Shown here: positions 1 to 28,794 of the stretch, in pieces
Position numbering within the stretch: the stretch's first letter is position 1
Layout of the letters: each line of letters begins with the position of its first letter
Virus record (IMG/VR): IMGVR_UViG_3300031251_000971
Span: 1-28,794 of that record
Length of the DNA: 28,794 nucleotides
Source: a virus
Direction: 5' to 3' (one strand)
Notes under the pieces: generated by a model
Database searches by the model: none
The model's input: the letters and a program-made list of their open reading frames with translations, nothing else
Told to the model about the DNA's origin: nothing
Made by a program: the position numbers and the translations under genes

Positions 1-885
1 GTGGACGTCAGCATTCCGCCCACCCATAAGACCGGCGTCATCGAAAGACCGATGGAAATTCTAGGTTTTCAGCTCGGCGAGGACACGGCAAAGCACGTAG
101 TACTTGTCAAGACCACGGTGCTTGACGCGTCCAGCTTCTTCAACGAAGTGGCAAGCTCCGTCTCCAAGAGATCCGCACCCTCTCGGACGTTCATCTTCAT
201 TCACGGCTACAACGTCGGCTTCTCCGACGCCGCGCTCCGCGCCGCACAGCTTGCAGTTGATCTCGATCCGGAGGCGCAGCCGGTCTTCTACAGTTGGCCG
301 TCGCAGGGCTCGACGGCGCAATACACCGTCGACGAGCAAAACATTGAATGGTCAGAGCCAAATCTGCGGAAGTTTCTCGAGCTTTACGCGGACAAGAGTA
401 AGTCGCAGGAGATCGTGGTCATTGCGCACAGCATGGGCACGCGAGCAGCGACGCGCGCGCTTTCGGCAGTTCTGGAGCGTCGCGCCGACCTACGACCGCG
501 ATTCAAGCAACTTATTCTCGCGGCGCCGGACATTGACGCGCAAGTCTTTGTTCGCGACCTGATGCCTGCATACAAGGCGATGAGCGCCCCCGTCACTCTC
601 TACGCATCGTCTAAGGACAAGGCGCTGCTTGCGTCCAAGCAAGTTCACGGATTCGCGCGGGCGGGCGAGAGTGGCCCGAACCTCGTCATCTGCCCCGGAC
701 TCGAAACGATCGATGCCTCGAACATCGACACCGACTTTCTGGCCCATTCGTACGCGGTCGGCACGCGGCCGCTGCTCACCGACATGGTCTTGATCGTGAA
801 GGAACACATGCCGGCAAGTCGGCGGCCAAGTCTCGACACTGTCAGCTCCAACGAAGGCCCGCAATACTGGCGCTTCAGGCCTTGA
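1..885 (+). CDS. DUF900-type alpha/beta hydrolase, 5' end cut by window edge
   Basis: The readable part is 294 residues. It carries an oxyanion-type FIHGYN segment near residue 66, a YSWPSQG segment near residue 97 and a nucleophile elbow AHSMGT near residue 143, the arrangement of the DUF900 family of alpha/beta hydrolases. The Ser of HSMG is the likely nucleophile. Family members normally have a further N-terminal stretch before the VSIP segment seen at residue 3, so the GTG at base 1 is probably an internal codon and the gene continues to the left. The substrate is unknown. The gene looks less GC-rich than the tail genes that follow and ends 125 bases before gene V. In P2 the S-V interval is, as I recall, a place where cargo genes are found, so this may be a lysogenic-conversion gene. 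That placement is inference. Confidence 0.8.
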   Translation: MDVSIPPTHKTGVIERPMEILGFQLGEDTAKHVVLVKTTVLDASSFFNEVASSVSKRSAPSRTFIFIHGYNVGFSDAALRAAQLAVDLDPEAQPVFYSWPSQGSTAQYTVDEQNIEWSEPNLRKFLELYADKSKSQEIVVIAHSMGTRAATRALSAVLERRADLRPRFKQLILAAPDIDAQVFVRDLMPAYKAMSAPVTLYASSKDKALLASKQVHGFARAGESGPNLVICPGLETIDASNIDTDFLAHSYAVGTRPLLTDMVLIVKEHMPASRRPSLDTVSSNEGPQYWRFRP

Positions 886-1010
886 GCGAACGAACGAATC
901 GCTGACTGGATTCGGATAGGGTCTCTGACTTCTGGAATCTTCCCATGTGGAAGTAGGTTCGACAAGGCAATTGAGGTGCGGGAACGGCGCCTGCTCGGCA
1001 CCATCACCGC

Positions 1011-1742
1011 ATGGTCGACCAGGGAGCAAGCAACGCGGAAATCATCCGCTGCATCGAAAACATCATCCGAGCGGGAAGCGTTGCCCAGGTCGACCATCCC
1101 TCCGCCCGTTGCCGCGTCACTTCCGGCGGCCTGACCTCCAACTGGCTCCCCTGGCTCTCCTTCCGCGCCGGTGACATCCGCCACTGGTCGCCGCCCTCGG
1201 TGGGCGAGCAGTGCCTGCTCCTATCCCCCGGCGGCGACATCGCCTCGGCCTTCGTCCTGGTCGGCATCTTCAGCGAGGCCCTGCCCGCCAACGGCAGCAC
1301 CGCCGACGTCGAGCGCACCACCTACCCCGATGGCGCCGTCATCGAGTACGACCACGCCGCCCACGCGCTGACTGCCACCTTGCCCGCCGGCGGCACCGTC
1401 GACATCACCGCGCCGGCCTCGATCGCCGTCCACTGCCAGACCGCCGAAGTCACCGCCAGCGACAGCGCCACCGTCCATTCGCAGCAGATCACCCTCGACG
1501 CCCCAGAAACCATCGTCACCGGCGAGCTGAAGGTGGGCGGCCTGCTCACCTACGCCGCCGGCATGGTCGGCAGCGGCGGCGCATCTGGCGGCGCGGTCGC
1601 AGTCATCGACGGCCCGATGGAGATCCGCAACGGCAACATCACCCTGCCCAGCAACGACGTCATCGCCAACGGCATCAGCCTGACCGGCCACGCCCACGAC
1701 AAGGTCACCAAGGGCGGCGACACCTCAGGCGGCCCGGTATGA
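1011..1742 (+). CDS. V: Baseplate assembly protein V (tail spike)
   Basis: This 243-residue protein begins the tail operon and matches P2 gpV in size class (about 211 residues) and position. In P2 it forms the trimeric spike at the tip of the contractile tail that contacts the outer membrane. The N-terminal half has the compact beta-rich OB-fold style. The middle is a Thr/Ala-rich beta-helix-like stretch, and the C-terminus ends in a glycine-rich tip. A His-x-His pair (H227, H229 in GHAHD) sits near the end, as expected for the metal-binding apex of P2-type spikes. Its stop overlaps the start of W (ATGA). No strong ribosome-binding site is visible before the ATG. The call rests on the C-terminal motif plus gene order. 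Confidence 0.93.
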   Translation: MVDQGASNAEIIRCIENIIRAGSVAQVDHPSARCRVTSGGLTSNWLPWLSFRAGDIRHWSPPSVGEQCLLLSPGGDIASAFVLVGIFSEALPANGSTADVERTTYPDGAVIEYDHAAHALTATLPAGGTVDITAPASIAVHCQTAEVTASDSATVHSQQITLDAPETIVTGELKVGGLLTYAAGMVGSGGASGGAVAVIDGPMEIRNGNITLPSNDVIANGISLTGHAHDKVTKGGDTSGGPV

Positions 1743-2101
1743 GCGGCATGGACCGCATCACCGGCCGCGCGATCGACGGCGTCGAGCACCTGCGCCAGAG
1801 CATCGCCGACATCCTCGGCACGCCTATCGGCAGCCGCATCATGCGGCGCAGCTACGGCAGCCAGCTGCCCGAGCTGATCGACGCGCCCGACAACGGCATC
1901 ACCCGCGTGCGCGCCTATTCCGCCATCGCGGGCGCCCTCATGAAATGGGAGCCGCGCCTGCGCCTGTCGCGCGTGCAGATGTTCAGCGGCAGCCGCCCCG
2001 GCCAGGTCGTGCTCGACATCGAAGGCATCTACACGCCGCCCGGTGTTGCCACCAGCGTGCTCGCCCTGCGCGTCCCGGTTCAGATGAGGGCCGCCGCATG
2101 A
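1739..2101 (+). CDS. W: Baseplate wedge protein W (gp25-like)
   Basis: This 120-residue protein starts at an ATG that overlaps the stop of V by four bases, so translational coupling is likely. The sequence from about residue 14 to 50 (a helix, then a GTPIGSRIMRRSYGS segment) is the signature of the gp25/gpW lysozyme-like baseplate wedge family. The RSYGS and PELID motifs are well preserved. P2 gpW is 115 residues. In contractile tails this protein sits in the baseplate wedge and helps trigger sheath polymerisation. The family does not act as an enzyme despite its old lysozyme name. The end overlaps the J start (ATGA). Confidence 0.95.
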   Translation: MSGMDRITGRAIDGVEHLRQSIADILGTPIGSRIMRRSYGSQLPELIDAPDNGITRVRAYSAIAGALMKWEPRLRLSRVQMFSGSRPGQVVLDIEGIYTPPGVATSVLALRVPVQMRAAA

Positions 2102-2988
2102 GCATGGATCTGACCCTGCTGCCGCCACCCAAGGTCATCGAGCAGCTCGACTACGAGACCATCCTGGCCGGCCTGCTCACCCGCTTCCGCTCGAAGCTGC
2201 CGGAGCACACGCTGCTGCTCGAATCTGACCCGGCCATGAAACTGCTGGAGCTGATGGCCTGGCAGGAGCTGGTCATGCGCCAGCGCATCAACGACGCCGC
2301 CCGCGCCAGCCTGCTGGCCTACGCGATCGGCGCCGACCTCGACCACCTGGCCGCTAACCTCGGCGTCGAGCGCCTGGTCGTCACGCCGTCCGATCCCGAC
2401 GCATCGCCGCCGGTCGCAGCCGTCATGGAGCAAGACGATCGGCTACGCGAGCGCGCCCAGGCCGCGCTGGAAGGCCTCAGCACCGCCGGTTCCCGCGAGA
2501 GCTATCGCTTCCATGCCATGACCGCCGACGCCCACGTGGCCGACGCCGGCGTCGACAGTCCCGACCCCGGCAGCGGCCGGGTGCGCGTCACCCTGCTGGC
2601 CGACAACGCAAGCGGTATCGCGGACGATGCGCTGCTCGCCACCGTGCGCAACGCGCTCAGCGCCGAGCACGTGCGCCCCCTGTGCGACCTGGTGACGGTG
2701 CAGCCGGCCAGCATGGTCGACGCCGACATCACGGCGGTGCTGCATCGCGGCAGTGGCCCGGCCGGCGAAGTCGCCGCTGCCGCCGCACGCGCAGCACTCG
2801 ACGCGTGGCTGCCCAAGGTCCGCCGACTCGGCGCCGGCCTGCCGCGCTCGGGCATCGACGCCGCGCTGCACCAGCCCGGCATCGACCGCGTCGAGTTGAT
2901 CGCGCCAGCGGCGGACATCCTCTGCGATGCCACCCAGTGCGTGCGGGTGCAGCGCATCACCATCACCGAGGCCGTCACCCATGACTGA
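2098..2988 (+). CDS. J: Baseplate assembly protein J
   Basis: This 296-residue protein, close to the 302 of P2 gpJ, has the baseplate-J architecture. An N-terminal helical part contains the LLESDPAMKLLELMAWQE segment near residues 41-58. The middle has an SRESYRFHAMTADAHVADA segment near residues 135-153, where family members read as a protease-resistant core, and the C-terminal domain closes the wedge. The start ATG overlaps the stop of W. A second in-frame Met lies two codons downstream, so the exact start is uncertain by two residues. The protein forms the outer baseplate wedge together with W and I. The last eight bases overlap gene I. Confidence 0.95.
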   Translation: MSMDLTLLPPPKVIEQLDYETILAGLLTRFRSKLPEHTLLLESDPAMKLLELMAWQELVMRQRINDAARASLLAYAIGADLDHLAANLGVERLVVTPSDPDASPPVAAVMEQDDRLRERAQAALEGLSTAGSRESYRFHAMTADAHVADAGVDSPDPGSGRVRVTLLADNASGIADDALLATVRNALSAEHVRPLCDLVTVQPASMVDADITAVLHRGSGPAGEVAAAAARAALDAWLPKVRRLGAGLPRSGIDAALHQPGIDRVELIAPAADILCDATQCVRVQRITITEAVTHD

Positions 2989-3550
2989 CGACGCCCGCCT
3001 GCTGCCGCCCAATCGCACGTCGATGGAATCCGCGCTCGCCGCGGCCTCCACGCTCGCGCTCGACACCGATGGCCTGCGCCATCTCTGGAGCGCGCGCGAT
3101 TGCCAGGCCGACGCCCTGCCCTGGCTGTCGTGGACCCTGACCGTCGAAGGCTGGAGCGATGCCCGCAGCGAAGAAGCGCGCCGCGCCGTCATCCTCGACA
3201 GCATCAACATCCATCGCCGCAAGGGCACGCCCTGGGCCATCCGCGCGCTGCTTCGCGCGCTGGGCTTCGGCGAGGTGACCATCATCGAGCGCGTGGGCGG
3301 CTTCCGCCATGACGGCGTCATCGCGCGCAATGGCGAATACGCCCGCGCTCCGCTCGCCGCGACCTGGGCCACCTACCGCATCGTGCTCGAGCGGCCCGTT
3401 ACCAACGCCCAGGCCGCGCGCATCCGCGCCCTGCTCCCATCCGTCGCGCCAGCGCGCTGCCACTGCATCGGCCTGCGCTACGCCGCCGTCGCCAGCAGCC
3501 ACAACGGCGCCATGCGGCGCGACGGTTCCTTCAACCGCGGCAGCGCCTAG
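2981..3550 (+). CDS. I: Tail protein I (baseplate wedge)
   Basis: This 189-residue protein matches P2 gpI (176 residues). Near residue 8 is an LPPNRTSMESALA start segment, and around residues 42-75 is the family-typical run LPWLSWTL, followed by a conserved helix and KGTPWAIRALLRALGF. P2 gpI is a baseplate wedge component that links J to the tail fibres. The ATG lies eight bases inside the end of J, and the reading frame also stays open upstream within J. The ATG at 2981 was chosen because it gives the family-typical N-terminus. The gene ends 14 bases before the fibre gene. Confidence 0.93.
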   Translation: MTDDARLLPPNRTSMESALAAASTLALDTDGLRHLWSARDCQADALPWLSWTLTVEGWSDARSEEARRAVILDSINIHRRKGTPWAIRALLRALGFGEVTIIERVGGFRHDGVIARNGEYARAPLAATWATYRIVLERPVTNAQAARIRALLPSVAPARCHCIGLRYAAVASSHNGAMRRDGSFNRGSA

Positions 3551-3564
3551 ACAGAAGAGACTTC

Positions 3565-4635
3565 ATGGCAAACCTCATCGAAACCGATGCCTGGGAAGAC
3601 GGCATCTACCAGTGGGAAGAAGACGATCCCGTGCTCGGCGGCCCGAGCGGCATCGACAACGTGCCGCCGCGCCAGCTCGCCAACCGCACGCGCTACCAGC
3701 GCCTGCGCAACATCACGCCCTGGGTGCCCGGCTTCGACTATCCGGCCGGCGCCTTCGTCACGCGCGGCGGCACCACCTGGAAGAGCCTGGTGCCAAGCGT
3801 CGGCGTCGAGCCTGGCACGGACGCCGTTCGCTGGATGCGCTGGGGCTACACGGCAAAGGAGATCGCCGCGCTGCTCGACGACTCCACCGCGCTGCACGAA
3901 AAGAAAGCCGACCCGCATCCGGTCTACGCCTTCAGGGATGGCTTCGATACCGTGCCGACCAAGTACGCGGGCCAGGTGATCACCGTCACCGAGCCACACC
4001 TGCGCCAGATGGTCTGGAGCAGCACGCGCTACGTGCGCGCGCCGTGGAATCAGCCCGGCATGGTGCTCTACAGCTACGACAACCCGGCCACGATTTCAGG
4101 CTATCTGCCCATTCGTGGCGACGTGAGCTACATCCAGAGCAACTACCCCGACCTGGTGGCCCGGCTCGGCTTGTCGGGCGTCGGCATCTTCACGCTGGTC
4201 GAGCTGCGCGGCGAGTTCATTCGCTGCCTGGACAACGGCCGCGGCGTGGATGCAGGCCGCGGGCTGCGCACGGCGCAGGCCGGCGACAACCAATCGCATG
4301 CCCACGCCGTCGCAGATCCGAGCCACAACCACTACGTCAACGATCCGGCCCACGCGCATGGCGCCTGGACCGATGCGCAAGGCGCGCACAGCCACGGCGG
4401 CTATCCGATCCCGCTCTACGGCGGCGACAACGACCGCGGGTCGGCCGGTTCGGTCTTCAGCATCGACAACGCCGTTGCCATCCCGGTGGACGGCCACCAC
4501 GGCCACAACGTCGGCGTCGCGGCATCCGGCACCGGCATCTGGTTGAACGGCAGCGGCACGGGCATCGGCATCCATGCATCCGGCTCCGAGGCTCGCCCGC
4601 GCAACGTCGCGCTGCCCGCCTGGGTCAGCTACTGA
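3565..4635 (+). CDS. H: Tail fibre protein with collar-type, His-rich tip
   Basis: The protein has 356 residues, much shorter than P2 gpH. Residues 28-46 (GPSGIDN...LANRTRYQRL) match the phage fibre segment that packs against the baseplate. The C-terminal third is tail-collar-like: a GEFIRCLDNGRGVDAGRGL segment near residue 215, then five His-x-His pairs between about residues 245 and 315, then a glycine-rich stretch, ending RPRNVALPAWVSY. His-x-His pairs bind iron in the T4 long-fibre tip, and glycine-rich loops recognise receptors in other phages. The same roles here are inference. A modest ribosome-binding site (AGAAGAG) precedes the ATG. The protein is the likely host-range determinant of the particle. 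Confidence 0.88.
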   Translation: MANLIETDAWEDGIYQWEEDDPVLGGPSGIDNVPPRQLANRTRYQRLRNITPWVPGFDYPAGAFVTRGGTTWKSLVPSVGVEPGTDAVRWMRWGYTAKEIAALLDDSTALHEKKADPHPVYAFRDGFDTVPTKYAGQVITVTEPHLRQMVWSSTRYVRAPWNQPGMVLYSYDNPATISGYLPIRGDVSYIQSNYPDLVARLGLSGVGIFTLVELRGEFIRCLDNGRGVDAGRGLRTAQAGDNQSHAHAVADPSHNHYVNDPAHAHGAWTDAQGAHSHGGYPIPLYGGDNDRGSAGSVFSIDNAVAIPVDGHHGHNVGVAASGTGIWLNGSGTGIGIHASGSEARPRNVALPAWVSY

Positions 4636-4643
4636 AAGCGGAC

Positions 4644-5282
4644 ATGACCAAGCTCATCTACCTCATCGACCCCGAGTCGCGCACCTACATCGGCACCGCG
4701 CCGCACCCGCTCGACCCTGTCGAGACCGAGCGCGCCGGCAAGCCCGTCTATGCCCTGCTCAACCCGGCCGTCGCCACCGACCAGGCGCCGCCGCCCGTGC
4801 CCGCCGGCATGCGTGCCGTGATGCGGGACGCCAGCTGGACGCTGGAGCCCGTCCCCGCACCCCCGCCGCCGCCCCCTGCGCCGGCACCCAAGCCCGCCCC
4901 CGCGCCGCCACCGCCACCGCCCGAGCCAAGCTTCGAGGAGCGCCTGGCAGCCCTGCGCGCCTACGTGCAGGACTACCTCGACGCCATCTCGCGCGCCTAC
5001 GGCTACGACGACATGAAAACCGCCGTCACCTATGCCGAGGAGCCCGCGGTGCCCAAGTTCCAGCGCGAAGGCCGCGCCCTGCGCGCCTGGCGCTCCAAGG
5101 TCTGGCAGGCCTGCTACGACCTGCTCGCGGCCGTGGTCGCCGGCGAGGCACCCGAGCCCAAGCCCGAGCAGCTGGCGGACCTGCTGCCGCGCTTCGATCC
5201 ATCGTCGGCCGATGAGCCGACGCCCGAACCGGAGTCGGCGGACAAGCCGGTCCCGGACATGCAACAGCCCGCAGCCGCCTGA
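4644..5282 (+). CDS. Tail fibre assembly-like protein with proline-rich linker
   Basis: This 212-residue protein follows the fibre gene by eight bases, where P2-like phages carry the fibre chaperone gene (G). The N-terminal 70 residues form a small domain with IYLIDPESRTYIG. They are followed by a low-complexity Pro/Ala linker (about residues 71-95, nearly all P, A, K and V). A C-terminal helical domain then includes a YGYDDMKTAVTYAEEP segment and a later RAWRSKVW segment. That last domain recurs in many phage fibre-associated proteins. It differs from classical P2 gpG, so the symbol is left empty. A chaperone or fibre-cap role is likely from position but not shown. The C-terminal tail is acidic and proline-rich. 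Confidence 0.75.
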   Translation: MTKLIYLIDPESRTYIGTAPHPLDPVETERAGKPVYALLNPAVATDQAPPPVPAGMRAVMRDASWTLEPVPAPPPPPPAPAPKPAPAPPPPPPEPSFEERLAALRAYVQDYLDAISRAYGYDDMKTAVTYAEEPAVPKFQREGRALRAWRSKVWQACYDLLAAVVAGEAPEPKPEQLADLLPRFDPSSADEPTPEPESADKPVPDMQQPAAA

Positions 5283-5288
5283 CGCCAC

Positions 5289-5328
5289 AAGCCAAGGCAA
5301 ACCAAGCCAAGCCAAGCCAAGCCAAGCC
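5289..5328 (+). repeat. Tandem pentanucleotide repeat (AAGCC), eight units
   Basis: Eight five-base units run head to tail in the short gap before the sheath gene. Unit 1 and units 4-8 are exactly AAGCC (the last five without interruption, 5304-5328). Units 2 and 3 differ by one base each (AAGGC, AAACC). The repeat ends 23 bases before the FI start codon and just upstream of its AGGAGA ribosome-binding site. Copy number could vary by slippage. Confidence 0.95.
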
Positions 5329-5351
5329 ATCACCGCATCCCAGGAGAACCC

Positions 5352-6530
5352 ATGTCCCTCACCGACTACCACCACGGCGTCCGCGTCCTCGAACTGACAG
5401 AGGGCACGCGCCCGATCCGCCTCATCCAGACCTCGGTCATCGGCCTCATCGCCACCGGGCCCGATGCCGACCCGCTCACCTTCCCGCTCGATACGCCGGT
5501 GCTCATCACCAACGTCCACACCGCCATCGGCAATGCCGGCATCAGCGGCACGCTCGCGCGCAGCCTGCGGGCCATCGCCGACCAGGCGCGGCCCATCACG
5601 GTCGTCGTGCGCGTCGAACAGGGCCCGGACGAGGCCGCGACCACCACCAACGTGCTCGGCACCGTCACCCCGCAGGGCAGGAAGACCGGCATGAAGGCGC
5701 TGCTCTCGGCCCAGGCCGCGCTGGGCATCAAGCCGCGCATCCTCGGCGCGCCGGGCCTGGACACGCAGCCGGTGGCCGCCGGCCTGGCCAGCATCGCGCA
5801 GGAGCTGCGCGCCTTCGCCTATGTCAGCGCCTGGGGCTGCGAGCAGATCCAGGACGCCACCGCCTACCGCAAGCAGTTCGGCGCGCGCGAGCTGATGGTG
5901 ATCTACCCCAACTTCCAGGATGGACGGGGGCTCGCAGGGTTGATGGACGACGCCCCGGCCGTCGCCTACGCGCTCGGCCTGCGCGCCAAGATCGACAACG
6001 AGACCGGCTGGCACAAGACGCTCTCGAACGTCGCGGTCAACGGCGCCATCGGCCTCACGCGCGACATCTACTGGGACCTGCAGAACCCCGACACCGATGC
6101 CGGCGTGCTCAACCGCGGCGACGTCACCACCCTCATCAACAACAACGGCTACCGCTTCTGGGGCAGCCGCACCTGCAGCGACGATCCGCTGTTCGCCTTC
6201 GAGAGCGCGACCCGCACCGCGCAGGTGCTGGCCGACAGCATCGCCGAGGCGCACATGTGGGCCGTCGACAAGCCCATGCACCCGAGCATCGTCAAGGACA
6301 TCCTCGAAGGCGTGAACGCCAAGTTCCGCGAGCTGAAGGCCGGCGGCTACATCCTCGACGGCTCGGCCTGGTACGACGAAGAGATCAACCAGAAGCAATC
6401 GCTCAAGAGCGGCAAGCTGGTCATCGACTACGACTACACCCCGATCCCGCCGATCGAGGACCTGACCTTCCGCCAGCGCATCACCGATCGCTACTTCGCC
6501 GACTTCGCCGAGCGCGTCGCCGCGGCTTGA
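5352..6530 (+). CDS. FI: Contractile tail sheath protein FI
   Basis: This 392-residue protein is almost the same length as P2 FI (396). The N-terminus (DYHHGVRVLELTEGTRPI) and the following ATGPDADPLTFPLDTPVLIT segment are typical of P2-type sheaths. The C-terminal third carries the conserved RFWGSRTCSDDPLFAFESA segment near residue 265 and ends with the ITDRYFADFAERV segment that links neighbouring subunits. In P2 this protein surrounds the tube and contracts to drive it through the envelope. A clear ribosome-binding site (CAGGAGA) sits upstream of the ATG, directly after the pentanucleotide repeat. It is followed by FII after 42 bases. Confidence 0.97.
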   Translation: MSLTDYHHGVRVLELTEGTRPIRLIQTSVIGLIATGPDADPLTFPLDTPVLITNVHTAIGNAGISGTLARSLRAIADQARPITVVVRVEQGPDEAATTTNVLGTVTPQGRKTGMKALLSAQAALGIKPRILGAPGLDTQPVAAGLASIAQELRAFAYVSAWGCEQIQDATAYRKQFGARELMVIYPNFQDGRGLAGLMDDAPAVAYALGLRAKIDNETGWHKTLSNVAVNGAIGLTRDIYWDLQNPDTDAGVLNRGDVTTLINNNGYRFWGSRTCSDDPLFAFESATRTAQVLADSIAEAHMWAVDKPMHPSIVKDILEGVNAKFRELKAGGYILDGSAWYDEEINQKQSLKSGKLVIDYDYTPIPPIEDLTFRQRITDRYFADFAERVAAA

Positions 6531-6572
6531 ACGGCCGAGCGCCGCCCACCCTGAACACCCGAGGAACGCACC

Positions 6573-7082
6573 ATGTCCCTGCCCCGCAAGCTCAAGAACT
6601 TCACCCTCTTCAACGACGGCCGCGCCTACCTGGGCGAAGTGCCCGAGGTCACGCTGCCCAAGCTCACCCGCAAGACCGAGGACTACCGCGCCGGCGGCAT
6701 GAACGGCCCCATCAAGGAAGACCTCGGCATGGAGGGCCTGGAGATGCAATGGACCGCCGCCGGCTACCTGCGCGACCTCTTCGGCCAATGGGGCGCGCGC
6801 AAGCACGACGGCGTGCTGCTGCGCTTCGCCGGCGCCCTGCAGGACGCCGGCACCGGCAACGTCGGCGCGCTCGAAGTCGTCGTGCGCGGCCGGCACACCG
6901 AGATCGACCCCGGCACCAGCAAGGCCGGCGACCTGACCGAGCTGAAGATCACCAGCGCGCTCAGCTACTACAAGCTGAGCATCGACGGCGTCGTGGCCGT
7001 CGAGATCGACCTGGTCAACATGGTCGAGATCGTCAACGGCTACGACCTGATGGCGGACGTGCGCGCCGCCATGGGCATCTGA
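6573..7082 (+). CDS. FII: Major tail tube protein FII
   Basis: This 169-residue protein matches P2 FII (172 residues) in size, order and sequence style. The N-terminal LPRKLKNFTLFNDGRAYLG segment is characteristic of P2-type tube proteins, followed by a conserved EVPEVTLPKLTRKTEDYRAGG segment, and the C-terminus contains the MVEIVNGYDLM segment. It stacks as hexameric rings to form the rigid inner tube inside the sheath. A GAGGAA ribosome-binding site lies before the ATG. FI and FII are normally co-transcribed and made in equal amounts. Confidence 0.97.
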   Translation: MSLPRKLKNFTLFNDGRAYLGEVPEVTLPKLTRKTEDYRAGGMNGPIKEDLGMEGLEMQWTAAGYLRDLFGQWGARKHDGVLLRFAGALQDAGTGNVGALEVVVRGRHTEIDPGTSKAGDLTELKITSALSYYKLSIDGVVAVEIDLVNMVEIVNGYDLMADVRAAMGI

Positions 7083-7117
7083 GCATCACTTCAACCACCA
7101 ACCCCGAGACCCAGCAC

Positions 7118-7549
7118 ATGGACCACCAGCATCAATCCGAATTCCTCCGCCCCGGTGATGGCGCACACGCCCACCCGATCTTCGCTAGCACCGGCGAACA
7201 CATGCACAACGTCGGCATTGCGCCTCGCTCGCAGCCGACAGCCGCTCCGGCGCTCGTCGACGACAACACCGTCACCCTCGACACGCCGATCCGCCGCGGC
7301 GACACCACCATCGCCCAGATCACCCTGCGCCGCCCCAAGGCCGGCGAGCTGCGCGGCATCGCCCTCACCGACCTGCTGCAGCTCGACGTGACCGCCCTGC
7401 AGACCGTGCTGCCGCGCATCAGCGCGCCGACGCTGCTCAAGCAGGATGTGGCCGAGCTCGACCCGGCCGACCTGGTGCAGCTCGGCACCCGGGTTGCGGG
7501 TTTTTTGCTGCCGAGATCGGCGCTGGCGGACGGATCCCCGAGCGCGTAG
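7118..7549 (+). CDS. E: Tail assembly chaperone E (zero-frame product)
   Basis: This 143-residue protein contains the P2 gpE core from about residue 50 (VTLDTPIRRGDTTIAQITL, then RRPKAGELRGIALTDLLQLD). P2 gpE has 91 residues. Here there is an extra N-terminal stretch with six histidines in the first 30 residues. A second Met at residue 29 (7202) is an alternative start, and no strong ribosome-binding site decides between them. Gene E sits between the tube and tape-measure genes, as in P2. A slippery heptamer near the 3' end lets a fraction of ribosomes continue in the -1 frame to make E+E'. Both products act as scaffolds on the tape measure and are absent from the mature tail. Confidence 0.92.
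   Translation: MDHQHQSEFLRPGDGAHAHPIFASTGEHMHNVGIAPRSQPTAAPALVDDNTVTLDTPIRRGDTTIAQITLRRPKAGELRGIALTDLLQLDVTALQTVLPRISAPTLLKQDVAELDPADLVQLGTRVAGFLLPRSALADGSPSA
7501..7507 (+). other. Programmed -1 frameshift site T TTT TTG
   Basis: The heptamer TTTTTTG lies with the exact phase needed. Zero-frame codons are GGT, TTT and TTG, so the heptamer reads T-TTT-TTG, the same slippery sequence used in P2 gene E. After slippage the ribosome resumes at base 7507 (GCT) and reads to the TAG at 7672-7674. The product would be 185 residues, of which 130 come from the zero frame. It is the only such T run in a GC-rich operon. Confidence 0.93.
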
Positions 7550-7674
7550 AGGATGCGATGGCCGATCTCGCCGTGGTCTTCCACTGGTCGCCTGCCGACA
7601 TGCACGACTTCGACCTGGACGAACTCATGGCCTGGCGAGAGCGGGCGCGCGAGCGGTCGCAGGCAGAGGAATAG
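7507..7674 (+). CDS. E': Tail assembly chaperone E', -1 frame extension of E
   Basis: Reading in the -1 frame from the slippery site gives 55 residues (AAEIGAGGRIPERVEDAM..., then the GpE-family segment below) before the TAG. The segment MADLAVVFHWSPADM followed by LDELMAWRERARERS is the diagnostic sequence of the P2 GpE family of short tail proteins, so this stretch is certainly coding. It can only be reached in full by frameshifting from E. A stand-alone ATG at 7558 would give a 38-residue protein but has no convincing ribosome-binding site. In P2 the E+E' fusion is required for tail assembly and is made at a lower rate than E. Confidence 0.92.
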   Translation, partial: AAEIGAGGRIPERVEDAMADLAVVFHWSPADMHDFDLDELMAWRERARERSQAEE

Positions 7675-7691
7675 TCCTATGATCGCCGCAC

Positions 7692-7859
7692 ATGTTCACT
7701 ACCTCGATCGTCTGCATCCTCACCATGCTGGCCCTGGCCGCCATGGTCGGCCTGGTGCTGTTCCCGTTCGCCATGCTGTCTGGCCAGTGGGCACATCGCA
7801 GCGCGAAGGAGCACGCCGCCAAGGCCGCCGAGATCGAGGCGCTGCTGGCCGACAGCTGA
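7692..7859 (+). CDS. Small single-pass membrane protein between E' and T
   Basis: This short frame encodes 55 residues. The first 30 form a strongly hydrophobic segment (FTTSIVCILTMLALAAMVGL, continuing VLFPFAML). A charged tail rich in Ala, Glu and Lys follows and probably folds as an amphipathic helix. It fills the gap between E' and the tape measure, with 17 bases before it and 18 after. P2 has no gene at this spot. The composition and clean fit into the operon argue that it is real. The function is unknown; it could assist tape-measure handling or be an unrelated membrane-active peptide. No clear ribosome-binding site precedes the ATG. Confidence 0.6.
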   Translation: MFTTSIVCILTMLALAAMVGLVLFPFAMLSGQWAHRSAKEHAAKAAEIEALLADS

Positions 7860-7877
7860 TCTGCACCGGAGGCGCCC

Positions 7878-10451
7878 GTGGCCTCCAATGACCTGCGGCT
7901 GCAGGTCGTCCTGCAGGCGCTCGACAACGCCACCGCTCCACTGCGTCGGATCAACAAAGCCAGTGGCGATACCGCGCAAGCGCTGAAGGCGGCGCGCGAC
8001 AAGCTCAAGGTGCTCAACGAGCAGCAGAAGGCGGTCGGCGCGTTCCGCGAGGTGCGCAATGGCTTGCAGGGCACCTCGACCGCGCTGGCGTCGGCGCAGG
8101 CGCGTGTGCAGCAACTCGCGCGCCAGATCGGCGCCACGGGGGCCCCCACCAAGGCCATGGCGGCGGAGTTCAAGGCTGCAAGGCAACACGCCGCCGCGCT
8201 GGGCGCCACATTCCAGCAGCAGCAGCAGAAGGCTCAGCGGCTGCGCGACGAGCTGGCCGCAGTGGGCATCTCCACGTCTGCCCTCGGTGGCCACGAAAAG
8301 CGGTTGCGCGCCGACATCCAATCGACCACCCAGGCCATCGCTGATCAGACGGCGCGGCTCAAGGCCCAGGCCATCACGCAGAAGCGCATCGCGGATCTCA
8401 AGGCCAGGCACGGCAAGACCATGATGCATGCCGCCATGGTCGGTGGCGGCGGCGCCGCTGCCATCGGCGCGGGCCGCGCCATCGCCCGCCCCATGGGGAG
8501 CGTCGTGGGCGCCTTCGCCGATCGCGAGGAAGCTCAGTCCCAACTCGCCTCCTCGATGATGCGGGCCGACGGCAGCGCGCCAGAGGAACTTCAGAAGCTC
8601 ACCGAGTTGGCAACGCGCCTCGGCGACAAGCTGCCCGGCACGACGGCCGACTTCCAGAACATGATGACGATGCTCGTGCGCCAGGGCATGAGCGCGAAGA
8701 CCATCCTGGGCGGCCTGGGCGAATCGGCAGCGTTTCTTGGCGTGCAACTCAAGATGTCCGCTACCGAGGCAGCGGAATTCGCCGCCAAGATGCAAGACTC
8801 GACCCGCACCGCCGAGCGCGACATGATGGGCCTCATGGACGTCATCCAGCGCACGTTCTACCTCGGCGTCGACCCCAAGAACATGCTGCAGGGCTTCACC
8901 AAGCTCTCGCCGCTGCTCACGGTGCTGCGCAAGGACGGCCTCGGCGCCGCGCAGGACTTGGCGCCGCTGCTGGTCATGATGGACCAGACCGGCATGGCGG
9001 GCGAGTCCGCCGGCAATGCCATTCGCAAGGTGTTCCAGGCCGGCGTGGATGCCAAGAAGATCGGCAAGGCCAACGCAGCGCTGAAGGACATGAAGGCCGG
9101 CTTCGAACTCGACTTCACCGACGGCCAGGGCGAGTTCGGCAGCATTGACCAGATGTTCGCCCAGATCGACAAGTTGAAGGCGCTCGATAGCGTCGAGCGC
9201 ACCAGCGTCGTGAAGACCCTGTTCGGCGACGACGCCGAGACGCTGCAGGTGCTCAACACCCTCATGGCGAAGGGCAAGGCAGGCTACGACGAGATCATCG
9301 CCAAGATGCAGGCCCAGGCCGATCTGCGCAAGCGCGTCGAGGCCGAGCTGGGCACGCTCAAGAACGTCGCGGAGGCCGCCGAGGGCAGCTTTACCAACGC
9401 GCTGTCCGACATAGGCGCCACCGCAGCGCCACAGCTCAAGGAATTGCTCACCTGGCTCGGGGAGCTGGCGACCAAGGTCGGCGACTTCGCCCGTGAAAAT
9501 CCGAGGCTCACCTCGACCCTCGTCATTGCCGCAGGCGCCTTGGCGGTGTTCGCAACGGCCGGCGGCGCGCTGGCGCTCGGCCTCGCCGGCATCCTGGGGC
9601 CCATGCTCGCATTTCGCTTCGGATTGCAGATGCTCGGCCTGAAGGGCGGCGTGGTGGCGAACTCGATCAAGCTGGTCGGCAACGCCTTCAAGTTCCTTGG
9701 CAAAGCGATGCTCGCCAACCCGCTCTTCCTGGCCATCGGACTCCTGGCCCTGGCGGCGATCCTGATCTACAGCAACTGGGAAGGCATCAAGGGCGGACTG
9801 CTCGCGATCTGGGACGAGCTCGGCGGCTCATTCACCGCTGTTCTGGGCAATATCCTCAAAGCCATCCTCGACTGGTCGCCGCTGGGCATGTTTTACAGGG
9901 CGCTTGCGCCAGTGCTGAACTGGTTTGGCCTCGAACTTCCGGCTACCTTCACCGGCTTAGGCGCGCAGCTGATCAAAGGCTTGATCAATGGCATCGACGG
10001 CATGTTCCCCGGCTTCAAATCCACGGTCATGGGATTCGCCGACGGCGCCATCACCTGGTTCAAGGAAGCGCTCGGCATCAAAAGCCCGAGCCGCGTCTTC
10101 ATGCTGGCCGGCGAAGAGATCAGCAACGGCGCCGCGATCGGCATCGCCGGCCAGCAGGACCGCGTGCGCAAGGCCGCGCTCGGCCTGGCCGGCGCTGCAG
10201 CCGCGGCCTTGCCTATGGTGGCCGGCGCCGGCACCGGCGGCATGCTCTTCGACAGCCGACCGCCGATCGGCGCTGCAGCCGCTGCGCCTCGATCCGCCGC
10301 GGCGGCCGCCGGCGACACCATCACGTTCAACATCCACGCCGCCCCCGGCGCGGATGCGCAAGCCATCGCCCGCGCCGTCCGCGCCGAGATGGACCGCCGC
10401 GACCGCGAGAAACGCGCCCGCATGTCGTCCTCGCTGGCCGACATCGACTGA
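7878..10451 (+). CDS. T: Tail tape measure protein T
   Basis: This 857-residue protein (P2 gpT has 815) sets tail length and is probably ejected ahead of the DNA. The first 200 residues are long Ala/Gln/Lys-rich coiled-coil helices. Two hydrophobic stretches near residues 545-585 and 613-635 are candidate membrane segments. Near residue 735 is the ALGIKSPSRVFMLAGEEI motif seen near the end of many tape measures, and the C-terminus is Ala-rich with an R/D-rich helix. The GTG start is supported by GGAGG eight bases upstream at 7868-7872. The size and the site directly after E/E' and the small membrane gene agree with P2 order. Confidence 0.96.
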   Translation: MASNDLRLQVVLQALDNATAPLRRINKASGDTAQALKAARDKLKVLNEQQKAVGAFREVRNGLQGTSTALASAQARVQQLARQIGATGAPTKAMAAEFKAARQHAAALGATFQQQQQKAQRLRDELAAVGISTSALGGHEKRLRADIQSTTQAIADQTARLKAQAITQKRIADLKARHGKTMMHAAMVGGGGAAAIGAGRAIARPMGSVVGAFADREEAQSQLASSMMRADGSAPEELQKLTELATRLGDKLPGTTADFQNMMTMLVRQGMSAKTILGGLGESAAFLGVQLKMSATEAAEFAAKMQDSTRTAERDMMGLMDVIQRTFYLGVDPKNMLQGFTKLSPLLTVLRKDGLGAAQDLAPLLVMMDQTGMAGESAGNAIRKVFQAGVDAKKIGKANAALKDMKAGFELDFTDGQGEFGSIDQMFAQIDKLKALDSVERTSVVKTLFGDDAETLQVLNTLMAKGKAGYDEIIAKMQAQADLRKRVEAELGTLKNVAEAAEGSFTNALSDIGATAAPQLKELLTWLGELATKVGDFARENPRLTSTLVIAAGALAVFATAGGALALGLAGILGPMLAFRFGLQMLGLKGGVVANSIKLVGNAFKFLGKAMLANPLFLAIGLLALAAILIYSNWEGIKGGLLAIWDELGGSFTAVLGNILKAILDWSPLGMFYRALAPVLNWFGLELPATFTGLGAQLIKGLINGIDGMFPGFKSTVMGFADGAITWFKEALGIKSPSRVFMLAGEEISNGAAIGIAGQQDRVRKAALGLAGAAAAALPMVAGAGTGGMLFDSRPPIGAAAAAPRSAAAAAGDTITFNIHAAPGADAQAIARAVRAEMDRRDREKRARMSSSLADID

Positions 10452-10481
10452 CCCGCACCGCACCCCAGGGAGCCCACCACC

Positions 10482-10910
10482 ATGATGATGGCCTTCGGCC
10501 AGTTCGTTTTCAGCCTCGATACGCTGGCCTACCAAGACCTGCAGCGCCAGACCAGCTGGAGGCACCCCAGCAACAGCCGTGTCGGCGCGCGGCCGGCGCG
10601 GCAATACGTCGGCCCCGGCGACGAGAGCATGAACCTGAACGGCCTGCTGCTGCCCGACTTCGCCGGCGACGCCGGCACCCTCGACGAGCTGCGCGCCATG
10701 GGCGCCGAGGGCGCTGCCTGGCCGCTGGTCGACGGCACCGGCATCGTCTACGGCCAGTTCGTCATCGAGTCGCTCAACGAGACCCGCACCCTCTTCTATC
10801 GCGATGGCGCCGCGCGCCGCATCGAGTTCCAGCTGCAGCTCGCGCGCGTGGACGATGACCGGGTCGATGCGATCGGCCACGGCAGCGTGGCAGGCCCGGG
10901 TGAGGCCTGA
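10482..10910 (+). CDS. U: Tail terminator protein U
   Basis: This 142-residue protein (P2 gpU has 159) has the family start FGQFVFSLDTLAYQDLQRQT and a conserved PARQYVGPGDESMNLNGLLL segment near residue 38. In P2 it caps the tail tube and stops its growth at the length set by T, then provides the joint to the head. A CAGGGAG ribosome-binding site is present. The first codons are ATG ATG ATG, so the initiating Met may be any of three. It is followed by gene D after two bases. Confidence 0.95.
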   Translation: MMMAFGQFVFSLDTLAYQDLQRQTSWRHPSNSRVGARPARQYVGPGDESMNLNGLLLPDFAGDAGTLDELRAMGAEGAAWPLVDGTGIVYGQFVIESLNETRTLFYRDGAARRIEFQLQLARVDDDRVDAIGHGSVAGPGEA

Positions 10911-10912
10911 CC

Positions 10913-11944
10913 ATGCAAGACCAGATCCCGCGCCACCCGCAACCCAGCTACCGCATCCAGCTCGACGGCCGCGACATTACCCCGGCGATCGACGCGCGGC
11001 TGATCAGCCTGACGCTGACCGAATGCCGCGGCGATGAAGCCGACCAGCTCGACATCTGCCTGGACGACAGCGATGGCGCGCTGGAGATCCCGCGCAAGGG
11101 CGTCACCCTGTCGCTCGCGATCGGCTGGGCCGGCCAGGCGCTGGTCGACAAGGGCACCTTCGTCGTCGACGAGGCCGAGCACAGCGGCGCGCCCGACCAG
11201 GTGTCGCTGCGCGCCCGCAGCGCCGAGCTGGGCAAGCAGCTGCGCGACCGCAAGGAACAGAGCTGGCACCAGACCACGCTGGGCGAGATCCTCACCGCCA
11301 TCGCCGCGCGCAACAGCCTGCAGCCGCGGGTCGACGCCCGCCTGGCCGCGCGGGCCGTTGCCCACATCGACCAGACCAACGAGAGCGATGTGAATTTCGT
11401 GACGCGCCTGGCCAAGCGCTACGACGCGGTGGCGACCGTGAAGAAGGGCATGCTGCTGTTCCTGCCGATCAACGGCACCACGACCAGCCGAGGCGATGCG
11501 CTGCCCGTGGTCGAGATCACGCGCCGAGATGGCGACAGCCACCGCTATCACACCAGCGACCGCGATGCGTACAGCGGCGTGCGGGCCTACTGGCACGATC
11601 CGAAGCAGTCCAACCGCCGCAGTGTGCTGGTGGGCCAGAGCGGCAATGCCAAGCGATTGCACGAGAGCTTTGCCACCGAGGCCGATGCGATGGCGGCGGC
11701 GCAGGCGGAGTGGCAGCGTATCCAGCGCGGCGCGGCCACATTCGAGCTGACGATGGCGCTGGGTGAGCCGACGCTGGCGCCGCAGTCACCTGTGCGCGTG
11801 CGCGGCTACAAGGCGGTGATCGACGGCATGGAATGGCTTGCGACCAAGACAACGCACAGCTTTGGGGATGGCGGGTATACGTCCCGGGTCGAGCTTGAAG
11901 TGGCTGGAGCTGGCGGCGAGGAAGTCGCCGGCGACGCTGATTGA
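10913..11944 (+). CDS. D: Tail protein D (baseplate hub, late control D)
   Basis: This 343-residue protein (P2 gpD has 387) has the late-control-D family start, YRIQLDGRDITPAIDARLIS, and a conserved DEADQLDICLDD segment near residue 41. A further DVNFVTRLAKRYDA stretch near residue 160 is shared by T4 gp27-like hubs. It forms the baseplate hub that holds the spike V and starts the tube. The old name comes from a genetic effect on late transcription. It closes the tail operon. The first 29 bases after it hold only a weak 7-bp stem without a T tract, then a gene on the other strand begins to end at 11973. Confidence 0.95.
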   Translation: MQDQIPRHPQPSYRIQLDGRDITPAIDARLISLTLTECRGDEADQLDICLDDSDGALEIPRKGVTLSLAIGWAGQALVDKGTFVVDEAEHSGAPDQVSLRARSAELGKQLRDRKEQSWHQTTLGEILTAIAARNSLQPRVDARLAARAVAHIDQTNESDVNFVTRLAKRYDAVATVKKGMLLFLPINGTTTSRGDALPVVEITRRDGDSHRYHTSDRDAYSGVRAYWHDPKQSNRRSVLVGQSGNAKRLHESFATEADAMAAAQAEWQRIQRGAATFELTMALGEPTLAPQSPVRVRGYKAVIDGMEWLATKTTHSFGDGGYTSRVELEVAGAGGEEVAGDAD

Positions 11945-11972
11945 GCGACCGCTACTGGCCGTCTTGTGCCGG

Positions 11973-12236
11973 TCAGGACGACACCGGAAACGACAGCGCC
12001 ACTCGCACAGCGTCGTCGATAAACCCTTCGGCTGGCTGGTTGTGCGGCGACCCTTTGCTCGTCCAGTATCTCAGCGCGGTATCGCCCCGCAGCACGTTAC
12101 GGACCTTGGAGGTCAGCGGCTGCCGAAGGTGGACCACCTCATCAACTTTTTCCCATCCTGCCGTGGTCTGGACGACTTCGTTTCCATCGGCGAGCGCGAG
12201 GTCGATGCTGCGTTGGATGGCCGCTGAGTAATGCAT
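11973..12236 (-). CDS. Hypothetical protein, convergent with gene D
   Basis: This is an 87-residue frame on the minus strand with balanced composition (SIDLALADGNEVVQTTAGWE near residue 10). The opposing plus-strand frame is Ser/Thr/Arg-rich and looks like a shadow. No domain is recognised and no ribosome-binding site is visible before the ATG. Another minus-strand frame runs through the 142 bases upstream and reads plausibly (VTYEVCYRSQPDLHEQHPN), so the gene may once have been longer and be frame-disrupted. It looks less GC-rich than the tail operon, suggesting a separate origin. Confidence 0.45.
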   Translation of the reverse strand: MHYSAAIQRSIDLALADGNEVVQTTAGWEKVDEVVHLRQPLTSKVRNVLRGDTALRYWTSKGSPHNQPAEGFIDDAVRVALSFPVSS

Positions 12237-12378
12237 TCGGGTGTTGTTCGTGAAGGTCTGGTTGTGACCGATAGCAGACCTCGTAAGTCACTAGATGGCT
12301 GGCTCGATTCTTGACCTCCCGGCCGCGATGCAAATACTTGAGCAGCCATTGTCCGAAATCTCGATCCGGTGCCCGAGT

Positions 12379-12876
12379 TCAGTCCATATACCCCAGGTCC
12401 CGCAAGTCGGAGCGGACTGCGGCCCGGTCGGCTGAGTGAAGCGGAAGATTGACCATCAATTCCAGCCGGCGACGCAATGCGAAGAGGGTCTGGATCGCCG
12501 CATGCGCCACCTGTTCAGCATCGGAGAGTGAGGCAGCGTCGGGAAAGGCCCATAGCGCGCCGTCGGGCTGCCCTGGCCATCGTGGTTGAAACGCTAGGCA
12601 AGCTTCATCCAGCGTCACGACGAAGTCTGCACGTGGTGAGCTCGATTGGACCAACTGGGCCCAACTGCGCGGCGTTAGACGCGCTGGCCTCGGGATGCTC
12701 GCAGCGGCGAGAGCGCCCAGAGCGGCAGGATGAGCTGCATCTGCCACATGCTCCGGCTGCCCGCAAGAGAAAGCAACAAACCGCTTTGGACTGAGGTGGG
12801 TAAGGCAGGCCTGCGCCAGGACGCTGCGTAGTGACCCCTGCCGTGAGACAAATATGACCGTGACGGGGTTCTGCAT
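12379..12876 (-). CDS. Low-molecular-weight phosphatase/ArsC-like protein with Cys-to-Ser P-loop
   Basis: This 165-residue protein aligns by eye along its whole length with low-molecular-weight protein tyrosine phosphatases and thioredoxin-type arsenate reductases. Shared points are VIFVSRQGSLRSVLAQA at the P-loop, FVAFSCG near residue 33, the RWPGQP segment near residue 99 and a retained acid Asp (FPDAA, D113). In active members the P-loop is Cys-x5-Arg. Here it reads Ser11-x5-Arg17, so the nucleophile is missing. That argues for a non-catalytic or altered role. The Met at 12876 was chosen because the family fold begins a few residues later; an upstream extension to 12996 is open but unlike the family. 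It stands alone on the minus strand, with no ars genes nearby. Confidence 0.75.
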   Translation of the reverse strand: MQNPVTVIFVSRQGSLRSVLAQACLTHLSPKRFVAFSCGQPEHVADAAHPAALGALAAASIPRPARLTPRSWAQLVQSSSPRADFVVTLDEACLAFQPRWPGQPDGALWAFPDAASLSDAEQVAHAAIQTLFALRRRLELMVNLPLHSADRAAVRSDLRDLGYMD

Positions 12877-13161
12877 GGACGAAGTACTGCGGGATCGAAG
12901 GCGACTGGCGCCGACCAAACTCCAACCCGACCCCTCACTTTGAGCCCCGCATTTTACGCGTTGATGATGGAGGCGGCGGGCCTGCTCCGGGGACAAGGAT
13001 CGCCGCAGCGCGTTTATCCTGTTCGCGTGTCAGGAAGGACTTGTCCCCCGACGCAGTGCGCAACCTTGTGGACAAGTTGCGGGCATATCGGCTGAAGAGC
13101 CGGCCCGCCTTGTCTTCGGCTAGCCTGCCTGCTTAAAGGGCAGCCGCTGCGGCCCGGCCTA
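12877..13161. other. Non-coding stretch between two leftward genes
   Basis: No convincing gene was found in these 285 bases. The frames open here are arginine-rich shadows. A GC-rich inverted repeat (GCAGC-C-GCTGC around 13142) lies just past the end of the 62-residue gene and could be a weak terminator, but it lacks a T tract. Confidence 0.4.
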
Positions 13162-13350
13162 TCAATGACGTTGTGCAAGCTGAACGGCCTTTTCGCGACC
13201 AAGGGTCGCGTTCGGAGCCTTGCTCTGCCGCTCCAACTCCTCCAGTGCCTTGAGGCTGTCGGCCACCCCTCGGACGTCCGGATCGTCGGCGCCGTAGCGT
13301 GCTTCGAGCTTGTCGAACAAGAGCTGCAACCTAACAAGATGCTTGGACAT
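13162..13350 (-). CDS. Small helical hypothetical protein
   Basis: This is a 62-residue, highly charged, helix-rich protein (SKHLVRLQLLFDKLEARYGA, then DDPDVRGVADSLKALEELER). The start at 13350 is fixed by a good ribosome-binding site (AAGGAG) seven bases upstream; an ATG seven codons earlier lies before that site. No family is recognised. The charge pattern would suit a coiled coil or a small adaptor. It has the same direction as its neighbours but lies in its own spaced unit. Confidence 0.6.
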   Translation of the reverse strand: MSKHLVRLQLLFDKLEARYGADDPDVRGVADSLKALEELERQSKAPNATLGREKAVQLAQRH

Positions 13351-13501
13351 GAGCTGCTCCTTTTGGTGCAATGCACAAATTCTAGATCGGTGGAAGGCGT
13401 CTGGGTGCTGGTATTGCGCCTACAGAAGGGACGCGGGGGCTTCCCATCCGTCTGGCGGCGATCAAGAGTCCTGTCTGCTATTGGCCGAAAGCCGCACATC
13501 G

Positions 13502-13618
13502 CTACCCGCCAAGTCGAAGGGTCAGAAATAGCTGCGGCATCAAGACCAGAGGCACCGCGATAAGAGTTGCCACCAGGATGATGACTGTCTTTAAGAAACC
13601 TTCGTCGCCTTTTTTCAT
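13502..13618 (-). CDS. Small putative membrane protein
   Basis: This is a 38-residue frame with a charged start (KKGDEGF) followed by a hydrophobic segment (LKTVIILVATLIAVPLVLM). A weak GCAGAAAG sequence precedes the ATG. A longer open frame reaches to 13804, but the extra part has no recognisable features. The 196 bases between this gene and the next show nothing else. Function unknown; coding status uncertain. Confidence 0.38.
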   Translation of the reverse strand: MKKGDEGFLKTVIILVATLIAVPLVLMPQLFLTLRLGG

Positions 13619-13814
13619 TGCTTTCTGCAAATCTTCGATCGGCGGAGAGTGATTTTCACTGAATGTCCGTTTCTGGCTCCGATGGCAGCCGTTCGCAAAG
13701 GCCGCCGACGGATGATAGAAGCCCGGAACCCGAAGCGCCGCGAACAATTCCACACCCGCACGACTCTGCGGAGTGGACTCCTCAGTTTTGGGGATTGCAT
13801 GCACCAGGAGACGG

Positions 13815-13895
13815 CTACCTGCGCCGGCCCAGCGCGAAGATCATGCCAATAACCACCAGCACGATGATCCAGTGAAGCAAGTGCAGATTCGTCAT
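13815..13895 (-). CDS. Very small membrane protein, 26 residues
   Basis: The frame reads a short His/Trp-containing start, a hydrophobic core (HWIIVLVVIGMIFAL) and a basic end (GRRR). This is the look of a single-pass membrane microprotein, somewhat like the first helix of TatA-type proteins. The start ATG overlaps the TGA of an even shorter upstream frame (13892-13948, 18 residues, with SMQFSDLKAVLDAMQ), so the two may be translationally coupled. Both lie downstream of the DUF4124-like gene in the same direction. Function unknown. Confidence 0.45.
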   Translation of the reverse strand: MTNLHLLHWIIVLVVIGMIFALGRRR

Positions 13896-13964
13896 TGCAT
13901 GGCGTCCAGCACTGCCTTCAGGTCGCTGAACTGCATGCTGAGGCGCATGGTAGCCGGCCGGCGG

Positions 13965-14615
13965 TCACTGGCAGCGCAGCCTGAACTGCCGATCCCTCGC
14001 CCGCTTGCGCTCTTCCCTGATCTGATCCTGCTGGTAGGCCGGCAACGGCTGACGCGCCGCCGCGTCGAGCCGCTTGATCTGCTCTTCCAGCGCGGCGCAT
14101 TCGCCCGCCGAGCTGTCGACATTCATCGCCACCTGGCGCTCGTGCTCAGCCGTCCACTGGGCAACCTGGCTGTTGTCACGCAGCGAGGCCGCGCGCGCCT
14201 CTGGCGGCATGCCATCGGCGACGTTGACATCAGGGCGAATCTCCACCGAGCCGGCAACCGTCCCACCCGGGCAGGCACCGTCCAAGTAGATCGCCTTGCC
14301 ATCGCGCCCCATGCACTTGGCGATGACTTGCACGGCCGGGCCAGCCGGCGACGCGGGTGCATCGGCACCCTTGAGCGGCGTCGGCTCGCCGGCCGGTGGC
14401 GTGCGTTGGACCACGGCGGGGCGCAGCGGCGGAACAGGCAGGCGCCAGCCAGTCCAAGATGCCGCCAGCGCCAGAGCTGCTGCCAGCACGACAAGCACGC
14501 CGCCCGTGACGGCCAACAGGCTCGGAGAATTCGCAGGGCGGAGGTTTCGCTCCCAGGCCTTCAATGGCTCCAGGCGCGTGTCGAGCAATGCATGGGAACT
14601 GTCATCCAGGCGCAT
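13965..14615 (-). CDS. Membrane-anchored DUF4124-like protein
   Basis: This is a 216-residue protein. Residues 1-30 are hydrophilic, residues 32-54 form a transmembrane helix, then a Pro-rich linker leads to a small domain with AKCMGRDGKAIYLDGACPGG near residue 108. That segment and the C-terminal helix (GECAALEEQIKRLDAAARQP, ending RARDRQFRLRCQ) are typical of DUF4124-like proteins common in Burkholderiales. Membership is judged by eye. The C-terminal domain is probably periplasmic. It follows two tiny genes in the same direction after 27 bases, and no ribosome-binding site is obvious. Confidence 0.62.
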   Translation of the reverse strand: MRLDDSSHALLDTRLEPLKAWERNLRPANSPSLLAVTGGVLVVLAAALALAASWTGWRLPVPPLRPAVVQRTPPAGEPTPLKGADAPASPAGPAVQVIAKCMGRDGKAIYLDGACPGGTVAGSVEIRPDVNVADGMPPEARAASLRDNSQVAQWTAEHERQVAMNVDSSAGECAALEEQIKRLDAAARQPLPAYQQDQIREERKRARDRQFRLRCQ

Positions 14616-14642
14616 AGCCCATGAATGTCGATGACCGCTCGC

Positions 14643-14729
14643 TCAGTCGGGTGCGCAGAAATCGGCGTGCTTGCGCTGTTCCGTTAAATACTGCGCGATT
14701 CGTGCGTCGGGATCGCGGCCCCACGCCAC
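14643..14729 (-). CDS. Very small hypothetical protein, 28 residues
   Basis: The frame begins at a GTG two bases after the stop of the 30-residue gene and reads AWGRDPDARIAQYLTEQRKH, then ADFCAPD. The composition is natural for a soluble helical peptide. The frame is also open further upstream, so the start is uncertain. It fits the run of closely packed leftward genes. Function unknown, and coding status rests on composition and spacing alone. Confidence 0.4.
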   Translation of the reverse strand: MAWGRDPDARIAQYLTEQRKHADFCAPD

Positions 14730-14731
14730 AG

Positions 14732-14824
14732 TCAGAACCAGTGAAAGCCCTTTGCCATCAGTCCGGCCAGCCCGAGCGCCACCGCGATCAGCGCGCCGAA
14801 GAGCTGCCGGAAAAAAGCCCGCAT
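14732..14824 (-). CDS. Very small membrane protein starting inside a terminator hairpin
   Basis: This is a 30-residue frame with a basic start (RAFFRQLF) followed by a hydrophobic helix (GALIAVALGLAGLMA) and a short KGFHWF end, a convincing membrane-peptide profile. The ATG lies in the loop and 3' arm of the hairpin at 14815-14835, and the T tract of that hairpin encodes the two Phe residues. Translation would need transcripts that read through the terminator. No strong ribosome-binding site is present. It may be a small holin-like or regulatory peptide, but that is a guess. Confidence 0.42.
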   Translation of the reverse strand: MRAFFRQLFGALIAVALGLAGLMAKGFHWF

Positions 14825-14835
14825 ACAGCGGGCTT
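14811..14835 (-). terminator. Rho-independent terminator of the leftward operon
   Basis: On the minus strand the sequence reads AAGCCCGC, a five-base loop TGTAT, then GCGGGCTT followed by further T residues: an eight-bp perfect stem with a T tract. It lies 28 bases beyond the stop of the XhlA-like gene and would end transcripts of the genes from 15925 leftward. Confidence 0.85.
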
Positions 14836-14863
14836 CACTCAATGGGCCAAGGCCACCTTTGAC

Positions 14864-15166
14864 TCACCGCACGTTCCTTGCGATGAAGTAGACGACGCCT
14901 GAAAGCAGCGTCCCCAGCGTGATCACCGCGCCGATGATCCGCCAAGTCTGAGCACCGAGTTCCCGGTGCAGATCCTCGCGCGTTGCAGCGGCGTCGAGCT
15001 TGGTTTCGATTCGCGTGAGCCGTTCACGCGCCGACAGTGCGAAGGCTTCCAGGGATTCGATGCGGGCTTCCATGGAGCCATTATTGCCGCCGCCTGATCC
15101 ACCGTCAAAGCGCCGCGCCACCCGCTCCAGGTTTTCGTCGGTCACCAGTTCCAGCGACTTACTCAT
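14864..15166 (-). CDS. XhlA-like coiled-coil membrane protein
   Basis: This is a 100-residue protein. Residues 1-30 are polar with a Gly/Ser/Asn run (GGSGGGNNGS). Residues 31-72 form a charged coiled coil (ARIESLEAFALSARERLTRI, then ETKLDAAATREDLHRELG), and residues 76-97 are a transmembrane helix. This order matches XhlA-type phage proteins that sit on the inner membrane beside holins, so a lysis-accessory role is possible. The start at 15166 is set by GGGGTGA upstream, and the ATG overlaps the TAA of the preceding gene, implying coupling. A terminator follows. Confidence 0.68.
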   Translation of the reverse strand: MSKSLELVTDENLERVARRFDGGSGGGNNGSMEARIESLEAFALSARERLTRIETKLDAAATREDLHRELGAQTWRIIGAVITLGTLLSGVVYFIARNVR

Positions 15167-15437
15167 GCGCTTCACCCCACGCGCGGATCAGGTGGGCCGC
15201 ATGCTGCCGCACGAAGCCGCACTGCATGCAATAGAGCACCACCACCTCCAAGCCGGTAGGCCCGCGCATTGGCACAAAACCAGGCACCGCGTAGTTCACG
15301 CCGGGCGACTGCTCGGGCAGGCGGTGCCACCGGTTTGTCGCGCACGTCGGGCATCCACTATCCGCATGCGCGTGAGCCAGGAAAGCTTGCAGCTGCTCGT
15401 CCGAAATCGGCTCAAGAGCTGGCGTTGCTGGATTCAC
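15159..15437 (-). CDS. Small zinc-ribbon-like hypothetical protein
   Basis: This is a 92-residue protein with two Cys pairs, C29-x2-C32 (CPTC) and C70-x2-C73 (CMQC), separated by 37 residues, the pattern of a zinc ribbon. The GTG at 15437 was chosen because it overlaps the TGA of the upstream gene (GTGA), and the residues before it are only readable as shadow of that gene. The C-terminus is helical (FVRQHAAHLIRAWGEAHE). It sits between the OB-fold gene and the XhlA-like gene in one operon. Function unknown. Confidence 0.6.
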   Translation of the reverse strand: MNPATPALEPISDEQLQAFLAHAHADSGCPTCATNRWHRLPEQSPGVNYAVPGFVPMRGPTGLEVVVLYCMQCGFVRQHAAHLIRAWGEAHE

Positions 15438-15925
15438 ACAGGCCCGCAATTCCGAAGCACTGGGCTGGTGAGGATGCGTCCCCCGCCATCGCACTTCCAC
15501 TTCACCTTGGTGCCTTTCTTGAGGCTGGCCGCCAAGGCTTCATGCTCGTCGTCCAGCCCGGCGTGGACGCCCATGAAGTCGTTGTCGCCGCGCAGCTGCA
15601 CCACGATATTGTCGAACGCATCCTTGTCGATGCTGAGGACGGTTCCAGTCACCGCCAGGGCCTTGCCCTTGTAGCGCTGGTCGGCGGCAACCTCGTTGTC
15701 GTCATAGGCCTTGTAGAGCTGCAGCGCGCTGACCTCGATGGCGACCGGCTTCGGCGCCGCCTCGATGACCACCGGCTCGCCTCGCGCTGATGCCGTGGAG
15801 CCGGCTTCGGCCAGCTGAGGTGCGGCTGCACTCTTCTCCTTCGGGCTGCCGAAGATGGCGGCCAGCACGATCAACACGAAGAACCCGCCCGCCAGGATGC
15901 CGAGCCACTTGAACACCTTTTTCAT
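15434..15925 (-). CDS. Membrane-anchored OB-fold (tRNA_anti-like) protein
   Basis: This is a 163-residue protein. Residues 4-26 form an N-terminal membrane anchor (KWLGILAGGFFVLIVLAAIF). After an Ala-rich linker, the domain from residue 66 (SALQLYKAYDDNEVAADQRY, then KGKALAVTGTVLSIDKDAF) is the tRNA_anti-like OB-fold found in many exported small proteins. Two Cys (CDGGG and NCGPV) close the domain. The start is well supported by GGGAGAG just before the ATG. It is the first intact gene of the leftward operon that ends at the terminator at 14811. Its role in a phage setting is unknown. Confidence 0.72.
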   Translation of the reverse strand: MKKVFKWLGILAGGFFVLIVLAAIFGSPKEKSAAAPQLAEAGSTASARGEPVVIEAAPKPVAIEVSALQLYKAYDDNEVAADQRYKGKALAVTGTVLSIDKDAFDNIVVQLRGDNDFMGVHAGLDDEHEALAASLKKGTKVKWKCDGGGRILTSPVLRNCGPV

Positions 15926-16039
15926 TTCTCTCCCATGGAATAGTTGATTCCACAGAATACGAGCGGACGAAGGGCCCGAGGACTCAGACGATTCCGATAT
16001 TGCCTTGGCAGTTTCCGATGCTGAGATCCCTGCGCATGC

Positions 16040-16225
16040 TCACTTTGTCCGGTGCAAGTACGCCCGCACGTCCTCGGCTCGGTCCCCTCCGGCGCGCACT
16101 GCGAGCCGCAACTCGGGTTCGGTGCAGCCAAAGGCGAGCATCCACGAACGAACCTCGTGAAGATCGTCCAGGTTGATCCGCCTCTCGTCGGGCGAAATCT
16201 TGTTGGTCGTGCGTTAGTCGGTCAT
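16040..16225 (-). pseudogene. DUF3606 protein gene with stop at codon 4
   Basis: From an ATG with a strong GGAGG site upstream, the frame reads Met-Thr-Asp, then TAA, then continues open for 57 codons to a TGA. The open part reads KISPDERRINLDDLHEVRSW, then MLAFGCTEPELRLAVRAGGD, which is the DUF3606 domain. Family members begin at about this ATG, so the stop looks like a point mutation near the start. Either the gene is dead, the codon is a sequencing error, or translation re-initiates downstream. Function of the family is unknown. Confidence 0.65.
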
Positions 16226-16313
16226 TGGCGCCTCCAGTTGGTTTCGCGCCAAGGCTAGGTAGCTGAAGCATGTGCGGGGCCGGTGTTCGCCCAAATCCAA
16301 TGCCAGCGGCCAC

Positions 16314-16614
16314 TTACCTGTTGCGACTCATTTCGATTAGAGCGACCAGCTCGGCCAGCTTTTCAGCCGGCAGCGTCCAGGCCTGCGGGATGCCCATGCG
16401 GTGGAGCAGTGCGCGCGCCTTGTCCTCGGTGGTGGTCGGCTTCGCCGGCGCGGCAGTCGGCTCGTCGAACTCGTCCTCGGGGATGACCTCCAGCTCGGGC
16501 CGAACGTAGCCCTGGCCGCCATCGGAACTGGCCGCCTTGGCCGACACCTTCGTGTGCACCAGCCCGCCGGTGGAGGCGGAACTTGGCGCCGATCGGCAGT
16601 TCGTTAAAAGTCAC
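16314..16614 (-). pseudogene. Hypothetical protein gene with a single-base frameshift
   Basis: From the GTG at 16614 the frame reads TFNELPIGAKFRLH, a start typical of small phage/island proteins. It then loses sense around 16567-16572. One frame over, the sequence continues GGLVHTKVSAKAASSDGGQG and on to LPAEKLAELVALIEMSRNR. Removing one C from the CACC run joins the two as KFRLHGGLVHTK. A GTG at 16559 could still start an 81-residue C-terminal product. The middle is acidic and Pro/Thr-rich. Function unknown; broken gene or sequencing error. Confidence 0.5.
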
Positions 16615-16731
16615 GGCCCGTATCGTACCGAGAGGCCGTCCTGAAAGCTTCAAAAGTTGGCACATCGCAGATGCATGTAGCCCCGCGTGCCTTTCAGTGT
16701 TCTGGCCCGGTGGCGAAAATCATCGGCTGCC

Positions 16732-17004
16732 ATGACCCATACCGACGATTTCCCAAGCACCATCGCCTACGCTCATCCATCCTCTGGGCTGTACCCAGGC
16801 CATGCGGCGGACCAACTCGGGGCGCTCCGAGAGGAGGCTCTGCGCGAGGGCCGCCAAGACGATGCGGATGGCTACGAACACATGATGCGGAGCTTGTCGA
16901 GCCGGATGCGCGGCCAACGCGAGGACATATCGCTCACAAAGAAGGCTGCTCTCGCGATCGTGGTTTCCATCGTGCTTGCTTTGGCGGTGCGCTACTTCGT
17001 CTGA
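16732..17004 (+). CDS. Small tail-anchored hypothetical protein
   Basis: This is a 90-residue protein on the plus strand with a polar N-terminus (HTDDFPSTIAYAHPSSGLYP), a helical charged middle (LGALREEALREGRQDDADGY) and a C-terminal hydrophobic helix (about residues 68-88, AALAIVVSIVLALAVRYF), giving tail-anchored topology. It is divergent from the leftward block and is not obviously co-transcribed with anything. The ribosome-binding site is weak. No family is recognised. The 135 bases after it hold only a short palindromic TGCATGCA and no gene. Confidence 0.5.
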   Translation: MTHTDDFPSTIAYAHPSSGLYPGHAADQLGALREEALREGRQDDADGYEHMMRSLSSRMRGQREDISLTKKAALAIVVSIVLALAVRYFV

Positions 17005-17139
17005 ACAGCACTGGTTGCGAGTCGCGCCAATCAGAAGGCGCTAGAGGCGCCCCTCGCGCATCACTCGGCGTTGTGTTTTGCATGCATATGCGGCCGCTCG
17101 CTCCCACCTTGACGCCTCGGCCCGCTGTCGCGCAGCCCG

Positions 17140-18594
17140 TCAGCTCAAGCGATTCTTGTAAATCACGCCGTCCTTCATGACGAGCAATAGGTTGCGGTCT
17201 GGCTCGGCCAGCAACTTGATGTTCGTGATGGGATCGCCATCGACCAGCAGGATGTCAGCGAGTGCACCCTCTTCGATGACGCCGAGCTTGCCCGGGTAGG
17301 GGCTTCGCAGACCCGACATCGCAAGCACCTCCGCGTTGTTGCTGGTCGCCATCTGCAGGGTTTCAGCCGCTGAATACCAGCGGACCAGCTTCGCAAGCTG
17401 GGCTCCTTGCCGCGTCGCCAGCTTCGCGTCGAAAAGGGTGTCTGTTCCCCACGCTGTCTTCAGCTTGTACTTCTTCGCCAGCATGTAGGCGTTGTCGGTG
17501 CCCTGGGTCATTTGCAACTGCTTGGCTCGATTGGCGGAACCTGCGGGGAACGGAGTGGCGTCCTCGTCATCGAGGAAAGGCTGCAGGCTCCAGCAGACGC
17601 CTTTCTCAGCCATCAACTTAACCGTGGGTTCGTCCAAGAGCTGCCCGTGCTCGATACTCCTCACGCCCGCGTCAAGGCATTGCCGGACGGCCCGAGGGGT
17701 GTAGGCATGCACAGCAACGTAGGTGCCCCAGTTCTCCGCTGCTTCTACGGCAGCACGCAACTCAGGGCCCGAGTATTGCGTGACATCCAGGGGGTCCATG
17801 TTGGACGAGACGCCGCCTCCCCCCATCAGCTTGACCTGAGACGCGCCGATCGCAAGCTGTTCGCGCACCCTTTTGCGCACGGTGTCCGGGTCGTCCGCGA
17901 TGGCCGACGCGCCGATTCTCTCTGCGTAGCCGTAATCGTCCGGACGGGCCGGGATGTCGGTGGGCAAGCGGAAGTCGCCATGGCCACCGCTCTGGGAAAC
18001 GAACGCGCCGGATGGCCAGATGCGTGGACCCGGGATCAGCCCCGAGTCGATGGCCCGCTTCAGCCCGAAGATCGGGCCGCCCATGTCGCGAACGCTTGTG
18101 AAACCCCGCATGAGCGTGTCGGTGGCTTCCTTGCTGGCGGCGATATTGACAAAGCCGATGTCGGCAGTCAGGAGCGCCAGTTGCGGCACCGACGCGAACA
18201 TCAGATGAGTGTGCGCGTCGATCAGGCCCGGCATCAGCGTACGGCCGCCTCCGTCGATCAGCTTGATGCCTGTATCCAGCGGGGCTCCAGTCGGGCGAAC
18301 AGACTTGATCTTGTTGCCCTCGACGACCACGGTGAGACCGGAGCGAAGCGATTTCGATACGCCATCGAAGACTTGGACGTTGGTGAAGGCAATCGGCGAA
18401 GTGGGAGCTTTGGTCTGGGCCAGCGCACCCTTGGGCAACACGACAGATGCGCCGACTGCAGCCGAGCTCGCAAGGAAGCTCCGACGGGAGAACCCGTCAT
18501 CGAAACGTCGGTAAAACCGCTTGAACGCACTGCTGTGGCACAAGCACTGGAACAGGCGCGGCTCGGATACTTCCTGCGGTGCAGCTTCTGGCAT
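17140..18594 (-). CDS. Tat-exported metal-dependent amidohydrolase
   Basis: This is a 484-residue protein. After a 35-residue leader comes a twin-arginine signal (SRRSFLASS at residues 36-44, then a hydrophobic run ending ALAQ near residue 60), so it is probably exported folded to the periplasm. The mature part is an amidohydrolase-superfamily enzyme with DAHTH (H128, H130), a metal-bridging Lys (VKLM, K255), His in VHAY (H296) and EHG (H316), and the acid Asp in WGTD (D385). This is the subgroup of imidazolonepropionase- and prolidase-like hydrolases that cut C-N bonds. The substrate is unknown. The start is set by TTTGGAG before the ATG at 18594; a TTG four codons earlier overlaps that site. 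The IclR gene lies just upstream in the same direction. This is not a phage function. Confidence 0.88.
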   Translation of the reverse strand: MPEAAPQEVSEPRLFQCLCHSSAFKRFYRRFDDGFSRRSFLASSAAVGASVVLPKGALAQTKAPTSPIAFTNVQVFDGVSKSLRSGLTVVVEGNKIKSVRPTGAPLDTGIKLIDGGGRTLMPGLIDAHTHLMFASVPQLALLTADIGFVNIAASKEATDTLMRGFTSVRDMGGPIFGLKRAIDSGLIPGPRIWPSGAFVSQSGGHGDFRLPTDIPARPDDYGYAERIGASAIADDPDTVRKRVREQLAIGASQVKLMGGGGVSSNMDPLDVTQYSGPELRAAVEAAENWGTYVAVHAYTPRAVRQCLDAGVRSIEHGQLLDEPTVKLMAEKGVCWSLQPFLDDEDATPFPAGSANRAKQLQMTQGTDNAYMLAKKYKLKTAWGTDTLFDAKLATRQGAQLAKLVRWYSAAETLQMATSNNAEVLAMSGLRSPYPGKLGVIEEGALADILLVDGDPITNIKLLAEPDRNLLLVMKDGVIYKNRLS

Positions 18595-18656
18595 CTTGGA
18601 CTCCAAAGGGTGTTCTCGTACTCTATATGAGCCGGATTATTGGGGTCCATGCCGCA

Positions 18657-19439
18657 TCAGGCGGCTTGGTTTGGAGGTCGCGCACGACCGGCATTCAGCG
18701 CTGCGGCGGCGCCGCACACCACCCGCAACTGCTCGAGGATCAGGCCCTGCTTCGCCTCCAGATCCTCCACGCTCCCATGCACGCATAGCGCCAACTGCCT
18801 TGCCGATGGCTCGGCCGGAATCAGCATGCCGATCACCGCCGCGCCCTTCACGTGCGTGTGCTTGGCGAACACAAAGCCATCGCGGCGCACCTCCCGCACG
18901 TGCGGCATCACCTCCTCCTCGAACTTGACCGGATTGCCGGCGGAGCGACGCCACGGCTGATTGATCCGCCGCACCAGGTGCCGGATCGCTTCATCGTCCA
19001 ACACGCTGAGCAGCAGCCACCCGAGGCCTGATCGAGCCAGCGGCCTGATGCCGCGTTGAAAGGGCACGTCCGAATGCCCTTCGTCTGGCTTCAACTGGTA
19101 GACGTACTGCGCGTAGAGGTCGCTCTGCACGCCCAGCGTGACCATCTCCTGCGTGGCGTCGCGCAAGCGCTGCATGGCCGCCAGCACGATGCCGTTTCCG
19201 AAGCGCGCCTTCTCCAGCCAGCCGACCATGGCCGGCATGCGCATCGTCGGGAAGTAGGTTCGCGCCGCGTGGTCGTATTCGAGGTAGCCCAGGCGCACCA
19301 AGCTTTTCAGGAGCACGGACGCGCTGGAGGGCGGGTAGCCGTGCCGCTCGATGAAGTCCTTAAGGCGCAGCGGCTTGCGCTCCGACTCGAAAAGCTCGAA
19401 CACCTCGCAGACCCGCTGCGCCGTCTTGATTGCATCCAT
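18657..19439 (-). CDS. IclR-family transcriptional regulator
   Basis: This is a 260-residue protein. Residues 1-70 form the winged helix-turn-helix (IKTAQRVCEVFELFES, then SSASVLLKSLVRLGYLEYD). The remainder is the IclR effector-binding domain, with ARSGLGWLLLSVLDDEAI near residue 136 and FVFAKHTHVKGAAVIGMLIP near residue 190. Such proteins usually control a neighbouring catabolic gene in response to its substrate, so the amidohydrolase 62 bases downstream is the obvious target. The start could be this ATG, an ATG four bases later in another frame, or a GTG at 19445. Upstream, around 19468-19485, is GTTCACGTATGTGGAA, an imperfect dyad that could be its operator. Confidence 0.9.
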   Translation of the reverse strand: MDAIKTAQRVCEVFELFESERKPLRLKDFIERHGYPPSSASVLLKSLVRLGYLEYDHAARTYFPTMRMPAMVGWLEKARFGNGIVLAAMQRLRDATQEMVTLGVQSDLYAQYVYQLKPDEGHSDVPFQRGIRPLARSGLGWLLLSVLDDEAIRHLVRRINQPWRRSAGNPVKFEEEVMPHVREVRRDGFVFAKHTHVKGAAVIGMLIPAEPSARQLALCVHGSVEDLEAKQGLILEQLRVVCGAAAALNAGRARPPNQAA

Positions 19440-19628
19440 CGCCACGGCGGCGCACGACTGCGTTTTTGTTCACGTATGTGGAAATGCGCTTGCCCTCTCG
19501 CCAAGCGAGCTGCGGCCACCTAGGATTTGAGGGCGCGCATTGGCCTGCCTCATTCATTTGAGCGGCTCCGCGCCGACCAAGAAGAAGAAGCGTTGACGAA
19601 TGTTAATAAGCGTGAATGGGGAGACGAG

Positions 19629-20102
19629 TTGCGAATCGACCGAATGGACGTTTCTGGCCGAGAGCAGGAAGCGGAACGCCGAGCAGTGGGCTATTGGCGG
19701 GGCATTTATTGGAATGGGCCGACGAGTCTGGCGGCTGTCCAAGCTGGCGGCACGCCTGTGCGCCCAGCGGGCTTGCGCATCCGGCTTGAGCGCTGCCGCC
19801 TGAATCTGTCGCTAGCCACAGTCGCTCTTGCGTTGGGCATGTCGCGCAGCACTTTGAAGGACATCGAATCTGGCGATCAGCTGCCCGACGTCCAATGTGT
19901 CGCGACTTTTGCCAGCCTAGGCTATGAGGTGCACTTCCTGCTTTGCGGCAGCCGTTTGCCACGAACGGCTGGGGGCTCTTCGAGTAACCGCGCCCAGGAG
20001 CTGATCGAGCATTACCGTCAATCTTCCACCGACTCGAAGAGACGCATTCGGGAACTGGCTGTGATCGTTGCGCAGCAAGGACACAGCAACTACGTCAGCT
20101 AA
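19629..20102 (+). CDS. XRE-type helix-turn-helix regulator
   Basis: This protein has about 157 residues. The DNA-binding domain runs LRIRLERCRLNLSLATVALA, then LGMSRSTLKDIESGDQLPDV, a standard XRE/Cro-CI fold, followed by FASLGYEVHFLLCGSR and a polar helical tail. The TTG at 19629 has GGGGAG five bases upstream; an ATG at 19644 is the alternative. It ends one base before the stop of the opposing repressor, so the two genes are tail to tail with no gap. A role as a second phage regulator (anti-repressor or accessory repressor) is inferred from position. The 189 bases before it contain an A-rich, less GC-rich stretch that may hold its promoter. Confidence 0.7.
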   Translation: MRIDRMDVSGREQEAERRAVGYWRGIYWNGPTSLAAVQAGGTPVRPAGLRIRLERCRLNLSLATVALALGMSRSTLKDIESGDQLPDVQCVATFASLGYEVHFLLCGSRLPRTAGGSSSNRAQELIEHYRQSSTDSKRRIRELAVIVAQQGHSNYVS

Positions 20103-20441
20103 TCAGGTGCGGGGTTTTGCCCCTGCCGCCAAGCGAGCAGCGCCTTCAATGATCGCCTTTCCTGCTTCATCCGCTGCTTCGAAGTTGGCGAGCAGTGCCG
20201 CTTCCTCCGGGGTCAAGGTATCCGGAGCTGTTCGAACGCCTGTGAACAAAAAGTGAAGGTCCAGGCCGCTCTGCGCGGCCTTCATCAAGTAGACCGAATC
20301 CGGGCTTCTAAGCCCTGCCTCGTAGTTGAACTGGGCGTCTTTCGACACGCCGCCGACCGCGCCCATGGCGGTCTGCGTAAGACCCAGACGTTTCCGCTCC
20401 TCGCGTAGGCGATTTCCGAAGTTCGTTGAATCAAGACTCAT
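20103..20441 (-). CDS. Phage repressor, XRE family (probable lysogeny repressor)
   Basis: This is a 112-residue protein. The helix-turn-helix covers about residues 8-65 (FGNRLREERKRLGLTQTAMG, then FNYEAGLRSPDSVYLMKAAQ), with GLDLHFLFTGVR after it and a short acidic C-terminal helix. It is transcribed away from the early operon, the position of the P2 C repressor. An upstream in-frame ATG at 20471 exists, but the dyad at 20452-20469 would then lie inside the gene, so 20441 is preferred. It probably represses the early operon starting at 20521 and its own promoter. Confidence 0.8.
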   Translation of the reverse strand: MSLDSTNFGNRLREERKRLGLTQTAMGAVGGVSKDAQFNYEAGLRSPDSVYLMKAAQSGLDLHFLFTGVRTAPDTLTPEEAALLANFEAADEAGKAIIEGAARLAAGAKPRT

Positions 20442-20451
20442 CGACTCAAAA

Positions 20452-20469
20452 GTTCGTGTTTCGACGAAC
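20452..20469. promoter_or_regulatory. Candidate operator dyad at the repressor/early-gene divergence
   Basis: The sequence GTTCGT, six bases, ACGAAC is a perfect six-bp-arm dyad between the divergent repressor and RHH genes. It directly abuts CATAAT (20469-20474), a good -10 match on the plus strand, though no clear -35 is seen at the right distance. A further half-site GTTCGT lies at 20421-20426 within the repressor start. Confidence 0.5.
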
Positions 20470-20520
20470 ATAATCCCGCCATCTTCTGCAATCCACCATT
20501 CCACAAAGCATAGCGCCGCA

Positions 20521-20724
20521 ATGAGAACCACAAAACCGATCGGCCGCGCCCCCAACGGCGTCGTCACCAAGAAGCCCATCCCCCTGCGCCTCCTCCCCGA
20601 AGAGCGCGCCGCCGTCGAAGCCCTCGCCGCGCGCGAGCAGCGCTCCCTGGCCTCCACCTGCCGCCTCGTCCTGTTGCGCGGCCTGGTGGCCGCCGAAGGT
20701 GCTTCCAGCCCGCTCACCGCCTGA
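20521..20724 (+). CDS. Short ribbon-helix-helix-like protein
   Basis: This is a 67-residue basic protein with TKKPIPLRLLPEERAAVEAL followed by AAREQRSLASTCRLVLLRGL. The strand plus two helices is the look of ribbon-helix-helix DNA-binding proteins. It is the first gene of the rightward early region, facing the repressor across the dyad at 20452. It could act as a Cro/Cox-like switch protein. The ribosome-binding site is weak. Confidence 0.65.
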   Translation: MRTTKPIGRAPNGVVTKKPIPLRLLPEERAAVEALAAREQRSLASTCRLVLLRGLVAAEGASSPLTA

Positions 20725-20754
20725 CCTTCCCTCTTCGCCCTCGCCTCCCCGCCC

Positions 20755-20949
20755 ATGACCTATCCCGACCCCAAGCGTGTCCGCGACAACCGCCTCACCC
20801 TGCGCCTGGATGACTACGAGCACCAGCTCGTGCAGGCCCTGGCCAACTACCAGGGCGAGCAGCTCTCGACGCTGCTGCGCGACATGGTGGTGCGGGAGGC
20901 GCAGCAGTTCTTGACGCATGCCCTGAGTCTCGAAGATCGGGCGGCCTGA
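20755..20949 (+). CDS. Second short ribbon-helix-helix-like protein
   Basis: This is a 64-residue protein with RLTLRLDDYEHQLVQALANY and EQLSTLLRDMVVREAQQFL. The strand-helix-helix pattern is again ribbon-helix-helix-like, similar in style to the gene before it. It starts 30 bases after that gene and is probably co-transcribed. It is a likely small DNA-binding regulator of unknown target. Confidence 0.65.
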   Translation: MTYPDPKRVRDNRLTLRLDDYEHQLVQALANYQGEQLSTLLRDMVVREAQQFLTHALSLEDRAA

Positions 20950-21008
20950 GCCAAGGCCGCAAGCAGCTGCTCAACCGCGCAAAAACGTCTGCCGAAAAGC
21001 AAGCACCC

Positions 21009-21206
21009 ATGCCCGATCACTCCATCCAGCTGAGCGACGACGACCGAGCGCTGCTCGCGCGCGTGCAGGCCCAGCATGGCCTTCCCACGCTGGAATCGGC
21101 TGCCGAATGGCTGGTCAAGATGCGCCTGCGCCGCGCGGCCGAGGCCACCGCCGGCCGCCGCCGCGCACTGCGCCTGGTCGCCCGCCGGCCCGGAGGCGCG
21201 GCATGA
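21009..21206 (+). CDS. Small helical hypothetical phage protein
   Basis: This is a 65-residue protein with HSIQLSDDDRALLARVQAQH and SAAEWLVKMRLRRAAEATA, ending in an Arg-rich basic tail. Its acidic start and basic helical end suggest a nucleic-acid-associated protein. Its TGA overlaps the start of the Ogr-like gene (ATGA), so it is probably translated together with it. No family is recognised with confidence. Confidence 0.6.
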   Translation: MPDHSIQLSDDDRALLARVQAQHGLPTLESAAEWLVKMRLRRAAEATAGRRRALRLVARRPGGAA

Positions 21207-21517
21207 GGCTGCGCTGCCCCCACTGCGGCACGCTGGGCTCCATCCGCTCCAGCGAAGTGGTCTCGGCCACGGTCTCGCGCCAGTACGTGATCTGCAACAA
21301 CCTCGAATGCGGCCACACCTGGCGCGCCACGACCGAGGCCGACCTCACGCTCTCGCCCTCGGCCACGCCCGAGTCGACGGTGCTGCTGCCCATGTCCTCG
21401 CACGTGCGGCGCGATGTGGTCGGCGCGCAGATGCGCTCGGCGCGAATCTTCGACTACTCGCCGCGCCGCAAGGCCAGCGAAACGCGGGACCTGTTCCATG
21501 CCGACGGTCCTTCATAG
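21203..21517 (+). CDS. ogr: Ogr/Delta-type zinc-finger late activator
   Basis: This is a 104-residue protein (P2 Ogr has 72). The N-terminus has C5-x2-C8 (CPHC) and C31-x4-C36 (CNNLEC), the single zinc finger of the Ogr/Delta family, with the conserved CGHTWRATTEADLTLSPSA after it. In P2, Ogr contacts the RNA polymerase alpha subunit and turns on the late (head and tail) operons, here including V to D. The C-terminal extension (residues 60-104) has no known counterpart that I can name. It overlaps the gene before it by ATGA. It is followed by a palindrome and a 148-base gap. Confidence 0.88.
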   Translation: MRLRCPHCGTLGSIRSSEVVSATVSRQYVICNNLECGHTWRATTEADLTLSPSATPESTVLLPMSSHVRRDVVGAQMRSARIFDYSPRRKASETRDLFHADGPS

Positions 21518-21531
21518 CAGCCGCTGAGCCC

Positions 21532-21550
21532 GCCTGAGCCCGGCTCAGGC
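21532..21550. other. Near-perfect 19-base palindrome after the Ogr-like gene
   Basis: GCCTGAGCC, one C, GGCTCAGGC is a nine-bp inverted repeat. As RNA it would fold with a seven-bp stem and five-base loop. There is no immediate T tract; only a TTTT run about 30 bases later. It may be a weak terminator of the ogr operon or a protein-binding site. Confidence 0.55.
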
Positions 21551-21665
21551 ACGGCGCGCCAGCGGCGCCCATCCCCTTTTCCTTCACCCCATGCGGTGCC
21601 TGTTCGGAGGCACTGCGGGATCAGCTCATCCCCAGGTTTCTTCATTCAACCCGCCGACCACCTCG

Positions 21666-21971
21666 ATGCCCAGCAACGCCAAGTCTCCCAACCGCCAGTC
21701 GGCCGTGCGCCAGCTGCACGCCCTGCGCGACGAGTTCGTTGCGCTCGCCACGCGCGGCAGGTTCGTGAACGCCTCGGCGCGCGAATGGGCTCGGCTGCGC
21801 CCCGAGCACCGCATGGCGCTGCTGATGCTGGCCGGCGTCGAAGGCGACCTGGGTGTCCTCGGCGAACGAGCCTGGATGGAAATCGGCGACGCCGAGCGCG
21901 TGCAGATCCGCGTCGCCGCCCGGCGCCTGCAGAAAGACGTGCGCCCCCTGGCGGCCCTGGTCGGCTGGTGA
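21666..21971 (+). CDS. Conserved-looking phage protein preceding gpA
   Basis: This is a 101-residue basic helical protein (SAVRQLHALRDEFVALATRG, then a helix with RLRPEHRMALLMLAGVEGDL, ending RLQKDVRPLAALVGW). Its TGA shares one base with the ATG of the replication gene, so translational coupling is likely. The upstream frame stays open, but the ATG at 21666 gives the most natural start. No family is recognised. A role accompanying the replication initiator is suggested only by position. Confidence 0.65.
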   Translation: MPSNAKSPNRQSAVRQLHALRDEFVALATRGRFVNASAREWARLRPEHRMALLMLAGVEGDLGVLGERAWMEIGDAERVQIRVAARRLQKDVRPLAALVGW

Positions 21972-24031
21972 TGACGATGCCGCGCGCCACTGCCGCCGCC
22001 CCCGGCCAGATGTTCTGGTCGCAGATCGGGCGCAAGTCCCGTCTGCCGTGGAACGTGCTCGAGCGCCGCGTGGCACACGGCATGGAGCAGCGCCTGCTCG
22101 CCAGCGTGCCCGCGCAGTGGCGGCCCAGCCTGCAGCTGCTGCAGCACGAAGCCGGCGGTGCGGCGGGCTACAGCCGCTACGTGTCGTGGATCGACCGCAT
22201 GCGCGCCTTCAGCGAGCGCCACGGCGACGTCCTGCACTGGGCCGTCTCGGACTCGACCGTCTGCGACCGGGCCCGCGCCATCGCCGCCGATGTGAAAGAG
22301 CTGATGTCGCTGTGGCCGCAGGACCTCGACCTGGCCGAGCGCATGCAGCTGCTGCGCAGCGTGTGCGGCAACATCGACGTGCCGCTGCCCACCGGCAAGA
22401 CCGCAGAGGGCACCATCGCCCGCGGCTGCAGCGAGCACTGGTGGCGCGCCGCGCTGCGCAAGAAGGTGGCCCGCGTGGTCGAGCACGCCGCCATCAAGCT
22501 CGGCGTGGTCCACCGCAAGAACGGCGGCTACGCCAGCGACGAGGCCTGCGCCCGCCGCCGCCAGCAGCTGGAGCGCAACGCCGCCCTGCTGCAGCGCACG
22601 CTGGTGCGCAACGAGGCCGGCCAGGTCTACACCCTGGCCGAGCTGGCCGCCGCGTCCGTCAGCAACCGCGACAACCGCCGCGGCGAGCTGATGACGCGCA
22701 TCCGCGGCTGCGAAGAGTTCGCCGATGCGCGCGGCCATGTCGGCATGTTCCTCACGCTGACCTGCCCGAGCCGCTTTCACGCGGTCCTGTCCGGCGGCAA
22801 AGGCCCGAAGGCCCGGCCGCGCCCCAATCCGCGCTACGAAGGCGCCGACCCGCGCGAGGCCCAGCAATGGCTTTGCGACAACTGGGCCCGCACCCGCTCG
22901 GCGCTGCAGCGGCGCGGCATCGCGATGTACGGCTTCCGCGTGGCCGAGCCGCATCACGATGGCTGCCCGCACTGGCACGTGCTGCTGTGGTGCGACGACG
23001 AAGCCGCCGCGCAGCGCATCGAGGCCACCGTGCGCGACTACTGGCTGGCCGACGCCGGCGACGAGCCCGGCGCGCAGAAGAATCGCGTCGACTTCAAGCG
23101 CATGCAGGCCGGCGGCGCGGCCGGCTACGTCGCCAAGTACGTCGCCAAGAACATCGGCGCCGAGGACGGCAGCGACGCCGGCCTGGGCGCGCACCTGGAC
23201 GGCCTGGAGGTCGACACGCGCGACTACAAGGGCTTCCAGCGCGTCGACGCCTGGGCCAGCACCTGGGGCATCCGCCAGTTCCAACCCTTCGGCCAGCCGC
23301 CGGTGGTGGTCTGGCGCGAGATGCGCCGGGTCACCAAGGACCAGATCAACAGCGCCCAGTTGCGCATGGACTTCGGCGACCAGGCCGCCGTCAAGGCCTG
23401 GCACGCCTGCCAGCGCAGCGGCCTGGTGCTGGCCGACTGGAACCGCTACGCCCAGGCCCAGGGCGGCATGTGCCGCAAGCGCGCCGCCTGGGCGCTGCGC
23501 CCCGCGGTGCGGGTCGTGCCGCAGGTGCAGAACCTCTATGGCGAGGCGATCGACCGCAAGACCGTGGTCGGGGTCGAGCTGACTTCGGGCCGCTGGCTGG
23601 TGTCGCGCCGGCAGGGCTGGAAGCGTGTGGTCGACGGTGACGCGGGCGTGCAGTCGGCCGAGCAGCGAGCCGCGCTGGCGCGGCCTTGGACTGGTTTCAA
23701 TAACTGTACGGCCCGCCTGGGTCGCGAGACCCTTCGCTGCCTGCTGATGGGCGATTTGCCCTGGCCGAAGGTGCACGACAGCACCCTCGACAGCGGCGAA
23801 CCGCCGCGCACCGCCATCGCGGCCCGCGCGCGACCAGCCCAGAAGCCCGCGATGACCGCCCGCCAGGTCGAAGAAGCGATCCGGCACATGCCCCACGGCA
23901 GCCAGATCGAGGTCCAGGCGGCCGCGCCGCGCCCGCCCGTGACCGCACAGAGCCTGGCCGCGCGCTTCACGCCCGAAGTCCGCGCCGCCATGCGCGCCGC
24001 GCAGCTGGCCGGCGCCGGCGCCGCGCACTGA
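21971..24031 (+). CDS. A: Replication initiator gpA, HUH endonuclease
   Basis: This is a 686-residue protein (P2 gpA has 761). The rolling-circle motifs are all present: motif 1 FLTLTCPS at residues 260-267, the HUH metal motif as PHWHVLLW (H334, H336), and motif 3 GYVAKYVAKN with two tyrosines four residues apart (Y386, Y390), the same Y-x3-Y spacing as the paired active tyrosines of P2 gpA. It nicks one strand at the origin, stays covalently bound and re-joins the displaced strand. In P2 the origin lies within the A gene itself, so it may also lie within this one. The start ATG overlaps the stop of the gene before it by one base. The C-terminal 100 residues are Ala/Pro-rich and probably variable. 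Confidence 0.95.
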   Translation: MTMPRATAAAPGQMFWSQIGRKSRLPWNVLERRVAHGMEQRLLASVPAQWRPSLQLLQHEAGGAAGYSRYVSWIDRMRAFSERHGDVLHWAVSDSTVCDRARAIAADVKELMSLWPQDLDLAERMQLLRSVCGNIDVPLPTGKTAEGTIARGCSEHWWRAALRKKVARVVEHAAIKLGVVHRKNGGYASDEACARRRQQLERNAALLQRTLVRNEAGQVYTLAELAAASVSNRDNRRGELMTRIRGCEEFADARGHVGMFLTLTCPSRFHAVLSGGKGPKARPRPNPRYEGADPREAQQWLCDNWARTRSALQRRGIAMYGFRVAEPHHDGCPHWHVLLWCDDEAAAQRIEATVRDYWLADAGDEPGAQKNRVDFKRMQAGGAAGYVAKYVAKNIGAEDGSDAGLGAHLDGLEVDTRDYKGFQRVDAWASTWGIRQFQPFGQPPVVVWREMRRVTKDQINSAQLRMDFGDQAAVKAWHACQRSGLVLADWNRYAQAQGGMCRKRAAWALRPAVRVVPQVQNLYGEAIDRKTVVGVELTSGRWLVSRRQGWKRVVDGDAGVQSAEQRAALARPWTGFNNCTARLGRETLRCLLMGDLPWPKVHDSTLDSGEPPRTAIAARARPAQKPAMTARQVEEAIRHMPHGSQIEVQAAAPRPPVTAQSLAARFTPEVRAAMRAAQLAGAGAAH

Positions 24032-24057
24032 TCCATCCCAACCACCAGAGACACCGC

Positions 24058-24264
24058 ATGCACATCACCGCATCCGTCCCCTTCCGCTGCCACTACCGGC
24101 ACGCCGTGCCCGGCCAGGCGCCGATCGCGCTCTTCGTGCAGCTGCGCGCGCGCCACGCCGATGCGGCGCGCCAGCTGGCCGAAGCCGCCATCGGCCGCCT
24201 GGTCGACCGCGTCGAGCCGGCGCCGTTCCCCATTTCCTCAACCAACCCCGCAAAGGAGGTCTGA
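24058..24264 (+). CDS. Small hypothetical phage protein
   Basis: This is a 68-residue protein with ITASVPFRCHYRHAVPGQAP, a helix (ARHADAARQLAEAAIGRLVD) and a polar tail. It belongs to the early operon, 26 bases after gpA. Its last codons overlap the strong ribosome-binding site of the next gene. No domain is recognised. Confidence 0.6.
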   Translation: MHITASVPFRCHYRHAVPGQAPIALFVQLRARHADAARQLAEAAIGRLVDRVEPAPFPISSTNPAKEV

Positions 24265-24266
24265 CC

Positions 24267-24413
24267 ATGCACGCCTATCACGTGAAGGTCATCGACGCTG
24301 ACGGCGTCTTTCATCGGTACACCCAGCTGGCGCGCTCGTGCGCGGCGGCTGAGGGCATGGCGTTCGATCGGTTTGGCGATGTGCGGGTGTTGAGCGTGCG
24401 GAGGACGGCATGA
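24267..24413 (+). CDS. Very small hypothetical phage protein, 48 residues
   Basis: The frame reads HAYHVKVIDADGVFHRYTQL, a helix with ARSCAAAEGMAFDRFGD, and ends VRVLSVRRTA, a compact beta-alpha-beta pattern. The start is beyond doubt: AAAGGAGGT (24252-24260), a near-perfect Shine-Dalgarno, lies six bases before the ATG. The TGA overlaps the next start (ATGA). Function unknown. Confidence 0.72.
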   Translation: MHAYHVKVIDADGVFHRYTQLARSCAAAEGMAFDRFGDVRVLSVRRTA

Positions 24414-24622
24414 GCTCAACGCCGAGCATCGTCTTTCCCACCGTGGGCCTGAACAACCCTGCCTTTCGCTACCGCGACCACCTGCACAGCGATGTGCGCA
24501 AGACCTTCGCCCGCGTCCGGCGCGAGCGCGCCGAGGCGCAGCGCGAAGCCGACACCGGCCAGGGCCGGCTCGACCTGGGCGGCGGCCTGCAGCTGGTGGC
24601 GATCGTGCGAGGTGCTAAGTGA
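24410..24622 (+). CDS. Small hypothetical phage protein
   Basis: This is a 70-residue protein with a start segment IVFPTVGLNNPAFRYRDHLH, a basic helix (VRKTFARVRRERAEAQREAD) and a Gly-rich end. The ATG overlaps the stop of the 48-residue gene and its own end overlaps the next start (GTGA), showing tight translational coupling in the early operon. Function unknown. Confidence 0.62.
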   Translation: MSSTPSIVFPTVGLNNPAFRYRDHLHSDVRKTFARVRRERAEAQREADTGQGRLDLGGGLQLVAIVRGAK

Positions 24623-24870
24623 ACGCGCGAGTAGCGGCCGAGCCGGCTGCCGGCCTCGGCGGAGCGGCCATCGCTTGGCTGTCGCAGGGCGGCGTGACCT
24701 ACCGCGCGTGCGAGCTGTGCTTGCACGGGCGCGCCAGCGGCGAGGTCTTCCTCTGCAACAGCCCGGCCGCGCAGCTGGGCGGCGGGCCGGAGCGTGTCGC
24801 GGCCGCGCGCGCCGTCGACGGCTCGTGCGGGCCGAACGCGCGGCATCTCGAAATGCAGGCCTGGGCCTGA
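24619..24870 (+). CDS. Small Cys-containing phage protein
   Basis: This is an 83-residue protein starting at GTG in a GTGA overlap with the previous gene. It has four Cys in the order RACELC, FLCNSP and GSCGPNARH, with an AARAVDG segment between. This Cys spacing, a middle Cys followed by Pro and the closing CGPNA resemble a class of short zinc-binding proteins often seen in prophage early operons. Function unknown. It ends 28 bases before the kinase gene. Confidence 0.6.
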   Translation: MNARVAAEPAAGLGGAAIAWLSQGGVTYRACELCLHGRASGEVFLCNSPAAQLGGGPERVAAARAVDGSCGPNARHLEMQAWA

Positions 24871-24898
24871 TCCAACCGATTTTTCAGGGAGCAAAAAA

Positions 24899-25579
24899 AT
24901 GGACACCGTCGAAATCGAACGCCCGCGGCAAGCGGGCAAGTCAGCCGCACGCCGCGCGCTCATCATCGCCCTCACCGGCTATCCCGACGTCGGCAAGGAC
25001 ACCGTCGCCGGCATCCTGGCGCCGCGGCACGGCTTCCGCCGCATCGCCTTCGCGGACGCGCTGCGCGCCGAAGTCTGCGAGGCCTGGCGCATCGACGAGC
25101 GCATGCTCACGCATCGCCCGACGAAGGAGCTGCCGCTGCCGGCCCTGGCCGCCGGCATGTGCGGCGATGCCGCTTTCGCACGCTGGTGCGCCGACAGCGG
25201 AGAAAGCCTCACCGAGCCGCGCAGCCCGCGCTGGGTCATGCAGACCTGGGCCACCTTCCAGCGTCGATTCAGTCCCGCCTACTACGCCCGCCTGGTGGCG
25301 CGCTGGATCGATCGCCAGGTCGGCAGCGGATGGAACCGCATCGTCGTCTCCGACCTGCGCGACGAGGTCGAGGAAGAGATGCTGCGCGCCATGGGCGCGA
25401 AGGTGATCCGCGTGCATCGCCTCGATGCGCGCCGGCTCGACGGCGCCACCGCCGCGCACATCAGCGAGGAGCACGGCCGGATTCAGGCCGACGCGGACAT
25501 CGTCAACGACGGCAGCCTGGCGGCGCTGGCAGAGATCACGCTGGAGTGCGTGACGACGTTGGAAGGCAGCGCGGAATGA
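24899..25579 (+). CDS. Deoxynucleotide monophosphate kinase-like protein
   Basis: This is a 226-residue P-loop protein. Walker A is GYPDVGKDT (G27 to T35), followed by FRRIAFADALRAEVCEAWRI near residue 47, a PRWVMQTWATFQRRF segment near residue 108 and IVVSDLRDEVEEEM near residue 145. This matches T4 gp1-type dNMP kinases, which phosphorylate dNMPs (including hydroxymethyl-dCMP in T4) to feed phage DNA synthesis. The start is preceded by AGGGAGC. The stop overlaps the methyltransferase start (ATGA), so the two are probably made together. Whether it favours a modified nucleotide is not known. Confidence 0.82.
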   Translation: MDTVEIERPRQAGKSAARRALIIALTGYPDVGKDTVAGILAPRHGFRRIAFADALRAEVCEAWRIDERMLTHRPTKELPLPALAAGMCGDAAFARWCADSGESLTEPRSPRWVMQTWATFQRRFSPAYYARLVARWIDRQVGSGWNRIVVSDLRDEVEEEMLRAMGAKVIRVHRLDARRLDGATAAHISEEHGRIQADADIVNDGSLAALAEITLECVTTLEGSAE

Positions 25580-27480
25580 AGCCGATCGAGATCCGCCATT
25601 TCCATGCGTTCGTCGGCCTCGGCGGCGGCGCCAAGGGCTTCAACAAGTCGAACCCGCGCGTCGGCAACCTGCAAGCGAAGTTCCGCTGCATCGGCGGCAT
25701 CGACGTCGACCCGGCGGCGATCCGCGACTTCGAGCGCCTGGTCGGCGTGCGCGGCACCGTGCTCGACATGTTCGATCGCAGCCAGTACCAGGACTTCCAC
25801 GACCGCCAGCCGCCGCCCGCCGGATGGGTAGAAGCGACCACGGCCGACATCCACCGTGCGGCCGGCAATGAACGCCCGCACATCATCTTCCTCTCGGCTC
25901 CGTGCAAGGGCTTCAGTGGCCTGCTGCCCGAGGGCAAGAGCAAGACCGACAAGTATCAGGCACTCAACCGCCTGACGCTGCGCGGCGTGTGGCTGATGCT
26001 CGAAGCCTGGAAGGACGATCCGGTCGAGATGATCCTCTTCGAGAACGTGCCGCGTATCGCCACGCGCGGCCGCCACCTGCTCGACCAGATCACCAGCCTG
26101 CTGCGCAGCTACGGCTACGCCGTGGCCGAGACGACGCACGACTGCGGCGAGATCGGCGGCCTGGCGCAGAGCCGCAAGCGCTTCCTGCTGGTGGCGCGGC
26201 ACATCGAGAAGGTGCCGCCCTTCCTCTACGAACCAGAGAAGCGTCCGCTTCGCGCCGTCGGCGACGTCCTGGGCCGCATGCTGCTGCCGGGCGACCTGCG
26301 CGCCGGCCCGATGCACCGCATCCCGGCGCTGCAGTGGAAGACCTGGGTGCGGCTGGCATTCGTCGAGGCCGGCAGCGACTGGCGCAGCCTGGGCAGGCTG
26401 GCGATCGAGAACGGCCACCTGCGCGACTACCTGCTGGTGCCGGACATGCACAACGGCGCGCTGGGCGTGCGCGACTGGGCCGGGCCATCCGGCGTGGTTG
26501 CCGGCGCGAGCAGGCCGCACAACGGCTCGTACTCGATCGCGGACCCGAGGTTCGACCCTTCCGCGAAGTGGCGCGACGGGCAGGCCTACGGCGTTCGAAG
26601 CTGGGCCGCGCCCATGGGGACGATCGGCGGCCAGCAGAACCCCGGCCAGGGCGCGTTCACCGTCGCCGATCCGCGCGGGCCGCAGGATCGCAGACTGTTC
26701 TCGAAGTACGCCGTGTCGCACTGGGAATGCGGCACCGGCACAGTGATCGGAGGCGATGATTCGGGCGCGTACGCCATCGCCGACCCGCGCCACGCCGGCC
26801 CGCCGAAGCACTCGAACGAGTTCCGCATCGTGCCGTGGTCCGAGGCGAGCCGCGCGGTCACCAGCGCGCACGGCACCGGCCAGGCCGTGGCCGATCCGCG
26901 CCCGGTCGGCGAAGCCTTCGCGAAGTACGGAGTGACGCCATACGAACAGCCCAGCGGCACGGTCATCAGCGGAAGCACCAACGGCCAGGGCGCATTCGCC
27001 GTGGCCGATCCGAGATCCGGCATACAGCGCGGGAAGGGAGACCACTACCTGACGGCCGGCCACTACGGCGTGATGCCCTGGACGAAGCACGCATGCGCCG
27101 TCAGCGCTGCAGCGGCTCACGACAATGGTCGCTGGAGCGTCGCGGACCCGCGTATGCCCGACGCGGCGGACAAGCTGGTATGCCGCATCCGAGCGCTCGA
27201 CGGAACCTGGCACCGACCCTTCACGACACTCGAGCTGGCCGCGCTGCAGTCCCTGGTCGAGCCCGAGGAGCACCTCGAGCTGGACGGCCTCAGCGATCAG
27301 GCGTGGCGCGAGCGCATCGGCAACGCCGTCCCGAGCGATGCAGCCGAGCAGATCGGCAATGTCATCGGCACCACGCTGCTTCTGGCGTGGAGCGGCGAGA
27401 CCTTCATGCTGTCGTCGCAGCCGATCTGGGTGCGCGATGTGGCTGTGGCATTGAGCATTGCAGGAGGAGCGACCAAATGA
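25576..27480 (+). CDS. Cytosine-C5 DNA methyltransferase with six-repeat insert
   Basis: This is a 634-residue protein. The C5-methyltransferase motifs are present in order: motif I FVGLGGGAKGF (residues 12-22, AdoMet binding), motif IV APCKGFSG with catalytic C110, motif VI ENV (156-158), motif VIII QSRKR (198-202), and motif X RIGNAVP (580-586). Between motifs VIII and X, where the target-recognition domain lies, is an insert of about 380 residues instead of the usual 100-200. It carries six degenerate repeats, each ending ADPR (A322, A364, A402, A439, A477, A523). It transfers a methyl group to C5 of cytosine, probably protecting phage DNA from host restriction. There is no partner restriction enzyme nearby. 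It is coupled to the kinase upstream (ATGA) and overlaps the AlpA-like gene downstream (ATGA). Confidence 0.92.
   Translation: MKPIEIRHFHAFVGLGGGAKGFNKSNPRVGNLQAKFRCIGGIDVDPAAIRDFERLVGVRGTVLDMFDRSQYQDFHDRQPPPAGWVEATTADIHRAAGNERPHIIFLSAPCKGFSGLLPEGKSKTDKYQALNRLTLRGVWLMLEAWKDDPVEMILFENVPRIATRGRHLLDQITSLLRSYGYAVAETTHDCGEIGGLAQSRKRFLLVARHIEKVPPFLYEPEKRPLRAVGDVLGRMLLPGDLRAGPMHRIPALQWKTWVRLAFVEAGSDWRSLGRLAIENGHLRDYLLVPDMHNGALGVRDWAGPSGVVAGASRPHNGSYSIADPRFDPSAKWRDGQAYGVRSWAAPMGTIGGQQNPGQGAFTVADPRGPQDRRLFSKYAVSHWECGTGTVIGGDDSGAYAIADPRHAGPPKHSNEFRIVPWSEASRAVTSAHGTGQAVADPRPVGEAFAKYGVTPYEQPSGTVISGSTNGQGAFAVADPRSGIQRGKGDHYLTAGHYGVMPWTKHACAVSAAAAHDNGRWSVADPRMPDAADKLVCRIRALDGTWHRPFTTLELAALQSLVEPEEHLELDGLSDQAWRERIGNAVPSDAAEQIGNVIGTTLLLAWSGETFMLSSQPIWVRDVAVALSIAGGATK
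26461..27162 (+). repeat. Six degenerate protein-level repeats in the methyltransferase
   Basis: Each repeat runs roughly as hydrophobic-Val-x-x-Trp, a Ser/Gly-rich turn with GTV or similar, a variable Gly/Asn stretch, then an aliphatic residue and ADPR. Spacings between successive ADPR motifs are 42, 38, 37, 38 and 46 residues. The DNA is diverged, so the units are old or under selection for the protein pattern. They cover residues 296-529. Confidence 0.9.
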
Positions 27481-27689
27481 CAGCGCAGAAAATCCTCGTG
27501 ACCGACAAAGAGGCCGCCGCCATGCTCTCCATGGGCAGGTCGACCTTCTGGCGCCAGGTCGGCGCCGGCGTCCTGCCCGCGCCGGTAAGGATCGGCGGCC
27601 TCACGCGCTGGCGCGTGGCCGAGCTGCTTGCCTGTGTTGCTCCTCCAGCCAGTCCGACCACCACTGCATCAGCTCACGGCGCTGCTTGA
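27477..27689 (+). CDS. AlpA-like helix-turn-helix protein (possible excisionase)
   Basis: This is a 70-residue protein with KILVTDKEAAAMLSMGRSTF followed by WRQVGAGVLPAPVRIGGLTR and WRVAELL, the AlpA/MerR-like small DNA-binding fold used by phage excisionases and regulators. A strong AGGAGGAG site precedes the ATG, which overlaps the methyltransferase stop (ATGA). The last 30 codons overlap the end of the integrase gene on the other strand. It probably directs excision or regulates the integrase, as such proteins do next to P4-type integrases. Confidence 0.85.
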   Translation: MTAQKILVTDKEAAAMLSMGRSTFWRQVGAGVLPAPVRIGGLTRWRVAELLACVAPPASPTTTASAHGAA

Positions 27690-28794
27690 GGTACTGCGCG
27701 CGGTTGTAGGCCGCGCGCACCTCGTCACTCTCCTGGTGCTGCAGCTGCCGTTCGATCACATCCTTGTCGAACGGTGAATGCTCGTTGAGCACGGTCGACG
27801 CCAGCGCGCGGAACCCGTGCGCCGTCATCCGGCCCTTGTAGCCGAGGCGATAGAGCGCGAACAGGAACGTGTTTTCTGAGACCGAGTGACCTGGTCGCAG
27901 AGGCGAATCAAGCACCAGGTCGGTGTGCCCGGTGATCGGGTCCAGACCCGCGACGATTTCACGCGCCTGCCGCGACATCGGCACGATGTGCGGCAGCCTG
28001 GCCTCCTCCTCGCCCTTGACCCGGGCTGCCGGCACCACCCAGATGGCGCCCTCTTCCTTGAATTCGGAACGCCTCATGCCGCGCATCTCGCCCACACGCA
28101 CGAAGGTGTGCGCGAGCAGGCGAAGGCCCTGGCGCGTGACCGGCTCGTCGTAGCCGTCGATCGCGCGCAGCAGCTGGCCGGCCTCCTCGGGCGGGATGCT
28201 GGCCATCGGCTTCTTCACCTTGCGCACCTGCAGCACCCGGCTCAGATTGGCCGCTCCGTGGTGCTGGATGTACCCAAGATCCTGAGCGTGGGCGAAAACC
28301 GCCGCAATGCGGCCGGCCACGCGATGCGCCGTCTCGACCTTCCCGCCGGCCTGGGCAGCCCTGACCACCTCTACCAGCTTCGTGCGCGGGATCGAATCGA
28401 TCGGCAGCGAGCCAATGCTCGGGAAGGCATAGCGCTCAAGCGTGTTCTCGACCTGGCCCTGGTGCTTCGTGTTCGACAGGCTGGGCAGCTTCACCTGCAG
28501 CCATTCGGCGGCCGCCTGCTTGAAAGTCCGGACTTCGGCGACCGGCGGCGCGGCCGGAACGCCTCCAGGCACCCTGTCCCGGGCCTGCGCATGCGCCTTG
28601 CGCGCCTGGGCGAGGGACAGCGCCGGGTACATGCCGTAGGTGCGCGTTTTCTGCTTGCCGGCCACCATGTAGTTGGCGCGCCAGCTCTTTCCGCCAGCCG
28701 GCGTGATGAACAGGTACAGGCCCTGCCCATCGGTCAATTTGTATCCCTTGTCGCGCGGCTTGGCCGCGTCGACCTCCTTGATCGTCAGACCCAT
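27601..28794 (-). CDS. int: P4-type tyrosine integrase
   Basis: This is a 397-residue protein. Residues 1-90 form the DUF4102 arm-binding domain (AKPRDKGYKLTDGQGLYLFI), followed by a SAM-like core-binding domain near 90-180. The catalytic domain has R238 (VGEMRGM), K260, H326-x2-R329 (HGFR), H353 and the nucleophile Y363 (AAYNR). It cuts and joins att sites to insert or excise the element, often at a tRNA 3' end. The start codon is the last base of the window; MGLTIKEVDAAKP is the usual start for the family, so the gene is probably complete. It reads leftward from the element's right end, so the attachment site should lie just beyond 28794. Confidence 0.94.
   Translation of the reverse strand: MGLTIKEVDAAKPRDKGYKLTDGQGLYLFITPAGGKSWRANYMVAGKQKTRTYGMYPALSLAQARKAHAQARDRVPGGVPAAPPVAEVRTFKQAAAEWLQVKLPSLSNTKHQGQVENTLERYAFPSIGSLPIDSIPRTKLVEVVRAAQAGGKVETAHRVAGRIAAVFAHAQDLGYIQHHGAANLSRVLQVRKVKKPMASIPPEEAGQLLRAIDGYDEPVTRQGLRLLAHTFVRVGEMRGMRRSEFKEEGAIWVVPAARVKGEEEARLPHIVPMSRQAREIVAGLDPITGHTDLVLDSPLRPGHSVSENTFLFALYRLGYKGRMTAHGFRALASTVLNEHSPFDKDVIERQLQHQESDEVRAAYNRAQYLKQRRELMQWWSDWLEEQHRQAARPRASA

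What the first reader, a model, noticed from the sequence alone, without database searches (positions are those of the whole stretch)
25576..27480. Cytosine methyltransferase with six ADPR-ending repeats in the recognition region
The seen motifs place the repeats between motif VIII and motif X, the target-recognition region of C5 methyltransferases. Six units of about 37-46 residues, each hydrophobic-Val-x-x-Trp ... ADPR, are unusual. They could be several DNA-recognition modules giving multiple or long target sites, or a DNA/RNA or protein-binding solenoid unrelated to specificity. Multi-specific phage methyltransferases are known, but their recognition modules are not, to my knowledge, built like this.
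Basis: partly seen in the sequence, partly recalled or inferred. Interest (0 to 1): 0.75.

Follow-up and report, generated by a model that had tools for sequence, protein, structure and literature searches.

The report
Phage methylase with swappable DNA-recognition cassettes
A bacterial virus carries a DNA-methylating enzyme whose target-reading region is a row of six different, interchangeable ~40-residue cassettes that related viruses and plasmids swap, add and drop, which probably lets one enzyme mark several DNA sequences and so hide from several bacterial restriction systems.

Summary
The gene at 25576-27480 (634 aa) is a cytosine-C5 DNA methyltransferase with six units (36-46 aa), each ending in ADPR, between motif VIII and motif IX. 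The units are not a new fold unrelated to specificity. Each carries, in register, the published 'TL motif' of C5-methyltransferase target-recognition domains, and M.HaeIII is the best PDB match to the last unit plus motifs IX-X (weak, E=0.022). In 294 relatives from phages, prophages and bacterial genomes there are 3-10 units, drawn from 76 unit families (38 of them with at least 3 members). Their order and number change even between enzymes with >98% identical cores. An enzyme almost never carries the same middle unit twice (1 of 167; about 30 expected). Variation between families is concentrated in two loops flanking the TL motif, the positions that contact DNA in M.HhaI and M.HaeIII. Best reading: a multispecific orphan methyltransferase with exchangeable recognition cassettes, working like the SPbeta-group Bacillus phage enzymes but far from them in sequence, with more and cleaner modules, widespread on proteobacterial phages and plasmids. 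No target sequence could be assigned, structure prediction failed on the array, nothing is bench-tested. New variant of a known kind.

The parts
25576..27480 (+). cytosine-C5 DNA methyltransferase, 634 aa
   Evidence: PF00145 E=3.3e-11, phrog_32684 1.5e-113 and phrog_116 'DNA methyltransferase' 1.6e-49; AF2 core of relative L291 matches C5-MTases in the PDB
25894..25920 (+). motif IV with catalytic Pro-Cys (SAPCKGFSG, residues 107-115)
   Evidence: invariant P109 C110 in the alignment of relatives
26041..26049 (+). motif VI ENV (residues 156-158)
   Evidence: E156 N157 V158 invariant in relatives
26167..26196 (+). motif VIII QSRKRFLLVA (residues 198-207)
26443..26550 (+). unit 1 (family M09), TL-equivalent VV at residue 307 (26494)
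26551..26676 (+). unit 2 (family M05), TL motif TI at residue 349 (26620)
26677..26790 (+). unit 3 (family M14), TL motif TV at residue 389 (26740)
26791..26901 (+). unit 4 (family M06), TL-equivalent AV at residue 427 (26854)
26902..27015 (+). unit 5 (family M03), TL motif TV at residue 462 (26959)
27016..27153 (+). unit 6 (family M01, the fixed last unit in 286 of 294 relatives), TL-equivalent AV at residue 508 (27097)
27214..27255 (+). motif IX (RPFTTLELAALQSL, residues 547-560)
   Evidence: C-terminal PF00145 match
27319..27333 (+). motif X GNAVP (residues 582-586)
24794..25579 (+). deoxynucleoside monophosphate kinase gene, stop overlapping the methyltransferase start (ATGA)
   Evidence: phrog_139 2.5e-37, PF21448 1.1e-14, sequence
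27477..27689 (+). small HTH_17 (AlpA/excisionase-like) ORF, start overlapping the methyltransferase stop
   Evidence: PF12728 1.7e-06, sequence
27601..28794 (-). tyrosine integrase
   Evidence: phrog_1 9e-53

Best explanation
A temperate-phage orphan cytosine-C5 methyltransferase with one catalytic core and six tandem, exchangeable target-recognition cassettes. Each cassette is one TRD hairpin: recognition loop I, a hinge (V-x-x-W), the TL dipeptide, recognition loop II, and a (V/I)-ADPR closing strand. The cassettes take turns presenting DNA to the single active site, each selecting its own short target, so one enzyme methylates several sequences and protects the element from several restriction systems. 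Recombination between phages and plasmids adds, drops and swaps cassettes. Shown here: the array, its position, the TL motif per unit, the two variable loops, swapping and non-redundancy. Inferred: that each cassette has its own target, that one is used at a time, and that the benefit is anti-restriction.
For: Units sit exactly where PF00145 has its TRD. The published TL consensus (PMC2413257) scores 4.08 of 9 at one fixed column against at most 1.97 at neighbouring offsets, and that column is the best position in 94% of 1,050 distinct units; M.HaeIII scores 5 and M.HhaI 4. M.HaeIII is the best PDB hit to the last unit plus motifs IX-X, in register from residue 227. Between-family variation is concentrated in columns 0-13 and 25-35, while V14, V24, G33 and V-ADPR are near-constant, W17 is mostly aromatic and the linker drifts. 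Loop I and loop II co-vary (AMI 0.69 versus 0.33 and 0.34 with the linker). 167 dereplicated enzymes carry 138 distinct arrays of 3-10 units. Middle-unit duplicates: 1 of 167 versus 30+-4 in slot-preserving shuffles, and 0 of 41 versus 8.7+-2.3 with one representative per backbone cluster below 75% identity. Similar but distinct families also avoid each other (8 versus 23.9+-3.7). Cores of 98-99% identity carry different units; type pairs occur in both orders (25 of 260). Also on 170 plasmid records. Precedent: Bacillus temperate phages array multiple TRDs in one polypeptide to protect against many RM systems (PMC12707154).
Against: No methylation data and no target assigned: an association test between unit types and site depletion found mainly a GANTC signal that looks like host clade. 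AlphaFold2 leaves the array unresolved (pLDDT mostly 23-40 in the window protein, below 50 in a 3-unit relative), so alternate use of one TRD site is not shown. Profile-profile comparison with a small HhaI-centred alignment found no homology, and a unit-only profile hit only NF-kB p50 by chance. The TL Thr is Ala or Val in three of the six window units. The last unit is nearly invariant and may be structural rather than selective.
Confidence: 0.75

Rival explanations
1. Only one unit (most likely the invariant last one, next to motif IX) reads DNA; the others are scaffold, spacer or remnants of former TRDs.
For: The last unit is the same family in 286 of 294 enzymes; Thr of the TL dipeptide is replaced in three of the window's units.
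Against: Middle units keep family-specific loops under strong conservation (within-family entropy about 0.4-0.7 bits at most loop II columns) and are kept non-redundant; decaying spacers would drift.
Confidence: 0.12
2. The units act together as a solenoid or composite reader giving one long target or extra DNA affinity, or relaxed, near-nonspecific methylation.
For: Tandem regular repeats; nonspecific phage methyltransferases exist (M.EcoGII, cited in PMC12707154).
Against: Units are interchangeable in number (3-10) and partly in order (25 of 260 type pairs in both orders), which a composite reader would not tolerate; each unit carries a complete TL motif.
Confidence: 0.08
3. Non-redundancy reflects instability of like repeats (deletion by homologous recombination) rather than selection for different targets.
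For: Direct repeats are prone to recombinational loss (general knowledge); units are only about 110-140 bp.
Against: Families that are only similar at protein level (M03/M11, M04/M12, M04/M05) also avoid co-occurrence (8 versus 23.9+-3.7), while dissimilar families co-occur more than expected (460 versus 373). It explains absence of duplicates but not the TL motifs or the loop pattern. Host clade could contribute to the avoidance.
Confidence: 0.05

Closest known systems
Multispecific C5-methyltransferases of SPbeta-group Bacillus phages (M.SPRI, M.phi3TI, M.SPbetaI/mtbP, M.H2I)
   Same: One C5 core with several TRDs in tandem between motif VIII and motif IX, each around a TL motif; temperate-phage encoded. 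mtbP has TL sites RVYSPEGLSPTLTT and RRFKENGEPAFTVNT, and its relatives differ in TRD content.
   Different: No significant sequence relation was found between the arrays; here units are regular, end in (V/I)-ADPR, number 3-10, and come from at least 38 recurrent families shared across proteobacterial phages and plasmids, with Firmicutes plasmids carrying distant relatives. Targets unknown.
M.HaeIII / M.HhaI (single-TRD C5-methyltransferases)
   Same: V-x-x-W...T-V spacing of the unit equals R227-V-R-Q-W-N-E-P-A-F-T237-V238 of M.HaeIII; catalytic core fold.
   Different: One TRD versus six; the N-TL/C-TL trimers of the window units (GAL/SRP, QAY/QNP, SKY/DDS, NEF/HGT, AKY/STN, GHY/AAH) match none of the published GGCC, CCGG, GCGC or CGCG trimers named in PMC2413257.
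PHROG 116 / phrog_32684 phage DNA methyltransferases
   Same: The window protein matches both; phages phiCTX, H66, LKA5, PBC5 and PS3 carry relatives.
   Different: The annotation says only 'DNA methyltransferase' or nothing; the cassette architecture is not described.

Membership tests
Cytosine-C5 DNA methyltransferase (PF00145) | Motifs I, IV (PC), VI (ENV), VIII (QxRxR), IX and X in order | tested here: met
   Conserved in 29-31 aligned sequences; PF00145 E=3.3e-11, above cut-off
Cytosine-C5 DNA methyltransferase (PF00145) | C5-MTase core fold | tested here: met
   AF2 model of relative L291, core pLDDT mostly above 90; PDB matches include MET1, DNMT1, M.HaeIII and M.HhaI
Cytosine-C5 DNA methyltransferase (PF00145) | m5C activity on DNA | not testable with these tools
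   needs expression and methylome mapping
Multispecific C5-methyltransferase | Several TRDs in tandem between motifs VIII and IX, each with a TL motif | tested here: met
   Six units, TL motif at the fixed column; M.HaeIII alignment of the last unit (E=0.022, suggestive)
Multispecific C5-methyltransferase | Each TRD gives its own target sequence independently | not testable with these tools
   Indirect support only: non-redundancy and swapping
SPbeta-group multispecific enzymes (as a sequence lineage) | Close sequence relationship to M.SPRI / M.SPbetaI | tested here: not met
   tblastn of the window protein at E<=1e-5 listed no Bacillus phage among 36 phage records; works alike, not the same lineage
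Restriction-modification system | Cognate endonuclease gene adjacent | tested here: inconclusive
   Neighbours are dNMP kinase, HTH_17 and integrase; not every ORF of the window was searched and the record is a fragment

The most novel reading that the evidence does not exclude
Proteobacterial phages and plasmids share a common pool of several dozen TRD cassettes. Recombination assembles from it non-redundant arrays of 3-10 in one orphan C5-methyltransferase, giving the largest multispecific methyltransferases known, with the cassette set tracking the restriction systems of local hosts.
Probability: 0.5. Interest if true: 0.75.

Novelty: new variant of a known kind. Interest (0 to 1): 0.62.

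Why it matters
If each cassette reads its own site, natural enzyme pairs that differ by one cassette would give the cassette's target by subtraction, and a TRD code for C5-methyltransferases could be read from dozens of natural families. It would also explain how phages and conjugative plasmids pass many type II restriction barriers with one gene, and would supply ready-made modules for building methyltransferases of chosen specificity.

Tried and rejected
AF2 of the window protein (29 rows: pLDDT 50, array mostly 23-40) and of a 3-unit relative with 92 rows (core mostly >90, array <50): no fold statement possible for the units. hhalign of units against an HhaI-centred alignment: nothing, the canonical set being too small and diverse. 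Unit-only profile against PDB: NF-kB p50 at E about 0.06, a chance match to a short 'VRMDRTAGCVTG' stretch. Site depletion versus unit type in flanking phage DNA (2,304 tests): top hits are GANTC, which I read as the alphaproteobacterial CcrM host signal; a few further hits passed Bonferroni (GGCC with M15, CGCG with M06) but the test ignores host relatedness, so no target is assigned. N-TL/C-TL trimer code of PMC2413257: no match to published trimers. PHROG, Pfam and NCBIfam gave no model covering the repeat. Related-loci scan with the Bacillus velezensis relative found nothing in viral contigs. DNA-level transfer of single units between divergent backbones: only 73 pairs with >=95% unit identity at <=82% backbone identity, the listed ones all within the related H66-like group, so distant single-unit transfer is inferred from protein families rather than from recent DNA identity. 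All ten paper searches: no description of this family's array was found in the held library.

Full report
What is there. The ORF at 25576-27480 encodes a 634-aa protein that matches PF00145 (E=3.3e-11) and phage methyltransferase PHROGs. Motifs IV (PC), VI (ENV), VIII (QSRKR), IX and X (GNAVP) are conserved in relatives. Between motif VIII and motif IX are six units of 36-46 aa, each ending in ADPR. Their mutual similarity exceeds shuffled sequence (z 2.3-14.9, 13 of 15 pairs z>4).

Surroundings. The window is an IMG/VR virus record with P2-like tail genes, a gene-A-like nicking protein and a tyrosine integrase. The methyltransferase overlaps a dNMP kinase gene upstream and an HTH_17 ORF downstream by ATGA junctions, next to the integrase. 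No endonuclease was recognised among the ORFs searched, so I treat it as a probable orphan enzyme.

Relatives. I collected 306 loci from IMG/VR, GTDB genomes and phage records; 294 could be parsed. A further 170 plasmid records carry matches, 67 of them predicted conjugative, including Bacillus and Paenibacillus plasmids. Arrays have 3-10 units. Clustering on the two variable loops gives 76 unit families, 38 of them with three or more distinct members. The window reads M09-M05-M14-M06-M03-M01. The last unit is M01 in 286 of 294 enzymes; the first slot mostly uses its own set of families.

What a unit is. Column statistics over 1,050 distinct units show a near-constant scaffold (V14, V24, G33, V-ADPR, with a mostly aromatic position 17), a freely drifting linker (columns 15-22), and two blocks conserved within families but different between them: columns 0-13 and 25-35. 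The two blocks co-vary (AMI 0.69) far more than either does with the linker (0.33, 0.34), so a unit behaves as a cassette of two loops. The published consensus around the TL dipeptide of C5-methyltransferase TRDs, (YFW)X(RK)X5P(STCA)PT(ILV)(TASV)X5-16H(PFYWL), with T237-V238 in M.HaeIII and T250-L251 in M.HhaI flanked by the DNA-contacting loops (PMC2413257), falls at one fixed column: mean score 4.08 against at most 1.97 at other offsets, best position in 94% of units, compared with 5 for M.HaeIII and 4 for M.HhaI. A profile of the last unit plus motifs IX-X finds M.HaeIII as its best PDB match, aligned from residue 227 (E=0.022, suggestive). The M.HhaI sequence used was checked against PDB entry 10mh. 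I conclude that each unit is one TRD hairpin.

How the arrays behave. 167 dereplicated enzymes have 138 distinct arrays; pairs with at least 95% identical cores share on average only 0.43 of their middle units (Jaccard); 25 of 260 unit pairs occur in both orders. Among 62 enzymes with cores below 80% identity all arrays differ. Natural near-isogenic pairs differ by loss of one unit (L187/L242) or exchange of the first (L220/L240). A middle family is repeated in one enzyme of 167, against 48+-5 for random draws and 30+-4 for slot-preserving shuffles; with one representative per backbone cluster below 75% identity the numbers are 0 of 41 against 8.7+-2.3. Families with similar loops also avoid each other (8 against 23.9+-3.7), which argues that function, not only repeat instability, keeps sets non-redundant; host clade could contribute.

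Mechanism. The simplest account is a multispecific methyltransferase: one catalytic core, several alternative TRDs, each sending its own target to the active site. This is the arrangement known from Bacillus temperate phages, which protect against many RM systems by arraying multiple TRDs in a single polypeptide (PMC12707154; PMC8936443). SPbeta mtbP shows the same TL-centred units. Independent targets per unit, one-at-a-time use and an anti-restriction benefit are inferences; presence on phages and plasmids fits them.

Limits. AlphaFold2 predicts the core well in a 3-unit relative (fold matches C5-MTases) but not the units. No target can be named: known trimer codes do not match (PMC2413257) and the site-depletion test mostly recovered a host-like GANTC signal. 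The units' link to canonical TRDs rests on motif register and one weak profile hit, not on strong homology; hhalign against a small canonical set found nothing. How many of the six units are active is open; the invariant last unit may be structural.

Verdict. Real, and best read as a large, recombining family of multispecific phage and plasmid C5-methyltransferases. The principle is known; the regular cassette format, the array sizes, the shared repertoire and the spread appear undescribed in the papers I could search. New variant of a known kind.

Noticed in passing
24794-25579: A deoxynucleoside monophosphate kinase gene overlaps the methyltransferase start (ATGA), suggesting translational coupling of nucleotide metabolism and DNA modification.
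   Followed up: partly
27477-27689: A small HTH_17 (AlpA/excisionase-like) ORF starts inside the methyltransferase stop codon and ends inside the 3' end of the convergent integrase gene; phiCTX attP records (H35/H36) begin with a relative of the methyltransferase 3' end, so the gene may often sit at the attachment-site end of the prophage.
   Followed up: partly
L342 (Pseudomonas aeruginosa plasmid p34Pae36): The plasmid-borne relative lies near a Lar-family restriction alleviation gene and an N-6 DNA methylase, an apparent anti-restriction cluster.
   Followed up: no
L310-L315 (IMG/VR relatives of SPbeta mtbP): SPbeta-type methyltransferases also differ in TRD content between contigs: different TL-containing segments within nearly identical flanks.
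   Followed up: no
flanks of loci carrying M11/M15 units: GANTC sites are depleted in these flanks (p down to 2e-9), most likely because those phages infect alphaproteobacteria with CcrM methylation.
   Followed up: no
L339-L341: Bacillus and Paenibacillus plasmids carry 35-43% identical relatives with 3-4 units mostly ending in (A/S/N)DPR, so the family crosses phyla.
   Followed up: partly
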